From assembly GCA_022616275.1 (NCBI GenBank), contig JAKEFB010000146.1, forward strand, positions 1 to 64,000: a DNA stretch of 64,000 nucleotides, read 5' to 3'. Source of the stretch: Chloroflexota bacterium (lineage in GTDB: Bacteria > Chloroflexota > Anaerolineae > Promineifilales > Promineifilaceae). Under the pieces are notes generated by a model. The model was not told the origin of the DNA. It saw only the letters and a program-made list of their open reading frames with translations, and did no database searches. The translations under genes and the position numbers were made by a program. Numbering within the stretch: the stretch's first letter is position 1; every line of letters starts with the position of its first letter. Below, one piece after another: positions 1 through 64,000 of this stretch.

Positions 1-92
1 CGCTCCAGCGCTTCGTCGTCAAAGCCAACCGCTTTGAGCATGGCCCGCGCTGGGGCGCGGTCATAGCCTTTCTTTAATCTGTCTGAACGCAT
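1..92 (-). CDS. ilvD: Dihydroxy-acid dehydratase, N-terminal fragment (window edge)
   Basis: Only the first 30 codons are inside the window. The gene starts with ATG at 92-90 and runs leftwards off the edge. The peptide begins MRSDRLKKGYDRAPARAMLK, which matches the highly conserved IlvD/Edd start (MRSD-x-[IL]-K-x-G, then R-A-P-x-R-x-[LM]-L-K). IlvD is the Fe-S dehydratase that makes the 2-oxo acids of valine and isoleucine synthesis. The call is supported by the gene's upstream region, a transcription attenuator with a branched-chain-rich leader peptide at 111-287. The ribosome site is weak (AGGGCAGG upstream of the ATG). IlvD rather than phosphogluconate dehydratase is favoured because the MRSD start and the Ile/Leu/Val leader agree. 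Confidence 0.85.
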   Translation of the reverse strand, partial: MRSDRLKKGYDRAPARAMLKAVGFDDEALE

Positions 93-110
93 TGCTAACC
101 TGCCCTGAGA

Positions 111-148
111 GAAAATAAAACGGGGCTGTCCTGTGATGGACAGCCCCG
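111..148 (-). terminator. Attenuator terminator in the ilvD leader
   Basis: On the minus strand an 11-bp perfect GC-rich stem (arms at 148-138 and 131-121, 6-nt loop at 137-132) is followed directly by TTTTATTTTC at 120-111. It lies 19 nt before the ilvD start, so it would stop transcription before the gene. Its 5' arm plus two loop bases (145-136) is perfectly complementary to 202-193 inside the leader-peptide gene. The two structures therefore exclude each other, as expected for an attenuator. Confidence 0.88.
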
Positions 149-179
149 TGATTTCGTGTGCCTGAGCCAGTTCTGTTGG

Positions 180-287
180 TTATCCTTCCACTGGCTGTCC
201 ATGACTGAACGCTGGTTCCTTAATAATAAGGACCAGGAGGCTAACAAGGACAACCAGAATAAAGAGAGAACCAGCAGAAGCAATCAT
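180..287 (-). CDS. ilvD leader peptide, 35 aa, branched-chain-rich
   Basis: ATG at 287-285, TAA at 182-180, 35 codons. The peptide starts MIASAGS, continues with LFILVVLVSLLVLII, and ends in a polar tail (KEPAFSHGQPVEG). Fourteen of the fifteen residues 8-22 are Ile, Leu, Val or hydrophobic neighbours, as in the leader peptides of the enterobacterial ilv operons. The codons for residues 18-21 form the left arm of a hairpin at 236-212. The stop codon sits 11 nt past the antiterminator strand at 202-193. A ribosome stalled in the Ile/Leu/Val run would free that strand, and one waiting at the stop would cover it. No clear Shine-Dalgarno sequence is seen. An overlapping frame starting with TTG at 283 is Leu-rich but reads through the terminator, so it is less likely to be the leader. 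Confidence 0.8.
   Translation of the reverse strand: MIASAGSLFILVVLVSLLVLIIKEPAFSHGQPVEG
193..236 (-). promoter_or_regulatory. Pause hairpin and antiterminator strand of the ilv attenuator
   Basis: Two elements lie in order on the minus strand. First, a hairpin with arms CTGGTCCTTA (236-227) and TAAGGAACCAG (222-212), 10 bp with one bulge, overlaps the last branched-chain codons of the leader peptide. Second, ATGGACAGCC (202-193) is a perfect 10-nt complement of the terminator 5' arm (145-136). The spacing fits the 1:2 / 2:3 / 3:4 logic of ribosome-mediated attenuation. Confidence 0.8.
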
Positions 288-461
288 TAGGTTATTGGGA
301 CTCTTGTAGATTCCGTCCAGTGTAAAGGGTGGGGCGGCCGTTGTCCATTGGCAATTGTGTCCAAAATTGGCCTGGTGATTTCAGGCGTTTTGTCTAGATT
401 AGACCCCAATAGTTTACCGCCCCACGCCACTCCTCAACATACTTCAGGAGCACGTAACCTG

Positions 462-3400
462 TTACAAAGGCCAGGGTGGCGTCTGGCCCGAGTAAGTTAT
501 CACGAACAGGATGTCTTCAATCTCCTCGTTCTTGAAGCGGTTCTTGATCTCATCCGTGTTCGGCAGCGCCAGTTCCCAATCCTGGAAAGGCGCTTGACCA
601 ATCATCCCGGCCCAACTCGACGCGTTACCCCGGCGCGTGCTGATCACGCCGTTAACCGACGTGGCGCCACCACCTACCGTCACAGGATTGCCCTCTTCAT
701 CATCATAACTAAAAGTCAGGTGCTCCACGGCAACTTCAAACTCAGGCAGGCCATCTTTTCTGGCAAAGTACAATGCTACCTGCTCGATCTTCAGCTCGTC
801 AACATTCGGCGGGAAGTCTGCCCGGTCCGTCTTGAAGCCCACAACCATAGGCGTAGCCGTTTGCTCCGGGTTGTGCCAGTCGTACCATTGGTCGGCGAGC
901 TGGTGGCGGAAGCTGAAGGCTCGTTCTAGACTTACATTGCGATCCAACCGGCGGACGATCTGTTGGCGATAATCAAAACTGTTGAGCGCGGTGTACTCAA
1001 TCGTGATCAACACGTCGGCAATGGTACGAAAGTCGAATGGGTTGGCCGCCTTAGGCATTTCAAACTCCCAGGCGGTGTCAACCCCCATGGACTCAAAAGG
1101 CAACAGCAGCTCCGGCTGCGAGTCGAGTTCAAACAAACCCGTCGCATTGAGCGGCGAACTTAAGGCCACCGATTCTGGCTGGCGGCGTACGGCTATGGTC
1201 TGGAAGGTATCGCCGCCAATGGCCACCCGCGAGACGCCGCTGGTGGAGAGCGTGGCCCGGATGCCGTGGATCGGCGGCACAAGGGCGATGACCGACGTCC
1301 GCACCCGCTTGATCAGGCGCAGGTAGTGGCCGGGGAAGTCACGATCAAAGAGCGCCATTGGCGTGGCAAAGGGTAGCACACCGCTCTCGCGGAAGCGCTG
1401 GAACTCCACGGGGGCCAGCCGGGCCAGGGAGATACTCTTGACGAGCTGCAGCTTGCGCTTATTCGTCTCAAAAGCGTACTGGTCGAGCTGGTAGATGTCC
1501 TGCAACAGCCGGGCAGAGCCGGTCAGCCCCTTGCGGTCAGGGGCCTGGCCGTTGCTGCTGGCGCTGCCCTGGGCCAGCGGTTGCCAGTAGTCGGCCTGGA
1601 TCACCGCTGGCGGCCGCTCCTGGCGTTCAAAGGCCAGTTGGCTTTCCGCCATCCGGGCCATGGCCGTGGCCTGCTGCAAGAAATAGCTATAAACCCGGCC
1701 CAGAACGCCGCTCATCCACTCGTACAGTTGGGCGTTGGTAAACTTATTAGCTAAGAACTCTACGGTGGCTCTGGCATTTTTTAGTTGCGTTGCGGCAATA
1801 GCCTGCTCTTGTTCGACGATGAGCCTACGATCCGTAGCCAGTTGGATCTGATCCGTGCTGATGAGAACCTCTTGTCGCGCCAGATCGCGCTGAAACTCCC
1901 ATTCTTTCGCACGTCGCTCGTAACTGGCCATGGTGGAGGCGATAGCTGAACTGGTAGCTACCGCAGAGGCAGCGTAGGAGAGTCCCTGAGCGGCTGTTGC
2001 GAAGGTTTCCTTGCCACTGGTAAACAAATTGGCAAGGCTGAAAGTTCCTGATGCGGCAGCTATCGCATACAGGCCGGCGGCCGTTGTCTGCAATCCCAAT
2101 TCAGCCCGTTGTAGCGCCAGCGCTGTTGCTTCGTTCTCGCTGAGATCGCCATAGATCAGCTCGTTGTAGTGGTCTACCTGAATAAAGGATTTATCCTTCT
2201 GATGCTTCGCTAACGTCTCACCGTCTTTTGCTTCCGTAACCCGCAGTTGCTGCAGGAGAGTTCCCTGGTCGGCCAGGTCGCTGTCCTGTCGCGCTTTGAG
2301 GATGTTATAACTTTCAGCGTCAAACTTTTCCAGCGCCGCCAGGTACGACCCCTCGATCTGCTGGGCCAGGTTAACGAGCTGCTTCGCCCGCTCAATAAGC
2401 GACGTGTAACGATAAGGTGTCGGCTGCACAGAGACCATGCCGGCTGGAGCAAGGCGACTTTCCTCGAAGGTCTGGAGCTGCCGCATTATACCGGCGATAT
2501 TGCGACCGTGCCGTATTTTGCCGAGGTTCACGGCCGCGTGTTGGTTCAGGGCGGGCGGCAATGGGTTGGCCTCGATTCCAGGCGCGGCGGGCAACAGCCC
2601 TTGCAATACGGTATACAGTTCTTGTGCGGTGATGTACAGCGTGCGAGCGCGGGCAACTGACTCGCTGGTATCGGCCGTGAATTCCGCATCGGCGTAGTCC
2701 AACAAGCAGCGCAAGATAGACATCAAGGTATAGCAGGTATAGGCATTGGCGCGGGTTTGCGTAGCAATGTTGTGGGGATCCAGCGCTGTGGTCAACCAAT
2801 GTGTCGTTCGCTGATAAAGTGTGCCGGTGGATTGTTCGACTACCAGGCCGTAGTAAATCCTCCGCTCCTGCGTAGCCGGCAGATCGTGACCATAGACCGT
2901 CCGGAACCAGGCGAGCGCGGCTTCAAACTGCCCTGCCTGCTGTAATTGCAACGCCAGCTCCATGGGGACAAAGTAGTAAGCTTCTTGCAAATAGAGCGGC
3001 GGAGTAGACGTGTAATGAGGCGGTGTCTCGTCATCAGTATACTCAGAGAAGATGTCACGAATCTGCGTTTGAAGGGCAAGCAGCTCTGCGTCAGCTAGCT
3101 CTTCGGTTAGAGTTTGAGGCAGTCCAGGCTGGCTGCCCACATCCTCCAGGTATTGCGCTGCCTCGGCGCGGGCTTGATCGGGGGTTAATTGTGTATATTC
3201 ACGTAGTCGCTTGACTAGGTTATAGAATGCTTGCGTCGAATCGCCTGGTTGGGCCGGAGCTTGCGAAACGTTTCGTAAGCCTGGTAATAGTAAATTTTCG
3301 GGCCAGAGAAAGACGCTCATCGCTGCTTGCCAGGTGGAATAAGAGCCCATCCACTCCCATTCGGTGGAGACAGTCGTAGGGTCCTGGAGCGTCCAGGTTC

Positions 3401-6400
3401 TTCCACTGGTGAAGGTTCGACCAGACCAGTCCATTAAAGCAACAAAGAGGCCCTGGATGGTTTCAACCGCCTGCTCAAGACGCGTCGTCATCCGGTAGCT
3501 GCTGGCTTTGACATCAATCAACAACAGTTGGGTGAGTTGGTCGGGCCCCTGAGGCGTTGCCACAACCAGGGTATCGCGCAGTAGAGGCAACGTTGCCTGT
3601 TCAGTGGCATCCACAGCCGTGCGCAACGCCTGAATGAGAGTCTGCTGTTGATCGATCCGCGCCTGAAGTGTGCTCCGCCAAAGCTGACGCGCCGGCCCAC
3701 TGGCCCGCCAGGGGCGGGCTGCTACCATGTACGGTGTGGCGGCGATGGCCAGTTCCACTCGCAGCCCTGAAGGATTGGTTGTGGTTCCCTCATTGCATAC
3801 CACAAACTCCAGGGTGTTGACATTGGCGACGAAGCCACTGTTAATGGACAGGAGGGTGAACGCAGCGAACCCTGTAGCGGTAAGCCCTAGACTCTGGCCG
3901 TTGAGCTTTACGTCCTCCAGGACGTTGTCTACGGCAACCCTGGCTGTTATCCGAACAGTCGCCGGGTCGAACCCGGTCAGGTCGAACGAGGTGTGATAGG
4001 TATAGTTGCCAGGTGCGTCGCCGGTTGCTTCGTTGGTCTGGGGACTGATCCATCGGCTCATATCGCTGTTGGCGATCCAGGCAGCGCCGACGGGATAGCT
4101 ATTCTTCGTCACATAGGCGCTGGCAGTCGTTGGTCCGGCCGGCGTCGCGCTGATCGTCCAGTGGGGGTCAACGGTTCCATCGGAGAGGGGAACGCGGTTC
4201 GCATCCAGCCCGGTGGAATAGAGAGTGGGAGTTGGCGCCGCATCTAACGGCGATAACTCAAAGTAGTCAGGACCCAGGGTGATATTGGCAGCGTTCTCCT
4301 CGGTACGCCAGGCCTGAAAGCTTTGATACTTTTGAACCTGCACGAGAATGGAATAAAGTTCATGCCATTCTGTTGGGAGCACAGGCAGGTTGCTGCCGAC
4401 GAGAATACAAATCCGAACCAGATAACTGAACGCATCGTGGGCGAGGTTGATGGCCGCGAGTTGGGACGTGATATCGGCGCCTTGTTGCCGTTGTTGATCA
4501 AGGGCCAACAGATCATCGGGCGATTTTCCGAGGACAGTCTGGAGGATGGTATCCAGCCCTTCTTGGACTGAAGCAGCATCCTCGCGCAGCTCCTTCAGGT
4601 CATTGAACCAACCCTGCAGCTTGTTTATTCTGGTTGTATAGAGGTTGTAAGCGGCATCGGTGGAGACCTTATTTCTAAAATCGTCTGGCGTGAGCAGGTC
4701 TGGATCGACGATGGGTGGTATCCCGGCGGGTGGAGTAGCTGGATAGTCCTCTTCTTGCCAAAGCGTGCGCAGGCGGGCGAGCTGCCAGCTCAGGAATGTC
4801 GGGACCACCGCCAGGCTGATAGCGCTGCTGTCGGCGGTGTAATTGATCGTGAAATTGCCTGAAAGCCCGCTATTGTTCTGCGGCTGCAGAATGACAGCGC
4901 CGGCGGCGCTGGCTCTTTGTCCTGAGGCTACTAGATCCGTTCTCTCCGCGTCGCGATAAAGAACAACTTGAAAGGCCGCGTCGGAAAGCCTTCTCAGGCT
5001 GACGTAAACGAATCCGTTCAGATCTGTATTTCTCCCCCATGCCACTCCGTCAAGGTTCCAACGCGTAATTTGCCCCTGCGCATCGCCCAGTTTAGCGCCG
5101 ACGGAAAGGGCATCACGGGTGGTATCTACCAGGCCAAAGAGCTGCTCTAGAATTTGCTCATTGATAGCATTCGGCTCAGACGGCACGGCGTCGGGATCGA
5201 GTAAGAGCAAATCAAGTGGATCAGGGTGCGTCGTGCCCAGTTCAATACCTAATCGGTCTGCCAGCGCCAGACGTTGTGGCGGAGGGGTTGTTTCGGGTGG
5301 TACCGGCAGGTAAGTACGGGCCAGGCGAATCTCTTCATACGAGGTGCCGATCTGGTTGAGCAGGGCGGTGTACGCGGCCCAGTTATAATCTGGGGCCGGC
5401 GTCACATCCGGCAACAAGTAACGGCGCAGAACTTCGATACAGAGGCGAATCTGGCGTACCTGTTCGGTCGCTAACGGTTTATTCGCCAGAACTGCCAGAT
5501 CGTCGAAGGGCTGATGAAACTCCCCACTGAGATCAGCGGCGGTGGGTGTTTGACCGGCCACGGGCGTCTGACCTGAGATAGTGATTCTTGGAATTTGCCT
5601 GGCGAAGCGAAGCAAATCATAAAGGTATGACAGGGAACTAAGGCTGTCAGGATCTGGGCCGGTGAAACTAAGCTCTAACGTCACCGTTAAAACCACTGTC
5701 TTCCAAGTCCCGTTGGTATTTTGGCAGGTGAAAGTCACCGTACGTTTATCGTCAACAGGATCAAAGGGAACGAAGATAGCGGCCGCACTCCAGGTCCAGA
5801 CCCCGGGATCACTGGTCGCCTGTAGTGTCACTGTGCCAGACCCTCCACCTTCGACAGTCCAATTGACAGAGGAGATTCCCACGCCTACGCCATGACCAGG
5901 GACGCTCTCGTTGGCCGTAGAGGCACTCCCACTGACTGAGATGGTTGCACCTTGCTCTGTTGCCGCGACCCTCACCTGATAACCGGGTGGGTTCGGGGTG
6001 AAGAGGGGGGGCTTGTCATTCACTCCCGTTAAAGATAGCTGAGGGGGAGCGTCTACCAACGTCAGGATCAGCGGCGGCGGCTGGCTCCAACTCCTCCGGT
6101 TACCTGATTTATCTATGGCCTCAAACGTAAGTGTATGCTGTTGCCCGCTGGTAATGTTTGAACCGATCTGGCACGAGGCATAAGCGGTCCAACTTGACCA
6201 ATCGCCGGGCGCGACTGGCGTTGCCGGTGCGAATCCACCATTGTCTACTTTTATCTCCACCAGGTCCACACCGGTTCCACCGGGATCACTTGCGCTTCCC
6301 GTGATCGCGACATTGGCCTGGCCGCCAATCGGTGCAGATACGGGCAAGGGATTGGGTGGCGGCGTGATAGTTAGAGTCGGCGCCGTGACATCAGGCCGTA

Positions 6401-6815
6401 AGGTAATCATTGCCGAGGCTGTGGCAAACTGCCCGTCGCCGTACTCAACTTTCGCCGTCACCCATACTGGGAGTTCGATAGCAGAAACCGGCAGGCTTCC
6501 AGAGCAAGACCAGGGAAATAAACCACTAGCGTTGGGTTCGCCGCTGATAATGGCCATCAACTCTGGATCATTGCCAATCCGAACCTTTACCTCATCAGGA
6601 GGAAAATTTCCTATCGTCCATGGCATCGTTACCCTGGCCATTCCAGTAAGCGTTACAGGAATACGGATAAGCCGGCTTAGAATGGCAGCTCCATCTGGCG
6701 GTGACGTGATTGTAACTGTTACCTCAGGGGTGCTTTCAGAAACCGCTAGCGAAGATGGGCTTTCTGAGACAGCGGTGGTCATTTCCATTGCACTTCGAGT
6801 GATGTGCGTATGCAT
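462..6815 (-). CDS. TcA-like insecticidal toxin complex subunit (pore/translocation), 2117 aa
   Basis: In Tc toxins the A subunit pentamer binds cells and injects the effector made by the B-C cocoon through a helical channel. The C-terminus matches TcA. Residues ~1470-1740 are an alanine-rich helical region with TcA-like channel features (including NKFTNAQLYEWMSGVLGRVY). Residues ~1765-2060 resemble the TcB-binding beta domain (DFPGHYLRLIKRVRTSV, then an Ile-rich strand series ending near GQTPPWPL). The N-terminus differs from Photorhabdus TcdA: residues ~35-390 are three or four Ig/cadherin-like beta domains and no VRP1-type region was recognised, so receptor contacts are probably different (inference). 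ATG at 6815 has a good AAGGAGA site. It is the last of three co-directional genes, after the TcB-TcC fusion and a small protein. Family assignment is confident; the target host is unknown. Confidence 0.85.
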   Translation of the reverse strand: MHTHITRSAMEMTTAVSESPSSLAVSESTPEVTVTITSPPDGAAILSRLIRIPVTLTGMARVTMPWTIGNFPPDEVKVRIGNDPELMAIISGEPNASGLFPWSCSGSLPVSAIELPVWVTAKVEYGDGQFATASAMITLRPDVTAPTLTITPPPNPLPVSAPIGGQANVAITGSASDPGGTGVDLVEIKVDNGGFAPATPVAPGDWSSWTAYASCQIGSNITSGQQHTLTFEAIDKSGNRRSWSQPPPLILTLVDAPPQLSLTGVNDKPPLFTPNPPGYQVRVAATEQGATISVSGSASTANESVPGHGVGVGISSVNWTVEGGGSGTVTLQATSDPGVWTWSAAAIFVPFDPVDDKRTVTFTCQNTNGTWKTVVLTVTLELSFTGPDPDSLSSLSYLYDLLRFARQIPRITISGQTPVAGQTPTAADLSGEFHQPFDDLAVLANKPLATEQVRQIRLCIEVLRRYLLPDVTPAPDYNWAAYTALLNQIGTSYEEIRLARTYLPVPPETTPPPQRLALADRLGIELGTTHPDPLDLLLLDPDAVPSEPNAINEQILEQLFGLVDTTRDALSVGAKLGDAQGQITRWNLDGVAWGRNTDLNGFVYVSLRRLSDAAFQVVLYRDAERTDLVASGQRASAAGAVILQPQNNSGLSGNFTINYTADSSAISLAVVPTFLSWQLARLRTLWQEEDYPATPPAGIPPIVDPDLLTPDDFRNKVSTDAAYNLYTTRINKLQGWFNDLKELREDAASVQEGLDTILQTVLGKSPDDLLALDQQRQQGADITSQLAAINLAHDAFSYLVRICILVGSNLPVLPTEWHELYSILVQVQKYQSFQAWRTEENAANITLGPDYFELSPLDAAPTPTLYSTGLDANRVPLSDGTVDPHWTISATPAGPTTASAYVTKNSYPVGAAWIANSDMSRWISPQTNEATGDAPGNYTYHTSFDLTGFDPATVRITARVAVDNVLEDVKLNGQSLGLTATGFAAFTLLSINSGFVANVNTLEFVVCNEGTTTNPSGLRVELAIAATPYMVAARPWRASGPARQLWRSTLQARIDQQQTLIQALRTAVDATEQATLPLLRDTLVVATPQGPDQLTQLLLIDVKASSYRMTTRLEQAVETIQGLFVALMDWSGRTFTSGRTWTLQDPTTVSTEWEWMGSYSTWQAAMSVFLWPENLLLPGLRNVSQAPAQPGDSTQAFYNLVKRLREYTQLTPDQARAEAAQYLEDVGSQPGLPQTLTEELADAELLALQTQIRDIFSEYTDDETPPHYTSTPPLYLQEAYYFVPMELALQLQQAGQFEAALAWFRTVYGHDLPATQERRIYYGLVVEQSTGTLYQRTTHWLTTALDPHNIATQTRANAYTCYTLMSILRCLLDYADAEFTADTSESVARARTLYITAQELYTVLQGLLPAAPGIEANPLPPALNQHAAVNLGKIRHGRNIAGIMRQLQTFEESRLAPAGMVSVQPTPYRYTSLIERAKQLVNLAQQIEGSYLAALEKFDAESYNILKARQDSDLADQGTLLQQLRVTEAKDGETLAKHQKDKSFIQVDHYNELIYGDLSENEATALALQRAELGLQTTAAGLYAIAAASGTFSLANLFTSGKETFATAAQGLSYAASAVATSSAIASTMASYERRAKEWEFQRDLARQEVLISTDQIQLATDRRLIVEQEQAIAATQLKNARATVEFLANKFTNAQLYEWMSGVLGRVYSYFLQQATAMARMAESQLAFERQERPPAVIQADYWQPLAQGSASSNGQAPDRKGLTGSARLLQDIYQLDQYAFETNKRKLQLVKSISLARLAPVEFQRFRESGVLPFATPMALFDRDFPGHYLRLIKRVRTSVIALVPPIHGIRATLSTSGVSRVAIGGDTFQTIAVRRQPESVALSSPLNATGLFELDSQPELLLPFESMGVDTAWEFEMPKAANPFDFRTIADVLITIEYTALNSFDYRQQIVRRLDRNVSLERAFSFRHQLADQWYDWHNPEQTATPMVVGFKTDRADFPPNVDELKIEQVALYFARKDGLPEFEVAVEHLTFSYDDEEGNPVTVGGGATSVNGVISTRRGNASSWAGMIGQAPFQDWELALPNTDEIKNRFKNEEIEDILFVITYSGQTPPWPL

Positions 6816-6859
6816 GATTTATTCTCCTTACACGAATCAAATAATTGTTACAAACTGTA

Positions 6860-7243
6860 TTACTTCAAGAATGTCCGGTAGTACCAGTCACCAAGCGCGC
6901 CGGATCCAGGGGCAGCTTTATCAATCAGGGGTTCAGCAATGTACTTGTTGAACACGCTCCCAAACGCGTAGCCCACTGCACCTGCTGTGAGCACTGCTGA
7001 TGCAGACGCGGCGCCAACTAACGCTGCACCTGACGCTGCCAGACCAAGGGCGTTCCCAACGCCTGAACTGACATCGCCAGTCCGGATATCGTGAGCGAGG
7101 CCCGCTCCACTCACCACGGCGCCGATACCGGGGAGGCGCCGACCGATCGCCTTGGTTGGCGCAATCAAGGACCGGCCGCTTGCGTCGGACCCAGCGGCCG
7201 GTGATTGGATATAAATGCGGATTTCTGGATTCACCTCAGGCAA
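6860..7243 (-). CDS. Small glycine-zipper protein between TcB-TcC and TcA, 127 aa
   Basis: Not recognised as a named family. TTG start at 7243, chosen because AAGGAG lies 8 nt upstream and the reading frame begins exactly there (MPEVNPEIRIYIQ). Residues ~38-95 are a Gly/Ala-rich hydrophobic stretch with small-residue spacing (VVSGAGLAHDIRTGD, then GLAASGAALVGAASASAVLT), able to form two membrane helices. The end is amphipathic (GDWYYRTF). Similar Gly/Ala segments occur in linker and pore regions of RHS/polymorphic toxins, and the end of the adjacent TcB-TcC protein also has one. It could be a toxin accessory, a detached effector tip or an immunity protein; position in the operon is the only evidence. 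It lies 83 nt after the fusion gene and 44 nt before TcA. Confidence 0.6.
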   Translation of the reverse strand: MPEVNPEIRIYIQSPAAGSDASGRSLIAPTKAIGRRLPGIGAVVSGAGLAHDIRTGDVSSGVGNALGLAASGAALVGAASASAVLTAGAVGYAFGSVFNKYIAEPLIDKAAPGSGALGDWYYRTFLK

Positions 7244-7326
7244 GGTCTCATCTCCTTAGTGATCTATATTCAGTAAAACAAACACCAGTAGACTCCTTAA
7301 TTGGCTTTGTTTTCATTCCTACACGG

Positions 7327-10300
7327 TTAAATTTTAGGTCCAGTCCGAAGAAAGACTTCGTGCCAGTTTATATGTGGATGCTCTTGCTCCAAACGTAGCT
7401 GATATTTTGTTCTCTCCTGGGCTCCCCAGATTGCTACGGCAGCAAGAAGTCCACCCACTGCGCCCCCCGCCAGGCTTCCGGCCAGTCCAGTCAGGAAAGC
7501 GGTCGCCCCCGTTCCCATAGTGAAGGCAGAGCCGCCAATCACTGCGCCAGTCCAGCCACCTGCCTCACGCATACCCTGTTCAATCAGAGGTAGGTCTGAA
7601 TTCATCTCAACGCTTTGGTTGTAAGCAATACACATATTATCGTATGTCTTATAAACTCCATAGGCCGTCAAGACTATCCCTGCGGTAGTGAACGTCATTT
7701 CCGACGATACGAACCCTGCGTTTGAAGGTGGCTTTGCTGATGCTTTTGCCTCAGCGATGGCAAAATTTTCAGTCAACTTCGCATTCTTCACTACTTCTAG
7801 TTTCCCTGTTTCTGGATTTGTCCTGGTTTCATCATTTAGCTCAAAAAAGTAGCTGTAGGATCTGTTAAGAGCTTTCAATCCTCCCTTTTTATCCGTCAGT
7901 AAGCCTGCATCCTCATATTGTTTAGCAGCTTCGCTAAACGCCTGAGAAGTGGACTTATCGGACCACTTAGCTGGTCTATTCAAATTTTGATCTCTGCTGA
8001 TTGCGCTATGTTCTCCGCGTTTTGCTGGATCAGGGCTCCCCTTTGTCTCCAAAAACTGGCTAGGCGCATCTCCCTTTTTATAGCCTGCAATATTGTTTTC
8101 CGCCCATTCGTTCTGCACAGGATGATGTCCCTGCAAGTTTACACCGCCCGTTCGCTTGCTCTGAGGGATATTGCCCTGGTTACGATAGGAGTCAATAGCA
8201 TAACGTTCGTGAGAAGCCGGAGTGGTGTCGGCTGGTGTTTGATTCGTGCTAGGTGGGGTGTCGCTTGTTCCAGTCCTGTCAATAAAAGCAAGAGGATTAC
8301 CTTTTACGTAAACATAAAGATTTAACCCTGCCTGAAACCCAAGGGGATCGCAACTAGCCCATCGCGCCAGCCAGGATGCATAGTAACGGGCGCCGTGGTA
8401 ATATAATCCACTCTCCTCGTCGCGCTCCTTGCCGGTGAAGCGGTAACGCTTCCTAGGGAAGCTGCCGAAGCTTGTCTCGCCGTACGGCGTGTACTCCTCG
8501 CGGTTGATCCAGCCACCGTCGTCGCCAACGACAAGATTGCTGCTGCCCAGGTGATCGCCCAGATGGTATTTGACGGCCGGAGTCGCGTCATCGGGGAACG
8601 GCGCGCCGGCGCGCACCAGGGCGACGCGACTTTGGTTGTCCATAACGTGTAGGGTGTTGTTCTCACGGACGGTGCTACCTTGAACGATGCGTTGATATTC
8701 GAAAACACCTTCCACATAAACGGTGACCTCATACTGCCCGCCTTGCTTACGGACCAACTTCTTCACCCGTTGGCCACTCGCATCATAGAGGTAATGGGTA
8801 TGGACCGACGGCTCAGCATTGCCGGCCTGCGTGCGATAGACGCGCATACGATCGCTGTGATCCCATTCAAAGTGGCGCGACGTGTTCTCGTCTGTCAGGT
8901 TGCCATTGGCGTCGTAAGTATAATGATGGATGGTCAGGCCAATAGTCACCGTTGCCAGGCGATTATTTTTGGGCATAAGCGCCAGGTCGCGGGTAAAACT
9001 CCCTTGATCGGCCGTGTGGCGTAACCGGGTGAGGTTGCCGGCCAGATCGTAAGCATATTGCTCTGTGTACGCCTGTGCGCGAGTCAGATCGGCGCAGCGC
9101 GGCGTATCGTCCCAGGGGACAGGCGGCGTGACATCGCATTCACGGCCGGTAGCCGAAAGCAGGCGATACAGCGCGTCATACGTAAAGGCTCGATCCAGGG
9201 AATCCGGTTTGGCCGGCAAGCCGCTTCCAGGCGCGCGATCCTGAAGCGCGGTGATGTTCCCCACCAGGTCATACTCGTAGCCAAAATCTTGCAGCGGCGC
9301 GGCCGGGGCGGACGGGTGGTAGGTCAATGGCGCATCTGGCGGTATATCGTATCGCTCACTGCGCAGCCGTACCAGGCGGAAAGTTTGCGGGTCATAAGCG
9401 TAACGGGTCATCACGCCGTTGCCATAGGCAATCAACAGCCGCTGGCCTTTGGCGTTGTAGGCGATGCGTTCGACGTAAATCGTGCCGTCCAATTCGACGC
9501 GCTCCAGTGCGCCGGCGCGATTATAATAGGGTTGTAGCAACTTGCGGGCGCCATCTACAGCCTGCGGGTAGCGCATCGTTTTGACGCGATTTAACGCATC
9601 ATGGGCCAACACCGTTTGATAAACGGTGGGATCCAATAACGTGTTGGCATAGTCGTCGAGCGGGATGCCGGCCAGCGGCTCCCAATTCACCCGGTAGGCC
9701 GGTACCTGCCAGTTCGCCGGCGGTGGGTCGAAGACAGAGAGTATTACCTCATCGCTGATGACCTGCCGCGCCTTCTCGAGAATATTGCCTTTAAAGTCAT
9801 AGGCCGGGATGGTCAGGCTTCCTGCTTCGTCATAGCGCCTGTAGAGCTTGCCCAGTAAATTGGCCGGCCCGGCCAATGCCGGATCGAGGCTGTCGCCGTA
9901 AATGAGATGCTGTCGCAGGGTGAGTGGCTCGCCCGTTTGATCCTGCATCCAGAGACGGATGGGACGGTTCAAAACATCGTAGGCGTGCAGAAGCAGAGCG
10001 CCTTTACTATCCCGCTGCTCGACGGGGTTGCCGGCGGCATCCAGAATCGTGCGCCGTACGCCGGCATCAATACTTTCAATGCGCAGTGGGCGGTTCGCCA
10101 GATCGTATAGGTGGTTGAATGCAATCCGGCCCAAAGGATCGGTAATTGCCAACAGGTTGCCACCAATGTCGTAGGTGGAGTAAGTATGATATTCTTCGAT
10201 CATTGGGAAAGGATCGTCGGGGCTGGGCTTATTGCGGTTGCGCTCAACGCTTTCGATCGTGCGGCCGAGCGCATCTACCACGATGCTTGCCGGCGTGTCC

Positions 10301-13300
10301 CAATGGTGTTGGTAACTAGCCGAGTCGCCTGGGTGCGTGCGGCCGGCATTATCATTGGCGTCGTAAGTGTAGGCCTCCCACGGCGTTGGTTCAAAGACAT
10401 CAGGATCCGTCAGGTCAGTTGGTACGCCATGGACAACGCGCTGTTCTGAACCGTCTGGGTTGACTGTCCAGATCGTATGCCCGCGCGGGTCGTAGTACAG
10501 CGTCGCCTTTTGCCCCTGGGCAGCGTCCGGTTGGTATTCCCAGCCGCTGGAGAAATAGGGCTCGTATTTTTCGACGACGCGCCCCTTGTTGTCATAGACC
10601 TGCCAGCCGCTGACCACCACACGTGGCGGATCATTGGCAGAGCGCTGTCGCCCGGTGACATCATTCTTTGTACCGGCTTGGTCATCTTGGTCAGCAGGCA
10701 ACACACCGTCGCCGAAGGCCGGGTCGCCGAAGACGACGTCCTCGGCCTGTGTCCGTCTCTGGAGCAAGCGTCCAAAGCCATCCGAATACTCCACGCTTTC
10801 GATGGTCTCGTCTCGCTCCGGCAGCGGCACGTCAGTTTCGCTCACGTGATGAACGCGTTTGAGCGTGCGAACGGAGATGGGCTGGACACGATCGGCAAAG
10901 GCAAGAAAGTCGTAAACCATCTGAACGCCAGGGGCGTCGAGCGTGTCGCCGACGTTTTCATTTACCTTACCCATGACGGCCGTGCTGGCCAGGAGACCTA
11001 AGGGGGTGAAGGTGAAAGCCGTGCGGTTGCCGTTGGGATCAGTTACCAGGTTTAGCTGCATCACGCGGTAATCATAGGTTGCCTCGGTGGTCAGGCCGGC
11101 CGCATCGGTCGCAGTAATGGGCAACAAGTCGTAGGTATCATAGGTGACGGACGCGTCGCGGCCGAAGGGATCGCGCGTGCATTGAACCAACCCGCGCCCT
11201 TTTCCCTCCGGGTCGTCGTGAAAGTCGTACCGGCGTCGCTCGGTGGCGGCAAAATAGCCGGCGGCAAAGACGGTAGCATCGCCCGGGATGCCGTAGCCCA
11301 CGAGCGTGATCTCCATGCCCGGCCGGGTCGGGTCGGCCGCCTCACTCACCGGCAGCAGGGCGCGAAATTTGTCTGGATATTCTGCTGTTGGCCAGCCGGG
11401 AGTCGCGGTGTAGACCTCGATTTCCTGGACGGCCGGGCTGTCATAAGGCGCCTGGTGAATGAGCAGCCGGACCGCGCTGGTAGTGATGGCCGGGAAGCGA
11501 AACTTGCGCCACACCCTGTCGTTGCCGGTCACCACGCCGCCGGGAACCGTGACCCAGTCGGCGCCGTTCCAGTACTGCACCTCAAAGTCATTCACCGCGT
11601 AGGGCGAAGTCAACTCCTCCGTCGGCTCCACGAACGGTCCCGACGGGTCCTGGTGGAAGAAGACGTCCACCTCGTCAATCGTTTGCAGGCCCTTCAGGTC
11701 AACCTGTAACCAGCCCGGATAGGCGAACGGCTGCTGGCCTTTCCAGTGGTAACCGATCCGGTCGCCGTCAATGGCCATTCTGGGCGGCCAGGGCTGGATG
11801 ATTGACGAGGCGCTGGCCGTTCCACCATTCGCAGCCAGGGCCACGTTGCGGCCGCTGCCGCTTTCGTAAGCCTCAATTTCTACCAGGCGGCTGTACCCGC
11901 TTGGGGAACTATGCACCAGCACGCGGATCTTGTCCGTGGTAATCGCCAGGCCGGGAAACCTGCGCCAGACATTGTGGTTGCCCCGCACTTCCCCGCCAGG
12001 AATCGTCACCCAGGCAGCGCCGTTCCAATATTGCACGTCAAAGTCGGTGATGCCGTGCCGGACAAAAGTCAGCGTTTCCGTCGGATCAACGGGCGGTCCG
12101 AGGCCATCCAAAGGGTCGTCTTGGGGCGTAAAAACGTCAATCTCGCTAATGGTTTTGCTGCCGGCAAAATCAACCTGGATCCAGTCGGGATAGACCTGGT
12201 GGGTGTTATCCGTCCAGAGGCCCGGCCACGTCGCGCCTTTGCGGTCGCCATTGATCACGGCGCTGGGGGAACCATCCCGGTCAAAGGTTGACGAGGCGCT
12301 GGCCGTCGCGTTCCTGGCCGCCAGGGCCACGTTGACGCCGGCCGGCAGGGCGGCCGGCCGCAGGTAGGGCGGCTCTTCGGGCGGATTCAGCACCTCATCG
12401 CCGCTCTTGTAGGCCTCGTGCAAAATCTCCGGCGTCAGCACCAGGCTCTCCGTCCGCGCCAGCGCCCCGTAGTCGCCGAGCTGGCCGAAAGGCAGGCCCT
12501 GGAAAGCCGGCCCGTCGTAAAAGTTGAGCGACTGGCCGATGAGGCGGCGCGCGGCCGAACCGTCCAGGATCTGGCCGTGCAGCGCGAAGGCGCTGGCCGA
12601 GCCATCGTTTAGAATTTCGTAGGTCGTGGTGCGGGCGACACGGTCAACCATGTAAATTTGTTCGTCGTCGCGCCGGGCGTAGTCGCTGGCCGTGCAGGTC
12701 GCCAGGTACGGCTCGCCGGCGTCCCCGGCCGCCCGAAAGTCCCGGCCGCGAGGGACGGCAACGCTCGTCTGCGAGCGCGGCTGGCCATAGAGGTCGTAAT
12801 CGTCGGTGAAGGAAAGCTGGGTCATTGGCTCTGTGCCCCGCTCCCATTGGGTGGTCCGTTGTCCCAGGGCATAAGCGAAGAAGATGGGCGAGGCGTTGGC
12901 CAGGCCATCGCCGGGGGGCAATTCCTGGCGCACGCCGTACAGTTGCTCGGTGACGGTATACGGCCGGTCCTGGCGCGCCGTACCGTCCAGGGCATACAAT
13001 TCCGTCCGCAGCACGTGGCCGCGCAGGCTGCGCAGGGCATCCCGCTTCGCCCGGCGCGGCAAGCCGTTCAAGAACGCCGTCATCGCCTGGGGGCGGGCCA
13101 GCGCCGGCGGGTCTTCCGGCCAAAACTCCGAGGAAAAATCGGTCTCACGCCAGCCGCCGAACTCGTCGCCAATCGGCCCTTGATGGAACCAGGTGCGCGT
13201 TTCCGTCGGCCACGCGTAGCGGTCCGGCTCGCTGTCCAGAAGCGCCGCGAAGCTGTCTCGTCCAAACGCCAGGCTGGCCGGCTGCTGGCTGGCGGCCTGG

Positions 13301-15552
13301 TATTCGGCAAGCGTTTCCGTGTCCCGCTGGTCAACCCGGCCGAAGCCGCGGAATTCTCGCTCGGCCCCGTCCCAATAGCCATGATGGTAGCGATAGGTTG
13401 TGGTTAGCCGGCCGCCGGAGATGGCATCTATCACCTCCACGCGGGCGACGACCTGCACCGGGAACGGCAGCGGCGTCTGCCAGCGGGTTTGCGGCTGTTG
13501 CTGATCGGCCAGATAACATTCGGTGGACGGAACATAGTGAACGTGGGTGATGGAACCGATGTGGTTGTCCATCTCGTTGAGGAGATAGGGCTTGACCCCA
13601 CCGGTGAAATCAAGAAAGAACATCCGCGTGCGCGACAGCCCGTCGGCGTCGGCGCTCCACAGCAGGCCGCTGATCCCTGTGCCGCACAGGTCTACCAGGC
13701 GCACGGCGTCCACGTCTGATACGGGCGGCGTGCCGTCAATGCAGGTGGGCTCGCTCCAGCCGTTGCCGCTGCGGTTGATCCACAGCGTGACGGTGGTATC
13801 GCCAACGTGTACCAGGTCGGCCGCGCCGTCGCCGTCCACGTCGCCCAGCAGCAGGCGCTTGGGATCGTAGCCATCCGGAAAGCGCGGACAGTCCTGCATC
13901 ACGACGCGCTTGCCCCAGTTGCCGTAGCCAAGCGCGGGCCAGTACTCGATGCGGCCGTCATGCACCAGGACAATATCCTGCAAACCGTCGCCGTTCATAT
14001 CCGCCCACTTCACCCGAGGGTCGGAGAAATTGACGTCCGGGAATTCCGGCAGGGTGCGGCGTTCGACCCAGCGCGTGCCGTTCCAGCCCTCGTGCGGATC
14101 GTTGAAAAAGCATTCCAGGCGGCTGCCGGAGCGGATGGCGTCGGTGACGCCGTCGCCGTCCAGGTCCACCAGACGGACCTCAGGGTCTTTCAGATCAAAA
14201 GTCGGCGCCTGGCGATAAGCCTGAAACGACTTACGGTCCCACAGCCCGCCAAAACGCAGCGGATAATAACCGGAAAGGCCGTCACGGTGGACCAGCAGGT
14301 CCAGCCGCCCGTCGCCATTGGCGTCAATCAGTTGGACGCCTGGGTCGGCCAGGCCGACACCGGCCGGGGCTGTGGTCATCTCGCGCGGCAAATCGAAGTG
14401 GCCGCCGCCCAGGTTGCGCCAGTAGCGGACCGTGCCGTTCATTTCCAGGATGTCGGGCAGGCCACGGCCGAAGAGGTCGGCCAGTTCCAGGTCGGGGTTG
14501 GCCATTGAGCGGGCCGGCAAGTCGCGGCCGTACACCGGGAAGAAGTCGCGCTGCGCCGGCTCATATTTGGTGTAACCGAATTCTACCGGCGGCATTTCCT
14601 CCGTGAGCTGGCCGTCATAGCCGGTCACCTTGAACTGGCTGAGGAGTGCAACGCCGTTAAGCGGCAGCGATTCGCTGAGTTCGGTCCGCTGGTCCAGATA
14701 AATCAGGTCGTAGGCGCGGGTGAGCCGCTCCTGATCGGCATGAGTACGAATTTCAATGCGGGTGCAGCGCTTCCTGGTGCGGATTTCAAAACCAGCCCGA
14801 TAATCGGAAAATGGGTCAGGCCGGTAGTCCGAAAACGGGTCAGGGGGAAGAGCGTAGTTAAAGGTGACTGAAACCAGGTACTGGCTCGCACCCTGGGCTC
14901 CATAGTCCACGTAACGAATGCGCTTTAGATATAGTTGATCCCAGCAATGATACGTATCTTCGCTCGTATCGCGCTCGTATTCGTAGACGATGCGATTGCC
15001 GAACACATCCTTGGTCTGCGACAACTGCCAGGAAAAGACTTTTGTGCGATCGGCCGGATCGGCCACCACGGCCGGGTCGGCGCCGGCCGCGCCTGGCGTA
15101 CCATAGACACTCACCAGCCCATCTTTACTCCGCACTTCCCAATAATCGTTGTCGCCGTCAACGTGGTGGACGATGCGCGCGAACAGGCCCTCGGTTCGGG
15201 GACGGTAGGTGCGGCGATCAGGCTCTTCTTTTACCAGAACCAGATCTTCCGCGCCGGACAAGATAAAGATATCGGCCGCGTCGTCATAACGAGGAACGCC
15301 TTTGGAAGTCTTGCGGCTGATTCCGGGGACGCTCAAACTCCAGCCAAGTCCAAACGGCCCATTGCCGTTGCCACTACTGTAAGCAAGGCTTAACTGGGGT
15401 TGAAAGCCGTTACGGCCGGGCGGCACGGCGATGGGCAGGGTGAAGTTACCCGTGCCGGTGTGCAGGTCCGGGGCGAACTTTTCGCCAATACCTTGTAAGG
15501 CGCCTCCCCCTTTGGGGAGGGAAATAGCCGATTGACTCGATGAATTACCCAC
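7327..15552 (-). CDS. TcB-TcC fusion toxin: SpvB, FG-GAP, discoidin x2, RHS core, HNH/EndoVII-like tip; 2741 aa
   Basis: GTG start at 15552 with GGGAGA 7 nt upstream. Order of domains: SpvB (from ~12, SLPKGGGALQGIGEKF); FG-GAP/TcB beta-propeller repeats ~345-650 (NGDGRLDLL, DLDGDGVTD); TcB middle domain ~660-770; two F5/8-type discoidin domains ~1077-1390 (NVALAARNATASASS, VQYWNGAAWV); YD/RHS repeats; and the RHS core ~2365-2425 (YRFTGKERDEESGLYYHGARYY, then the DPLG cleavage region). After the core comes a variable tip, with GHHPVQ near residue 2476 and a later GEHSAISRDQNL. This resembles HNH/EndoVII nuclease toxins with SHH/GHH signatures. The last ~130 residues are a glycine-zipper hydrophobic segment. 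B and C fused in one chain, with discoidin (sugar/lipid-binding) domains inside the shell, is unusual. Confidence 0.88.
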   Translation of the reverse strand: MGNSSSQSAISLPKGGGALQGIGEKFAPDLHTGTGNFTLPIAVPPGRNGFQPQLSLAYSSGNGNGPFGLGWSLSVPGISRKTSKGVPRYDDAADIFILSGAEDLVLVKEEPDRRTYRPRTEGLFARIVHHVDGDNDYWEVRSKDGLVSVYGTPGAAGADPAVVADPADRTKVFSWQLSQTKDVFGNRIVYEYERDTSEDTYHCWDQLYLKRIRYVDYGAQGASQYLVSVTFNYALPPDPFSDYRPDPFSDYRAGFEIRTRKRCTRIEIRTHADQERLTRAYDLIYLDQRTELSESLPLNGVALLSQFKVTGYDGQLTEEMPPVEFGYTKYEPAQRDFFPVYGRDLPARSMANPDLELADLFGRGLPDILEMNGTVRYWRNLGGGHFDLPREMTTAPAGVGLADPGVQLIDANGDGRLDLLVHRDGLSGYYPLRFGGLWDRKSFQAYRQAPTFDLKDPEVRLVDLDGDGVTDAIRSGSRLECFFNDPHEGWNGTRWVERRTLPEFPDVNFSDPRVKWADMNGDGLQDIVLVHDGRIEYWPALGYGNWGKRVVMQDCPRFPDGYDPKRLLLGDVDGDGAADLVHVGDTTVTLWINRSGNGWSEPTCIDGTPPVSDVDAVRLVDLCGTGISGLLWSADADGLSRTRMFFLDFTGGVKPYLLNEMDNHIGSITHVHYVPSTECYLADQQQPQTRWQTPLPFPVQVVARVEVIDAISGGRLTTTYRYHHGYWDGAEREFRGFGRVDQRDTETLAEYQAASQQPASLAFGRDSFAALLDSEPDRYAWPTETRTWFHQGPIGDEFGGWRETDFSSEFWPEDPPALARPQAMTAFLNGLPRRAKRDALRSLRGHVLRTELYALDGTARQDRPYTVTEQLYGVRQELPPGDGLANASPIFFAYALGQRTTQWERGTEPMTQLSFTDDYDLYGQPRSQTSVAVPRGRDFRAAGDAGEPYLATCTASDYARRDDEQIYMVDRVARTTTYEILNDGSASAFALHGQILDGSAARRLIGQSLNFYDGPAFQGLPFGQLGDYGALARTESLVLTPEILHEAYKSGDEVLNPPEEPPYLRPAALPAGVNVALAARNATASASSTFDRDGSPSAVINGDRKGATWPGLWTDNTHQVYPDWIQVDFAGSKTISEIDVFTPQDDPLDGLGPPVDPTETLTFVRHGITDFDVQYWNGAAWVTIPGGEVRGNHNVWRRFPGLAITTDKIRVLVHSSPSGYSRLVEIEAYESGSGRNVALAANGGTASASSIIQPWPPRMAIDGDRIGYHWKGQQPFAYPGWLQVDLKGLQTIDEVDVFFHQDPSGPFVEPTEELTSPYAVNDFEVQYWNGADWVTVPGGVVTGNDRVWRKFRFPAITTSAVRLLIHQAPYDSPAVQEIEVYTATPGWPTAEYPDKFRALLPVSEAADPTRPGMEITLVGYGIPGDATVFAAGYFAATERRRYDFHDDPEGKGRGLVQCTRDPFGRDASVTYDTYDLLPITATDAAGLTTEATYDYRVMQLNLVTDPNGNRTAFTFTPLGLLASTAVMGKVNENVGDTLDAPGVQMVYDFLAFADRVQPISVRTLKRVHHVSETDVPLPERDETIESVEYSDGFGRLLQRRTQAEDVVFGDPAFGDGVLPADQDDQAGTKNDVTGRQRSANDPPRVVVSGWQVYDNKGRVVEKYEPYFSSGWEYQPDAAQGQKATLYYDPRGHTIWTVNPDGSEQRVVHGVPTDLTDPDVFEPTPWEAYTYDANDNAGRTHPGDSASYQHHWDTPASIVVDALGRTIESVERNRNKPSPDDPFPMIEEYHTYSTYDIGGNLLAITDPLGRIAFNHLYDLANRPLRIESIDAGVRRTILDAAGNPVEQRDSKGALLLHAYDVLNRPIRLWMQDQTGEPLTLRQHLIYGDSLDPALAGPANLLGKLYRRYDEAGSLTIPAYDFKGNILEKARQVISDEVILSVFDPPPANWQVPAYRVNWEPLAGIPLDDYANTLLDPTVYQTVLAHDALNRVKTMRYPQAVDGARKLLQPYYNRAGALERVELDGTIYVERIAYNAKGQRLLIAYGNGVMTRYAYDPQTFRLVRLRSERYDIPPDAPLTYHPSAPAAPLQDFGYEYDLVGNITALQDRAPGSGLPAKPDSLDRAFTYDALYRLLSATGRECDVTPPVPWDDTPRCADLTRAQAYTEQYAYDLAGNLTRLRHTADQGSFTRDLALMPKNNRLATVTIGLTIHHYTYDANGNLTDENTSRHFEWDHSDRMRVYRTQAGNAEPSVHTHYLYDASGQRVKKLVRKQGGQYEVTVYVEGVFEYQRIVQGSTVRENNTLHVMDNQSRVALVRAGAPFPDDATPAVKYHLGDHLGSSNLVVGDDGGWINREEYTPYGETSFGSFPRKRYRFTGKERDEESGLYYHGARYYASWLARWASCDPLGFQAGLNLYVYVKGNPLAFIDRTGTSDTPPSTNQTPADTTPASHERYAIDSYRNQGNIPQSKRTGGVNLQGHHPVQNEWAENNIAGYKKGDAPSQFLETKGSPDPAKRGEHSAISRDQNLNRPAKWSDKSTSQAFSEAAKQYEDAGLLTDKKGGLKALNRSYSYFFELNDETRTNPETGKLEVVKNAKLTENFAIAEAKASAKPPSNAGFVSSEMTFTTAGIVLTAYGVYKTYDNMCIAYNQSVEMNSDLPLIEQGMREAGGWTGAVIGGSAFTMGTGATAFLTGLAGSLAGGAVGGLLAAVAIWGAQERTKYQLRLEQEHPHINWHEVFLRTGPKI

Positions 15553-15570
15553 AGATTATTCTCCCAAGAT

Positions 15571-15621
15571 AACCTCCCGGAGGTTCAAGCGATGGTCGCC
15601 ATCGCCAACCTCCGGGAGGTT
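15571..15621. repeat. Dispersed inverted repeat, copy A
   Basis: Arms AACCTCCCGGAGGTT (15571-15585) and AACCTCCGGGAGGTT (15607-15621) enclose a second stem, GCGATGG-TCG-CCATCGC (15589-15605). Each outer arm is itself almost palindromic. The 47-nt core is identical to copy B at 56344-56392, 40 kb away. It fills the gap between the membrane-protein gene and the TcB-TcC start. No oligo-T follows on the minus strand, so it looks like a REPIN-type element rather than a plain terminator. Confidence 0.85.
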
Positions 15622-15641
15622 ATTTTTATGCCAGCAACCTA

Positions 15642-16283
15642 TCAATCCGTCTCGCTCGTTCCCAGCACTTTTTTCAGGCAGTTCCCCAGTAGCCGGCGGG
15701 TATCCTCATGGAAAAAACCGAGAATGAAGCCCAGCGCCACGATCGTCTCAAGACTGGCTGTCCGCAAGGTTAGGCTCACCTGGGCCACGGTAATCTCGGA
15801 GATCCTGAGAAAATAGACGGCGCATACCGCTACGGCCGAGCCCAACGATACATCACCAATCAAGCGGCTGACGCCCTCCAGGAAGTTGAACCGTTCACCC
15901 TGGAGAATGACCTGAGCGAGTTGATATTGGCTGCGGGCCAATACGCCGGCTATACATTGGGGAGCCAGGGCTAGAAATACACTCCACACAGAGGGTTCGA
16001 GGTGGCTCTGGTCCACACCGATAAAGTTGATGCCCGCAACTTGAGCCGGGTTGTTGAGAGCGGTGATACCATGCATCCAGGCCCACAGGGCCAGGTTTCC
16101 GATCTGCAAGGCGCTAATCACCAGTTGCAGTACCAGGCCTCCGACGATGGGCGGCAGGCGCAAACCGGTCCGGCTATAGAACCATTCGGAACTTTCGGCC
16201 GGTTCCTCTTGCTGTCCCTGGCCCGGTTTGAATTCCTGCCTTATCTGATTGCCCTCTAGTGGCTGATGGAACAATCCTTCCAT
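15642..16283 (-). CDS. Multi-pass membrane protein of unknown function, 213 aa
   Basis: Not recognised. ATG at 16283 is preferred over the in-frame GTG at 16292 because AAAGGTG lies 6 nt before it. After a polar ~35-residue N-terminus (EFKPGQGQQEEPAESSEWF) there are about four hydrophobic segments: residues ~47-75 (PPIVGGLVLQLVISALQIGN), ~100-115, ~143-165 and ~180-195. The chain ends in a short basic tail. No catalytic or ligand motif is visible. It lies directly upstream of the Tc locus on the same strand, separated by inverted repeat copy A. A functional tie to the toxin, such as release or membrane passage, is possible but unsupported. Confidence 0.7.
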   Translation of the reverse strand: MEGLFHQPLEGNQIRQEFKPGQGQQEEPAESSEWFYSRTGLRLPPIVGGLVLQLVISALQIGNLALWAWMHGITALNNPAQVAGINFIGVDQSHLEPSVWSVFLALAPQCIAGVLARSQYQLAQVILQGERFNFLEGVSRLIGDVSLGSAVAVCAVYFLRISEITVAQVSLTLRTASLETIVALGFILGFFHEDTRRLLGNCLKKVLGTSETD

Positions 16284-16334
16284 TACATACACCTTTAATT
16301 CAAATTGGACGGCGCAGTCCGATAGGCCGCGAGG

Positions 16335-16532
16335 TCAATCCTTTGTTTGTGCCTCTGCCAACAGGGCCTGCAATTGGGTGAGCAACGCCGGCCAATCGTG
16401 AAAGTAGCGCACTTCCCCGCTGAGAACGTGCTGCACCTGGCCGCGCCACTCTACCTGGCCCTCGCCAAGCTCTTCCAGCCACAGGCGCACCGTGAATAGC
16501 TGCGAGCGATGAGGCGGCCGGTCCTTATCCAT
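16335..16532 (-). CDS. Conserved small protein, 65 aa
   Basis: ATG at 16532 with an AGAGGT site upstream. The 65-residue product (starting MDKDRPPHRSQLFTVRLWLE) is soluble and rich in Trp, Glu and Gln. It has a two-part pattern: LFTVRLWLEELGEGQVEWRG, then HVLSGEVRYFHDW. I recall this R-x-W-x-E-E ... W-R-G ... S-G-E-x-x-Y-F-x-D-W pattern from short uncharacterised proteins of Chloroflexota and cyanobacteria, but no function is known to me. It is followed 52 nt later by the membrane-protein gene on the same strand, so the two may be co-transcribed. Confidence 0.65.
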   Translation of the reverse strand: MDKDRPPHRSQLFTVRLWLEELGEGQVEWRGQVQHVLSGEVRYFHDWPALLTQLQALLAEAQTKD

Positions 16533-16755
16533 ACACGTTTACCTCTACGTCAAACGCCGGACGAGAGCGGTTCGGACCAGGCCACGATTTCCAATCATCG
16601 TGTCTTCCTTACTGCTGTGTTGCGTTGAGATGATATTCGGCCTTGCCGGGTAAAAGCTGTCCCTGGCGAAGGTAAGGCTATCCTAGCAAAAGCAGCGTTT
16701 CACAAGCGCTTCATGAGCGTTTCGGGAGTGCAATTTTCGGGGCACCCTCCTTCTT
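16533..16755. other. Intergenic region, 223 bp
   Basis: It separates the ANTAR regulator (ending at 16756) from the 65-aa gene. On the minus strand it must hold the promoter of the 65-aa/membrane gene pair unless that pair is read through from the regulator. No confident promoter, hairpin with T-run or small gene was seen. Confidence 0.4.
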
Positions 16756-17310
16756 CTACGGTTCTTGCAAAATGGACCGGGCGACCTGGTCCATGCTTTG
16801 CCGGCTCTCCCGCGCCCGGCGCTGGATGGTCTGGTAGGCCGCTTCTTCGCTCAACCCGGTGGCCATGAGCCTGGCCTTGGCCCGCTCGACCACTTTGCGG
16901 CCGGACAACTTTTCTTCTAACTCCCCGGCCCGCGCGCGCAGCCTTTGCGCTTCGGCAAAGCGCCGGGTGGCCACGGCCATCGCCGCGGCCAGCTCGCCCG
17001 GCTGGACCGGCTTGACCAGGTAGCCGTGGATGGGCAGCTCGCTGGCCTGCTCAATGAGCTCCTGGTCGCTGAAGGCGGTCAGCAAAACAATGGGCAGAGG
17101 AGCGTGGCGGCTCAAGGCGGCGGCCGCCTCCAGGCCATCGGTGTACGGCATCTTGATATCCAGGATAGCCAGGTCAACGTCGTGGCGGCGGGCCTGTTGC
17201 AGCGCCTCCCGGCCGTTGGCCGCTATAACCACCTGGTGGCCGGCCTCCTCCAACAGCGCTTTCAGCCCCAGGCGGATAATCGGTTCGTCGTCGGCAATCA
17301 GTATAAGCAT
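16756..17310 (-). CDS. Response regulator with ANTAR RNA-binding output domain, 184 aa
   Basis: Receiver domain at 1-115 with the acidic pocket D7/D8, phospho-acceptor D51 (LAILDIKMP) and conserved lysine in YLVKPVQPGEL. A helical linker (~115-130) leads to an ANTAR domain at ~130-180 (VVERAKARLMATGLSEEAAY, then QTIQRRAR). ANTAR proteins bind paired hexaloop hairpins in nascent RNA and prevent termination (family knowledge: AmiR, NasR, EutV, PdtaR). It lies just after a HisKA_2-type kinase on the same strand, the usual PdtaS-PdtaR arrangement. The 56-bp spacer is a microsatellite and leaves no Shine-Dalgarno sequence before the ATG at 17310. Confidence 0.93.
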   Translation of the reverse strand: MLILIADDEPIIRLGLKALLEEAGHQVVIAANGREALQQARRHDVDLAILDIKMPYTDGLEAAAALSRHAPLPIVLLTAFSDQELIEQASELPIHGYLVKPVQPGELAAAMAVATRRFAEAQRLRARAGELEEKLSGRKVVERAKARLMATGLSEEAAYQTIQRRARESRQSMDQVARSILQEP

Positions 17311-17351
17311 GTGGTTAGGTGGTTAGGTGGTTAGGTGGTTGTGTACACAAC
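17311..17351. repeat. GGTTAGGT microsatellite and palindrome
   Basis: Three copies of the 8-mer GGTTAGGT (17313-17336) run into a perfect 14-bp palindrome, GTTGTGTACACAAC (17338-17351). This sequence fills the kinase-to-regulator spacer and sits where a ribosome site for the regulator would be. Confidence 0.85.
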
Positions 17352-17366
17352 TACATAACCACACAC

Positions 17367-19022
17367 CTACACACCTACACCTCCACGGGGCAGGCGAATG
17401 GTGACTTCGGCGCCCACCGGCCGGCGGTGAAAAGCCAGGCGGCCGCGTAATTCGTCGCGTATGAGCGTTTCGGCAATCTCCAGTCCCAAACCCCGGCGGC
17501 ACTCTTCCGGCAGGCCCCGGCCGTCGTCGCGGACGACGATGACCAGCTCTTCGGGGGAGTGGCCCAGCGAAACGTACACGTGCCCACCGGCCCGGCCGGC
17601 AAAGGCATGTTCCAGGGCGTTCTGGACCAGCTCGTTGACGACCAGAGCCAGATAAGTGGCCACCTGGGTGGGGAGCATGGTCACTTCGCCGGCCACTTCG
17701 ACCGTGACCGTTTGCCGGGGGCTGGCCATCGCCCCGGCCGTCGTCCGGGTGATCCGTTCCAGCACTTCTTTCAAGTCCACCAGGCGAAAGCCGCGCTCGG
17801 CCAGGACCTCGTGAACGGCGGCGATGCTGTGGACCCGCTGGATACTGGTGGCCAGGGCCTGGCGCGTGGCCTCATTGGCTCCGGCCAGTTGCAGTTGCAT
17901 GAGCATGGCCACGGTTTGCAGGTTGTTCTTGATGCGGTGGTTCATCTCCCGCACCACGGCCGCGTTGGTCACCAGCCGGGCGTTTTCGATGGCCAGGGCG
18001 GTCTGGTTGGCCAGGGCCTGGAACAGGGTGCGCTGTTCCTCGCCGAACTCTCTTTCCTGGGCCGTGTAGCAGTTGAAGACGCCAATGACCCGGTCGCGGA
18101 CGCTGAGCGGCACGGCCAGGAGCGACACCAGGCCCTCGACCCGGGCCAGCTCCGTGCCCAGGTAGCGCGGATCGGTGCGCACGTCGCGGATATAAAGTGG
18201 TTTGCCGGTCACTGCCACCCGGCCGATGGCCCCCTGGCCGACCGGGAGCGGCGGCCGGTGCCGGTAAGGGCTGGTCGTCCGCCGGGCTGAACGCAGGGCC
18301 AGGTATTCGCCCGTTTCGTCCAGCAGGAAGATGGAGCAGACGGCCGCGCCCATCATCCCGGCGGCCATGCCGGTGACCACGTCGAGGATGTCGTCCAGGT
18401 ATTGCGGCGAGGTGACCACTTCGCTGACCTCGGCCAGGGCGCGCATCTCTTCCAGTTGGCGTTTCTGGCTGTCGTATAGTTGAGCCCTGGCCAGGGCCCC
18501 GGCGGCCAGGTCGCCAATCAGGCAGAGCACCGCTACTTCTTCGTCGCTATAATCGTGGGGCAGAAAGGTCTGGACGTTCAAGGCGCCAATCGGCCGGGAC
18601 TCGATGACCAGGGGCACGGCCAATAACGATTGAAAGGCCGTCTCTTCGGCTTCGTCCACCCACTTGAACAGCGGGTTATCCTGGGCGTGGCTGGCATAAA
18701 CCGGCCGGTTGCCGGCCACGGCCCAACCGGTCATGCCCTCGCCCACCTTAAGCGTGGCCCGGCCGAGCGCTCGCCGGGCCAGTCCGGTCGTAGCCCGCAG
18801 GCGTAGCGTCTCGCCGTCCGGGTCAAGCAGGTAAATGGCGCAGGAGTTGACGTGCATGACCTCGGTCGTCTTGCGGGCCATCAGGTCCAGGGTTGTGTCC
18901 AGGTCCCAGGCAGCGCTCAGGGTGCGGGCAATGTCCCGCAAGGCGGCCAGGGCCTGGGGGCGGGTGGATGCAATCGCGGCCGGGGCAATAGCCAGGCGTT
19001 CCATGCTGGTTATGCTTATCAT
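17367..19022 (-). CDS. GAF-GAF sensor histidine kinase (HisKA_2 type), partner of the ANTAR regulator
   Basis: Two GAF domains (~residues 20-175 and 195-360 from this start; e.g. LRLRATTGLARRALG and GEYLALRSARR) precede a HisKA_2 dimerisation helix. Its phospho-acceptor histidine lies in REMNHRIKNNLQTV (His 362). An HATPase domain ends the chain (N-box VNELVQNALEHAF, DDGRGLP, GLGLEI). The protein is cytosolic, with no membrane segment. The frame is open back to 19148, but those extra 42 residues are translated simple repeats (MTTHHPSLTTQSSVLSPNQ). I therefore prefer M at 19022 or 19004; neither has a strong ribosome site. The H-R-I-K-N-N-L-Q motif is typical of PdtaS/EutW-like kinases that feed ANTAR regulators, and the next gene encodes one. 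Confidence 0.9.
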   Translation of the reverse strand: MISITSMERLAIAPAAIASTRPQALAALRDIARTLSAAWDLDTTLDLMARKTTEVMHVNSCAIYLLDPDGETLRLRATTGLARRALGRATLKVGEGMTGWAVAGNRPVYASHAQDNPLFKWVDEAEETAFQSLLAVPLVIESRPIGALNVQTFLPHDYSDEEVAVLCLIGDLAAGALARAQLYDSQKRQLEEMRALAEVSEVVTSPQYLDDILDVVTGMAAGMMGAAVCSIFLLDETGEYLALRSARRTTSPYRHRPPLPVGQGAIGRVAVTGKPLYIRDVRTDPRYLGTELARVEGLVSLLAVPLSVRDRVIGVFNCYTAQEREFGEEQRTLFQALANQTALAIENARLVTNAAVVREMNHRIKNNLQTVAMLMQLQLAGANEATRQALATSIQRVHSIAAVHEVLAERGFRLVDLKEVLERITRTTAGAMASPRQTVTVEVAGEVTMLPTQVATYLALVVNELVQNALEHAFAGRAGGHVYVSLGHSPEELVIVVRDDGRGLPEECRRGLGLEIAETLIRDELRGRLAFHRRPVGAEVTIRLPRGGVGV

Positions 19023-19070
19023 CTTCGGCCGGTGGGTGCTATCGGTAAGGTGAACGATTTTTAGTGGGGG

Positions 19071-19227
19071 TTGGTCGTTGATAGTTGATAGTTGGTTAGG
19101 ACTGAGGACTGAGGACTGAGTGGTGAGTGATGGGTGATGAGTCGTCATCGTAATCGTTGGCCGTAATCGTTGGTCGAAATTCGATTGCGATTGCGATGAG
19201 CGATGAGTGATGGGTGATGGCTGATTG
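19071..19227. repeat. Low-complexity repeat spacer
   Basis: Short tandem words fill the divergent region between the kinase and the dehydrogenase: GATAGTT x2, GACTGAG-type x3, GTAATCGTTGG x2, GATTGC x2 and GAGTGATGGGTGATG twice (near 19125 and 19205). Similar simple spacers lie at 17311, 42760 and 44994. Confidence 0.75.
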
Positions 19228-19244
19228 CTTTTATCGGAGGAAAG

Positions 19245-19997
19245 ATGCGTTTACAGGATAAGGTCATTGTAATTGGTGGAGTGGGGCAGGGGATGGGGCG
19301 GGCGATGGGGTTGTTGTTTGCCCAGGAGGGGGCGCGGGTGGTGCTGGTGGCCCGCCGGCCGGAGGTCGTGGAGGCGACGCAGCAGCAGATCGAGGCGGCC
19401 GGTGGCCAGGCGTTGGCGTTAGAGGCGGATATGACCGTTCCGGCCGAGGTGGAGCACGTTTTTGACACGGCCGTGGCCACGTTCGGCCGGCTGGATGCCT
19501 TTTGCAGCGTGGCCGGTGGTTACTACAAGCATTTGAAGGACGCCGAGGCCATCGAGGATGAATTCTTTGACATGGTCCTGGGCAACCATTTGAAAAGTGT
19601 CTTTTACGGCGTGCGCGGGGCTATTCCCCACCTGAGGGCGGCCGGCGGCGGAGCCATCCTGACCGTAGCCGCCGGCTACAAGACCAGGCGGGACGGCAAC
19701 GTGGCCTACGGCACGGCCAAGGAGGGGGTCATCGGCCTGACGAAAAACCTGGCCCGCGATCTGGCTCCACACAATATCCGCGCCAACTGCCTCTGTCCCG
19801 GCCTCATCCGCCTGCCTTTGTCCGGGGAGAGCGTCAGGCGGCCGGCGCAATCGTTGGGACGGCTGGGCCAGCCGGAGGATGTGGCCTACGCGGCCCTGTA
19901 TCTGGTGTCCGACGAGGCGGCCTGGGTGACGGGCCAGACGCTGGTGATAGACGGCGGCGCGGAGGTGTACGCCGGCCAGCCCTATGATGAGCGTTGA
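19245..19997 (+). CDS. Short-chain dehydrogenase/reductase (SDR) with altered catalytic serine, 250 aa
   Basis: Classical SDR length and fold signals: an N-terminal nucleotide loop [12 protein letters not shown], acidic/basic discrimination around VLVARRP (Arg suggests NADP(H) preference), YGTAK at the active site, and a C-terminal [11 protein letters not shown] typical of FabG-like proteins. The Ser normally 13 residues before the catalytic Tyr is Ala here ([22 protein letters not shown] region), and the NNAG motif is SVAGG, so activity may be weak or changed. GGAGG lies 6 nt before ATG 19245. It is divergent from the kinase and followed by an SRPBCC protein after a 195-nt gap. Confidence 0.85.
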
Positions 19998-20026
19998 CCA
20001 GGCTATTAATATTCAACTGAACTGGT

Positions 20027-20153
20027 TATAATCCCGGCTTGCAAGGCCATTAGTACGGAAGAGAGCGTGTCGTGCCAGTAATACCCCTAGCCGTTACCGG
20101 TCTCTAGCCAGGGCTGACTTCCCATCCTACAACAGGCGCGGTCAGGAGACCGG
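20027..20153 (+). promoter_or_regulatory. Candidate promoter and structured leader of the SRPBCC gene
   Basis: TATAAT at 20027-20032 is a perfect -10 hexamer, but no convincing -35 lies at the right distance. About 65 nt downstream, CCGGTCTC (20097-20104) can pair with GAGACCGG (20146-20153), an 8-bp perfect long-range stem enclosing 41 nt. No known riboswitch core was recognised. Confidence 0.35.
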
Positions 20154-20192
20154 CCTGAGCATCTACGTTGAACGAAAAGGAGTAGTACCCCT

Positions 20193-20639
20193 ATGACGAC
20201 CATTGTCGAGCGTTCTATCATTATCAATGCCATGCCGGACAAGATTGATGCGATTACCCTGGACGGCAGCCGCCTGCCGGAATGGTACACCGGTATTGAA
20301 GCTGCCACTGTGGATAACTTGTATCCCGAGCCGGGTGGGGCGGTGGACATCATCTATAAGGCGGCCGGCGTCACCTTCAAAATGACAATGACTTCGCTGC
20401 GGCTGGCCCGGCGCCAAAGTTTGCTGCTGCGGCTGGAAGGCATGATCGTCGGTAAGAGCCGCTGGATTTACACGCCGGAAGGAGACGCCACCCGCGTGAC
20501 CAGCCGCTTCGAGTACGAAATGCCCGGCGGCGACGTGGGCAAGGCGCTCAACAAGCTGGTCCTGGAACGGGTCAACGCGGAAAACCTGGAGAAAAGTTTG
20601 AATAGCCTGAAGGCCCTCGTCGAAGGGGACAATGGGTAG
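20193..20639 (+). CDS. SRPBCC (START/polyketide cyclase-like) ligand-binding protein, 148 aa
   Basis: One compact SRPBCC fold: an N-terminal strand (TTIVERSIIINAMPDKI), a WY-containing helix-strand turn (LPEWYTGIEAATVDN), alternating beta strands (FKMTMTSLRLARR, SRWIYTPEGDATRVTSRFEY), and a long C-terminal helix (GKALNKLVLERVNAENLEKS). Such proteins bind small hydrophobic molecules or act as cyclases/aromatases, and sequence alone does not tell the ligand. AAGGAG lies 10 nt before ATG 20193. The stop codon lies inside the inverted repeat at 20636-20664. Likely a single-gene unit with its own leader. Confidence 0.8.
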   Translation: MTTIVERSIIINAMPDKIDAITLDGSRLPEWYTGIEAATVDNLYPEPGGAVDIIYKAAGVTFKMTMTSLRLARRQSLLLRLEGMIVGKSRWIYTPEGDATRVTSRFEYEMPGGDVGKALNKLVLERVNAENLEKSLNSLKALVEGDNG

Positions 20640-20664
20640 AGACGTTGCATTGCAACGTCTCTAC
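20636..20664. repeat. Perfect inverted repeat overlapping a stop codon
   Basis: Two 14-nt arms, GTAGAGACGTTGCA and TGCAACGTCTCTAC, are separated by one T. It overlaps the TAG of the SRPBCC gene and lies 22 nt before the TTG start of the cyclase gene. No T-run follows, so it resembles a dispersed palindromic element that may also act as a weak terminator. Confidence 0.8.
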
Positions 20665-20686
20665 GGCGAAAGGATTATAGAGAGCG

Positions 20687-23600
20687 TTGGACACGCTGGC
20701 CACCTATATCTCGATGGACCGCCGCCAGGCGCTGGCCCGTGGCCGGACACTGCCTGACCGGACCCGGGGAGCAGCCCTCTTTGCCGATATCTCCGGTTTC
20801 ACGCCGCTGACGGCCGCCCTGGCGCGGGAGTACGGCCGGCAGCGTGGCGCGGAGGAAGTGCTGCGCCGCATCAACCCCGTTTACGAGGCGCTGATTGCCG
20901 AGTTGCACCGCTACGAAGGGAGCGTCATTGGTTTTGCCGGCGATTCGATTACCTGCTGGCTGGATGGAGACGACGGCCGGCGAGCCATTACCTGCGCCCT
21001 GGCTATGCAGCAGGCAATGGCCCCGTTTGCCACGATGACGACGCCGGGGGGCGCGGTGATTACGATGGCCATTAAAGTGGCTATTGCCCTTGGCCCGGCG
21101 CGGCGCTTCCTCGTTGGCGACCCGCAGATCCAGGTGATGGATGTCCTGGCCGGGGCCACGCTGGAGCGGATGGCGGCCGCCGAGCGAGCCGCCGGCAGGG
21201 GGGAAGTAGTCGCCAGCGCCGAGGTGGTGGCCTCGGCCCGGGAGGTCGAGGTCGGTGAGTGGCGGGAGGATGAGGAGAGCGGCGACCGCCTGGCGGTGAT
21301 TATTGGGCTGCGAGAGCTGGTAGCTCCGTGTCCCTGGCCCGAATTGCCGGCCGGCGTCCTGGGCGCTGCGCAGATCAAGCCGTGGTTGTTGTGGCCCGTC
21401 TATGAACGGCTGCATAGCGGACTTGGCTTTTTAGGGGAATTGCGGCCGGCCGTGGCCTTGTTTTTGAAATTTGGCGGCCTGGATTACGACGCGGACGAAG
21501 AGGCCGGTAAAAAGCTAGATAGCTATATCCGTTGGGCCCAGGAGGTTTTGTGCCGTTACGAGGGCTACCTGATCCAACTGACTTTGGGAGACAAAGGCAG
21601 CTATCTGTACGCTGCTTTTGGCGCTCCCCTGGCCCACGACGATGACCCGGCCCGGGCAGTAGCCGCTGCCCTGGAGTTGCAGGCGCCGCCGGCCGACCTG
21701 GCCTACATTACGCCGGCGCAAATTGGCATCAGCCGGGGCCTGATGTGGACCGGCGCCGTCGGTTCCACCAACCGCCGCACCTATGGCGTGATGGGCAATG
21801 AGACTAACATGGCGGCGCGGCTGATGGCCAGGGCCGCGCCAGGCCAGATCCTGGTTTCCCAACGGGTAGCCAGAGCCACCCAGGACCGTTACCACCATCA
21901 TCCTCTTGGTCTCATCCAGGTCAAGGGTAGCGCCGAGCCGCTCCCGGTTTCAGAAGTGTTGGGCCGGCAGCAGGCGCCGTCGTTGCAACTGTCGTTCCTG
22001 ACCCAGCCACTCGTCGGCCGGGAGGAAGTGTTGGCTCAACTGGACCAGCTCCTGGCTTTGGCGCTGGACGGCCGGGGCCAACTGCTAACCCTGGAAGGCG
22101 AGGCCGGAATTGGCAAGAGCCACCTGATGTCTGAATTTTGCCAGCGGGCGGCGACGAAACATGCTGTTCAGGTGGTCTTGGGTACTTGCCATCACAGCGC
22201 TCAAAGGACCACCTACCATCCCTGGCGGCAGATCTTCCGGGCTATTCTGGACGTGATGGATACATCGTTTGGCGGGCAAGACCAGTTGGCTGTGGTCCGG
22301 CGGCAGGTGGCCCAGGTAGAAACCATCCTCACTCAGTTGAACCCGGAGTGGCGGCTCAGGCTGCCGGTATTGGGCGATTTATTAGGGTTGCCGATTCCCG
22401 AGAATCCGGTTACGGCCGCCCTGGAGCCCCGCCTGCGCCGGGAAGCGCTGTTTTCGTTGGTGGTTGAGATCGTCGAAGCCTGGACGCGGAATGGGCCGCT
22501 GCTGATCATCATCGAGGACGGGCAATGGATGGGTGAAGCGTCGCAAGCCCTGGCTCTTAACCTGGGCCGGGTTATTGAGCGGATGCCGGTTCTACTGGTT
22601 TTTGTCCAGCGCCTAATCGGTGACGCCGGCGCTTCTCCCCTGTCCGAGTTAAAACGGCTAGATTACTCGCATTATGTTAACTTGAGGGAGCTTACACCTT
22701 CAGAGATGGTCGAACTGGTAAGCCATCGCCTGGGGGGTCCTCTTTCCTTGCCGGCGCTGGCTCTGATCCAGGCTAAAACTCAGGGCAATCCCTTCTTTAT
22801 CGAGGAGTTGGTCAACAGCTTGCGTGAGTCTGGCCAACTGGTACGCCAGGAGGGTGGAAGTTGGGAATTCTCAGAGAGTATGATGGCCCGTCTCTGCGCC
22901 AGCGGCCACCTGTCCCAGGTTGATGGACGATGGATCGTGGCCGAGGGGGCCGACCTGGCAACGGCGGACCTGGACCTTCCCGAATCGGTCCACAACCTGA
23001 TCCTGGCCCGCCTGGATCGCCTGCCGGAAATGCACAAGCTGACGCTCAAAGTTGCCAGCGTCCTCGGCCGGACCTTTGCTTTTAACTTATTAGCCGAGAC
23101 CCACCCCGGCCGCCCGGCCGCAGGAGTACTGCAAGAACAGATCGCCGTCGCTGAGAGCCACGACTTCATTCGCCAGGAAGCGCAGCAGCCACAGCCACTC
23201 TACCGTTTCCGAAATACGACCACGTATGAAGTGACCTACAGCACCTTGCTTTATGACCAGCGGCGGCAACTGCACCGGGCAGTGGCCCGCTACTATGAGC
23301 ACGCACTGGGTCCTGCTGGCGAGATTGATAAATCCCCTGAACTGGCTTTGGATTCACCCCTGGCGCCCCACTTTTCCTTGCTGGCTTACCATTGGCGCGG
23401 GGCGGAAGAGGCCGGCCGGGAGCGGGTTTATGCCCGGCTGGTGGGAGAACAGGCGGCCGTTCGCTACGCCAACGAAGAGGCCCTCCAGTACCTGAGCCGG
23501 GCCTTGCTCTTGACCCCGGCGGAAGAACTGGTGGTACGCTACCAGTTGTTACTGGCCCGGGAAGCTGTTTACGACCGGCAAGGTGACCGTTTAAACCAGG

Positions 23601-24835
23601 CTGGGGACCTGGCGGCCTTGCGGCAACTGGCTGGAGAAATGAACGACCTACAGGGTGAGGCTGAAGTGGCCCTACGGCAGGCCAATTACGCCATTACTAC
23701 GAGTGATTATTCGGCAGCGCTGGCGGCCGTGCAGCAGGCGGTGGCTTATGCTGGGGAAGCCCAGAATCCTGCTTTGGAAACGCAAGGCTACATCACCTGG
23801 GGCAAGATCGCCTGGCAGCAAAGCCAGTACGAGGAGGCCAGGGTACACCTGGAACGAGCCCACAGGCTGATCCAACGCGCCCGGGACCAACGGAGTGAAG
23901 CCGAGGTCTTTTTGAATCTGGGTATGGTTGACTGGCATCAGGAAAACCACCGCCAGGCGCAAGGTTATTACCAACAAGCCCTGGCCCTGTACCGGAAATT
24001 GGGGGATCGCCAGGGCGAGGCTGGCTGCCTGAGCACACTGGGGGCTATTCATGGCGAGTTAGGGGATTACACGACCGCTCACCAATACAGCGAGGAGGCC
24101 CTGGCCATCTGCCGCAGCATCGGCTACCGGCGCGGCCGGACTATTATCGAAGGAAATTTGGGGGTAGACTACGCCGACCTGGGTGATTATGAGACCGCTC
24201 GCTCCTACCTGGAACAGGCCCTGAGGCTGTGCCGGGAGTTAGGCGACCGCTGGGGGGAGGCTTTCCGCCTGGATACCCTGGGGCTCGTTTACGACGGGCT
24301 GGAAGACACAGGCCGGGCCAGCGATTATTACCGGCAGGCCCTGGCCATTCAACGCGAGTTGGGTGACACCCGGAGCCAGGGCTATACGCTGACTCATCTG
24401 GGACATACGTTGGTGAAACAAGAAAAGCTGGACACAGCCCATCTAGCTTACTCAGAAGCGTTGCAACTCCGCCGGGCCTTAGAGCAGGAGGGGCTGGCTG
24501 TAGACGCCCTGGCTGGCCTGGCAACCGTGGCCTTCCGGCAAGGGGATGTGGCCGGGGCGCTGGCCCAGGCTGAGGAGGGCCTGGCCTGGATGGAACAGCA
24601 CGGCGCGGGGAGCGTCGAATACCCGGTGCGCGTTTACCTGGCCTGTTACCAGGTGTTGCAGGCGGCTGCCGGAAATGACCCGGCCGCCCAGGCGCGCGCC
24701 AGGCAGGTTTTACAGGCGGGTTATAACCTCCTGCAAGAGCGGGCCGGCCGCATCCAGGATGAGACCCTGCGCCGCCACTTCCTGAAGAATGTTCCCTTTA
24801 ACCGCGATCTTCTGGCGGCCTGGGAACAATCCTGA
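20687..24835 (+). CDS. Adenylate/guanylate cyclase-like x2, AAA ATPase, TPR regulator, 1382 aa
   Basis: TTG start at 20687 keeps the N-terminus typical of this group (MDTLATYISMDRRQALARG); the next ATG is codon 10. Residues ~27-185 are a class III cyclase domain (ALFADISGFTPLT, with GDSIT at the second metal site). Residues ~258-425 are a second, more degenerate cyclase domain (FLKFGGLDYD, GDKGSYLYAAFG). From ~440 an AAA_16-type ATPase has the P-loop GEAGIGKS (~475) and Walker B LLIIIEDGQW. Residues ~930-1320 are tandem TPRs (ALALYRKLGDRQGEAGCL and similar). These large STAND-like proteins are thought to sense signals through TPR assembly; whether cNMP is made is uncertain because both metal sites deviate. 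A perfect terminator follows. Confidence 0.9.
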   Translation: MDTLATYISMDRRQALARGRTLPDRTRGAALFADISGFTPLTAALAREYGRQRGAEEVLRRINPVYEALIAELHRYEGSVIGFAGDSITCWLDGDDGRRAITCALAMQQAMAPFATMTTPGGAVITMAIKVAIALGPARRFLVGDPQIQVMDVLAGATLERMAAAERAAGRGEVVASAEVVASAREVEVGEWREDEESGDRLAVIIGLRELVAPCPWPELPAGVLGAAQIKPWLLWPVYERLHSGLGFLGELRPAVALFLKFGGLDYDADEEAGKKLDSYIRWAQEVLCRYEGYLIQLTLGDKGSYLYAAFGAPLAHDDDPARAVAAALELQAPPADLAYITPAQIGISRGLMWTGAVGSTNRRTYGVMGNETNMAARLMARAAPGQILVSQRVARATQDRYHHHPLGLIQVKGSAEPLPVSEVLGRQQAPSLQLSFLTQPLVGREEVLAQLDQLLALALDGRGQLLTLEGEAGIGKSHLMSEFCQRAATKHAVQVVLGTCHHSAQRTTYHPWRQIFRAILDVMDTSFGGQDQLAVVRRQVAQVETILTQLNPEWRLRLPVLGDLLGLPIPENPVTAALEPRLRREALFSLVVEIVEAWTRNGPLLIIIEDGQWMGEASQALALNLGRVIERMPVLLVFVQRLIGDAGASPLSELKRLDYSHYVNLRELTPSEMVELVSHRLGGPLSLPALALIQAKTQGNPFFIEELVNSLRESGQLVRQEGGSWEFSESMMARLCASGHLSQVDGRWIVAEGADLATADLDLPESVHNLILARLDRLPEMHKLTLKVASVLGRTFAFNLLAETHPGRPAAGVLQEQIAVAESHDFIRQEAQQPQPLYRFRNTTTYEVTYSTLLYDQRRQLHRAVARYYEHALGPAGEIDKSPELALDSPLAPHFSLLAYHWRGAEEAGRERVYARLVGEQAAVRYANEEALQYLSRALLLTPAEELVVRYQLLLAREAVYDRQGDRLNQAGDLAALRQLAGEMNDLQGEAEVALRQANYAITTSDYSAALAAVQQAVAYAGEAQNPALETQGYITWGKIAWQQSQYEEARVHLERAHRLIQRARDQRSEAEVFLNLGMVDWHQENHRQAQGYYQQALALYRKLGDRQGEAGCLSTLGAIHGELGDYTTAHQYSEEALAICRSIGYRRGRTIIEGNLGVDYADLGDYETARSYLEQALRLCRELGDRWGEAFRLDTLGLVYDGLEDTGRASDYYRQALAIQRELGDTRSQGYTLTHLGHTLVKQEKLDTAHLAYSEALQLRRALEQEGLAVDALAGLATVAFRQGDVAGALAQAEEGLAWMEQHGAGSVEYPVRVYLACYQVLQAAAGNDPAAQARARQVLQAGYNLLQERAGRIQDETLRRHFLKNVPFNRDLLAAWEQS

Positions 24836-24866
24836 GACCCCGCAGGTCTGCCAGACCTGCGGGGTC
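24836..24866. terminator. Bidirectional terminator-like hairpin
   Basis: A 15-bp perfect stem (24836-24850 and 24852-24866) with a one-base loop and TTTC on the plus side. It sits between the convergent cyclase and adhesin genes, 6 nt from the adhesin stop. Its arm GACCCCGCAGGTC is related to the GACCCCGTAGGTC arm at 53888, so it is also a dispersed element. Confidence 0.75.
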
Positions 24867-24872
24867 TTTCGC

Positions 24873-27800
24873 TTAGGGACAGTTGGCCAGGGTATTTTCC
24901 ACCTGGTCCACCTGGTCCTGGCCGCTGGTATAAGAAGCGCCATCGCTGCCTGCGCCACCCACCAGCCGATCCACCAGCCCGTCGCTGCTACACATGGGCA
25001 AGGGGGCCAGGTTGGCGTGCAGCTCGTCATCACCGTCCTGGCCGTTGAGCCTGTCCGCGCCAGTTCCACCCACCAACACATCGGCGCCGTCGCTACCGTA
25101 CAGTTGGTCGTTACCCGCTTCGCCGTAAAGTTCGTCGTCACCTGGGCCGCCGTAGAGAATGTCGTTGTCCCCGCCACCGCTGATGACGTCGTCGCCGCCC
25201 TCGCCGTAGATACTGTTCTTGATGCCGCTGCCGGTCAGGCTGTCGGCGAACTCCGAGCCGACCAGGTTCTCGATACTGCTCAACGTGTCGGTCGTGCCGA
25301 AGCCGTCAGCGGCAGCCATACCAGCACCCAGGTCCAGGGTGACGCCGGCCGGAGAATCAACGTAGAAGACTTTATCCATCCCACCGCCACCAGCCAGGCT
25401 GTCGTTGCCCTGGCCACCGGTGAGGGTATCGGGGCCGGCGCCGCCGGTGAGTAGGTCGTCGCCGGGGCCACCAAAGAGACGGGCAGTGAGGGCCAGGATG
25501 ATGCCAGAGGCGTCAAGGGTGTCAGCCCCGCCGTGGCCGCGCAGTTGGATGTCGCTTACGTCACCGCTGGCGTAACTGGTGGGCGTGCCATTGAAAGTTA
25601 GAGTGATAGCCCCGCCGCCGCTGACGGCGACGTTGTCGCCGGCCGTATCGTCGCCGTGGACAAAGACAGGCTGGCCAGGCTCGTGGTAGACGCCGACGAA
25701 GCGGGCGGTGCTGCCGCCAGCCGTGGCTTGGGCCAGGAAGTAGTAGTCGCCGGTCGCGGCTGCATTGTTGAGGAAAATATCCTGGCCGAGGGTGAACTCC
25801 TGCACACCGTCAGGGTCGGTTAGCATGACCGAAGAGAGGAGGGAGCCGGGCGTGCTGCCGTCCAGGGAAAGATAGATGTCGGCCTGGAAGGGTACGGCCG
25901 CGCCGTTGTAGCTGATGGTAACGGTGGTGAAGCCATTGGCGGTGAAGCCGGTGAGGGCGGGCGGGATAGCCGCACCGCCGACCGGCAAGGCCAGAACGGC
26001 CGTGTTGTTGCTCAGCAACGGGTCGTTGCCGGCCGCGGCCACGGTAACGCTGTTGGTGATCACCGGTGAGGCGGCCGGCACGACGATGCCGACGACGATC
26101 TCCCGGCTGCTGTAGGCGGCCAGCGTGCCCAGGTTGCAGGTGACGACGCCGGCCGTTTCGGCGCATTGGCCTTGCGCCTCGACCCCTAACAAAAATTGCG
26201 CGCCGGCCGGCAGGGTGTCGCTGAGGATCACCCCGGTGGCCGAGAGCGGACCCCGGTTGGTGACGGTAATCAGATAGGCCAGGTTCTGCTCGGCTTGGGG
26301 GGCATTAGGCAGGGCCACCTGGCTGACGGCCAGGTCGGTAGCGGCGGCCAACTGGCTGAGGGGGTGGTACTGGGCCTGGCTGTTGTCCCAGGCCGCCTCC
26401 TCGGCCATCGTCACCCCGCCCACGGCAAAAACGACTGGCCGGCCATCGGCTCCACAGCCAGGGGCAGCCGGCCCTTCAGCCCGGACGTGGACGCGGTAGG
26501 CCAGCCCTCCTGACCAGCTCTGGACCAGGCCCTGGCCGCAGAGCGTGCCGCTGATGGTGGCCGTCACGCTCATCCCGGCCGTGGGGGTGAAGCCGGCGGT
26601 GGGGGTAATCCAGCCGTAGTAGGTGGCCGGGGGCAGCTCCGGCAGGAAGCCCGGCGCCCGGCCGTCCAGGCCGTCGGCCAGCCCCAGGTAGAAGCTGACC
26701 GCCTCGGTGGCGTACAGCCAGTAGCTCCGGCCGAACGCCAGGTTGGCCAGGTCGTTGACCAGACCGGCCAACTCAGGCTGGTCATCAATGACTGTAGCAT
26801 CATGCAGTTGCCACTCGCTGGTCTCCGGGTCCTGGAAGTAGAGGGAAGTGTATTTACCTTCAATGGAGGCCAGGGCTTCGGTCACAGAGATAACGCCCGG
26901 CAAGGGATAAACAATCTGGTTCCAGCCCTCCAGGAGCGAGGGCAGTTCGATGGTGGAGGCCAGGACGTACAACCCCCCGCCCTGGTTGGCCGCCGGCATC
27001 GTGGCCGCAGCCAGGTTGTCCAGGGTGTCCAGCTCGGTGGGCAGCGGCTGCCAGCTCTGGCCTTCGTCGGGGGAGTAGTAAATTTGCAGCACATACTCGT
27101 AGAGGTCGCCGCCGGGCACGTCGGTTTGCAGGTAGCCGAAGGCGATGCTGCGGGTGTAGGCGGCCGAGGCCTTAAAGCGGTAGCCCTGGCCGACGGGGGT
27201 CAACCAGGCCGGCAGGCCGGGCAGGAAGGAAAGGGCTTGCAGCGAGGTCACGCCGGTGTCGGAGAAGATGTTGGAGACGTTGAAGATGATGACCTGGCCG
27301 TCGCCGGAGGCGACGGGCGCGCCCCAGCCCTGGCGGTTGCCGCCCCAGCCCTGACGATTGCCACCCCAACCCTGGCGGTTGCCACCCCAACCCTGGCGAT
27401 TGCCGCCCCAGCCGTCGCCCAGGTAGAAGCTGGTCATGGCTTCCTGGTCGAGGGAGAGGGGAGTGGTGGGGTCTGTGCCCAGCCAGAGGCGGACGTAGCC
27501 CTCCAGCGCCGGGTAGGGCAGGGTGATGAGCTGGCTGAAGGTCAGGGGGTTGGTCGGGCTGAGGGGCGACAACTGGCTGATGGTGGCGGTGATGGGGAAG
27601 GTAGTCGAGAAGCCGGTGGCCGGCAGAACCTGGGCGTAGAGGTTGCCGGTTGTTATCTCCTGGCTGACGGTCACGACCAGCCCCAGGGTGGTGGTGAACG
27701 GCCCCACCGTCGTGGTGACCACCTGGGGACTGAGTTGAACGGCCGGCTCCCAGCCGTCAAGCGGGTAGAGCGTTACCGAACCTTCGACCGTGCCAACTGT

Positions 27801-30800
27801 CGTGCAGCCGAGCCGGGTGGTGGCCTGGCTGAAGTCGTAGATGCACAGCCGGTCGCCCGGCTCGGCCCCCCGGGCGTTCATCTGGTCGCCCACCGGCGCC
27901 CCCAGAGCCAGGACGTAGTCGTCGGTCAGGGCGGCCGTGTCCCAGTTCTTGAACAGATAGCCCTGCCCCTGCCCGTCGGCCACGAAGATGGCCTCGCCGG
28001 AGGTGTCCCTCAGGGAGAAGAAAGGCGCCGCCAGGGCGGTGGCCTCATCGGCCGGCTCCTCAAAGTTGATGCCGGTCACGGCCAGCGGCAGACTACTGGG
28101 GCCGGCATTGGTCGGGCTGGCCGGGGCCAGCAGCGCGCCGTAGAAGGTGATAATCGTCTCCCAGTCCGGCCGGCCGGTGGTCTGCTGGGCGACCGTTTGC
28201 AGGCAGTCACCCAGCCAGCCGGCGGCGGTCAGGAACTCCGAGTACTCGTCGCTGTAGGCGTCGGTCATGACGCTGCCGGTGCAGTCGGTGGTGACGAGCC
28301 GCTCGCCGTCAAGGCCCAGGTAATTGTCGGGCAGGAAGAGGAGGTAGTGGCCCAGCTCGTGGGCCAGGGCGCGCGGCCAGTCCTCGCCCAGGTCGTTGTC
28401 CGGGTCGCCGAAGCGGCCCCAGGTCGGACCCAGGCGCACCTGGCCGGGCAGGTAGGCCTCGGTAATGACGGTGCTGTTGCTGAGGACTTCGGCGGTGGAG
28501 GTGATGACCACCCCACCCATCGAGGCGCTGGGGCGGACGTTGTTGGCGGCGTAGATGATGATGTCGGAATCGGTCCAGTTTTCCTTGGCCTGGAAGATGC
28601 GGACTTCGCCCAACGCCGCCTGGCCGTTGCTCAGGTCGTAGAGGATTTCCGAGGCGCGCTGGACGTCGGCTTCCAGTTGTTCCAGGTAGGCGGCGTCGTT
28701 GCGGGCGTCCCACTCCAGCGAAATGTCCAGGTTGAAGAGGATGAGGGGATTAGCCGCCGAGACGGCCAGCGTCACTACGCCCGTTTGGGTGATCACTTCA
28801 CCCTGGAGCCCGGTGCTGGTCGGGGTGGCGCTGGTGTAGTAGAGGGTGTAGCTGTCAGTGGCCGTGATCGGCAGCAGGGCGTAAAGGGTATCGGCCGTCG
28901 CGGCCGAGTCGCCGATGGTTAACTGGCCGCGCCCTTGCAAATAGCCCTGGCTGTCGGTGCGGTAGGGGATACCGGCTAGGTCTACCAGCGGGCTGGCGCC
29001 ATCGTCTTGCCCGGACGGTAGCCGATAGACGATGGCGTTGGAGACGGCGTTGGTGGCCGTGATCGTCTCGCTGAAGACCCGCACCTGGCTGCCGCGCACC
29101 CGGAACGGGAAGGTCTGGCCAGAGACAAAGGGGCGCTGGAACGGGCCGGGAATGGTATTGGTGTAGCCGAACGTGCCGGTCATGCTGGCCGTGCTGACCA
29201 GCGAGCCATTGGAAGCCTGGAGGCGGAAGACGACGTTGTCCGACCGGCCGAAGAAGCCGCTGCCAAAAACGTCCCAGGTATAAACGTACGTACCGGCAAA
29301 GGTGGTCTGGTTCCGAACCCAGGCCGGTTGGGCGGCCGGCATGCCGCCGCCGAGCGAGCCGTCGTTGTTGCTGCTGGTCTGGTCGAAGATCGTCCCCCCT
29401 ATCCCTTCGTCCATTGGCCAGGAAGCGACCAGGCCGGGCCAATTGCCGTAAAAGGAGCGGTTCATGTCGGTCTGAATTTGGGCCGGGGTGCGGGCGATGT
29501 TCCAGAGGCGCACGTCGTCTATTACCCCGTTAAAGAAGCGGCCGGGGGCCTGCAAGTTTTCGCCAATAGCCAGGGGAGCGGTGGTCACATTCACGGGACC
29601 GAACATGGGCGCCGCGTTTTCCTCGACACCATCCACGAAAATCCGTTTCCAGGCGCCATCATAGGTGGCGGCGAGGTGATGCCACTGGCCGTCGGCGACG
29701 TTGCTCGTGGCCAGCAGGTCGTGCGCCGAGGGGCCAATGTTCGTGCCAAAAGCGACGGTGTTGCTGTTGCCGAAACGATGCAGCCGGTAAGCCATATCGC
29801 CTTTGGTGACAATGGCCTGCCAGGGCTTATCGAAAGCCTCAACCCTGACCCAGGCTTCCAGCGTCAACTGGGGGGCCAGGTCCAGGCTGTTGCTGTCGGG
29901 AACCGCCACGTAATCGTCTACTCCGTCGAAACTGAGGGCCGTCCCGGAGAAGGCGTTCTGGTAGGCAATGGGGGTGTTAATGGCCAGGTTGATGGTCGGT
30001 GTATCGGAGGTGGCCACGGCCGGTAGCCAGTTGTCGCCGCCGTCCAGCGAATAAAAACCTTGTACCGACCAGGCCGGCTCCCCGGCCGGATGGTAGAGCG
30101 TGTAAGTAAACGGGATCGTACCGTCGTGAATCTCCGGCATGGCGTAATAATTGGCCGGGCTGTGGTCGAGGTCAAAGACCAGGTTGGTCGGCGGCTGGTT
30201 GGGGAATAATAGATCAGGAGTGAGCTGGTTCCGGTAAACCCAAATGGGGCCGTCGTAACTGCCGATAGCCAAATCCAGGCGGCCGTCGCCATCCACGTCG
30301 CCCCAGGCCACGGCGGTGGTCTGGTCGTCGTTGACAGACCGCCACTCGGCCGAGGTGCCTAATTCCCCCTGGTCGTTCAAGAAGACGACGCTCGGCTCCA
30401 ACTCGTTACCGGAGACGAGGTCCAGATGGCCGTCGCCGTCCACATCGCCCCAGGCTATGCCCAGGATGGAGTCGCCGTGGCCGAAGGTAGGGGGAAAGTC
30501 GTGGATCGTTTGCAGCGTCCCGCCCTGGTTTAGAAATACCCGGCCGGGGTGCTGCAACCAGGCGCCGGTGGCCAGGTCCAGGTCGCCGTCGCCGTCCACG
30601 TCGCCCCAGGCCACGCTAAAGTTGAAATCGTCAATCAAGGCCGACCAGGCCGCTTCGCTATCTAGCGCGCCGCCCTGGTTCAGGTAAAGCCTGGCCCCGC
30701 CGTCGCCAAAATTTCCTACGGCCAGGTCCAGGTCGCCGTCGCCATCCACATCCCCCCAGGCTACGCTCATCGTGCGGTCATTCTCCGTGGAATTCCAGGC

Positions 30801-32621
30801 GGCCACCTCATCTAATGTGCCGCCGCTGTTCAGGTAGACCCTGTTTGGTTCGCCGTCTTGGCCATTGCCCACGGCCAGGTCCAGGTCGCCGTCGCCGTCT
30901 ACGTCGCCCCAGGCCACGCTGTTGGTAAAGTCGGCGCTGGCGGCATCCCAGAGGAGGGCCATTTGCAGGTTGCCCGAACCATCCAGCCCATTGTTCTGGT
31001 AAACCTTGTTGAGTTGCTCGAAATTGCCCACGGCCAGATCCAGGTCGCCATCGCTGTCTATATCCCCCCAGGCGACGCTTTTGGTTGTGTCCGAAGTGGG
31101 TGTAGACCAGAAGAGGGCCAGCTTTAATTTGCCTTCAACGTCCAGCCCGTCGTTGCGGTAAATTTCGCTCGGCTGGTTCTCATTGCCCACGGCCAGGTCG
31201 AGGTCGCCATCGCCGTCTACGTCGCCCCAAGCCAGGCTACTCGTATTGCGGATGGCGCCTGAGTTCCAGGGCTTGTCGGCTTCCTCTTCCAGGAGCTTTC
31301 CCGTGTTCAAGTAGAGCTTATTGGAAATCGAATTGTTGCCGGCGGCCAGGTCGAGGTCGCCGTCGCCATCTACGTCCCCCCAGGCGACGCTTTCGGTTGT
31401 ATCGTCGCTATTGGCCGTCCAGCCTGCGTCTGCTTGCAGCATCCCAGCCACATTGCGATACACTTTTTCCTGGCCGCCAATGAAACAGTTGCAGCCGGGG
31501 TCTAAGGTCTGATCATTGCCGGCGGCCAGGTCGAGGTCGCCGTCGCCATCAGCATCGCCCCAGGCCACGCTCAAGGTGTAATCATTGTCATTAGACGACC
31601 AGGCGGCCGGCGTCTGCAGCGCGTTGCCGGAATTCAAATAGAGCCTGTTAGGGCCAAAAATATTCCCGGCGGCCAGGTCCAGGTCGCCGTCGCCGTCCAC
31701 GTCGCCCCAGGCGACGCTATAGGTACAGTCTGTGTCTCCGGAAGACCAGGGAGGGACCGTGGTCAAATCGCCACCGACGTTCAGATAAACCTTGTTAGCG
31801 GCGCATGTATTCCCGGTGGAGAAGTCAATTGTGTTCCCGGTGGCCAGGTCAAGGTCGCCGTCGTTGTCCACATCGCCCCAGGCTAGACTTTGGGTATTGC
31901 CGTCGCCGAAACTTTGATCGGCCGTGGCTTGCAATGTTCCACCCTCGTTCAGGTAAAGCTTGTTCATCTGATTCCAATTCCCTACCGCCAGGTCAAGGTC
32001 GCCGTCCCCGTCCACGTCCCCCCAGGCCACACTCGTTGATTCGTCATTGCTTTCGGAAGACCAACCAGGCGTATTGGCCAGCGTTCCCCCTACGTTTAAG
32101 TAAACTAGCTCGCTGCCTATGCGATTGGCCACTGCCAGGTCGAGGTCGCCGTCGCCGTCCACGTCTCCCCAGGCCAGGTCGGTGGCTACCTCGCCATTGG
32201 CGAGGGTCAAGGGCGCGTCGGTGATGGTCTGCAAGATATCGCCCAGGTTCAGGTAGACTCTGACGCCAAGTGTGCCCAGGGCCGCCGCCAGGTCGAGGTC
32301 GCCATCCCCGTCCATGTCGCCCCAGGCCACACTGTTGGTCTCGACGTCGTCGCCGGCGGTCCAAAAGGCCTCCGGGTCCAGCGCGATCATATCGGTAATG
32401 ACCTGGCTGGCGGCCGGCTCCCGGAGGGCAGCGTCAAAGCTGGCCGCCGGCCCGCCCAGTACGTCCGATTGTCCTTCAGCCCGGCTATCCCTGGCCTCGG
32501 CCGGGAGACTTAACAGGCCCAAAGCGGACAAAATCAGAATAAAACCAATGACCAATGAGAGCAAAAGGGCCGGCCAGCGCGGCCGGAAGGAACGGGGCCG
32601 GGTATGTGAGTGGTTCCGCAT
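24873..32621 (-). CDS. Giant secreted adhesin/protease-like surface protein (FG-GAP, LamG, HELGH, DUF11, RTX), 2582 aa
   Basis: ATG at 32621 with AAAGGAG upstream. A signal/anchor helix (residues ~18-42, ending LPAEARD) is followed by about a dozen FG-GAP/VCBS repeats (~75-815), each with an SVAWGDVDGDGDLDLA-type calcium loop. A LamG domain lies at ~899-1080 (FDGVDDYVAVPD, WHHLAATYDG). A central region includes ALAHELGHYLLFLPDNY near residue 1421, a zinc-protease HExxH motif without the usual metzincin glycine/histidine. Four WGGNRQG repeats (~1738-1765), a DUF11 domain (~2094-2210) and RTX nonapeptides (~2374-2544, GGPGDDLLTGG) follow. Expected role: calcium-stabilised surface or secreted adhesin with possible peptidase activity. 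No type I secretion genes are nearby. Confidence 0.87.
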   Translation of the reverse strand: MRNHSHTRPRSFRPRWPALLLSLVIGFILILSALGLLSLPAEARDSRAEGQSDVLGGPAASFDAALREPAASQVITDMIALDPEAFWTAGDDVETNSVAWGDMDGDGDLDLAAALGTLGVRVYLNLGDILQTITDAPLTLANGEVATDLAWGDVDGDGDLDLAVANRIGSELVYLNVGGTLANTPGWSSESNDESTSVAWGDVDGDGDLDLAVGNWNQMNKLYLNEGGTLQATADQSFGDGNTQSLAWGDVDNDGDLDLATGNTIDFSTGNTCAANKVYLNVGGDLTTVPPWSSGDTDCTYSVAWGDVDGDGDLDLAAGNIFGPNRLYLNSGNALQTPAAWSSNDNDYTLSVAWGDADGDGDLDLAAGNDQTLDPGCNCFIGGQEKVYRNVAGMLQADAGWTANSDDTTESVAWGDVDGDGDLDLAAGNNSISNKLYLNTGKLLEEEADKPWNSGAIRNTSSLAWGDVDGDGDLDLAVGNENQPSEIYRNDGLDVEGKLKLALFWSTPTSDTTKSVAWGDIDSDGDLDLAVGNFEQLNKVYQNNGLDGSGNLQMALLWDAASADFTNSVAWGDVDGDGDLDLAVGNGQDGEPNRVYLNSGGTLDEVAAWNSTENDRTMSVAWGDVDGDGDLDLAVGNFGDGGARLYLNQGGALDSEAAWSALIDDFNFSVAWGDVDGDGDLDLATGAWLQHPGRVFLNQGGTLQTIHDFPPTFGHGDSILGIAWGDVDGDGHLDLVSGNELEPSVVFLNDQGELGTSAEWRSVNDDQTTAVAWGDVDGDGRLDLAIGSYDGPIWVYRNQLTPDLLFPNQPPTNLVFDLDHSPANYYAMPEIHDGTIPFTYTLYHPAGEPAWSVQGFYSLDGGDNWLPAVATSDTPTINLAINTPIAYQNAFSGTALSFDGVDDYVAVPDSNSLDLAPQLTLEAWVRVEAFDKPWQAIVTKGDMAYRLHRFGNSNTVAFGTNIGPSAHDLLATSNVADGQWHHLAATYDGAWKRIFVDGVEENAAPMFGPVNVTTAPLAIGENLQAPGRFFNGVIDDVRLWNIARTPAQIQTDMNRSFYGNWPGLVASWPMDEGIGGTIFDQTSSNNDGSLGGGMPAAQPAWVRNQTTFAGTYVYTWDVFGSGFFGRSDNVVFRLQASNGSLVSTASMTGTFGYTNTIPGPFQRPFVSGQTFPFRVRGSQVRVFSETITATNAVSNAIVYRLPSGQDDGASPLVDLAGIPYRTDSQGYLQGRGQLTIGDSAATADTLYALLPITATDSYTLYYTSATPTSTGLQGEVITQTGVVTLAVSAANPLILFNLDISLEWDARNDAAYLEQLEADVQRASEILYDLSNGQAALGEVRIFQAKENWTDSDIIIYAANNVRPSASMGGVVITSTAEVLSNSTVITEAYLPGQVRLGPTWGRFGDPDNDLGEDWPRALAHELGHYLLFLPDNYLGLDGERLVTTDCTGSVMTDAYSDEYSEFLTAAGWLGDCLQTVAQQTTGRPDWETIITFYGALLAPASPTNAGPSSLPLAVTGINFEEPADEATALAAPFFSLRDTSGEAIFVADGQGQGYLFKNWDTAALTDDYVLALGAPVGDQMNARGAEPGDRLCIYDFSQATTRLGCTTVGTVEGSVTLYPLDGWEPAVQLSPQVVTTTVGPFTTTLGLVVTVSQEITTGNLYAQVLPATGFSTTFPITATISQLSPLSPTNPLTFSQLITLPYPALEGYVRLWLGTDPTTPLSLDQEAMTSFYLGDGWGGNRQGWGGNRQGWGGNRQGWGGNRQGWGAPVASGDGQVIIFNVSNIFSDTGVTSLQALSFLPGLPAWLTPVGQGYRFKASAAYTRSIAFGYLQTDVPGGDLYEYVLQIYYSPDEGQSWQPLPTELDTLDNLAAATMPAANQGGGLYVLASTIELPSLLEGWNQIVYPLPGVISVTEALASIEGKYTSLYFQDPETSEWQLHDATVIDDQPELAGLVNDLANLAFGRSYWLYATEAVSFYLGLADGLDGRAPGFLPELPPATYYGWITPTAGFTPTAGMSVTATISGTLCGQGLVQSWSGGLAYRVHVRAEGPAAPGCGADGRPVVFAVGGVTMAEEAAWDNSQAQYHPLSQLAAATDLAVSQVALPNAPQAEQNLAYLITVTNRGPLSATGVILSDTLPAGAQFLLGVEAQGQCAETAGVVTCNLGTLAAYSSREIVVGIVVPAASPVITNSVTVAAAGNDPLLSNNTAVLALPVGGAAIPPALTGFTANGFTTVTISYNGAAVPFQADIYLSLDGSTPGSLLSSVMLTDPDGVQEFTLGQDIFLNNAAATGDYYFLAQATAGGSTARFVGVYHEPGQPVFVHGDDTAGDNVAVSGGGAITLTFNGTPTSYASGDVSDIQLRGHGGADTLDASGIILALTARLFGGPGDDLLTGGAGPDTLTGGQGNDSLAGGGGMDKVFYVDSPAGVTLDLGAGMAAADGFGTTDTLSSIENLVGSEFADSLTGSGIKNSIYGEGGDDVISGGGDNDILYGGPGDDELYGEAGNDQLYGSDGADVLVGGTGADRLNGQDGDDELHANLAPLPMCSSDGLVDRLVGGAGSDGASYTSGQDQVDQVENTLANCP
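27327..27410 (-). repeat. 21-bp tandem repeat encoding WGGNRQG x4
   Basis: Four in-frame 21-bp units encode WGGNRQG, with a partial fifth (WG) at 27324-27326. Unit sequences differ only at synonymous positions (GGT/GGC, AAT/AAC), which suggests selection on the peptide or an old expansion. It lies between the beta-rich centre and the DUF11 region of the giant protein. Confidence 0.9.
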
Positions 32622-32636
32622 GATGTTTTACTCCTT

Positions 32637-32693
32637 TCAATACAAAAGGCCGCCGGCCGGTGTAGACCGTCGTGAGCGGTTGAAGATATCCAT
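32637..32693 (-). CDS. Possible 18-aa upstream peptide of the giant surface protein
   Basis: ATG at 32693 follows AGGAG with an 8-nt spacer. The peptide is MDIFNRSRRSTPAGGLLY, and its TGA overlaps the ribosome site of the giant gene (TGAAAGGAG), ending 15 nt before that gene's ATG. Translational coupling is plausible. Coding status rests only on the ribosome site and geometry. Confidence 0.4.
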   Translation of the reverse strand: MDIFNRSRRSTPAGGLLY

Positions 32694-32999
32694 ACAATTT
32701 TCTCCTGCTAAAAACCGCCAGGGCTGAATCTGGCTGCCTGATATACCTGTAGGCAAGCCAAATAAACAATGACGGCACGAGAGTGGTCATATCTTAGCAA
32801 AGGATACAGTCGCTGTGTATAGTCTTTTGGAGTTGATCAGGTATCTGGTACTTTAGTACTAGAACAGGCGGCGCTGGAAGACAGCCTGGATGAGGAGTAC
32901 GTTTTTATCATTGCATGGATTAGTTACTCTGCGTTACACTCCTAAAACCAGACGATTTCTAGCCAGTCGCCCGACCCTGTAAATTATTGCCGCACAACT
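32694..32999. other. Divergent intergenic region between surface protein and kinase
   Basis: About 300 bp, less GC-rich than its surroundings. It must carry promoters for both directions, but no hexamer pair was convincing. A 12-bp palindrome-like GTACTTTAGTAC lies near 32860. The plus strand also has a 37-codon open stretch without a start codon, ending at the TAA near 32943 (reads ...LEQAALEDSLDEEYVF), possibly a gene remnant. Confidence 0.3.
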
Positions 33000-35900
33000 A
33001 TGTATAGACAGTACCAACAGGAATACTCTGACGAAAAAGCGAATAGCCATGAAGCTCCGGGCGCCTCTTCACGGCTGGTGATTGAAGAGTTGGCCAGAAC
33101 GAACGCCACGATTCAACTCCTATACCAGGTGGCTGTAACCGCTAACGAGGCGATCAGCGTGGATGAAGCGCTGCAAACGGCCGTCAGCCAGATATGCGCC
33201 TACACAGACTGGCCGATCGGCCACGTTTACAAGCCGGCCGAAGACGGGAGCGGTGAGATCGCGCCAACTGACATCTGGTGTCTTGACAATGTGGATCGGT
33301 TTCAAGCGTTCTATAAAGCGACAATGACTACCCACTTTGTCCCTGGTCGGGGCCTGGTGGGGCGTGTCTTCCAAAGTGGCCGGCCGACCTGGATGGCCGA
33401 TCTGACTCAAAAGCGAAGCTTTATCCGCTCGAAGCAGGCCAGAAGTACAGGTATTCAGACCGGTTTAGCCTTTCCCGTGTTGGTCGGCAAAGAGGTTGTG
33501 GCCGTCATGGAGTTTTTCTCAGGAGAAGTAGAAGAGCCTGATGAAATCCTCTTGGAGGTTATGGGGCAAATCGGGACCCAGCTTGGCCGGGTGGTGGAGA
33601 GAGCCCGGGCTGAAGAGGCGCTGCGCGAAAGTGAACACCGTACCCGTTTGTTCCTGAACACTGCCCTGGACGCAGTCGTTACTGTGGATGACAGGGGTCT
33701 CATTACCGGCTGGAATGACTATGCCGAGCAAATCTTTGGCTGGTCGGGCCCGGAAATTTTGGGGCAGCCCTTGTTGACGACGATTGTCCCTCCCCAATAC
33801 CGGGAAGCATATACCACCGGCTTCGACCGCTTTTTAAAGTTGGGGGAAAGACGAATTTTGAACCAGCGGATTGAAATCACTGCGCTGCATCGCAGCGGGC
33901 ACGAGTTTCCGGTGGAACTGACGGTTGCGCCGGTGATGCTCAGAGGGCGTTACGTATTTAACGCTTTTATTCGCGACATTACCGAGCGCAAGCAGGTAGA
34001 GCTTAACCTGCTCAGGCGGGCCCAACAGCAAGCGGCCGTGGCCGACCTTGGCCAACACGCCCTGGCCGACGTCGAATTGCTCGACCTGTTAGACAGGGCA
34101 GTTACGTTGGTAGCCCAAACCCTGGACGTAGAGTGCTGTGAAGTGCTAGAACTTCTCCCTGGGGGCGCCTCGCTGCTCTTACGGGCCGGAGTTGGCTGGC
34201 GCGAGGGAGTGGTTGGCCGGGCTATTGTCTGGGCGGGCGATTACTCGCAGGCTGGCTACGCTCTGTCGGAGCAGACGCCGGTTATTGTGGAAGACCTCAG
34301 CGCTGAAACTCGCTTCAGTCGGTCAGACCTCTTGTACACTCATGAAGTCGTTAGCGGCATGAGCGTCATCATTCCCGGTAAAAACCGCCCCTTTGGCGTT
34401 TTGGGCGCGCACAGCAAAAAACGGCGCAAGTTTACCCAGCATGACCTTAATTTTCTCCAGGGGGTGGCCAACGTGCTGGCCGAGGCTGTCGAGCGCAAGC
34501 GAATGGAGGAAGCGCTGGCCACCAGCGCCGAGGTCGGCCGGCAGGTTACCACGATTCTCGATCTGGACGAATTGTTGCAGAGCATCGTCGTCCTGATTCA
34601 ACAAAGTTTTGGTTACGAGACAGTGATTCTCAAATTACTGGAGCCGGCCGAAAATGCACTGGCCTTCAAAGCGGCGGCCGGTGTATATGCCGACCGTTTT
34701 ACCCGGGAACGCTACCAATCCCTTCATGTGGGCCTGATGGGAGCGGCTGCGCGCGAGGGTAAGACATTGCTGGTGAATGACGTCTCTCAAGACCCTCGCT
34801 ACATTGCCGGCTCTCTGCCAGAAACAAAATCGGAGCTGGTTATCCCACTTAAATTCAGAGATAGCGTCATTGGCGTTCTCAGTATCCGAAGCCAGTTTCA
34901 GCAGGCCTTCTCAGATCGGGATGCATTGGCGATTGAGGCCTTGGGTCACCAGATTGCCGCCGCCATTGAAAACGCCAGTCTCTTCAAAAAAGAGCAACGC
35001 CAGCGAGAGATTGCCACCATTCTGGCCGAGGTGGTCGCCCTGGTGGGCCAGAATCTTTCCCGGGATGAGTTGTTGAATCACGTTTTATTAAAGTTAAGAA
35101 AATTGATCCCTTACGATTCGGCCGCTATTTTTCTCATCCAGGCAGACGACCTGGTTATCGAAGCCGTCCACGGGGTAGAAACCACCGTCATCGGTGAACG
35201 TCACGCTGTTGAACGCGACGTTCTATTCCAAGAAATGGTGGACCGCAAAAGCCACATTCTAATTAGGGATACCCTGGCCGATAGCCGCTACCAGCGTTGG
35301 TCAGGGGTAGAGCAAGCTCGATCCTGGTTAGCCACGCCACTATGGATGGCGAAGGTGATAATTGGTTACTTGTCCATTGACCGCCGTGAGGTGGATGCTT
35401 TTACCGCGGTGGACGCCGACCTCATCCAGGCCTTTGCTTACCAGGCGGCCCAGGCCATTTACAACGCGCGCCTCGTGGCCGATTTGGGCCACGCCCAGGC
35501 CCAGTTGGTTCAGCGCGAGCGGCTGGCTGCTTTAGGCCAGATGGCGGCCACCGTGGCCCACGAGTTGCGCAACCCGCTAATGGCCATCCGCATGGGTGTA
35601 GAATACCTGGTCCGAGACATTGCCGAGGGCGACTCACGCCGGCACGGCGCGGCGCTGATGCAGAACAGCATGGACCGTATTGACCGCATCGTGGAAGACA
35701 TCCTCTTCATCTCTCGCGTGCGGCAGGCCCACCTCTCCCCCGGCTGGCTGCGGCCGATTCTGGAAGAGGAAATCGCCCGCTGGCAGGCGGACCTGGCCGA
35801 AAAGCGGGCTATCTGCGAGGTTGATCTGGCCGACGGGTTACCGGCCATTCAACTGGACTCCCACCAGGTATCTCGCCTCCTTTCCAACCTTATCGCCAAC

Positions 35901-36173
35901 AGTGTAGACGCCCTATCACCTGGTGGGAAGTTGTTCCTATCTCTGAAGCGCCAGGGCGGTAACCAGATTGTTGTCCTGGCAGACAGCGGGCCGGGCATTC
36001 CCCCAGAACACCTGCCTCGTATTTTTGAGCCCTTTTTTACCACGCGTACCCGCGGTACCGGGCTGGGCCTCTCTATCGTGAAGCAGATCGTTGACTACCA
36101 TGCCGGTTCCATTGAGGTCGCCAGTAAGATAGGCCAGGGAACAACCTTTAAGATTACATTTCCTGAAAGATGA
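33000..36173 (+). CDS. Multi-GAF/PAS sensor histidine kinase, 1057 aa
   Basis: Cytosolic kinase with a stacked sensor: GAF ~30-200 (includes WPIGHVYKPAEDG and PGRGLVGRVFQSGRPTW), PAS ~215-335 (ALDAVVTVDDRGLITGWN), GAF ~355-500, GAF ~525-670, GAF ~690-835, HisKA with His 854 (VAHELRNPLMAI), and HATPase to the end (NLIANSVDAL, DSGPGIP, GTGLGLSIV). No transmembrane segment. ATG at 33000 lacks a clear ribosome site. The stop overlaps the next gene (ATGA), so kinase and regulator are translationally coupled. The FixL/NtrB-like His-box and the coupled OmpR-type regulator define a two-component pair. Signals are unknown; GAF domains could bind cyclic nucleotides, haem or bilins. Confidence 0.93.
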   Translation: MYRQYQQEYSDEKANSHEAPGASSRLVIEELARTNATIQLLYQVAVTANEAISVDEALQTAVSQICAYTDWPIGHVYKPAEDGSGEIAPTDIWCLDNVDRFQAFYKATMTTHFVPGRGLVGRVFQSGRPTWMADLTQKRSFIRSKQARSTGIQTGLAFPVLVGKEVVAVMEFFSGEVEEPDEILLEVMGQIGTQLGRVVERARAEEALRESEHRTRLFLNTALDAVVTVDDRGLITGWNDYAEQIFGWSGPEILGQPLLTTIVPPQYREAYTTGFDRFLKLGERRILNQRIEITALHRSGHEFPVELTVAPVMLRGRYVFNAFIRDITERKQVELNLLRRAQQQAAVADLGQHALADVELLDLLDRAVTLVAQTLDVECCEVLELLPGGASLLLRAGVGWREGVVGRAIVWAGDYSQAGYALSEQTPVIVEDLSAETRFSRSDLLYTHEVVSGMSVIIPGKNRPFGVLGAHSKKRRKFTQHDLNFLQGVANVLAEAVERKRMEEALATSAEVGRQVTTILDLDELLQSIVVLIQQSFGYETVILKLLEPAENALAFKAAAGVYADRFTRERYQSLHVGLMGAAAREGKTLLVNDVSQDPRYIAGSLPETKSELVIPLKFRDSVIGVLSIRSQFQQAFSDRDALAIEALGHQIAAAIENASLFKKEQRQREIATILAEVVALVGQNLSRDELLNHVLLKLRKLIPYDSAAIFLIQADDLVIEAVHGVETTVIGERHAVERDVLFQEMVDRKSHILIRDTLADSRYQRWSGVEQARSWLATPLWMAKVIIGYLSIDRREVDAFTAVDADLIQAFAYQAAQAIYNARLVADLGHAQAQLVQRERLAALGQMAATVAHELRNPLMAIRMGVEYLVRDIAEGDSRRHGAALMQNSMDRIDRIVEDILFISRVRQAHLSPGWLRPILEEEIARWQADLAEKRAICEVDLADGLPAIQLDSHQVSRLLSNLIANSVDALSPGGKLFLSLKRQGGNQIVVLADSGPGIPPEHLPRIFEPFFTTRTRGTGLGLSIVKQIVDYHAGSIEVASKIGQGTTFKITFPER

Positions 36174-36907
36174 GTGGCAAGATCTTGATCGTTGACGACG
36201 AAGAAGGGGTCCGATTTTTTGTCGCTGACGGCCTGCTGAAAGCCGGCTGGGAAGTAGACGAAGCGGAGGACGGTAAAATCGCTCTGGCCCTTCTGGCCCA
36301 GAAGCCTTACGACGTCGCCCTCCTGGATTTGCAGATGCCCAACGTAGACGGCCTGACAGTGATGCGCCAGATGAAACAAAACTGGCCTGAGACCAGGATC
36401 ATCATTATGACCGCCTATGCTTCTCTGGAATCAGCTATTGAAGCAGTACGCCAGGGCGCATTTGACTATCTGAGTAAGCCTTGCCGCGTGGGTGATATTC
36501 TGGCCTGCGCCAACCGGGCGCTTCAGGAGAGGCAGTCCATGAACCGCCAGCATCGTCTGATTCAAGAAGGGGCAATGGAAGCTTCCAGGGCGGCCGAGGT
36601 TGGAACAGGTTCCATCTATACAGGACAACTCACCATCGAGTTGGGTTCCCGCAAAGTGTTCCTGGCTAACCAGCCCATTGCCCTCACGCCGACCGAATAC
36701 GCGCTCTTGGAAATTTTGGCGAACTCCCTTGGCCAACCGGTTTTTGTGGAGCAACTCATCCGTAAAGGGTTGAACTTTCAGCCAGACGATCCCCAGGCGC
36801 TAGAAACTTTGCGAGTCCATATCAGCCGCCTGCGGCAAAAGATTGGCGCCGATTATATCCTCACCGTGCGGGGTGGCGCCTATGCGCTGGTCCGTCTCCA
36901 GACGTAA
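36170..36907 (+). CDS. Response regulator, receiver plus winged-helix (OmpR/PhoB type), 245 aa
   Basis: Receiver domain 1-120 with D9/D10, phospho-acceptor D53 (ALLDLQMPN), switch Thr in IIIMTAYAS and Lys in YLSKPCRVG. A linker leads to a C-terminal winged helix (~150-243): a beta hairpin (LTIELGSRKVFLANQ), LTPTEYALLEILA, the recognition-helix region ETLRVHISRLRQKIG and the wing YILTVRGGAYAL. It overlaps the kinase stop by 4 nt. Two nucleotides after its own stop begin three 10-bp-spaced direct repeats (36909-36938), the geometry expected for head-to-tail binding of this family. It may therefore control itself or the chemosensory operon downstream (inference). Confidence 0.94.
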   Translation: MSGKILIVDDEEGVRFFVADGLLKAGWEVDEAEDGKIALALLAQKPYDVALLDLQMPNVDGLTVMRQMKQNWPETRIIIMTAYASLESAIEAVRQGAFDYLSKPCRVGDILACANRALQERQSMNRQHRLIQEGAMEASRAAEVGTGSIYTGQLTIELGSRKVFLANQPIALTPTEYALLEILANSLGQPVFVEQLIRKGLNFQPDDPQALETLRVHISRLRQKIGADYILTVRGGAYALVRLQT

Positions 36908-36908
36908 G

Positions 36909-36938
36909 CTTTCGTTACCTTTCGTTACCTCTTGTAAC
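36909..36938 (+). promoter_or_regulatory. Candidate operator: three 10-bp direct repeats
   Basis: CTTTCGTTAC (36909-36918), CTTTCGTTAC (36919-36928) and CTCTTGTAAC (36929-36938) lie head to tail at one helical turn each. The last two also form the palindrome CGTTAC-CTCTT-GTAACG. Direct repeats at 10-11 bp are the usual binding pattern of OmpR/PhoB regulators, and the gene just upstream encodes one. Confidence 0.5.
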
Positions 36939-37138
36939 GTTCCCGTCTCTTTTCCCTTAACGCCTCGTAATAAGCCTTCATAAACCGTTTGGTCAAAACT
37001 GGCCCAATCTGTAATACCCTATAACCAGGAGGAAGAAGGCGTTTCTCTCGCGCCGCAACTGGTGAAAACGCCGGCCCTATCAGGTTGGTTTTTGTCCGCC
37101 TGGGGTTCTTTCGCTTTTCCTAGCCCTGGTAAACAACC

Positions 37139-37510
37139 ATGAATAACAAGAAAAAAGTGATGATGCTGGAAGGCTCCAGTGGATTTTCTTTCTTTTTACA
37201 AGAAGCGCTGTTGGGCCAGGGATTGGCCGACCAGGTGGTCTTAGCCAGTAGAGCCGACCAGGCCATTGACCTTTTGAACCAGGCCGGTCCTTATGACCTG
37301 GTGATCATAGACCTGGTCGAGTCCTGGGAACAAGGTATGCAGCTTGGCTTCTGGCTCAGCGATCAGCAACGGCCGGCTCATAAGGTCATCATTATTTCCT
37401 CGCCGGAGGCAGTTCAACTGCCGGATAGAAATACACCCTTTACCATCTTATGTCCCCCTTTGTCCTTGCAGGAATTCACCGACAGCGTGCGCCTGGCGCT
37501 GGCATCATAA
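37139..37510 (+). CDS. Degenerate receiver-domain protein, 123 aa
   Basis: Length and secondary-structure pattern are those of a single CheY-like receiver: KVMMLEGSSG at beta1, DLVIIDLVES at beta3, KVIIISSPE at beta4. The Asp of beta3 (IIDLV) is kept. The acidic pair after beta1 is replaced by EGSSG, and the beta5 Lys-Pro is replaced by CPP, so normal Mg-dependent phosphorylation is doubtful. It is the first gene of the chemosensory group, 231 nt after the winged-helix regulator, and is separated from cheW by a strong terminator-like hairpin (37548-37570). Likely a phosphorylation-independent adaptor or pseudo-receiver (inference). Confidence 0.75.
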   Translation: MNNKKKVMMLEGSSGFSFFLQEALLGQGLADQVVLASRADQAIDLLNQAGPYDLVIIDLVESWEQGMQLGFWLSDQQRPAHKVIIISSPEAVQLPDRNTPFTILCPPLSLQEFTDSVRLALAS

Positions 37511-37547
37511 GTAAGGCGGCTTAATAACGTAGGGCGAGGCGAAACCG

Positions 37548-37570
37548 GAGTTCGGCCGCCGAACTCTTTT
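37548..37570 (+). terminator. Terminator or attenuator before cheW
   Basis: GAGTTCGGC (37548-37556), one C, then GCCGAACTC (37558-37566), followed by TTTT. A perfect 9-bp stem with a T-run between the pseudo-receiver gene and the che genes. It would lower read-through into cheW unless regulated or bypassed by an internal promoter. Confidence 0.65.
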
Positions 37571-37613
37571 CGCTCTAGCAAATCGCCCCACCTGATAATG
37601 GAAGAGGTATTGC

Positions 37614-38126
37614 ATGGAGAAAAATCAAGGCCACCCTGTACTGACCTTTCGGCTGGCTGGCCAGGAGTATGGCCTGCTGGTCGAAAATGTCAGGCAAATT
37701 ATCGAGATGGTGACCATTACCCGGCTGCCGGAAGCGCCGGCCGCCATTCAGGGCGTCATTAACCTCCAGGGCAAGATTGTGCCCATTTTAGATTTGCGGC
37801 TTCGTTTGGGTCTGCCTTTTAAGCCTTATCAGTTGCATACACCCATTATCCTGATTGAGCACTACAGCCAGGTGCTGGGGTTAGTCGTAGACAGCGTGGA
37901 GGCGGTGACAGAAATTGCTCCGGCCGATCTGGAATCTAACGAAGCGGTTCTGCCGCCCCAGTTAAACGGCAAGCAAAATGGCTGGCTTCCGAGCCTGGCC
38001 GGCCTGGCTAAAGTGGCCCGCCGGTTGATACCCATCTTAAAAGTGGAAGCTATCTTGAGCCGGGATGATCGCGACAAGCTGCAGGAAGTGGTTACCAGTC
38101 ATTACGCCGAGGGAGTTGCGACGTGA
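37614..38126 (+). CDS. cheW: Chemotaxis coupling protein CheW (first copy), 170 aa
   Basis: Typical single CheW domain: VLTFRLAGQEYGLLVENVRQIIEM, then LPEAPAAIQGVINLQGKIVPILDLR (the family's GxxNLRGxxxPVxDLR signature) and the second barrel VLGLVVDSVEAVTEI. It bridges receptors and the CheA kinase in the cytosolic array. ATG at 37614 has a GAGG site. Its stop overlaps the cheR start (GTGA), so the two are coupled. This copy lacks extensions, unlike the second CheW at 39758. Two CheW paralogues in one operon may serve the two MCPs or have structural and switching roles. Confidence 0.95.
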   Translation: MEKNQGHPVLTFRLAGQEYGLLVENVRQIIEMVTITRLPEAPAAIQGVINLQGKIVPILDLRLRLGLPFKPYQLHTPIILIEHYSQVLGLVVDSVEAVTEIAPADLESNEAVLPPQLNGKQNGWLPSLAGLAKVARRLIPILKVEAILSRDDRDKLQEVVTSHYAEGVAT

Positions 38127-39739
38127 CAGCGCCGAACCACCAATTGGGCTACGGTGATTACCTGCGCTTTCGCGACCTGGTCCTGACCAGGAGTGGCCTG
38201 TATTTTCCCGAGAGAAAGCGCGCCGACCTGGAAATTGGGCTGTTCAAGGCGCTGCAAGATGCCCCCACCGGTATTTGCGACCTGGACGCTTACTACCACT
38301 TTCTGTGCCAGACAGATAATCCTGCGGCCGACGCCGAGGTGGACAGGCTGCTCAACCAGTTAACGGTCGGCGAAACTCACTTTTTCCGCGACAGCGCCCA
38401 GTTCGATGCCCTGGCCGACACTGTCTTACCGGCGCTCCTGGCCGCCAAGCGGGCGGCCGCGGCGGCCGTGGGTCCGAACCCGCCCAGTAAACCCCAACTT
38501 CGCATCTGGTGCGCCGGCTGCGCTACCGGAGAGGAAGCTTATTCGCTGGCCATCCTACTCTATGAACTCCTCCCCGACATTCAGGATTGGAATATCTTTC
38601 TCCTGGCCACAGACATTAACCAGGAGTCCCTGGCGCGGGCGCAAGAAGCTCTGTACACAAACTGGTCCTTCCGCGAACCACGCTCTCTGACGACGCGCTC
38701 TATCTATTTCAAACGAGTGGGTAGCCGTTTTCAGTTGCGTGATGACGTGCGCCTGATGGTTACTTTTGCCCGGCATAACCTGATTGAAGATGAGTTCCCG
38801 GCCGTCCACAACAACACGGCTTCGATGGACCTCATTCTTTGCCGCAACGTCACTATCTACTTTACCGAGGAAATTACCCGTCGCCTGGTGGCCAGGTTTT
38901 ACGATACATTGCTTGAGGGAGGCTGGTTGGTTGTCGGTCACTCTGAGCCTTCCCTGTTAACTTATCGTGCCTTCCAGGCGCACACCTTCCCCGGCACGCT
39001 TCTTTACCAGAGGAGCGGCGAGCCAACAACGTGGCCGGAGGACTGGGAAGCCCTGAGAAGCGGGAAAAATGGCCAGACGCCTTTGGCAGACCGGCTTCCG
39101 TACAAAGAAGTTGTTCCCGCTGAATCACCATTAACCATGGACCAGGCGACCAACCCCTTCTTCCTATCCCTGGCAACCGTCCCGGCCGAAGTAGAGCCGG
39201 TGATTCAGACGCCGTCGCCCTCTAACAACCACACGTTATTTAGCAGCGGCCAACCTGGCCTGGATTGGGGCAAAACCAGCGAAGAGGTGGCGGCATTGTT
39301 GGAAGAACATGTTGGCGAGGTCCCTAACGCGTTGCGAGCCTCAGCCTATTGTTACCTGGCCCGTGCCTACGCCGATCGTGGTTGCGCAGTTGAGGCGCGT
39401 CACTGGTGCCAGCAGGCAATTAAACAGGACAAGCTCTCCACAGAAGCTTACTACGTCCTGGCGATGGTCAACGAGCACGAGGGCGACCTCGAACAGGCGA
39501 TTGCCAATCTGAAGAAGGTCGTTTACCTCAACAGGGAAAAACCCCTGGCCTACTTTAACCTGGCTCTGTTGCACAAGCGATGTGGGCAAACGGCGCAGGC
39601 CCGTCGCGCCTTAAACAACACGATCAGGATTTTGGAGAAGTGGCCGCCGCACGTTGTCATTCCCGATTCCGGCGGCAGCATCGCCAAACGGCTGTTGAAT
39701 ACCGCCAGGGAATTACTGGCGGACCTCAAGCCGGAGTAA
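38123..39739 (+). CDS. cheR: CheR-type MCP methyltransferase with C-terminal TPRs, 538 aa
   Basis: GTG start overlapping the cheW stop. The CheR N-domain (NQLTVGETHFFRDSAQFDAL) is followed by the SAM-binding domain with IWCAGCATGEEAYSLAILLYE, LLATDINQESL and FDLILCRN-like LILCRNVTIYF, ending near residue 285 (TLLYQR). A linker (~290-390) leads to TPR-like helices at ~390-520 (YCYLARAYADRGCAVEARHW, YYVLAMVNEHEGDLEQAI). CheR methylates glutamates on MCP helices using SAM. The TPR extension is known in Frz- and social-motility-type systems, where it affects complex assembly, and fits the absence of a receptor pentapeptide tail here. Confidence 0.95.
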   Translation: MTAPNHQLGYGDYLRFRDLVLTRSGLYFPERKRADLEIGLFKALQDAPTGICDLDAYYHFLCQTDNPAADAEVDRLLNQLTVGETHFFRDSAQFDALADTVLPALLAAKRAAAAAVGPNPPSKPQLRIWCAGCATGEEAYSLAILLYELLPDIQDWNIFLLATDINQESLARAQEALYTNWSFREPRSLTTRSIYFKRVGSRFQLRDDVRLMVTFARHNLIEDEFPAVHNNTASMDLILCRNVTIYFTEEITRRLVARFYDTLLEGGWLVVGHSEPSLLTYRAFQAHTFPGTLLYQRSGEPTTWPEDWEALRSGKNGQTPLADRLPYKEVVPAESPLTMDQATNPFFLSLATVPAEVEPVIQTPSPSNNHTLFSSGQPGLDWGKTSEEVAALLEEHVGEVPNALRASAYCYLARAYADRGCAVEARHWCQQAIKQDKLSTEAYYVLAMVNEHEGDLEQAIANLKKVVYLNREKPLAYFNLALLHKRCGQTAQARRALNNTIRILEKWPPHVVIPDSGGSIAKRLLNTARELLADLKPE

Positions 39740-39757
39740 TTATTTAGGAGAGGAGGC

Positions 39758-40375
39758 ATGTTAGAAGGTAAAGGCAACGGTTACTCACCGGCTGACGACG
39801 GGGCAGGGCTTTCCCCGGTCGAGGCCTTGTGGGAGGCAGAGCAGGAACTCAACCCGGAGGAGCTGGCCCAAATCTGGGCCAGGCGGGCCTACGCCCTGGC
39901 AGAGCTACCCCCGGCCGAGAACCAGGGACAGACGTTGGATTTGTTGGCTCTCGTCTTGGGCGGCGAACGGTATGCCGTCGAGGTTAGGCACGTGCGCGAG
40001 ATTTACTCACTGGAGCAAATCACCCCTGTACCCCGTACCCCTAGCTTTGTAGTCGGCGTCTTTAGCGCCCGCGGCCGGCTGCTCTCGGTCATTGATCTGC
40101 GCGCCTTTTTAGGTCTCCCCAAGCTTGGCCTCTCTGGCAGTCGCAAAATTGTCGCCGTGACGGCCGGTGACGCCCACCTGGAAGTTGGTCTCCTGGCCGA
40201 TGCCGTCGTTGACGTGCTAACTGTCTTTGAGGATGACGTGGAATCGGGGTTGGTCAGCCAGGCGGGTGCGCAAACCGAATATATACGCGGTGTTGCCCCC
40301 GGTATGTTGGCCGTGCTCAACCTCAATGCCTTGTTAAACGATAAACGGTTGATTGTACACGAAGAGGTTATTTAG
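39758..40375 (+). CDS. cheW: CheW-like coupling protein with N-terminal extension, 205 aa
   Basis: A CheW domain at ~65-200 (LDLLALVLGGERYAVEVRHV, TPSFVVGVFSARGRLLSVIDLRAFLG, LEVGLLADAVVDVLTVFEDD) follows a charged ~60-residue extension (SPVEALWEAEQELNPEELAQ and a helical segment IWARRAYALAEL). GGAGAGGAGG precedes the ATG at 39758. The extension resembles the leading helix of the CheW-like proteins of ACF-class systems, in which a separate CheW may modify array packing. It lies between cheR and the first MCP. Confidence 0.92.
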   Translation: MLEGKGNGYSPADDGAGLSPVEALWEAEQELNPEELAQIWARRAYALAELPPAENQGQTLDLLALVLGGERYAVEVRHVREIYSLEQITPVPRTPSFVVGVFSARGRLLSVIDLRAFLGLPKLGLSGSRKIVAVTAGDAHLEVGLLADAVVDVLTVFEDDVESGLVSQAGAQTEYIRGVAPGMLAVLNLNALLNDKRLIVHEEVI

Positions 40376-40423
40376 AGGCGCCGGGCGCTTAAACGATTAG
40401 TAATGAAGAGGAGAGGATTGAAA

Positions 40424-42733
40424 ATGGATGACCAGGTTACCAAACTAACCTTTTTCCGCTCCATGCGGGTTAAGTTGACCATCTGGTTTTTGCTGTTGTC
40501 GCTTGTGCCTATGTTCCTGGCCGGCGCGCTGGCTTACCTGGAGGCCCAAAACGCTCTGGAGCAGGAAATTATAAGCAAGCTCGAGGCTGTTCGTGAAATC
40601 AAACGTCACGAGGTCATACGACTTTACGAAGACTGGCAGGCCGACGTTCTGGACGTGTCTTCGGACCCAGGCGTGGTAGTCGGAATGGCCGACCTGGCAG
40701 CCGGTTTTGCCGAGGCTGGTGAGAACAGCGTACGCTCTCTTTACCTGGGCAAGCGTGAGCTGGAAGATGCAGGAGACGGCAGCGCTTATTCGGCCGCTCA
40801 CTTCGAACAGCATGGCTTCTTTCTCGGCTATACGAGCATTCATGGTTACAGCGACGCATTGATGATCGATCCGGCCGGGAATGTCGTTTACCAGGCGAGT
40901 AAGAGCGATGTTTTTGGAACAAACCTGGCCTCTGGCCCATACCAGGATAGCAACCTGGCTGAACTCTATCGCCAACTCCGGCAGGCTACTTTAGGGGAGG
41001 TCTACCTGGCCGACACCGCACCCCTGGGCGATGAGATCGCCATGTTTATCGGCACGCCTATTTATAGCGACAATGACCGCTTTGGTATCCTGGTCTACGA
41101 GTTACCCCACGAGCAAATTAACGCCCTGGTGTATGAACGGACCGGGCTGGGTGACACCGGCGAGGTCCTGTTAATTGGGTCTGATAAGCTGATGCGTGCT
41201 GATTCCTATCTGGACCCGGTTGAACATTCAGTGGCAGCGGTTTTTGAGGGAACGGTCGAACAAAACGGGATTGACACGCCCTCTAGCCGTAGCGCGCTGG
41301 CCGGCCAGTCGGGTACAGAATTAACGGCCGGCTACCTGGGTGAACCGGTTATTGCCGCTTATGCCCCATTGCAATTTGGCAACTTGAAATGGGCTATCAT
41401 AGCCCAAGAAGACCAGGCTGAGGCCTTCCAGGCCGTCAACCGGCTCCTGGTTATCACCTTACTCGGCATTGGTATTGCTGCGCTGGTCGTTGTCGCCCTG
41501 GCCTTGTGGATCGCGACCAGCCTGGCTCGCCCGGTTCTCCAGGTAACTGACGTGGCTCGCCAGGTGTCTGGCGGCAACCTGGCTCTCAAAGTGGATGTCA
41601 AGTCCAGAGATGAAACAGGCATCCTGGCCCAGGTCTTTAATCAAATGACGGCAACGTTGCGCCAACGGATCCAGGCCGAGCAGGCGGCCAGCGAAAAGGC
41701 GGCCGAACTGGCCAGGGCCGAACGTGAAGCCAAGGAACGGCTGGAAAGAACTGTTGGCGAATACCAGGCTTTTATCTCCCAGGTTGCCGAAGGCAATCTG
41801 ACCGTTCGGCTGTCGTTGAACGGCCAAAATGACACCCTGACGACGCTGGGGCGCAACCTGAACGGGATGGTGGCCCGGCTGGCCGAAATGACGAGCCAGA
41901 TTCGAGAAGCAACCATCAACATTACCTCGGCGGCCGGTGAGATTTTGGCGGTGACAGTACAGCAGGCGGCCGGGGCTAACGAACAGTCCGCGGCCATCGC
42001 CCAGACTACTACCACCATTGACGAGGTCAAGGCTATCGTCGAGCAGTCCTTCGCCAAAGCCCAGGCCGTGGCCGAGCAGGCCCAGCGCACCCGCGACATA
42101 TCTCAGACTGGCCAACAGGCGGTGGCCCATACGGTTGAGAGCATGAACCAGATCAAGGAGAAGGTGGCCGGCATTGCCGAGAACATCCTGGCCCTGAGTG
42201 AGCAAACGCAGCAGGTGGGCGAAATCATCGCCACCGTTAACGACATTGCCTCGCAAAGTAACCTGCTGGCCCTGAATGCCTCGGTCGAAGCCGCCCGCGC
42301 CGGCGAGCATGGCAAGGGCTTTGCCGTCGTCGCGGTGGAGGTGCGCAACCTGGCCGAGCAGTCCAAGCAGGCCACGGCCCAGGTCAAGGCCATTCTCAAC
42401 GAGATTCAGCGGGCGACCAACGCCGCCGTGATGGCCACCGAGGAGGGGACGAAAGGCGTGGAAAGCGGCGCGCAGCGGACGTCCCAAACGGGCGAGACAA
42501 TCCGCCAGTTGGCCGGCAGCATCGGCGACAGTGCCCGCGCCGCCCAGCAAATTGTGGCCAGCGCCCAGCAGCAGACGACGGGCATGGAACAAATCGCCCT
42601 GGCTATGCAGAACATCAACCAGGCGACGATACAGAACCTTTCGTCTACTCGCCAGGCGGAAAAGGCCGCTCAGGATCTGGCTACCCTGGCCAAACAGATG
42701 GAAGCCCTGGTGGCTAGGTATAAGTTGAATTGA
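40424..42733 (+). CDS. Methyl-accepting chemotaxis protein with dCache-like sensor, 769 aa
   Basis: ATG at 40424 is preferred over 40403 because AGGAGAGG lies 7 nt before it. TM1 at ~17-42 ([21 protein letters not shown]) and TM2 at ~315-340 ([20 protein letters not shown]) enclose a ~270-residue periplasmic/extracellular dCache-type sensor. Signs are [38 protein letters not shown] and the second lobe [22 protein letters not shown] follows ([20 protein letters not shown]), with a second HAMP-like unit (~430-490), then the MA signalling domain with the conserved tip [27 protein letters not shown]. No pentapeptide tail is seen. The last ~280 residues are nearly identical to the next MCP. Confidence 0.94.
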
Positions 42734-42830
42734 GATTGGAGTTTGTGGGTCAAGGCCCACCTAGAGTAACGAAAAAGTTGACGGCTGATAACTGACGGCT
42801 GACAGCTATTTCCGAAGGAGGGAAATCAGT

Positions 42831-44993
42831 ATGGAAAAGCAAACTCGGATCACCTGGACCGTTGGTCGCAAGATAGCGGCCGGTTTCGTGGCCGTCATCA
42901 TCCTGGCCGGAGCCGTCGGCGGGGTGGCGCTCCTGACGATGAATACCGTCAAGGCGGAAGTGAATACCACGACGGTGAGCGGACGCCAGGAGACGCTCTC
43001 GGACCTGATTGAGATCAGCCTGCTGGAAGCCCGGCGCAACGAGAAAGATTTTTTCTTGCGCTATAAACTCGACGGCATGGAAGAAGCCAGGGCCACGTAC
43101 GTGACCGCCGTCCAGAGCCACGTCGCTGCTATTCACGAACATGCCAGGGAAGGCGCCGGGCTTGCCCATCACGCGGAGGATGCCACCCACTTGGCCGAAA
43201 TTGAAGGGCTGGTTGACAGCTATGAAACCGACTTCCTGCAGGCTGTGGCCCTGGTGGAGGAGCGGGGCCACCGGGACAGTGGCCTGGAAGGGGAATTCCG
43301 GGAAAAAATTCATGAGTTCGAAGACGTGATTGAGCAGGCCGGCTTGCCACAGTTGACCATTGACATGCTCACGATCCGGCGCCACGAGAAAGATTACTTG
43401 CTGCGCAGCGACCCGGTTTACATTGACCAGGTCGAAGGGGCAGTGGCCCAGCTCAAGTTGGATATAGATGCCGTTCCGGCCGACCAGTTGAGCGAAGCGG
43501 ACAAGACTCGCCTCAAAACCCTGGCCGACGAGTACCTGGCCCTTTTCCAAAAATACGTTGAAGTTGATGCGGAGTTGGCAGCGGCTATTGAGCGTTACCG
43601 GGAGTCGGCCGAAAGCATTGAACCCCTCCTTGAGGATATTAAAGTGGAGGCAAGCGAGCATTTTCAAACATCAGTCGCCACCACCGGACAGGTGATCGAG
43701 ACGGCCAATATCGTCGAAATCGCCGCGCTGGCGCTGGCTGTGCTCCTGGGCCTGGGCATTGCCGCCCTCTTATCGCGAATGGTTTCCCGGCCGGTTGGCC
43801 GCTTAACAGAAGCGACGATGGCTATCGCTGGCGGCGATCTGTCGCGGAAGGTGGCAGTGTCTTCTTCGGACGAATTAGGGCTGCTGGCGGCCGTTTTCAA
43901 CCAGATGACCGACAACCTGCGCCAACGGATTCAGGGTGAACAGGAAGCCAGTGAAAAAGCCTCGGCGCTGGCCCAGGCCGAGCGGGAGGCCAAAGAGCGC
44001 CTGCAACAGACGGTAGATAATTACCTGGTCTTTATCGAACAGGTAGCGAGTGGTGATTTGACCGTCCGCCTTTCCGTGAATGGCGACAACGATGCCTTAA
44101 CCATTTTGGGGCGCAACCTGAACGCGATGGTGGCCCGCCTGGGGGAAATCACGACCCAGATTCGAGAAGCGACCACTAACATGACCTCGGCCGCCAGCGA
44201 AATCCTGGCCGCCACCACGCAGCAGGCAGCGGGAGCTAACGAGCAGTCCTCGGCCATTGCCCAGACGACGACGACCATTGACGAGGTCAAGACCATCGTC
44301 GAGCAGTCCTTCGCCAAAGCCCAGGCCGTGGCCGAGCAGGCCCAGCGCACCCGCGACATTTCCCTGGCCGGACAACGAGCCGTCACCGACACCGTCGAAA
44401 GCATGAGCCAGATTAAAGGGAGGGTGGCCGGGATCGCCGAGAACATCCTGGCGCTCAGCGAGCAAACGCAGCAGGTAGGCGAAATCATCGCCACTGTCAA
44501 CGACATCGCTTCCCAGAGCAACCTGCTGGCCCTCAACGCCTCGGTCGAAGCCGCCCGCGCTGGCGAGCACGGCAAGGGCTTTGCCGTCGTCGCCGTCGAA
44601 GTCCGCAACCTGGCCGAGCAGTCCAAGCAGGCCACGGCCCAGGTCAAGGCTATCCTCAACGAGATTCAGCGAGCGACGAACGCCGCCGTCATGGCCACCG
44701 AGGAGGGCACCAAAGGTGTAGAGGCTGGGGCACAGCGCACCGGCCAAACGGGTGAGACCATTCAACAGTTGGCCGGCAGTATTACCGAGAGCGCCCGCGC
44801 TGCCCAGCAAATTGTGGCCAGCGCCCAGCAGCAGACGACAGGCATGGAGCAGATTGCCCTGGCTATGCAGAATATCAACCAGGCCACTGTACAAAACCTG
44901 GCCTCTACCCGCCAGGCCGAAAAGGCCGCTCAAGACCTGGCGACTTTAGCCAGGCAAATGGAGTCGTTGGTGACGCGGTATAAGCTTAACTAA
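42831..44993 (+). CDS. Methyl-accepting chemotaxis protein with HBM-type sensor, 720 aa
   Basis: GAAGGAGGG precedes the ATG at 42831. TM1 is at ~14-38 and TM2 near 290-312 ([21 protein letters not shown]). The ~240-residue ligand domain has two repeats of the RRxEKD[FY]LLR motif ([13 protein letters not shown] near 67 and [13 protein letters not shown] near 182), the hallmark of helical-bimodular (HBM) sensors that bind organic acids in Pseudomonas McpS. HAMP, a second HAMP-like unit and an MA domain follow, matching the previous MCP almost codon for codon at 44270-44990. Only the sensor halves differ, so the pair probably arose by duplication followed by sensor replacement, or is kept alike by gene conversion (inference). 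Confidence 0.94.
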
Positions 44994-45060
44994 GTGGCAA
45001 GTGGCAGGTGGCAGGTGTCAAGCGTCAGGTGTCGAGTGCCAGGTGAACGGATCACGGACA
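44994..45060. repeat. Short degenerate repeat spacer
   Basis: GTGGCAAGTGGCAGGTGGCAGGTGTCAAG-type words recur (GTGGCA x3, AGGTG x4, CAGGTGTC x2) in the gap between the second MCP and cheA. A similar short spacer with the word GACGGCTGA twice lies at 42778-42802. Neither leaves a clear promoter. Confidence 0.6.
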
Positions 45061-45076
45061 CTCGATACGGAAACAC

Positions 45077-47401
45077 GTGACACACGACTTGGAGAAATTT
45101 CTCATGGGTCTTAGCGAAGAGATACGCCGGCAGTTGGTTGAAAGCTTCAAAGTGGAGCAGGCGGAGCACGTCCAGAAGATAACGCAGGGGTTGCTGGCCC
45201 TGGAGAAGAAACCGCGCGGCAAGCGGCGACAGGCGCTGCTGGAAGAAATTTTCCGCGAAGCGCACAGCCTGAAGGGCAGTGCGCGGGCCGTGGGGATGGC
45301 GACCATTGATGGCCTGAGCCATGCCCTGGAGAGCCTGCTACTGGATGCCAAGGAAGGACGCCTGACCTTCTCGCCGGAGTTGTTTGATCTGCTCTACCAA
45401 TCGCTGGACGCCGTCGAGGCAACGCTGGATAGGGTAGAGGCCGGCGAGGTAGCGCCCTCCGCTGAAGTGCTGGCCTTGCTGGCCCGGTTGGAGGAAGTGA
45501 GCGCCCGGGTCAAAGCAGGCGGCTGGGAAACGATGGCGGCCAAAGCAATTGAAACACCTTACGAACCGGGGCCGGAAGAGGAAGTAGAGCCGGAATCTGG
45601 GGACGAGCCTGACTCAATGGCCTCCCAACGTCCTGTTGCCGCCGGAGAGGAGACGATCCGCGTCTCTATCAGTAAGTTAGATGCCCTGATGGCTCAATTC
45701 AGCGAGTTGCTCGGGGCTAAAATCCGGGCCGAGCAACGGCTGGCTGAGGTGCGCCAGATGCAGACGATGGCTGCTAATTGGAATAAGGAGTGGCTGGCTC
45801 TACGTGGTAGCCACAGCCGCCTGTCTCGTAACGGCCACAACGGCCACAACAAGGACGTGGAGGCTTTGATTGCGTTTACCGATAAAAATCAGGCCCAGTT
45901 GCGCAGCCTGATGGCTCAAACCAATACCCTCTACCGCCAGTTTGGTAACGACAACCTGCGGCTGTCACTCATCGTTGACGAACTGCAAGAGGAAATTAAG
46001 CGGGTACGGATGCTGCCCCTGGCCACCATTACCGCCTCCTTTCACCGCATGGTGCGCGACCTGGCTCGCCAGCAGGGCAAGGAAATCACCCTGGTCATCA
46101 CCGGCAACGAAACAGAGTTAGACAAGCGAGTCCTGGAGCAGGTTAAAGATCCACTCATTCACCTGCTGCGCAACGCAGTGGACCACGGCATTGAAACGGC
46201 CGAAGAACGGCAGCAGGCCGGCAAACCGGCCGAAGGCCAGATCCACCTGGCAGCCAGCCAACAGGGCAACAACATGGTCGTCACAGTCAGCGACGACGGC
46301 CGGGGTCTAGACCTGCCGGCCATCCGCCAGACCGCGGCGCGCCGGGGCTTGATGAGCCTGAGCGAAGCCAGGAAACTAACGGATGCTGACGCGGCCGCCC
46401 TCATTTTCAGTTCTGGTCTCTCCACCAGCAAAATAATCACCGACATTTCCGGCCGGGGCGTGGGACTGGACGTAGTTCGCCAAAACGTGGAAGAGTTGCA
46501 CGGCACGTTGGACGTTTCTTCTCAGCCAGGTCAGGGAACGACCTTTACCTTGACTTTACCACTGACCCTGGCCAGTTCGCGTGGGCTCATGGTGCGGGCC
46601 GGATCACAGACCTTTATCCTGCCCCACAGCACCGTCGAGCGAATGCTCCAGGTCAAACGCAGCGACGTAGCCAGCGTCGAAGGCAGAGAGGCGATCATCT
46701 ACCGGGGTAAACCGGTAGCCCTGGCCTGGCTGGAGGACCTGTTGGAGCTGCCGGCCAGCCCGCGCGACGGCGAACGATTGACGCTGGTCGTCGTGAGTGT
46801 GGCTGAAAAACGGCTGGCCCTGGTCGTGGATACCCTGGAGGGGGAGCAGGAAATCGTTATGACGAGCCTGGGCAAACAACTGGCTAAGGTTGGCGGCATT
46901 GCTGGGGCAACCGTGCTTGGGTCAGGTAGGGTTATCCTGGTCTTGCACGTGGCCGATCTGATAAAACTGGCTAACCGTACCCGGTCTCGTACCCCATTTG
47001 TCACCGAGGCCAGGCTGGAGGAAAGCCAACGCCGCCGGACCATCCTGGTGGTAGACGATTCGATTACCACCCGCACGCTGGAGAAAAACATTCTGGAAGC
47101 GGCCGGGTATCAGGTCAGGCTGGCCTCTGACGGCGAAGAGGCTTACGCCACCCTGATTGCCGGCGACGCGCCTGACTTAATTGTCTCTGACCTCAATATG
47201 CCCCGGCTGGATGGTTTCGAGCTGACCGGCCGGATCAAACAGGACAAACGCTACGCTGATATTCCCGTTATCCTGGTTACATCGCTGGATTCACCGGCCG
47301 ACAAGGCGCGCGGCATTGAGGTTGGAGCAGATGCTTACATTGTCAAAAGCGATTTTGACCAGGGAAACCTGTTGGAGACGATTGAACAGTTGATATTGTA
47401 G
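45077..47401 (+). CDS. cheA: CheA histidine kinase with C-terminal receiver (CheA-CheY hybrid), 774 aa
   Basis: GTG at 45077; an ATG at 45104 has a GGAG site and is an alternative start. Domains: Hpt ~10-120 with phospho-His 63 (REAHSLKGSARAVG); linker; dimerisation helices ~230-350; HATPase ~355-490 (HLLRNAVDHGIE, SDDGRGLD, GRGVGLDVVRQNV); CheW-like regulatory domain ~495-630 (FILPHSTVERML, LALVVDTLEGEQEIV); and receiver ~650-770 (ILVVDDSITTRTLEKNILE, DLIVSDLNMPRLDG). There is one Hpt and no P2 CheY-binding domain. A fused receiver is typical of FrzE/ChpA-like, non-flagellar systems. It is followed by cheB after 2 nt. Confidence 0.95.
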   Translation: MTHDLEKFLMGLSEEIRRQLVESFKVEQAEHVQKITQGLLALEKKPRGKRRQALLEEIFREAHSLKGSARAVGMATIDGLSHALESLLLDAKEGRLTFSPELFDLLYQSLDAVEATLDRVEAGEVAPSAEVLALLARLEEVSARVKAGGWETMAAKAIETPYEPGPEEEVEPESGDEPDSMASQRPVAAGEETIRVSISKLDALMAQFSELLGAKIRAEQRLAEVRQMQTMAANWNKEWLALRGSHSRLSRNGHNGHNKDVEALIAFTDKNQAQLRSLMAQTNTLYRQFGNDNLRLSLIVDELQEEIKRVRMLPLATITASFHRMVRDLARQQGKEITLVITGNETELDKRVLEQVKDPLIHLLRNAVDHGIETAEERQQAGKPAEGQIHLAASQQGNNMVVTVSDDGRGLDLPAIRQTAARRGLMSLSEARKLTDADAAALIFSSGLSTSKIITDISGRGVGLDVVRQNVEELHGTLDVSSQPGQGTTFTLTLPLTLASSRGLMVRAGSQTFILPHSTVERMLQVKRSDVASVEGREAIIYRGKPVALAWLEDLLELPASPRDGERLTLVVVSVAEKRLALVVDTLEGEQEIVMTSLGKQLAKVGGIAGATVLGSGRVILVLHVADLIKLANRTRSRTPFVTEARLEESQRRRTILVVDDSITTRTLEKNILEAAGYQVRLASDGEEAYATLIAGDAPDLIVSDLNMPRLDGFELTGRIKQDKRYADIPVILVTSLDSPADKARGIEVGADAYIVKSDFDQGNLLETIEQLIL

Positions 47402-47403
47402 CA

Positions 47404-48471
47404 ATGACCACTCCCTCTAAACCCATCCGCGTCCTTGTCGTTGAGGACTCGCCAACCTGTCGCGAGTTGATGGTCTCGGTCATTCAGAGCGCGGCCGGCT
47501 TTCAAGTTGTCGGTACGGCTCGCGATGGCGCGGAGGCGGTCCGGCTGACCCATCGCCTCCGGCCGGACATTATTATCATGGACGTACACATGCCGGTTAT
47601 GAACGGCTACGAGGCCGTCAACCAGATCATGGCTGAGGTACCCCGGCCGATCATTATGGTGACGAATAGCCTGGCTAAAAACGAACATCACCTGACCTTT
47701 AATGCCCTGGAAGCAGGGGCGCTGATCATCCTGGAAAAACCCGCTCTCTCGGACCCGGTCGAAAAGTATGAGTGGTTCCTCTCTCAAATGAAAACCCTGG
47801 CCGAGGTCAAGGTGGTCCGGCGCTGGAGTAAACCGGCCGGAAGCAATCACCAGAGCCAACCGTTGGCAAAAACGCAGGCTGCCAGGCGTGCAGCAAAGAG
47901 CGAGAAAATACGAGTAGTCGCCATTGCCGCTTCTACCGGCGGGCCGGGTGCATTGGCGACTGTTTTAAAAGAGTTGCCGGCCAATTTCCCGGTTCCTGTC
48001 CTGATCGTGCAACACGTGACCTATGGCTTCGGCCAGGGTCTGGCCGACTGGTTGGGCAAAAAGACCAGGCTACAGGTGCGCCTGGCTCGCCATGGGGATG
48101 AACTTCAGGCCGGAGAAGTATTGATTGCTCCTGATGACTATCACATGATCGTCAACGGGCTCGGGCTCGTGGCGCTGCATAAAGAGACACCTTACCAGGG
48201 CCTGCGCCCGGCCGCCAATTATTTGTTTGACTCTGTGGCCCGGGTCTATGGGGCTACAGCAGTTGGGATTATCTTGACCGGCATGGGCAACGACGGCGCC
48301 AGCGGTTTGCAGGCCATGCGCCGGGCAGGAGCGCATACCATTGCCCAGGATCGAGAGAGTTGTGTCGTTTTTGGCATGCCGGCCGTGGCCATTGAACTGG
48401 ACGCCGCCGAAGAGGTCCAACCCTTAAATTGCATTGCCAGCGCGCTACTAGACTGGATAGAGCGACAATAG
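47404..48471 (+). CDS. cheB: Protein-glutamate methylesterase CheB, 355 aa
   Basis: N-terminal receiver (IRVLVVEDSPTCRELM, phospho-acceptor in IIIMDVHMPVMNG) is joined by a linker to the methylesterase domain from ~170. The catalytic serine is in AIAASTGGPGAL, the His in LIVQHVTYGFG and the Asp in LTGMGNDGASGLQAM. It removes the methyl groups added by CheR to MCPs and is activated by phosphotransfer from CheA. It begins 2 nt after the cheA stop, so the adaptation pair CheR/CheB is complete. No CheD, CheC or CheZ is present. Confidence 0.96.
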   Translation: MTTPSKPIRVLVVEDSPTCRELMVSVIQSAAGFQVVGTARDGAEAVRLTHRLRPDIIIMDVHMPVMNGYEAVNQIMAEVPRPIIMVTNSLAKNEHHLTFNALEAGALIILEKPALSDPVEKYEWFLSQMKTLAEVKVVRRWSKPAGSNHQSQPLAKTQAARRAAKSEKIRVVAIAASTGGPGALATVLKELPANFPVPVLIVQHVTYGFGQGLADWLGKKTRLQVRLARHGDELQAGEVLIAPDDYHMIVNGLGLVALHKETPYQGLRPAANYLFDSVARVYGATAVGIILTGMGNDGASGLQAMRRAGAHTIAQDRESCVVFGMPAVAIELDAAEEVQPLNCIASALLDWIERQ

Positions 48472-48519
48472 AGAGTCTCTGGCAGGCCTTGGGCCTGGTA
48501 GAGGCAAAGAGGAGGTCGT

Positions 48520-48918
48520 GTGAATACAGGGATCAAAAGCGCTACTCGCAGAATTATTATCCATAGCGACCTGGACATTATCGTTGCCCGGCTAAAGGCC
48601 CGCGAAGTGGCCCGGGAGATGGGTTTTTCGACGATTGATCAGGCCCGTATCTCGCTGGCGGCCGGCGAACTGGCGCGCGCCCTGGCCAAAGTGATGGACA
48701 GCTCGGGTGAGATAGTCATTTCGGGCATCAACGCCAACGGCCAGTGTGGCGTGCAGGTGATCAGCGTCACCCCCCAGGCCGGGCCTGACGGCTTGGAAAA
48801 TGCCGGGGGTGTAACTGACGACCACTACCCGGAAATGGCCGACGTGGCTGCCCTGGTGGATGAGTGCCGGGTGGAAAACCAGGGTACGCGCGTGACTTTA
48901 ATGAAGTGGCTGGTATAA
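48520..48918 (+). CDS. RsbT-like GHKL-fold protein with altered N-box, 132 aa
   Basis: GTG start at 48520 with AGGAGGTCGT directly upstream. The beginning (IIIHSDLDIIVARLKAREVAREMGFSTIDQARISLAAGELARA) matches the RsbT/anti-sigma HATPase_c_2 family, where the motif is usually [SAG]E-L-[AS]-R-N. Here the ATP/Mg-binding Asn is Ala, and the later D-x-G-x-G box is not recognisable (VTPQAGPDGLEN). ATP binding is therefore doubtful. RsbT homologues phosphorylate STAS-domain partners in stressosome switches, but no STAS gene is in the window. Its place between cheB and a receiver gene suggests a structural or regulatory role in this signalling operon (inference). Confidence 0.75.
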   Translation: MNTGIKSATRRIIIHSDLDIIVARLKAREVAREMGFSTIDQARISLAAGELARALAKVMDSSGEIVISGINANGQCGVQVISVTPQAGPDGLENAGGVTDDHYPEMADVAALVDECRVENQGTRVTLMKWLV

Positions 48919-48928
48919 GGAGGTCATC

Positions 48929-49351
48929 ATGGAGCAGACAAATCTTACAAAAACCCATTCTCCCGTTATCTTGCTGGTGGAGGATAATCCTGTTCAGGCT
49001 ATCCGTCTCAAGATTGGCCTGGAGGGCGGCGGCTGCCAGGTTCACTGGGCAGACACCGGGCTGACCGGCCTGGAAAGGGCGCACAGTTACCCCTTTGACC
49101 TGATTGTGTTAGACGTGCAACTACCGGACATAGACGGTTTTGAAGTTTGCCGCCGACTGAAAGCGGATGGGGCCGTGGCCCACGTGCCGGTGGTCATTTT
49201 GACGACCTGTGATGGCGCCCAGGATGCCCTTACCGGTCTGGCCAATGGCGCGGCCGACTATATTCCCAAGGACCCATTCGCCGAAATGGTGTTGCTGGAG
49301 ACGTTGCGACAAATGGGGTTACTCGCTCGCTCGTCTGGGCAGGCTTCGTAA
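48929..49351 (+). CDS. Single-domain response regulator (CheY-like), 140 aa
   Basis: AAGGAGG is 6 nt before ATG 48929. A complete receiver: acidic pocket E18/D19 (ILLVEDNPVQ), phospho-acceptor D62 (LIVLDVQLPDIDGFEVCRRL), switch Thr in VVILTTCD, and Lys near 113 (YIPKDPF). It has a short N-terminal tail and no output domain. It follows the RsbT-like gene after 10 nt and precedes the GAF protein after 6 nt. It may be the diffusible output of CheA or a partner of the kinase at 51293. Confidence 0.92.
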   Translation: MEQTNLTKTHSPVILLVEDNPVQAIRLKIGLEGGGCQVHWADTGLTGLERAHSYPFDLIVLDVQLPDIDGFEVCRRLKADGAVAHVPVVILTTCDGAQDALTGLANGAADYIPKDPFAEMVLLETLRQMGLLARSSGQAS

Positions 49352-49357
49352 CGGACA

Positions 49358-51283
49358 ATGTCACTACTCGATAAGTTAGTCAGCTATGAGAGCGTGCGCC
49401 AGGAGCTGCGTCAGGCCCAGGGCAGATTGCAGCAGTACCGCACCATCTTACGTCTGGCTGGCAACGAAATTGAGCGCCGCAACCGGGGTATCCGGGCTTT
49501 AACGACATTTGCCTATCGGGCCAACTGGCTGACCGAGCCGGCCGCCCTCCTAAAGCTGGCCCTGGCCCAGGCTTTAGAAATTATCGAAACCCAAATTGGG
49601 GCCCTGGTCCTCATTGACCAGGAAACAAAAAGCTTTTACCTGGGATGCCATCGAGGGTTAACACCTGGTATGGTGCGGATTCTGACCGGCCGGCAATACG
49701 ACCAGGGAGCGGCCGTGTTAATGCCACACCTGGCCAGCGGCAAGGGGGCCTTGCTGGAGTTGAAAGAAGCGACAGACCCGGCTGAACGCGCTTTGTTGGC
49801 CACGGCCCAGGTCTGTAGCCTGATTAGCCTGCCACTGCAGGCCGGGCAGCAATTGCTAGGGGCGCTGGTTGTTGGCGCTCAAGACAACGCTGCCTTTTCG
49901 CCGGCCAACTTGAATTTTCTGATTGCCCTCAGCCAGCAAACAGCGGCCGGTCTGGATGCGGTACGCGTCCGCGAAAAACTGTGGCACTTCGCCGAGACTT
50001 TGCTCAGTGAGGCGGCCGAACATGGCGCCAGCCTGGAAACGCACGGTCTCGGCCTCCAGTCCAACCTGCCCCCTTTGCCACCCCTGCAGACCAGGCTGGC
50101 CAATCTGGTGGCTGACCTGGGTGGGGCAATGGGGGCTATTTTCGTTTTATCACCGCTGAAGGATGATGTCCGCGTTTCGCTGGCGGCCGATTACGGCCTC
50201 TCGCCTTTATTTACCAGCGCCTACGCCGACTTTCCGTTATCGGCCGGCCTTTTCCCCGAGGGGTTGCCGGCCAACCAGGAGTGGTTGATACCGGCCATTG
50301 ACCGGGCAGTCATGGGCCAGGCCAGTCCCTTGTTAGCCAGCCTGTACGAGGAAGGTGCCCGTTCCCTGGCGGCCGTCCGCCTGGAGAACCCTGGCCATTC
50401 GGCCAAAATTATCCTTGTTGCCGCAACCGAGCCAGAGACCCTGGCCCGCTCGCACCTGCCGCAGTTACTGGAGGAAGGCAGGGTGCTCATTCCTCTGGTG
50501 ACTGAGCCATCTCCAGTACCTACCTTACCTACTCACAGCGTCCACGTTCCTGCTCTTTCGCACCACCCGTCCACGGAGGACCTGGAGAAATTGTTGGCGG
50601 CGATGATGGAGGCTGAGGAGGAATCGTATCGCCACAATGCCGACCTGCTGGCTTTGAATACCATCTCGGAAATGCTCGGCCGGACGCTAAACCTGGACCA
50701 GGTCATCGGCCAGGTAGTGGTCCAATTGCGGGAGATGCTCCAGGTGCAAGCGGCCTGGCTCTACCTGTTGGATGACGCGGGTTCCAGTATGTTGCGCCTG
50801 AGAGCGCACGAAGGGCTTTCGGAGCGATACGTGAAAGGAATGCGACGGCTAAAGGTGGGCGACGGCTTTGACGGGCTGGTGGTCCAGGAGAATAAAGCCT
50901 GCTTTGTCAATGACGTGAAGATCCACCTGCTGCGCTGCCAGTTGCTGGTGGAGGAGGAGAAGGTTCAGGCGATTGCCGGTGTGCCCCTGGCTTGCCCGGT
51001 AGAGCGCGATGGGCGTGAGGAGAGCCGGGTCATCGGCGTATTGACGATAGCCATGCGCCAGGTTTATACCTGGCAACCCCGCGAAATTCGCCTGTTAACG
51101 TCCGTGGCCAACCAGATGGCCCTGGCCATCAATAATGGCCTGCTCTATGCCCAGGTGCAAGAGGCCCTGAACAAACTGGCGGCCAGCAATCAAATTCTGA
51201 AAGAAATTAACCGCCAACTGCTGGAAAACCGGCTGACGCTGCCGGCCGGGAAAAACGCTGCTAAGAAACTGCCTCGTTCCTGA
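49358..51283 (+). CDS. Multi-GAF sensor protein without kinase domain, 641 aa
   Basis: An N-terminal coiled coil (~8-45, VRQELRQAQGRLQQYRTILR) is followed by GAF 1 (~55-200, ALEIIETQIGALVLIDQETK), a diverged GAF-like middle (~235-385), and GAF 3 (~425-600, NLDQVIGQVVVQLREMLQVQ, IGVLTIAMRQVYTWQPREI). A short C-terminal coiled coil ends in a basic tail. There is no HisKA, HATPase, GGDEF or cyclase domain, so it should act by binding another protein. The next gene, 9 nt downstream, encodes a GAF-PAS kinase, and the previous one a lone receiver. A sensor subunit for that kinase is the simplest reading. The start at 49358 gives a natural N-terminus but has no strong ribosome site. Confidence 0.85.
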   Translation: MSLLDKLVSYESVRQELRQAQGRLQQYRTILRLAGNEIERRNRGIRALTTFAYRANWLTEPAALLKLALAQALEIIETQIGALVLIDQETKSFYLGCHRGLTPGMVRILTGRQYDQGAAVLMPHLASGKGALLELKEATDPAERALLATAQVCSLISLPLQAGQQLLGALVVGAQDNAAFSPANLNFLIALSQQTAAGLDAVRVREKLWHFAETLLSEAAEHGASLETHGLGLQSNLPPLPPLQTRLANLVADLGGAMGAIFVLSPLKDDVRVSLAADYGLSPLFTSAYADFPLSAGLFPEGLPANQEWLIPAIDRAVMGQASPLLASLYEEGARSLAAVRLENPGHSAKIILVAATEPETLARSHLPQLLEEGRVLIPLVTEPSPVPTLPTHSVHVPALSHHPSTEDLEKLLAAMMEAEEESYRHNADLLALNTISEMLGRTLNLDQVIGQVVVQLREMLQVQAAWLYLLDDAGSSMLRLRAHEGLSERYVKGMRRLKVGDGFDGLVVQENKACFVNDVKIHLLRCQLLVEEEKVQAIAGVPLACPVERDGREESRVIGVLTIAMRQVYTWQPREIRLLTSVANQMALAINNGLLYAQVQEALNKLAASNQILKEINRQLLENRLTLPAGKNAAKKLPRS

Positions 51284-51292
51284 TAGGGACCC

Positions 51293-53143
51293 ATGAAAAA
51301 CATCTACGCCTACTTGCGAGGTCACCACTCTCAAATGCTTCAGGTGGCTCTGAAGCGACTGATCGGCGTCTTTGACGCGAGCCCCCAGCCTTCCCTGACG
51401 GAGCGGATGCAGGAAATGGAGGACATCGCTCGCCAACTGGCGGCCGCCACTGAAGAAGCGGATCAGGCCCTGGTGCAGTTGCAATCGCTTTATGAGGTGG
51501 CCCAGGAGCTGACCACCAGCCTGGATTTACCTCACATTCTACAGGCCACGGCCACTGCGCTGGGTCGCTTTACGGGAGCAGACAGCAGCGCCATCTGGCT
51601 GATCAGCGACAACGTTTTGCAGATGAAGGCAGCGTATGGGCTGCCGCCGGCTACTATAAACAGGCTCAATAGATCGGCCAACGGACAAAGCCACGGGCCG
51701 TGGTTAGCTCAAGACAGTTGTTTGCGAGAAGCAACCCGCCGCAAAGAACCGGTTACCGTTCAGGCCGCGGCCACGCCCCGGCCGGGCGACCACTGGTTGC
51801 TGGAAAGTCTGAGCTCCACCTGCCTGGCGGCAATTCCCCTGGTTGTCCAGGATGTCGTGATTGGCCTGGCGACGCTTCACAGCTCGACTGACCACATACT
51901 GGCCAAGCTGGACCTGGCCCGGACGATTGCCCAACAGGCGGCCGTTGTCATTCAAAACGGCCAGTTATACGAAGAAGTGCGGCAGCTTAACCAATCGTTG
52001 GAAAATCGGATTGCTGCTCGAACGCACGAATTGGTTGAAGAAAAGAAACGGCTGGCCGGGATTTTGCGCGCGCAAGAGGTGGAAGCCAGCCAGAAAGAGG
52101 CCATTCTGGCCTCAATTGCCGACGGCGTGATAGCTTGCGATTGCAACGGCACTATTCTGCTGCTAAACCCTGCCGCGGAAGAGATTTTGGGCGAACGGGG
52201 CGAATTTATCGCCGGCCGGCATCAGATCTTTGATCTTTTTGAGCCGGGCCGCCGGGAAAAAGTCTGGCAAATGTTCCGCGCCTTGCGGAAAGCAGGTACA
52301 AACGAAGGGATTGCCCCGGTCGAGATGCAAGAAGTCATTTTCGAGATAGACCACCGCGTCATCAGCGCCCGCCTGACGTTAGCCCTGGGGCCTGCTCAGG
52401 AAGCGATTGGTCTGGTGACTGTCTTACGCGATATTACCAGGGAAGTGGAAGCCGACCGGGCCAAAACGGACTTTATTTCCACGGTCTCCCACGAGCTGCG
52501 TACGCCAATGACCTCTATTAAGGGCTATACGGAGCTGATGGCCCGCGAGGTAGCCGGCCCTCTGACCGATCAGCAAAGGGATTGGTTAGTAGCCGTGACG
52601 CGAAGCGCAGAACGCCTGACGATGCTGATCAACGACCTGCTGGACGTGGCCCAGATTGAGGCCGGCAAGGTCCGCCTGGAGATGCAGCCAGTTGACCTTT
52701 GCCAGTTAGCCGAACAGGTTCTTGAGGTCTTGCTTCCGGCCGCCCAAAAGAAAGAAATAGACCTGATCTTGCAAGCCTCGCCTGATTTGCCCCCTATCCA
52801 GGGAGATTGGGGTCGCATCACCCAGGTTTTGACTAACCTGGTCGGCAACGCCGTGACTTATACGGAGTGTGGCAGCGTGGCGGTATCCATACGGCCGCTG
52901 AATGGCCACGTCCAGGTCAGTGTGCAAGATACCGGGATCGGCATTGCTCCCGACGAGTTAGGCCATATTTTCGAGCGCTTTTACCGTTCCAGCCACCCGG
53001 TGGTCCAGAACAGCAGGGGAACCGGGCTGGGGCTGCCGATTGTCAAGAAATTTATCGAGATGCACGGCGGCCGCATCTGGGTTGAAAGCGAGCCGGGTAG
53101 AGGCTCTACCTTCACCTTCATACTGCCGCCAAAACAGCCTTAG
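51293..53143 (+). CDS. GAF-PAS sensor histidine kinase (class I), 616 aa
   Basis: GAF ~65-215 (SLDLPHILQATATALGRFTGADSSAIWL), coiled coil ~215-265 (a predicted signalling helix), PAS ~268-385 (EAILASIADGVIACDCNGTILLLN), HisKA with His 400 (STVSHELRTPMTSIKGY), and HATPase ~500-612 (QVLTNLVGNAVTYTE, VQDTGIGIAPDELGHIFERF, GTGLGLPIVKKFIEMHGGRI). All kinase boxes are intact and there is no membrane helix. It is the last kinase of the signalling block, 9 nt after the GAF-only protein, with no adjacent DNA-binding regulator. The lone receiver at 48929 is a candidate partner. Confidence 0.94.
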   Translation: MKNIYAYLRGHHSQMLQVALKRLIGVFDASPQPSLTERMQEMEDIARQLAAATEEADQALVQLQSLYEVAQELTTSLDLPHILQATATALGRFTGADSSAIWLISDNVLQMKAAYGLPPATINRLNRSANGQSHGPWLAQDSCLREATRRKEPVTVQAAATPRPGDHWLLESLSSTCLAAIPLVVQDVVIGLATLHSSTDHILAKLDLARTIAQQAAVVIQNGQLYEEVRQLNQSLENRIAARTHELVEEKKRLAGILRAQEVEASQKEAILASIADGVIACDCNGTILLLNPAAEEILGERGEFIAGRHQIFDLFEPGRREKVWQMFRALRKAGTNEGIAPVEMQEVIFEIDHRVISARLTLALGPAQEAIGLVTVLRDITREVEADRAKTDFISTVSHELRTPMTSIKGYTELMAREVAGPLTDQQRDWLVAVTRSAERLTMLINDLLDVAQIEAGKVRLEMQPVDLCQLAEQVLEVLLPAAQKKEIDLILQASPDLPPIQGDWGRITQVLTNLVGNAVTYTECGSVAVSIRPLNGHVQVSVQDTGIGIAPDELGHIFERFYRSSHPVVQNSRGTGLGLPIVKKFIEMHGGRIWVESEPGRGSTFTFILPPKQP

Positions 53144-53158
53144 CGTTACAATACGGGC

Positions 53159-53887
53159 ATGGACTTTCTAGCCTTAAAGAACATTTCCGAGCAGGGGATG
53201 GAACTGGTAAACCCCACGTCGCCGGAGAAAGTGCTCAGGGTAGGGGAAATGGCCGGCCTGGAGGCGGGCTGGCAGGTGATTGAGTTCGGGACCGGCTATG
53301 GCGAGGTGCTGGCCTTATGGGCGCAGCGTTTTGGCATCAGCGGGGTAGGGATAGACATCCGGCCGCACGCCTGCCAGCGAGCGGAGCAAAAGATGAGCCG
53401 CCTGGACCTGGTGGAACGGATCGAGATCGTCTGCGGCGACGCGGCCGCCTATTCCTTTGAGCCGGGCACGTACGACGTGGCCGCCTGCATCGGCGCCTCC
53501 TTCATCTGGGGTGACTTCCACCAGACGGTCCGGCACATGCGGCCGGCGATTCGGCCGGGCGGCCGGCTGGTGATTGGCGAGCCATACTGGCGGCAAGCGC
53601 TGGCCCCGCCCGACTACACCCGAGGCCAGACGGCCGTTTACACTGAGTACGAGCTGCTGCAAATTGTTCGCCAGGAGGGCTTTCACGTCGCCAGCGTAAT
53701 CCGCTCCAGCCACGACGATTGGGATCGCTACGAGTCTGGCAACTGGCGTGGTCTGCTGGCCTGGCTGGAGGCCAACCCCGACCACTCGGAACGCCAGGAC
53801 GTTCTCGACCACCTCCACGACTCGCAAGACGAATATTTCCGCTACGCCCGCGAATATTTGGGCTGGGCGCTGTACGTCCTGCAATAA
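53159..53887 (+). CDS. Class I SAM-dependent methyltransferase, 242 aa
   Basis: Rossmann methyltransferase with motif I VIEFGTGYGEVLALWA (residues ~40-55), the acidic residue of motif II in VGIDIRPHA, motif post-I around IVCGDAAAY, and motif IV-like VAACIGASFIWGDF. A long C-terminal helical region (residues ~175-240) includes many His/Asp/Tyr residues. It resembles small-molecule methyltransferases of the UbiE/cyclopropane-synthase superfamily; the substrate cannot be read from sequence. It starts 15 nt after the kinase stop, so it may be transcribed with the signalling block or be its read-through neighbour. A complex inverted repeat follows its stop. Confidence 0.85.
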   Translation: MDFLALKNISEQGMELVNPTSPEKVLRVGEMAGLEAGWQVIEFGTGYGEVLALWAQRFGISGVGIDIRPHACQRAEQKMSRLDLVERIEIVCGDAAAYSFEPGTYDVAACIGASFIWGDFHQTVRHMRPAIRPGGRLVIGEPYWRQALAPPDYTRGQTAVYTEYELLQIVRQEGFHVASVIRSSHDDWDRYESGNWRGLLAWLEANPDHSERQDVLDHLHDSQDEYFRYAREYLGWALYVLQ

Positions 53888-53954
53888 GACCCCGTAGGTC
53901 GGGGCACGCTTCGTGCCTGGGGCACGAAGCGTGCCCTTGGAGACCTACGGGGGC
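53888..53954. repeat. Nested inverted repeat between convergent genes
   Basis: The outer arms CCCCGTAGGTC (53890-53900) and GACCTACGGGG (53942-53952) enclose a perfect 16-bp inner stem, GGGCACGCTTCGTGCC (53902-53917) with GGCACGAAGCGTGCCC (53921-53936). It overlaps the last codons and stop of the TPR gene on the minus strand. It would act as a transcription barrier for both genes. The outer arm is related to the repeat at 24836. Confidence 0.85.
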
Positions 53955-54718
53955 TGGGCCGTCTTCGTCCGCTCAAACGCTTCCAGGGCGAGTTGGGCCA
54001 GTTGCAGGGCATCCGCATCCCCCGGTTGCATTTCCAGTGCCTGCCTGGCGTGCAGCACCGCCTTGGCCGGCAGCACCCAGGCCGGCCCTTCCCCGGCCGG
54101 CATGTTTAGGTAGACAATGGTCAGGCAGTAGTGGACTATAAAATGCTCTTCCTGGCGGTTCAGGGCTTCAAGCAGATGATTCTCGGCTTCTCCCCAGGAG
54201 CGCCCATCAGTGTAGAGCACCCCCAAGCGCATGTGGGCCAGCCCGGCGACGGCCGCTTCCGGGTCGGCCGCCAACCCCTGGCGGTAGTGCGAGGTGGCTT
54301 CCGGCCACCGCTTTTGGTCCCAGTAACAGCCGGCCAGAGCATAAACCGCTTCGGCCCGCTCCGGCTCCAGTTGGATGGCGCGCCGGTACTGGATCATTGC
54401 CTCTTCCACCCGCTCCATCCGGCGCAACAGGTTACCCAGGTTGAAGAAGGTGACGTAGTCCTGTGAGTCCAGGCGGAGGGCGCTTTCGTAATAGCGCAGG
54501 GCGGCTTCGTCGTCTCCTTGTTCGGCCAGGACCGAAGCCAGGTTGGCATAGTAGCGGACGTCGTACGGGTTCAGGCGAATCGCTTCCTGGTATTCACGGA
54601 TGGCCTGTTCCAGCTCGCCCTGCATCCGGTGAGCCACGCCCATGTTGTTGTGGTATTCCGGGTTGCCTGGCTCCCCGTACTGTTTGAAGAATTCCGCCAG
54701 CGAGTTGTCGTCAGACAT
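53945..54718 (-). CDS. Tetratricopeptide repeat protein, 257 aa
   Basis: About five consecutive TPR units span residues ~17-215, each with the W/L-G-Y-A-P pattern: NMGVAHRMQGELEQAIREYQ, ANLASVLAEQGDDEAALRYY, FNLGNLLRRMERVEEAMIQY, YALAGCYWDQKRWPEATSHY, then MRLGVLYTDGRSWGEAENHL. The protein is soluble with no signal peptide; it should be a protein-protein scaffold. The last three codons and stop come from the inverted repeat at 53888-53954. It lies 9 nt after the PEBP-like gene on the same strand, so the two are probably one transcript. No partner can be named. Confidence 0.88.
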   Translation of the reverse strand: MSDDNSLAEFFKQYGEPGNPEYHNNMGVAHRMQGELEQAIREYQEAIRLNPYDVRYYANLASVLAEQGDDEAALRYYESALRLDSQDYVTFFNLGNLLRRMERVEEAMIQYRRAIQLEPERAEAVYALAGCYWDQKRWPEATSHYRQGLAADPEAAVAGLAHMRLGVLYTDGRSWGEAENHLLEALNRQEEHFIVHYCLTIVYLNMPAGEGPAWVLPAKAVLHARQALEMQPGDADALQLAQLALEAFERTKTAQPP

Positions 54719-54727
54719 AAAAGGCTG

Positions 54728-55189
54728 TTATTCCCGGCTATAGGTCCCCATTAGTTCGGCCTGGGCCAGGATGTGCCCTTCCATGGCCCGGGTCAGTTGC
54801 AGCTTGGTCGTCCCGGCCGGCAGGTCGAGGGTACTGTCCAGGGCGTACAGCCTGAGGAAATAGCGGTGGGTACCGCTGGGCGGGCAGGGCCCGCCGTAAC
54901 CCGGCCGGCGCCAGCTATTCTGGCCGTGCCGGCCGCCGCTGGCCAGCTCACTATCCGCTGGCACAGCTTCCGGCAGCGCGCGGGCGCCGGCCGGCAGGTT
55001 GAAAAGCAGCCAGTGGACCCAGTCGCCGCGCGGCGCGTCGGGGTCGTCAACAATCAGGGCCAAGCTTTGTGTGCCAGCGGGCGGGTCACGCCACGCCAGT
55101 GGCGGAGAAATGTCCTGGCCATCACAACTATACTTTTGGGGAATGTGTTTGCCGTAAGTAAAGGCAGAACTGGTTAGTTCAAAAGGCAT
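54728..55189 (-). CDS. YbhB/YbcL-type phosphatidylethanolamine-binding-like protein, 153 aa
   Basis: Full-length bacterial PEBP/Raf-kinase-inhibitor-like protein. It has the opening FELTSSAF, the ligand-pocket signature SLALIVDDPDAPRGDWVHWLLFNLPA and the second conserved loop GYGGPCPPSGTHRYFLRLYALD, ending LTRAMEGHILAQAELMGTYSR. PEBP homologues bind small anionic groups, and the physiological role in bacteria is unclear. ATG at 55189 has a GGAGG-like site (AACCTCCT on the plus strand). It is cytosolic, with no signal peptide, and is co-oriented with the TPR gene. Confidence 0.94.
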   Translation of the reverse strand: MPFELTSSAFTYGKHIPQKYSCDGQDISPPLAWRDPPAGTQSLALIVDDPDAPRGDWVHWLLFNLPAGARALPEAVPADSELASGGRHGQNSWRRPGYGGPCPPSGTHRYFLRLYALDSTLDLPAGTTKLQLTRAMEGHILAQAELMGTYSRE

Positions 55190-55321
55190 TTCAACCTCCT
55201 CATTTAGCTGTCAACTATAAGCTAACAGTATAGCTGTCTGCACCGGAGAAGGGAAGGAGAAATTCACCGGTTTCTGTATTATAAAGGCATTAGAACGCAT
55301 GTTCTTGTGGCCGTATTGGAG

Positions 55322-55437
55322 TATAATATGAGACAGGCGACAGCCCCAACACAATCACATCGTGCCCTGATTTTGTATCCATTATGAGGAGACGGCCGCA
55401 GCCGTCCTTTGCCAGCCTCTCTCAAGAGGAGGCTTTT
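55322..55437 (+). promoter_or_regulatory. Putative -10 box and structured leader of the membrane-protein gene
   Basis: TATAAT at 55322-55327 (no good -35). Downstream are two hairpins: GACGGC-CGCA-GCCGTC (55391-55406) and AGCCTCTC-TCAA-GAGGAGGCT (55414-55434, one bulge), the latter followed by TTTC. This is terminator-like and lies 29 nt before the ATG at 55466. The order promoter, stem, terminator-like stem, AGGAGG suggests attenuation or a leader RNA. No known riboswitch class was recognised. Confidence 0.45.
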
Positions 55438-55465
55438 CTGATCCTGGTAACAGGAGGTGAGTGCT

Positions 55466-56251
55466 ATGAACTATAAGATGACGCCACAACAGTCCCGGCC
55501 GCCGGTGGCTGGCCCAATGCCGGTAAGCGAACCCATCTTGCCGGTATCCGGCCGGGTCACCGTCGGCCTGCTCCTGGTCGTGGCCCTGATTGCCTTTGAG
55601 CTGTTTAACTTCGATACCACCCGCTTCGCGCTTCTGAACCTGCTGGGCGACGTCCGCTTCCTGAGGGTCTCCTGGGCGGCCATCCTGGCCGTGGCCTTTT
55701 GCGCCATTGACTTTGCCGGGCTGGTTCGTCTGTTCATGCCTGACCAGGGAGAGGGATCCCCCAGGGAAGTCTGGTACCTGATGGGCGCCTGGCTGCTGGG
55801 GGCGACGATGAACGCCCTGATGACCTGGTGGGCGGTTTCCGTCGCTTTGCTAACTCATGAGCTGGGCAACGAAGTCCTGAGCCGGGAACAGTTGGTGGAG
55901 ATCGTGCCCGTGTTTATTGCCGTCCTGGTCTGGCTGACGCGCATCCTCTTTATCGGCGCTTTTACTATCACCGGAGGCTATTTGTTCGCCCCGGTTGGCC
56001 GGCCGGCGGCCCAGTATCGCAGCCAGCCGGCGGCCACGTTGCCCCGGCCGGCCGTCCCCCGGCCGCCCGCCTTTACGCCTGTCACCGACGAGCTGCCGAT
56101 CTTCTTGCAGGAGCGTGAGCCGGCCGGACAACCGGCCGGTGTGGTAGAACTTGAGCCATCGCCACCACCCCGGTCGCCAATCCCTGGCCGGAGCCGGCCG
56201 GCGCCGGTGGGGATGCAGGCCAAAAGCCGGGCGTCATCTACTAACAAGTAG
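55466..56251 (+). CDS. Four-TM membrane protein with proline-rich tail, 261 aa
   Basis: ATG at 55466 has AGGAGG 8 nt upstream; the GTG at 55457 overlaps that site and is less likely. The N-terminus is polar (~28 residues). About four membrane helices span residues ~30-165: VGLLLVVALIAFELFNF, SWAAILAVAFCAIDFAGLV, YLMGAWLLGATMNALMTWWA and IVPVFIAVLVWLTRILFIGA. A ~90-residue tail rich in Pro, Ala and Arg is probably disordered (RPAVPRPPAFTPV, PPPRSPIPG). I do not recognise the family. The structured leader just upstream suggests RNA-level control. It is not obviously linked to its neighbours. Confidence 0.75.
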   Translation: MNYKMTPQQSRPPVAGPMPVSEPILPVSGRVTVGLLLVVALIAFELFNFDTTRFALLNLLGDVRFLRVSWAAILAVAFCAIDFAGLVRLFMPDQGEGSPREVWYLMGAWLLGATMNALMTWWAVSVALLTHELGNEVLSREQLVEIVPVFIAVLVWLTRILFIGAFTITGGYLFAPVGRPAAQYRSQPAATLPRPAVPRPPAFTPVTDELPIFLQEREPAGQPAGVVELEPSPPPRSPIPGRSRPAPVGMQAKSRASSTNK

Positions 56252-56341
56252 GGCGATTAGAACAGCGAAGATTATCTTAATCGCTTAACAAGAACTCAAC
56301 AATCTTTTTGTATACTCTCGGCCGAACCTAAATGCTCAACA

Positions 56342-56394
56342 TACCCTCCCGGAGGTTCAAGCGATGGTCGCCATCGCCAACCTCCGGGAGGGTA
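56342..56394. repeat. Dispersed inverted repeat, copy B
   Basis: Arms TACCCTCCCGGAGGTT (56342-56357) and AACCTCCGGGAGGGTA (56379-56394) enclose the same inner GCGATGG-TCG-CCATCGC stem as copy A. It lies 26 nt before the dioxygenase start and would be in its 5' untranslated region if the promoter is upstream. Confidence 0.85.
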
Positions 56395-56420
56395 GATAAC
56401 TTAAGTTTGAGGTATACAAA

Positions 56421-57284
56421 ATGATGCAAGCTGATAATGATGACGTTCAGATAGGTCGCATTCTTAGTCGCCGGGAGGTGCTCAGGCTCCTGGGAGCAAC
56501 GGGCATTGTCCTGCTGGTTGGCTGCGGGCCTGGAGAGTCTGATTCCGCCCAGCCAACCAGTACCTCCGGCCAGGCACCGGCCGGCGGCGCGACGGCGACG
56601 CCCGCGCTCAGCCCGGAAGCTGTCGTGACCGAAGAGGCGGCAGCCAATGCGACCACGGCGCCTGCCTGTGTAGTCCGGCCGGAACTGACAGAAGGCCCCT
56701 ATTTTGTGGACGTGGCCCTGGATCGCTCTGACATTCGCTCCGACCCGGCTACCGGTGTGGTCAAAGAGGGCGCGCTCCTGGCCCTGACCTTCAACGTCTC
56801 CCAGGTGAGCAATGGGAACTGCAGCCCGTTACCAGGGGTCGTCGTGGACATCTGGCACTGTGACGCATTGGGCGTCTATTCGGCCGTGTCTGACCCCGGC
56901 TTCGACACCTCCGGCCAGCAGTTCCTGCGCGGCTACCAGGTGACGGATGCCAACGGGGCGGCCCGGTTCACCACTATCTACCCCGGCTGGTATTCCGGCC
57001 GGACCGTCCACATTCACTTCAAAATACGCACCGATCCGGATTCGGACGAAGGCTATGAATTTACGTCGCAACTCTTCTTTGACGAAACGCTCTCGGATGA
57101 GGTCCATAGCCAGGAACCGTACGCCAGCAAGGGGCCGCGTGACACGTTGAATAACACGGATAACATCTACAATGACCTGCTGTTGCTCACGGTTAACCAG
57201 ACGGCCGGGGGCTACGCCGCCACGTTCGACATTGGACTGGATTTGGCGGATAGCAGCACCGGCCAGCCGGACGGCTTTCGGTAG
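56421..57284 (+). CDS. Intradiol ring-cleavage dioxygenase-like lipoprotein (Tat signal), 287 aa
   Basis: N-terminus: twin-arginine signal SRREVLRLLGATG (residues ~14-27), a hydrophobic segment (GIVLLV) and the lipobox VGCG, so it should be exported folded and lipid-anchored. A Thr/Ala/Pro-rich linker (~40-85) leads to an intradiol dioxygenase domain (~92-280): PELTEGPYFVD, VDIWHCDALGVYS and TTIYPGWYSGRTVHIHFKI. The last two segments carry the Tyr/Tyr/His/His ligands of the non-haem Fe(III). These enzymes split catechol-type rings with O2; the extracytoplasmic lipoprotein group is known from environmental bacteria and its substrates are unclear. ATG 56421 or 56424. Convergent with the aldo/keto reductase. 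Confidence 0.9.
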   Translation: MMQADNDDVQIGRILSRREVLRLLGATGIVLLVGCGPGESDSAQPTSTSGQAPAGGATATPALSPEAVVTEEAAANATTAPACVVRPELTEGPYFVDVALDRSDIRSDPATGVVKEGALLALTFNVSQVSNGNCSPLPGVVVDIWHCDALGVYSAVSDPGFDTSGQQFLRGYQVTDANGAARFTTIYPGWYSGRTVHIHFKIRTDPDSDEGYEFTSQLFFDETLSDEVHSQEPYASKGPRDTLNNTDNIYNDLLLLTVNQTAGGYAATFDIGLDLADSSTGQPDGFR

Positions 57285-57308
57285 CCTGGCGGGTGTGGAG
57301 CGCCAGGC
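57284..57308. terminator. Weak hairpin after the dioxygenase gene
   Basis: GCCTGGCG (57284-57291) pairs with CGCCAGGC (57301-57308) around a 9-nt loop, starting at the last base of the stop codon. No T-run follows on either strand, so it is a stem without a classical intrinsic terminator tail. It lies between convergent genes. Confidence 0.45.
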
Positions 57309-57354
57309 GATAATCATCACGAACGCGGTAATGGCCCGGCCGGCCTGACCAGCC

Positions 57355-58296
57355 TTACAGGCTGTGCAGTCGGGCCATCACTTCCTGGTTGATCCGAGGC
57401 AGTATCTCCAGCGTGCGGATATTTTCTTCCACCTGCAATACCTTGGTTGCCCCAAAGAGCACGCTGGCCACCTGGTCGTTCTTCAGGCAGTAGGCCAGGG
57501 CCAGTTGGGCAGGGGTGCAGCCCATTTCCCGGGCCAGGCCGGCGACCTGGTTGGCCTTTTCCAGCAGCTTCTGCTGGCGCATGGATTCGACAGCTCCCGC
57601 GCCAAAGCGGCCCTGGGTCGTCGCCTCGCTCCGGTTGTACTTCCCACTCAGTAAGCCCCCGTAAAGAGAATAGGAGGCGACGACGGCGATGCCGGTTGTA
57701 TTGAAAATCTTCCTGGCTGGTTCATCTTCGACCGGGGACCTGGCCAGCAAACTATAAGCTAACTGCGCCGCGCAGGGTGGGTGCAGGCCTTCTGTTGCCG
57801 CCACCCGGCCGGCTTCCTCTATTTGCGCCACCGGCCAGTTTAGAATGCCCCAATAGCTTAACTTCCCGGTTTTGATCAGGGCGTCCATTTGCCTGACGAT
57901 GTCAGCCACGGCCAGCGAAGCCGACGGCGGGGCGCAATAGACCAGGTCAAGATAATCCATTTGCAGGCGGGAGAGCGAGCCGTCTAATTCCGCTTCCGGG
58001 CTTTCTTCCGGGTAAAACTCGTACCACAGTTTATTGGCGATCACCAGGTCGGTCCGGTTCCAGCCCCCCTGGCGCAAGAGACGGCCGAATATAACCTCTG
58101 AATAGCCCGTCTTCATTGGCGCCGTGCCGGTGCGGTCGTCATAGCGGGCGTCGTCCAGGAAGTTGACGCCGAGTTCAAGAGCCCGGCTAATGACCGCCAG
58201 GGCGTCTTTCTCGGCTATAAATTCGTACGTCAGCCACGAGCCTAACGAAAAGGCTGAAACGTCAATGCCTGAATTGCCCAGTCGTCTAAATTCCAT
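57355..58296 (-). CDS. Aldo/keto reductase family protein with altered active site, 313 aa
   Basis: TIM-barrel aldo/keto reductase of Kv-beta/YghZ-like length. It starts MEFRRLGNSGIDVSAFSLGS and keeps the catalytic Lys in VIANKLWYE, as well as the late motifs AVVASYSLYGGLLSGKY and PAQLALAYCLKNDQVASVLFGA. Two positions differ. The D-x4-Y element reads NFLDDARYDD, with Tyr one place early. The usual catalytic His after DLYxxH is replaced (LVYCAPPSAS), so reduction chemistry may be changed. ATG 58296. Inverted repeat copy C separates it from the pnkp gene upstream on the same strand, which makes it a possible read-through member of the RNA-repair operon rather than a functional partner. Confidence 0.88.
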   Translation of the reverse strand: MEFRRLGNSGIDVSAFSLGSWLTYEFIAEKDALAVISRALELGVNFLDDARYDDRTGTAPMKTGYSEVIFGRLLRQGGWNRTDLVIANKLWYEFYPEESPEAELDGSLSRLQMDYLDLVYCAPPSASLAVADIVRQMDALIKTGKLSYWGILNWPVAQIEEAGRVAATEGLHPPCAAQLAYSLLARSPVEDEPARKIFNTTGIAVVASYSLYGGLLSGKYNRSEATTQGRFGAGAVESMRQQKLLEKANQVAGLAREMGCTPAQLALAYCLKNDQVASVLFGATKVLQVEENIRTLEILPRINQEVMARLHSL

Positions 58297-58315
58297 CGCT
58301 TAAACCTCCAATATT

Positions 58316-58375
58316 AACCTCCCGGAGGTTCACAACCTCCGGGAGGTTTTCCCGTGCATTAACCTCCGGGAGGTT
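58316..58375. repeat. Dispersed inverted repeat, copy C, with an extra half
   Basis: AACCTCCCGGAGGTT (58316-58330), CAC, then AACCTCCGGGAGGTT (58334-58348), so the long inner stem of copies A and B is missing. A third arm, AACCTCCGGGAGGTT, lies at 58361-58375 after a 12-nt gap. This partial duplication ends 5 nt before the pnkp stop codon. Confidence 0.85.
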
Positions 58376-58379
58376 TTCT

Positions 58380-60950
58380 CTACAGCCGGGGGTCCACCGG
58401 CTCGCTTTCCAGGGCCAGGACGCCAAAAACGCACTCGTGGACGCGGCGCAGCGGCTCCCGGGCCACAAAGCGCTCCAGCGCCTCGACGCCCAGGGCAAAC
58501 TCGCGCATGGCCAGCGACTGCTTGCGCCGCAGGCCGCGCTGGCGCAGCCGCTCCATTTGCTCCGGGATAGTATACTCCGGTCCATAAATAAGGCGCAGGT
58601 ACTCCCGGCCGCGGCACTTGACGGCCGGCAAAGCCCAGCGCTCCCGGCCGCGGGCCACAAAGGCCACCGGCTTGACGACCATGCCTTCGCCGCCCCGGCC
58701 GGTCAATTCCTCCCACCAGGCCACCCCGGCGGCCACGCTGGCTTCGTCGGCCAGCTCTACGACCCGGTAGGGCGTGGCCTGGAGCAGCTCCTCGTCTGCC
58801 TGGCACAGCCTGGCCAGCGTCTCCATGTGCCAGACGTGGTCTTTGTCCACGTGCGCCGCGCCCTCCGAAGCCAGCAGATGGAACGGGGCCAGCGACAGGT
58901 CGGTCAGCGAGCGGACCGGCCAGCAGTAGCGGCGGTAAACGTCCACGTATTGGGCCAGCAGTTGGGCGCGTTCTTGATAGCGGGTCAGCAGGCCGGCTGC
59001 CTCCTGGCCGTTGGCGGCCGCCTGCGCCAGCGTGGTCACGGCCCGGCCCAACCCGGCCCGGGCGGCCGCGCCCACGGCCGCGTATTGCCCGGTGAGCAGG
59101 CCCTGGGCCTTGGCCGACCAGGGCATTAATTCGGCGTCCAGGCAGACCCACTCACTGTCCAGTTCCTGCCACAGCCCGGCGGCCGCGACCGCATCGCGGA
59201 CACGGGCCAGGAAAGCCTCTTCCAGGGCCGGGTCGTCAAAGAAACGCCGGCCGGTCCGGGTGTAGCCAACGCCGATCCCTTCGCCGACAATGCCAAAGCG
59301 GCGGCGGGCGGCCGCCTCGTCACGGCAGACGACCAGGACGGCCCGCGAGCCCATGTGCTTTTCCTCGCAGACCACCTGAGAGACGCCTTCCTGGCGGTAA
59401 TGGTCGAAAGCTTCGACCGGGTGCTCCAGCAGGTCCGGCCGCTGGCTGGTCGGGCTGGGGGCCATCGTCGGCGGCAGGTAAATGAGCCACTTAGGGTTTA
59501 CGGCGAAACGCCCCATCACCTCCAGGGCGGCCGCGCTGTTCTCTTCCCGGACAATAATCTGGGGAACCAGCCGCGTGGCAATAATCTGTTTGCCGGTCAC
59601 ATCGGCCAGCTCCAGCACGTCGTCCATTTGCTGCTGGGCGGTCAGGGCCGGCCGTTCGGCCAGGAAGGGGCGGGCCGGCTCGGTGTAAACGGCCCGGGCC
59701 GGCACGGAGACCAACTCCAACTCTGGGTAGCGTAAAGCGGTCAGCCCGCCGCCGAAGCAGCAGCCGGTGTCAATGTTGATCGTCCGGTTGAGCCATTCCG
59801 GCTCAGGGACCGGGGTGTGGCCGTAGACGACGGCTGCTTCACCCCGGTAGTCGGCCGCCCAGTTGAGCCGCACCGGCAGGCCAAACTCGTCCGTTTCCCC
59901 GGTTGTTTCGCCGTAGAGGGCAAACTCGCGCACCCGGCCGGAAGCCCGCCCCTGGTACGCTTCCTTCATGCCGGCGTGGGCCACCACCAGCCGTCCGCCG
60001 TCCAGCAGATAGTGGCTGACCAGCTTGTGGATAAACTCCTTGACCTGCTCGCGGAAAGCGGCCGGTTCCTGTTCCAGCGCCGCCACCGTCTCGGCCAGGC
60101 CGTGGCTGAGCTGGACCTTGCGGCCGGCCAGCGCCTTTTGCAGCTTGGCGTCGTGATTGCCGGGCAGGCAAATGGCTGTTCCGGCCTCGGCCAGGCTCAT
60201 CACCAGGCGCAGCACCCCGGCTGGGTGGGGGCCCCGGTCCACGTAGTCGCCCAGGAAGACGACTTTGCGCCCCGGGGGTGGCGTGACCGCATAGCCACCC
60301 AGGCCATCCAGCGCGGCCGGGTCCGGGGCAACGGCGTAGCCCAGTTTCTCCAGTAATTCGACCAGCTCGTCAAAGCAGCCATGCACGTCGCCGATCAGGT
60401 CGAAGGGGCCACGCTCCTTGCGCCGGTCTGTCCACAGCCGTTCGCGGACCAGCGTAGCGGCGGCCACTTCTTCGGGCGTTTTCATGATAAACACCCGGTT
60501 GAAGCCCTCCCGGTAGAGGTGGGCCAGGGAACGGCGCAGGTCGGCCCGGTGGCGGCCGATGACATGCGGCCCCATATTAACCCGGTCGGGGCGAGTCGCA
60601 TTCCGTTCCCGGCAGATACGCTCCGGCATATCCAGGACAATGGCCACCGGCAGCACGTCGTATTGCCGGGCCAATTCCAGCAGCGGCCGGCGGGCTTCTT
60701 TTTGGACGTTGGTCGCGTCTACCACCGTCAGGCGTTTGCCAGCCAGCCGCTTGGCGACAATAGTGTGGAGCAGGTCAAAGGCGTCCTGGGTGGCCGATTG
60801 GTCGTTGGCGTCGTCGGCCACCAGGGCGCGGCAAAAGTCGGAAGAGATCACTTCCGTTGGCAGAAAATGCTGCCGGGCGAAAGTGGATTTCCCCGAGCCG
60901 GTGGGGCCGATCAGGATGACCAGCGAGAATTCAGGAATGGCGATGTTCAT
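58380..60950 (-). CDS. pnkp: Polynucleotide kinase-phosphatase-ligase Pnkp (bacterial RNA repair), 856 aa
   Basis: Three catalytic modules in the order of Clostridium thermocellum Pnkp. The 5'-kinase has P-loop LIGPTGSGKSTFARQ (residues 13-27) and an SDFCRAL-type lid. The metallophosphoesterase (~185-420) has DLIGDVHGCFDELVELL, LGDYVDRGPH, LPGNHDAKL and HAGMKEAY. The C-terminal nucleotidyltransferase/ligase (~490-850) has the KxxGxR lysine in EEKHMGSRAVLV (~530). It heals 2',3'-cyclic-phosphate and 5'-OH ends and, with Hen1, seals and methylates tRNAs cut by ribotoxins (family knowledge). ATG 60950 follows hen1 by 14 nt; no good ribosome site except AAGG 11 nt away. Three activities in one chain at the usual length make the call secure. 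Confidence 0.97.
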   Translation of the reverse strand: MNIAIPEFSLVILIGPTGSGKSTFARQHFLPTEVISSDFCRALVADDANDQSATQDAFDLLHTIVAKRLAGKRLTVVDATNVQKEARRPLLELARQYDVLPVAIVLDMPERICRERNATRPDRVNMGPHVIGRHRADLRRSLAHLYREGFNRVFIMKTPEEVAAATLVRERLWTDRRKERGPFDLIGDVHGCFDELVELLEKLGYAVAPDPAALDGLGGYAVTPPPGRKVVFLGDYVDRGPHPAGVLRLVMSLAEAGTAICLPGNHDAKLQKALAGRKVQLSHGLAETVAALEQEPAAFREQVKEFIHKLVSHYLLDGGRLVVAHAGMKEAYQGRASGRVREFALYGETTGETDEFGLPVRLNWAADYRGEAAVVYGHTPVPEPEWLNRTINIDTGCCFGGGLTALRYPELELVSVPARAVYTEPARPFLAERPALTAQQQMDDVLELADVTGKQIIATRLVPQIIVREENSAAALEVMGRFAVNPKWLIYLPPTMAPSPTSQRPDLLEHPVEAFDHYRQEGVSQVVCEEKHMGSRAVLVVCRDEAAARRRFGIVGEGIGVGYTRTGRRFFDDPALEEAFLARVRDAVAAAGLWQELDSEWVCLDAELMPWSAKAQGLLTGQYAAVGAAARAGLGRAVTTLAQAAANGQEAAGLLTRYQERAQLLAQYVDVYRRYCWPVRSLTDLSLAPFHLLASEGAAHVDKDHVWHMETLARLCQADEELLQATPYRVVELADEASVAAGVAWWEELTGRGGEGMVVKPVAFVARGRERWALPAVKCRGREYLRLIYGPEYTIPEQMERLRQRGLRRKQSLAMREFALGVEALERFVAREPLRRVHECVFGVLALESEPVDPRL

Positions 60951-60964
60951 TGTTTTACGCGCCT

Positions 60965-62440
60965 TTAACCTCCCGGAGGTTCAAGCGATTCGCCGGGCCG
61001 CCCGGCGTAATCGCCAACCTCCGGGAGGTTATCAAACGTTCCGGCCATCTCCGGCCGCCGGAAAACGGCCATCTGGGTCGGCGAGCCAAGTTCGTCGTCT
61101 ACCGGCCCAATGGGTTGGAAGTGGACGGTATAACCGAAGCGCCGGGCGACGCGGCCCGCCCACTCCTGGAATTCGGCCCGCGTCCACTCAAAACGGTGGT
61201 CGCGGTGGCGAAAACGGCCGGCCGGCAGCGTGGCAAAACGGGCGTTGTACTCGGCGTTGGGTGTGGTCACGACCACCACGCCAGGGCGGGCAAACTCAAA
61301 GACCGTCCGTTCCAGCGCCGCCAGGCGAGGTGGGTCCACATGCTCAACCACCTCCACCAGGGCGGCCGCATCGTAGCCGGCCAGGCGTTCGTCGCGGTAA
61401 GTGAGGGCGCTTTGCAGTAATTGGATCCGCTCTCGTTGGGCCGGCGGCAGCCGGTCCAGCTTCAGCCGTTGGGCGGCCCGCTGCAGCGTCCACTGGGAAA
61501 TGTCCACGCCGGTTATGGCCACGAATTGCCGTTCGGCCATTAGCCGCTTCAGCAAGTTGCCCTCGCCGCAGCCCAGGTCCAACACCCGCAGCGCGCCGCT
61601 ATCCTTCAGCGCGGCCGCGACGGCCTCCAGCCGCTGCGTGTTCAGGCTGAGTGGCCTTTCCACCGCCTCTTCTTCCTGGTCTTGCTGCGCTTCGGCCGCT
61701 GCCGGGTCGGGGGCGTCGTCGGCCAGCCGGGCCAGCGCCTGGCGGGTCAGCGACCAGCGGTGCTTCAGGTAGCGGTGGGCGATGAGCTTTTGTTCCGGGT
61801 GGGCGGCCAGCCAGCCGGCGCCCCGGTTGAGCAGCTTGTCAATCTCGTCCTCGCCGACGTAATAATGTTTCTCGTCGTCCAGGACGGGAATGAGCACGTA
61901 GAGGTGGGTCAGCAGGTCGGCCAGCCGGACGGTCGCTTCCAGGGTGACGTTATAGATGCGGCTTTCGCCCCATTCCGGGAAGTGAGGGTCCAATGACTGG
62001 CGCTCGGCCTGGACGGCGTAGCCCAACGGCTCAAAGAGGCGGCGTAGCAGCCCCTCTCCCCCCTGGCAGGGGAGAGCCACCAGGCCGGCTTGCAGCGGGA
62101 TGGGCGTTTGGGCCAGTTCCGGCCGTTGCTGGCAATGGCCGTTCAAGGCGGTCCCGTAGATCTGGGCGATGGCGGCGCTCATAAAGGAGGAGGCCACGTA
62201 CGGCCGGTCGTTGACGTAGTGGGCCAGGGCAAAGTCGGCCTGGCCAGGCTTGCGAACCAGCCCCACCGGGTCAACGTCCAGCAGCAGGGCGGCCGTACAC
62301 GTCTCCTCCCCTGCTTCGGGATAGAAGACGTGTACCTGGCCAAAAGACAAATCAAAGGCCTGGCAGCGGGCCGGGTGCTTGTGCAGCAGATAGCCCAGGT
62401 CGGTCGCCGGCCGGTGGGTCGTCGTAATTGTCAGCAACAT
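60965..62440 (-). CDS. hen1: Hen1 3'-terminal RNA ribose 2'-O-methyltransferase, 491 aa
   Basis: N-terminal Pnkp-partner domain (~1-240, MLLTITTTHRPATDLGYLLH, DLSFGQVHVFYPE) and a C-terminal methyltransferase (~275-470). The latter has VLDLGCGEGNLLKRL, ITGVDISQWTLQRA and the metal-binding EVVEHVDPPRL segment (Glu-x-x-Glu-His). Hen1 methylates the 2'-OH at the break before Pnkp ligation, so the repaired tRNA resists the same cut. GGAGAAGG precedes ATG 62440. The last 22 residues (from DNLPEVGDYAGR to EPPGG) and the stop codon are encoded inside inverted repeat copy D, so the native C-terminus has been replaced or extended. A terminator-like stem with a T7 run sits just upstream (62459-62487). 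Confidence 0.96.
   Translation of the reverse strand: MLLTITTTHRPATDLGYLLHKHPARCQAFDLSFGQVHVFYPEAGEETCTAALLLDVDPVGLVRKPGQADFALAHYVNDRPYVASSFMSAAIAQIYGTALNGHCQQRPELAQTPIPLQAGLVALPCQGGEGLLRRLFEPLGYAVQAERQSLDPHFPEWGESRIYNVTLEATVRLADLLTHLYVLIPVLDDEKHYYVGEDEIDKLLNRGAGWLAAHPEQKLIAHRYLKHRWSLTRQALARLADDAPDPAAAEAQQDQEEEAVERPLSLNTQRLEAVAAALKDSGALRVLDLGCGEGNLLKRLMAERQFVAITGVDISQWTLQRAAQRLKLDRLPPAQRERIQLLQSALTYRDERLAGYDAAALVEVVEHVDPPRLAALERTVFEFARPGVVVVTTPNAEYNARFATLPAGRFRHRDHRFEWTRAEFQEWAGRVARRFGYTVHFQPIGPVDDELGSPTQMAVFRRPEMAGTFDNLPEVGDYAGRPGESLEPPGG
60967..61030. repeat. Dispersed inverted repeat, copy D, inside hen1
   Basis: Arms AACCTCCCGGAGGTT (60967-60981) and AACCTCCGGGAGGTT (61016-61030). The inner stem here is longer and different from copies A and B: GCGATT, then CGCCGGG-CCG-CCCGGCG (60991-61007). 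It is read through in frame as the last 22 codons of hen1, and its final TTAA supplies the stop. Confidence 0.88.
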
Positions 62441-62458
62441 GGCCTTCTCCTGGAAAAC

Positions 62459-62487
62459 AAAAAAACCGCAGTCGCTCTGGCCTGCGG
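62459..62487 (-). terminator. Terminator-like hairpin in the hen1 leader
   Basis: On the minus strand CCGCAG (62487-62482) and CTGCGG (62471-62466) flank a 10-nt loop, followed by seven T (62465-62459) and then the hen1 ribosome site. A weaker, similar stem with TTTTT (62556-62516) lies just upstream. Both share CAGGCCAGA in the loop/stem. No minus-strand gene ends nearby, so they may attenuate the RNA-repair operon. Confidence 0.6.
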
Positions 62488-62789
62488 TCTTTCCAGTTAC
62501 TGGGGCAATAGAAGCAAAAACCGCGGGCGCTCACCTGTCTGGCCTGTGTCCCGTGGTTATGTTCTTACGCTATTCAACCCATTGGTTCAACCACCGGACG
62601 CCAGGCAGCCCTGAAGGTCGTCATCCTGCTGATTACTTTTGGCTAACAAATCGGCGCTGACTGTGTTGTGGTTGAAGTTGATCATCTCATCAAACCAGGA
62701 GAAGTATAACAATATGCTCTGCTACCCGACAAACCCCAGAGCGTCACCTGATGACTTTGACACCGTTATGACCCCATAATACCACTATA
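62488..62789. other. Divergent intergenic region hen1 / TNW-repeat gene
   Basis: About 300 bp, AT-richer than its surroundings. On the minus side it must hold the hen1 promoter and leader; a possible -35/-10 (TTGAAC, 17 nt, TAAGAA near 62590-62562) is weak. The word GGTTGAA occurs several times on that strand. No convincing small gene was seen. Confidence 0.35.
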
Positions 62790-62819
62790 TTGACACCAAG
62801 TTGACATTTTTGCTATAAT
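62790..62819 (+). promoter_or_regulatory. Strong sigma70-type promoter
   Basis: TTGACA (62790-62795), an 18-nt spacer, TATAAT (62814-62819). Both hexamers are perfect matches to the vegetative consensus. It lies 78 nt before the start of the TNW-repeat gene and should drive it together with the metzincin-like gene. A second TTGACA at 62801 is too close to the -10 to serve. Confidence 0.8.
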
Positions 62820-62897
62820 GTTTTCAGTTTGATTGTGGTAAGTCCTAAATAGGACATGGATTTTCTCGGACACAACGGATTTTGGGAGGTCAAGAAG

Positions 62898-63302
62898 ATG
62901 TTCAAGCATACGTTAAAAGGAAAGTTGTGGCTGGCGGTAGGAATGGTTATGGTTCTGGCGGCCTTGCTGGCGGCCGCATTGGAGCGCAATGAGCTTGCCG
63001 CCGGCTGCGTGATAGACCCGCATGGCGGGCCATGCTCCGAGGTGGTAACACCACAGAATAGCGTGAAAGGCATTCGTTCAACCACCGATGTGCCCGCAGT
63101 TGCAGGGACGAATTGGAATGCAGGGACGAATTGGGATTTACCCAGCGATGTACCCGCAGTTGCAGGGACGAATTGGAATGTAGGGACGAATTGGGATTTA
63201 CCCAGCGATGTGCCCGCAGTTGCAGGGACGAATTGGGATACTTTACCCAGCGATGTACCCACAGTTGCAGGGACGAATTGGGATAATTTACCCATCTCGT
63301 GA
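62898..63302 (+). CDS. Small exported protein with tandem TNW repeats, 134 aa
   Basis: ATG at 62898 has GGGAGG 9 nt upstream; an in-frame ATG at 62856 has no ribosome site. The N-terminus (MFKHTLKGKLWLAVGMVMVLAALLAAA) is a signal/anchor helix. After a short Cys-containing region (AGCVIDPHGGPCSE) come four units of DVPAVAGTNWN-x-GTNWD-LPS type (63087-63299), the third shortened by five residues and the fourth also short. I do not recognise the family. The N-W repeats could be surface-binding or spacer motifs, or repeated cores of a processed peptide; no modification enzyme is nearby. The next gene encodes a secreted metzincin-like protein, possibly co-transcribed from the promoter at 62790. 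Confidence 0.7.
   Translation: MFKHTLKGKLWLAVGMVMVLAALLAAALERNELAAGCVIDPHGGPCSEVVTPQNSVKGIRSTTDVPAVAGTNWNAGTNWDLPSDVPAVAGTNWNVGTNWDLPSDVPAVAGTNWDTLPSDVPTVAGTNWDNLPIS
63087..63299 (+). repeat. 60-bp tandem repeat array (60, 60, 45, ~48 bp)
   Basis: Units start with GATGT at 63087, 63147, 63207 and 63252. Each 60-bp unit holds CAGGGACGAATTGG twice; units 3 and 4 have lost one copy. Units are almost identical at DNA level, so the array is recent or homogenised. Several frames on both strands stay open through it because the unit length is a multiple of three without stops. Confidence 0.9.
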
Positions 63303-63396
63303 GAAGAGAGATAGATGTGTCAGGCAAGCTCTGGCAAGCCCCTTGAAGAAAAAAGAGCTTGCTAAGCCAGGGATTATCATATTAAGGAGACACAAG

Positions 63397-63948
63397 ATGA
63401 AAAAGTACATCAAGCTAATGGTTGGCTTGCTAGTATTGGCTTGTTTATTGGGCCTCAATATTAGTGTAGCCAATGCTCATCAGTGGAGCAGTTACCACTG
63501 GGATAAAAGTGGAACCGCCATTCACATTTATAATTACTTCTACGGGAGCCATCAAACACAGGCCCGTGCTGCCCGATATGATGGGTGGACGAAAATCGGT
63601 ATTCTCTATAATTACGAACAATCATCGCATACGCATGTCAGTGTTTTTGGCCAGAATTCAGGCGATACCGGTTGGGGAGGATTGGCCTCTATAACAAGCG
63701 TTAGTTGGACAACCCATTGCTGGTGGTGGTGCCACATTAACCACGTCCACTCCCAATACAATTCATATTACCCTAGAAGTTCCCTTTATATCCAGGGTAT
63801 ATTCTGCCAGGAAATTGGGCATGCGTGGGGGTTGGCCCACAGTGATACGGGCGACTGTATGGGGCTTGGTTATTACAATTTCGACAAATATTACTACGGC
63901 TCACACAATAACACGGATTTCTACAATATGTATTGCTGCGGCCACTAA
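63397..63948 (+). CDS. Secreted metzincin-like protein with Gln in place of the first zinc His, 183 aa
   Basis: ATG at 63397 with AAGGAGA 7 nt upstream; the frame is open back to 63208 only because it crosses the repeat array. A clear signal peptide (MKKYIKLMVGLLVLACLLGL, then VANA cleavage) is followed by an aromatic-rich domain with WTTHCWWWCHINHVH and the motif CQEIGHAWGLAHSDTGDCMG. This aligns with HExxHxxGxxH followed by a Met-turn-like CMG, but the first His is Gln. The last residues are CCGH. The fold is probably that of a matrixin/metzincin zinc peptidase. The QExxH change would weaken zinc binding, so it may be inactive, use another ligand, or bind rather than cut. I am not sure which. 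Confidence 0.75.
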   Translation: MKKYIKLMVGLLVLACLLGLNISVANAHQWSSYHWDKSGTAIHIYNYFYGSHQTQARAARYDGWTKIGILYNYEQSSHTHVSVFGQNSGDTGWGGLASITSVSWTTHCWWWCHINHVHSQYNSYYPRSSLYIQGIFCQEIGHAWGLAHSDTGDCMGLGYYNFDKYYYGSHNNTDFYNMYCCGH

Positions 63949-64000
63949 ATGAATCTTGTTCTGCATCCCAAATCACTTTTAATCAACCATGAAGGGGTTA
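63949..64000 (+). CDS. Possible start of a further reading frame (window edge)
   Basis: An ATG directly follows the metzincin stop codon (TAAATG) and stays open to the end of the window for 17 codons (MNLVLHPKSLLINHEGV). There is no ribosome site and no recognisable family. It may be a real downstream gene or chance. Confidence 0.2.
   Translation, partial: MNLVLHPKSLLINHEGV

Follow-up and report, generated by a model that had tools for sequence, protein, structure and literature searches.

Does the short, hydrophobic reading frame in front of ilvD at one end of a Chloroflexota contig belong to a switch that senses amino acid supply? Attenuation by a leader peptide is a textbook mode of regulation, known chiefly from Proteobacteria, Actinobacteria and Firmicutes, and a sequence-only reading of the window (the whole stretch of 64,000 nucleotides analysed here) had proposed one at this place. 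Our analysis leads to the same interpretation: the leader is very probably a classic four-strand, ribosome-mediated transcription attenuator of a branched-chain amino acid (BCAA) operon headed by ilvD. The case is built on the reading frame, the terminator, the complementarities between strands, their conservation and covariation, and the gene context. The host had been described as Chloroflexota-like, and RpoB supports this, with 70% identity to Chloroflexi bacterium OLB15, which we take to be a member of Anaerolineae, and 56-60% to six other named Chloroflexi. RpoB bit scores were lower against ten genomes of other phyla, partly because some of those loci hold a partial gene.

The features of the leader are collected in Table 1. 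G000 denotes the genome to which the window belongs, and G014, G015, G045 and G046 are four relatives that carry the same type of ilvD.

Table 1. The ilvD leader and its surroundings, in window coordinates.
Feature	Position	Strand	Description
Promoter-like site	319-347	minus	TGGACA, 17 nt, TACACT; 31 nt 5′ of the leader start codon
Leader peptide ORF	287-180	minus	ATG, 35 codons and TAA at 182-180; peptide MIASAGSLFILVVLVSLLVLIIKEPAFSHGQPVEG
Strand 1	257-248	minus	CTGGTTGTCC, codons 11-14; pairs with 200-191 in the minimum-energy fold
Nested hairpin	236-212	minus	CTGGT/ACCAG and CCTTA/TAAGG with one bulged A; codons 18-26; inside the 1:2 loop
Strand 2	202-191	minus	200-191 (GGACAGCCAG) pairs with strand 1; 202-193 (ATGGACAGCC) pairs with strand 3
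Strand 3	149-136	minus	149-138 is the terminator 5′ arm; 145-136 (GGCTGTCCAT) also pairs with strand 2
Strand 4 and T-run	131-112	minus	131-120 closes the terminator; T-run at 119-112
ilvD start	92-3	minus	first 30 codons; the window and the contig end there

The 35-codon frame is present as proposed. Fifteen of its 35 residues are Ile, Leu or Val, the codon content expected of a leader-peptide attenuator, and among the 796 ORFs of 20-60 amino acids in the window it is the one with at least 10 Ile, Leu or Val in a stretch of 12. Similar frames are present in relatives. Inspection by eye revealed no clear Shine-Dalgarno site upstream of the start codon. The promoter-like site matches the consensus at 9 of 12 positions, and similar hexamers were seen by eye in some relatives; two such sites occur within positions 1-1000, where 0.6 would be expected. 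We infer that this site is the leader promoter.

Between the leader ORF and ilvD lies a terminator with a stem at 149-120 and the tail TTTATTTT. From the end of its T-run to the ilvD ATG (92-90) there are 19 nt, the distance given by the sequence-only reading, and its stem measures 12 bp instead of the 11 bp given there; 27 nt lie between the terminator and ilvD. On the minus strand of the window, a single site has a perfect 11-bp hairpin followed by a T-run, and this is the leader terminator; the plus strand gives three hits. The 10-nt complementarity of 202-193 to 145-136 is perfect, as claimed. A hairpin had also been reported over codons 18-21 and counted into a complete set of exclusive stems. 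The hairpin exists and is longer than described. The set is complete as well, with other members: the four-strand arrangement of 1:2, 2:3 and 3:4 pairings is obtained once strand 1, which had been omitted, is counted. In the predicted folds the competitor of the antiterminator is strand 1, not the 236-212 hairpin. The latter, for which each of the four close relatives has a counterpart in the same position (synonymous-shuffle p = 0.075, calculated for G000 alone), may possibly act as a pause hairpin.

The large gene that precedes the leader (465-6815, also on the minus strand) encodes a TcA-like protein (PF18276, PF20220), and further upstream, at 7330-15552 on the minus strand, is the gene of an SpvB/RHS protein that is TcB/TcC-like and may end in an HNH-type domain (PF15652). 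From their sequences, both resemble parts of a Tc toxin complex. The frame of the TcA-like gene, with its last codon at 465, runs to 462, and 174 nt separate it from the leader start. Intrinsic terminators being frequent, the terminator might simply belong to that gene and the hydrophobic ORF might be there by chance. We regard this as very unlikely, because the leader-terminator unit is repeated beside ilvD or ilvB in relatives, the sequence 5′ of the leader is unlike in the four close relatives (by eye), the window holds no second peptide of this composition, and covariation links strand 2 to the terminator.

The genes that follow the leader make the amino acids that it would sense. The complete ilvD lies on another contig of the same genome, C280. 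This contig opens with 101 nt that are shared, letter for letter, with the end of the leader contig; the interruption looks like a k-mer break in the assembly. On C280 the order, all on one strand, is ilvD, ilvB, ilvN, ilvC, leuA, a methyltransferase gene, leuC, leuD, cimA, leuB and ilvE. Joined through the 101-nt overlap, the leader thus appears to head a single ilv-leu operon for the synthesis of Ile, Leu and Val. In G046, the leader, ilvD and ilvB are all on the same contig.

The ilvD of this genome (L007, on C280) and of the four relatives forms a distinct type. It shares 71-76% identity with copies from Nitrospira, Binatia, some Acidobacteria and some Chloroflexi, and about 39-51% with other ilvD genes of its order; within the phylum most values are 42-56%, with 66-68% in two members of the class. 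Judged by these identities, it is perhaps a transferred gene that was placed under a resident leader.

The sequence-only reading had suggested a comparison of ilvD leaders across relatives, and in this comparison the leader frame, the terminator and the stem complementarity were all kept and found to covary. We examined 45 of the 57 genomes of the order (the remainder were not fetched, or their genes were broken, missing or of low score), and a leader with a terminator was present in 44, before ilvD in 7 and before ilvB in 37. All four genomes that share the ilvD type of the window (79-88% identity) carry the unit before ilvD, and in G042 and G055 it precedes an ilvD of 45-47% identity. Among 43 ilvB upstream regions, 37 contain the unit; the best ilvD match of each of these 37 genomes is found on a separate contig or at a distance of 11 kb or more. 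Of the six ilvB regions that lack it, five belong to genomes with the leader before ilvD instead (G000, G014, G046, G042 and G055), and in the sixth, G053, no leader was found in the 741 nt upstream of ilvB. G015 and G045, with the leader before ilvD, complete the 44.

In an alignment of the 44 order leaders, which had been selected by the presence of a U-tailed terminator, 98.8% of terminator cells are paired, two-sided changes occur in 8 of 10 pairs, and none of 500 shuffles was as good. For the antiterminator, 74.4% of cells are paired, against at most 46.4% when the strands are slid; its first four pairs form in 43 or 44 of the 44 leaders, and 4 of 7 pairs show two-sided changes. The covariation score of the antiterminator, 0.206, lies near the 0.179 obtained from a 3-column slide, and its outer three pairs often fail, with columns 122, 123 and 124 unpaired in 16, 31 and 30 of the 44 leaders. 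Columns 120, 193 and 204, one each in strands 2, 3 and 4, read G/C/G in 37 leaders, A/T/A in 3, G/T/A in 3 and A/T/G in 1. The pair counts do not draw on another alignment, A1, in which the promoter region was misplaced.

A separate observation concerns ilvB. In 10 of the 43 ilvB upstream regions (L323, L327, L329, L331, L332, L333, L339, L343, L344 and L347), ilvB is separated from the BCAA attenuator by a second terminator, in most cases with a stem like GCAGAAAAC...GTTTTCTGC. At the nine loci looked at, an ORF, often rich in Gln, Ser or Thr, reads into this terminator, and six contain a ACGGCCGT palindrome. The element is perhaps a second attenuator.

The peptides themselves differ among relatives in length, ends and sequence, while Ile, Leu and Val interchange. 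This bears on the possibility that the ORF encodes a working small membrane protein and that the terminator serves some other control. The peptide is indeed strongly hydrophobic and resembles a membrane helix. Nonetheless, a functional protein is hard to reconcile with such freedom of length and sequence, and the leader peptide of Escherichia coli ilvL shares the composition; we consider the membrane protein highly improbable.

Control of the terminator by a T-box or a riboswitch, that is, by an RNA that binds tRNA or a ligand and not by leader translation, was weighed in the same way. The genome does contain six T-box matches elsewhere (L001-L006), two of them above the gathering score. The leader itself has no match to the T-box covariance model, neither the window nor any of 12 loci that hold related leaders reached an Rfam gathering score, and an Ile/Leu/Val-rich frame recurs in 44 genomes of the order, so that we attach almost no probability to this explanation. 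A DnaX match in the window (E 0.87, on the other strand and below the gathering score) was taken as chance. The longest frames 3′ of the six T-box hits match thrS, trpE, an alaX-type gene, leuS (at a distance of about 740 nt), serS and valS. With T-box matches near valS and leuS, two tRNA-sensing devices may divide the work in this genome.

We then asked how the attenuator would fold. The leader of the window has a folding z of -6.1, which none of 200 shuffles equalled. For the 2:3 duplex, the number of shuffles per 1000 that were as good was 0 in G000, at most 6 in G045, G046 and G014, and 100 in G015. The corresponding number for the 1:2 duplex was 11 in G000 and 11-16 across G000, G014 and G015, and this duplex was no better than shuffles in G045 (249 of 1000) and G046 (638 of 1000). 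A strand 1 that bears control codons and would protect strand 2 is present in G000, and among the five close leaders it is not significant in G045 and G046. The number of strand 2 core bases held by upstream codons in the minimum-energy fold is 8 of 8 in G000 and G014, 7 of 8 in G015, 4 of 8 in G045 and 3 of 8 in G046. The 2:3 and 3:4 pairings exclude one another, as they should if 2:3 is an antiterminator; the exceptions include the G015 shuffles and the unpaired outer columns. In the five leaders the stop codon begins 7-24 nt past the first base of the strand 2 core, which, for an assumed ribosome footprint, places a terminating ribosome over strand 2.

When a ribosome stalled at codon 10 or 12 was represented as a mask, the pre-terminator transcript formed 2:3 in all five leaders (P 0.44-1.00); the probability was at most 0.05 without a ribosome and at most 0.15 with a ribosome at the stop codon. 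Later stalls failed to form 2:3 from codon 14 in G046 and from codon 16 in G045, and in G015 formation was weak from codon 14. Equilibrium folds of the full-length leader yielded the terminator every time, stalled or not, as they did for E. coli ilvL, so that the switch would rest on timing. With a looser mask measure applied to 67 leaders, stalling exceeded stopping by more than 0.2 in 37 and the opposite held in 2. This measure gave no separation for the window's own leader and a reversed one in G046, and it did not separate E. coli ilvL cleanly. Shuffling synonymous codons inside the ORF gave p of at most 0.05 in 13 of the 67 leaders (mean -14.8 versus -11.6 kcal/mol), a signal that is weak for each leader taken singly. 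The modelled ribosome masks are supportive of the mechanism, not decisive.

These observations suggest the following sequence of events, in which promoter activity, leader translation, stalling, timing and read-through in the cell are what we infer. When charged Ile, Leu and Val tRNAs are ample, the ribosome would reach the stop codon and cover strand 2, and the 3:4 terminator would form. If one of these tRNAs is short, the ribosome would stall in the Ile/Leu/Val run and cover strand 1; strands 2 and 3 could then pair before strand 4 is made, and RNA polymerase would continue into ilvD. In a leader that is not translated, 1:2 would form and the terminator would persist. A different route, in which leader translation acts on ilvD through translational coupling or Rho and the intrinsic terminator plays no part, is compatible with the sequence and with the 27-nt terminator-ilvD gap. 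Against it, a U-tailed terminator follows all 44 order leaders, which were chosen by that feature, and the stem covaries; we judge this route to be extremely unlikely. Conserved frame, terminator and covarying complementarity together favour the attenuator that the sequence-only reading had proposed.

To what extent does the device occur beyond the order? In the phylum, 346 of 400 genomes had an ilvD match, and the survey took 148 of the best-scoring ilvD places listed, from 145 genomes; G033 and G036, already examined, were omitted, and two of the 148 (L174 and L194) did not pass a check of the frame, the wrong strand having probably been read. Of the 148 upstream regions, 23 contain an ORF that has Ile, Leu or Val at 9 or more of 12 positions, and a strict terminator match followed it in 18 of these; the remaining 125 regions had such a match in 13 (Fisher p = 7e-11, uncorrected for relatedness). 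On the opposite strand, none of the 148 regions reached 9 of 12.

A set of 34 leaders was used for pairing statistics, four of them from Verrucomicrobia, Acidobacteria and Obscuribacterales. One leader above the cut-off (L300) was dropped, one below it (L295) was added, and the weaker Acidobacteria candidates L017 and L027 were left out. The mean 2:3 energy was -17.3 kcal/mol for a leader's own strands and -13.2 kcal/mol with swapped partners, and none of 20,000 permutations, uncorrected for relatedness, was as good. In 27 of the leaders at most 15 of 300 shuffles gave a 2:3 duplex as good, 7 exceeded this number, and 8 of the 34 ranked first among all 2:3 partners. Outside the phylum, a BCAA-rich leader ORF and a terminator precede ilvD at L018, L056, L082 and L083 (Acidobacteria, Obscuribacterales and Verrucomicrobia).

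A covariance model built from the 44 leaders was run against 298 genomes of the class, with stricter filters and rough E-values; it had matches at E of at most 0.01 in 173 of them, 17 of which are members of the order. The model found one significant copy in G000, where the other matches reached E 0.41 and 0.65 and had no adjoining branched-chain gene. Apart from G000, 29 loci from this search were fetched, and ilvD (12) or ilvB (16) lies downstream in 28; of the 15 loci outside the training genomes, 14 flank ilvD or ilvB. The exception, L389, has from about position 1480 a BCAA leader and terminator before another gene, whose product looks, by eye only, aminotransferase-like. Tandem matches within a few hundred bases were observed in L387 (G475), G552:C3 and G693:C1. 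In L387 both copies resemble BCAA leaders with terminator-like hairpins, and ilvB is next.

Attenuation at E. coli ilvL, the leader of ilvXGMEDA, is an established mechanism. This leader, too, has an Ile/Leu/Val-rich peptide and a U-tailed terminator before a branched-chain operon; it belongs to another phylum, stands before other first genes, and is likened to ours by layout and composition. The nearest precedents are the ilvD attenuators of Listeria monocytogenes (rli60) and Staphylococcus aureus. In rli60, a BCAA-rich leader peptide lies right before ilvD of a long ilv-leu operon, with four segments that include a terminator and an antiterminator (PMC5864092). That system, in a member of the Firmicutes that also places it under CodY, was tested by mutating the start codon, the ribosome-binding site and the terminator and is proven by experiment (PMC5864092); ours is predicted from sequence. 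S. aureus has a Leu/Ile-rich leader peptide and a terminator before ilvD of its ilv-leu operon; its proposed antiterminator pairs with the poly-U tail and leaves the terminator stem intact, whereas 2:3 here takes the terminator 5′ arm (PMC5794164).

Similar designs are described before ilvB. As summarized in two reports, the Corynebacterium ilvBNC leader (ilvB-II motif) combines a BCAA-rich uORF with antiantiterminator, antiterminator and terminator hairpins; it differs in being actinobacterial, in preceding ilvB, and in that its terminator and antiterminator overlap in a GCC trinucleotide, compared with a 10-nt strand here (PMC11857589, PMC10272879). The ilvB-OMG motif, placed in 'various bacterial phyla', and the Leptospira ilvB motif are proposed attenuators in which the uORF 5′ of ilvB has many BCAA and Thr codons (PMC10272879). 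They differ from our family in that neither the window leader nor the 12 related-leader loci has an Rfam match.

The sequence-only reading had called a complete set of exclusive stems uncommon outside Proteobacteria and Actinobacteria, a view that these sources make outdated. A 2010 paper, according to which no leader-peptide system had been shown outside those two phyla, itself added Firmicutes (PMC2965389), and the Listeria and Staphylococcus cases concern ilvD directly (PMC5864092, PMC5794164). In other reports, Rfam families were studied in genomes that include 5 Chloroflexi, with gamma-proteobacteria suggested as a possible source of Rfam amino acid attenuators (PMC3766115); one paper deals with Actinobacteria (PMC1262725), one rates an ilvD motif of Veillonella as a weak candidate for a riboswitch (PMC8632094), and one mentions Chloroflexi merely as poorly sampled (PMC4833913). 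Among the literature matches listed, as represented by titles and abstract openings and with Lopatovskaya et al. 2010 outside that scope, none describes an ilv attenuator in Chloroflexota.

The design is thus already known from other bacteria; the interest lies in how far it extends through a Chloroflexota class. Taking the surveys together, we lean towards the view that an unnamed leader-peptide RNA family controls BCAA synthesis across the whole class and is probably ancestral there. It would hold the head of the operon while the first gene changes (ilvB, an ilvD of 45% identity, or the distinct ilvD), would sometimes occur in tandem, and would have look-alikes before ilvD in Verrucomicrobia, Acidobacteria and Obscuribacterales. 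If this is true, then together with the Listeria and Staphylococcus cases it would make leader-peptide attenuation of the BCAA pathway a general bacterial device. A conserved, countable leader family in a mostly uncultured phylum could provide an annotation rule for ilv genes there, and its many natural variants lend themselves to the question of a common or a repeated origin of such switches. The family also suggests that transcription and translation in these bacteria are coupled closely enough for attenuation.
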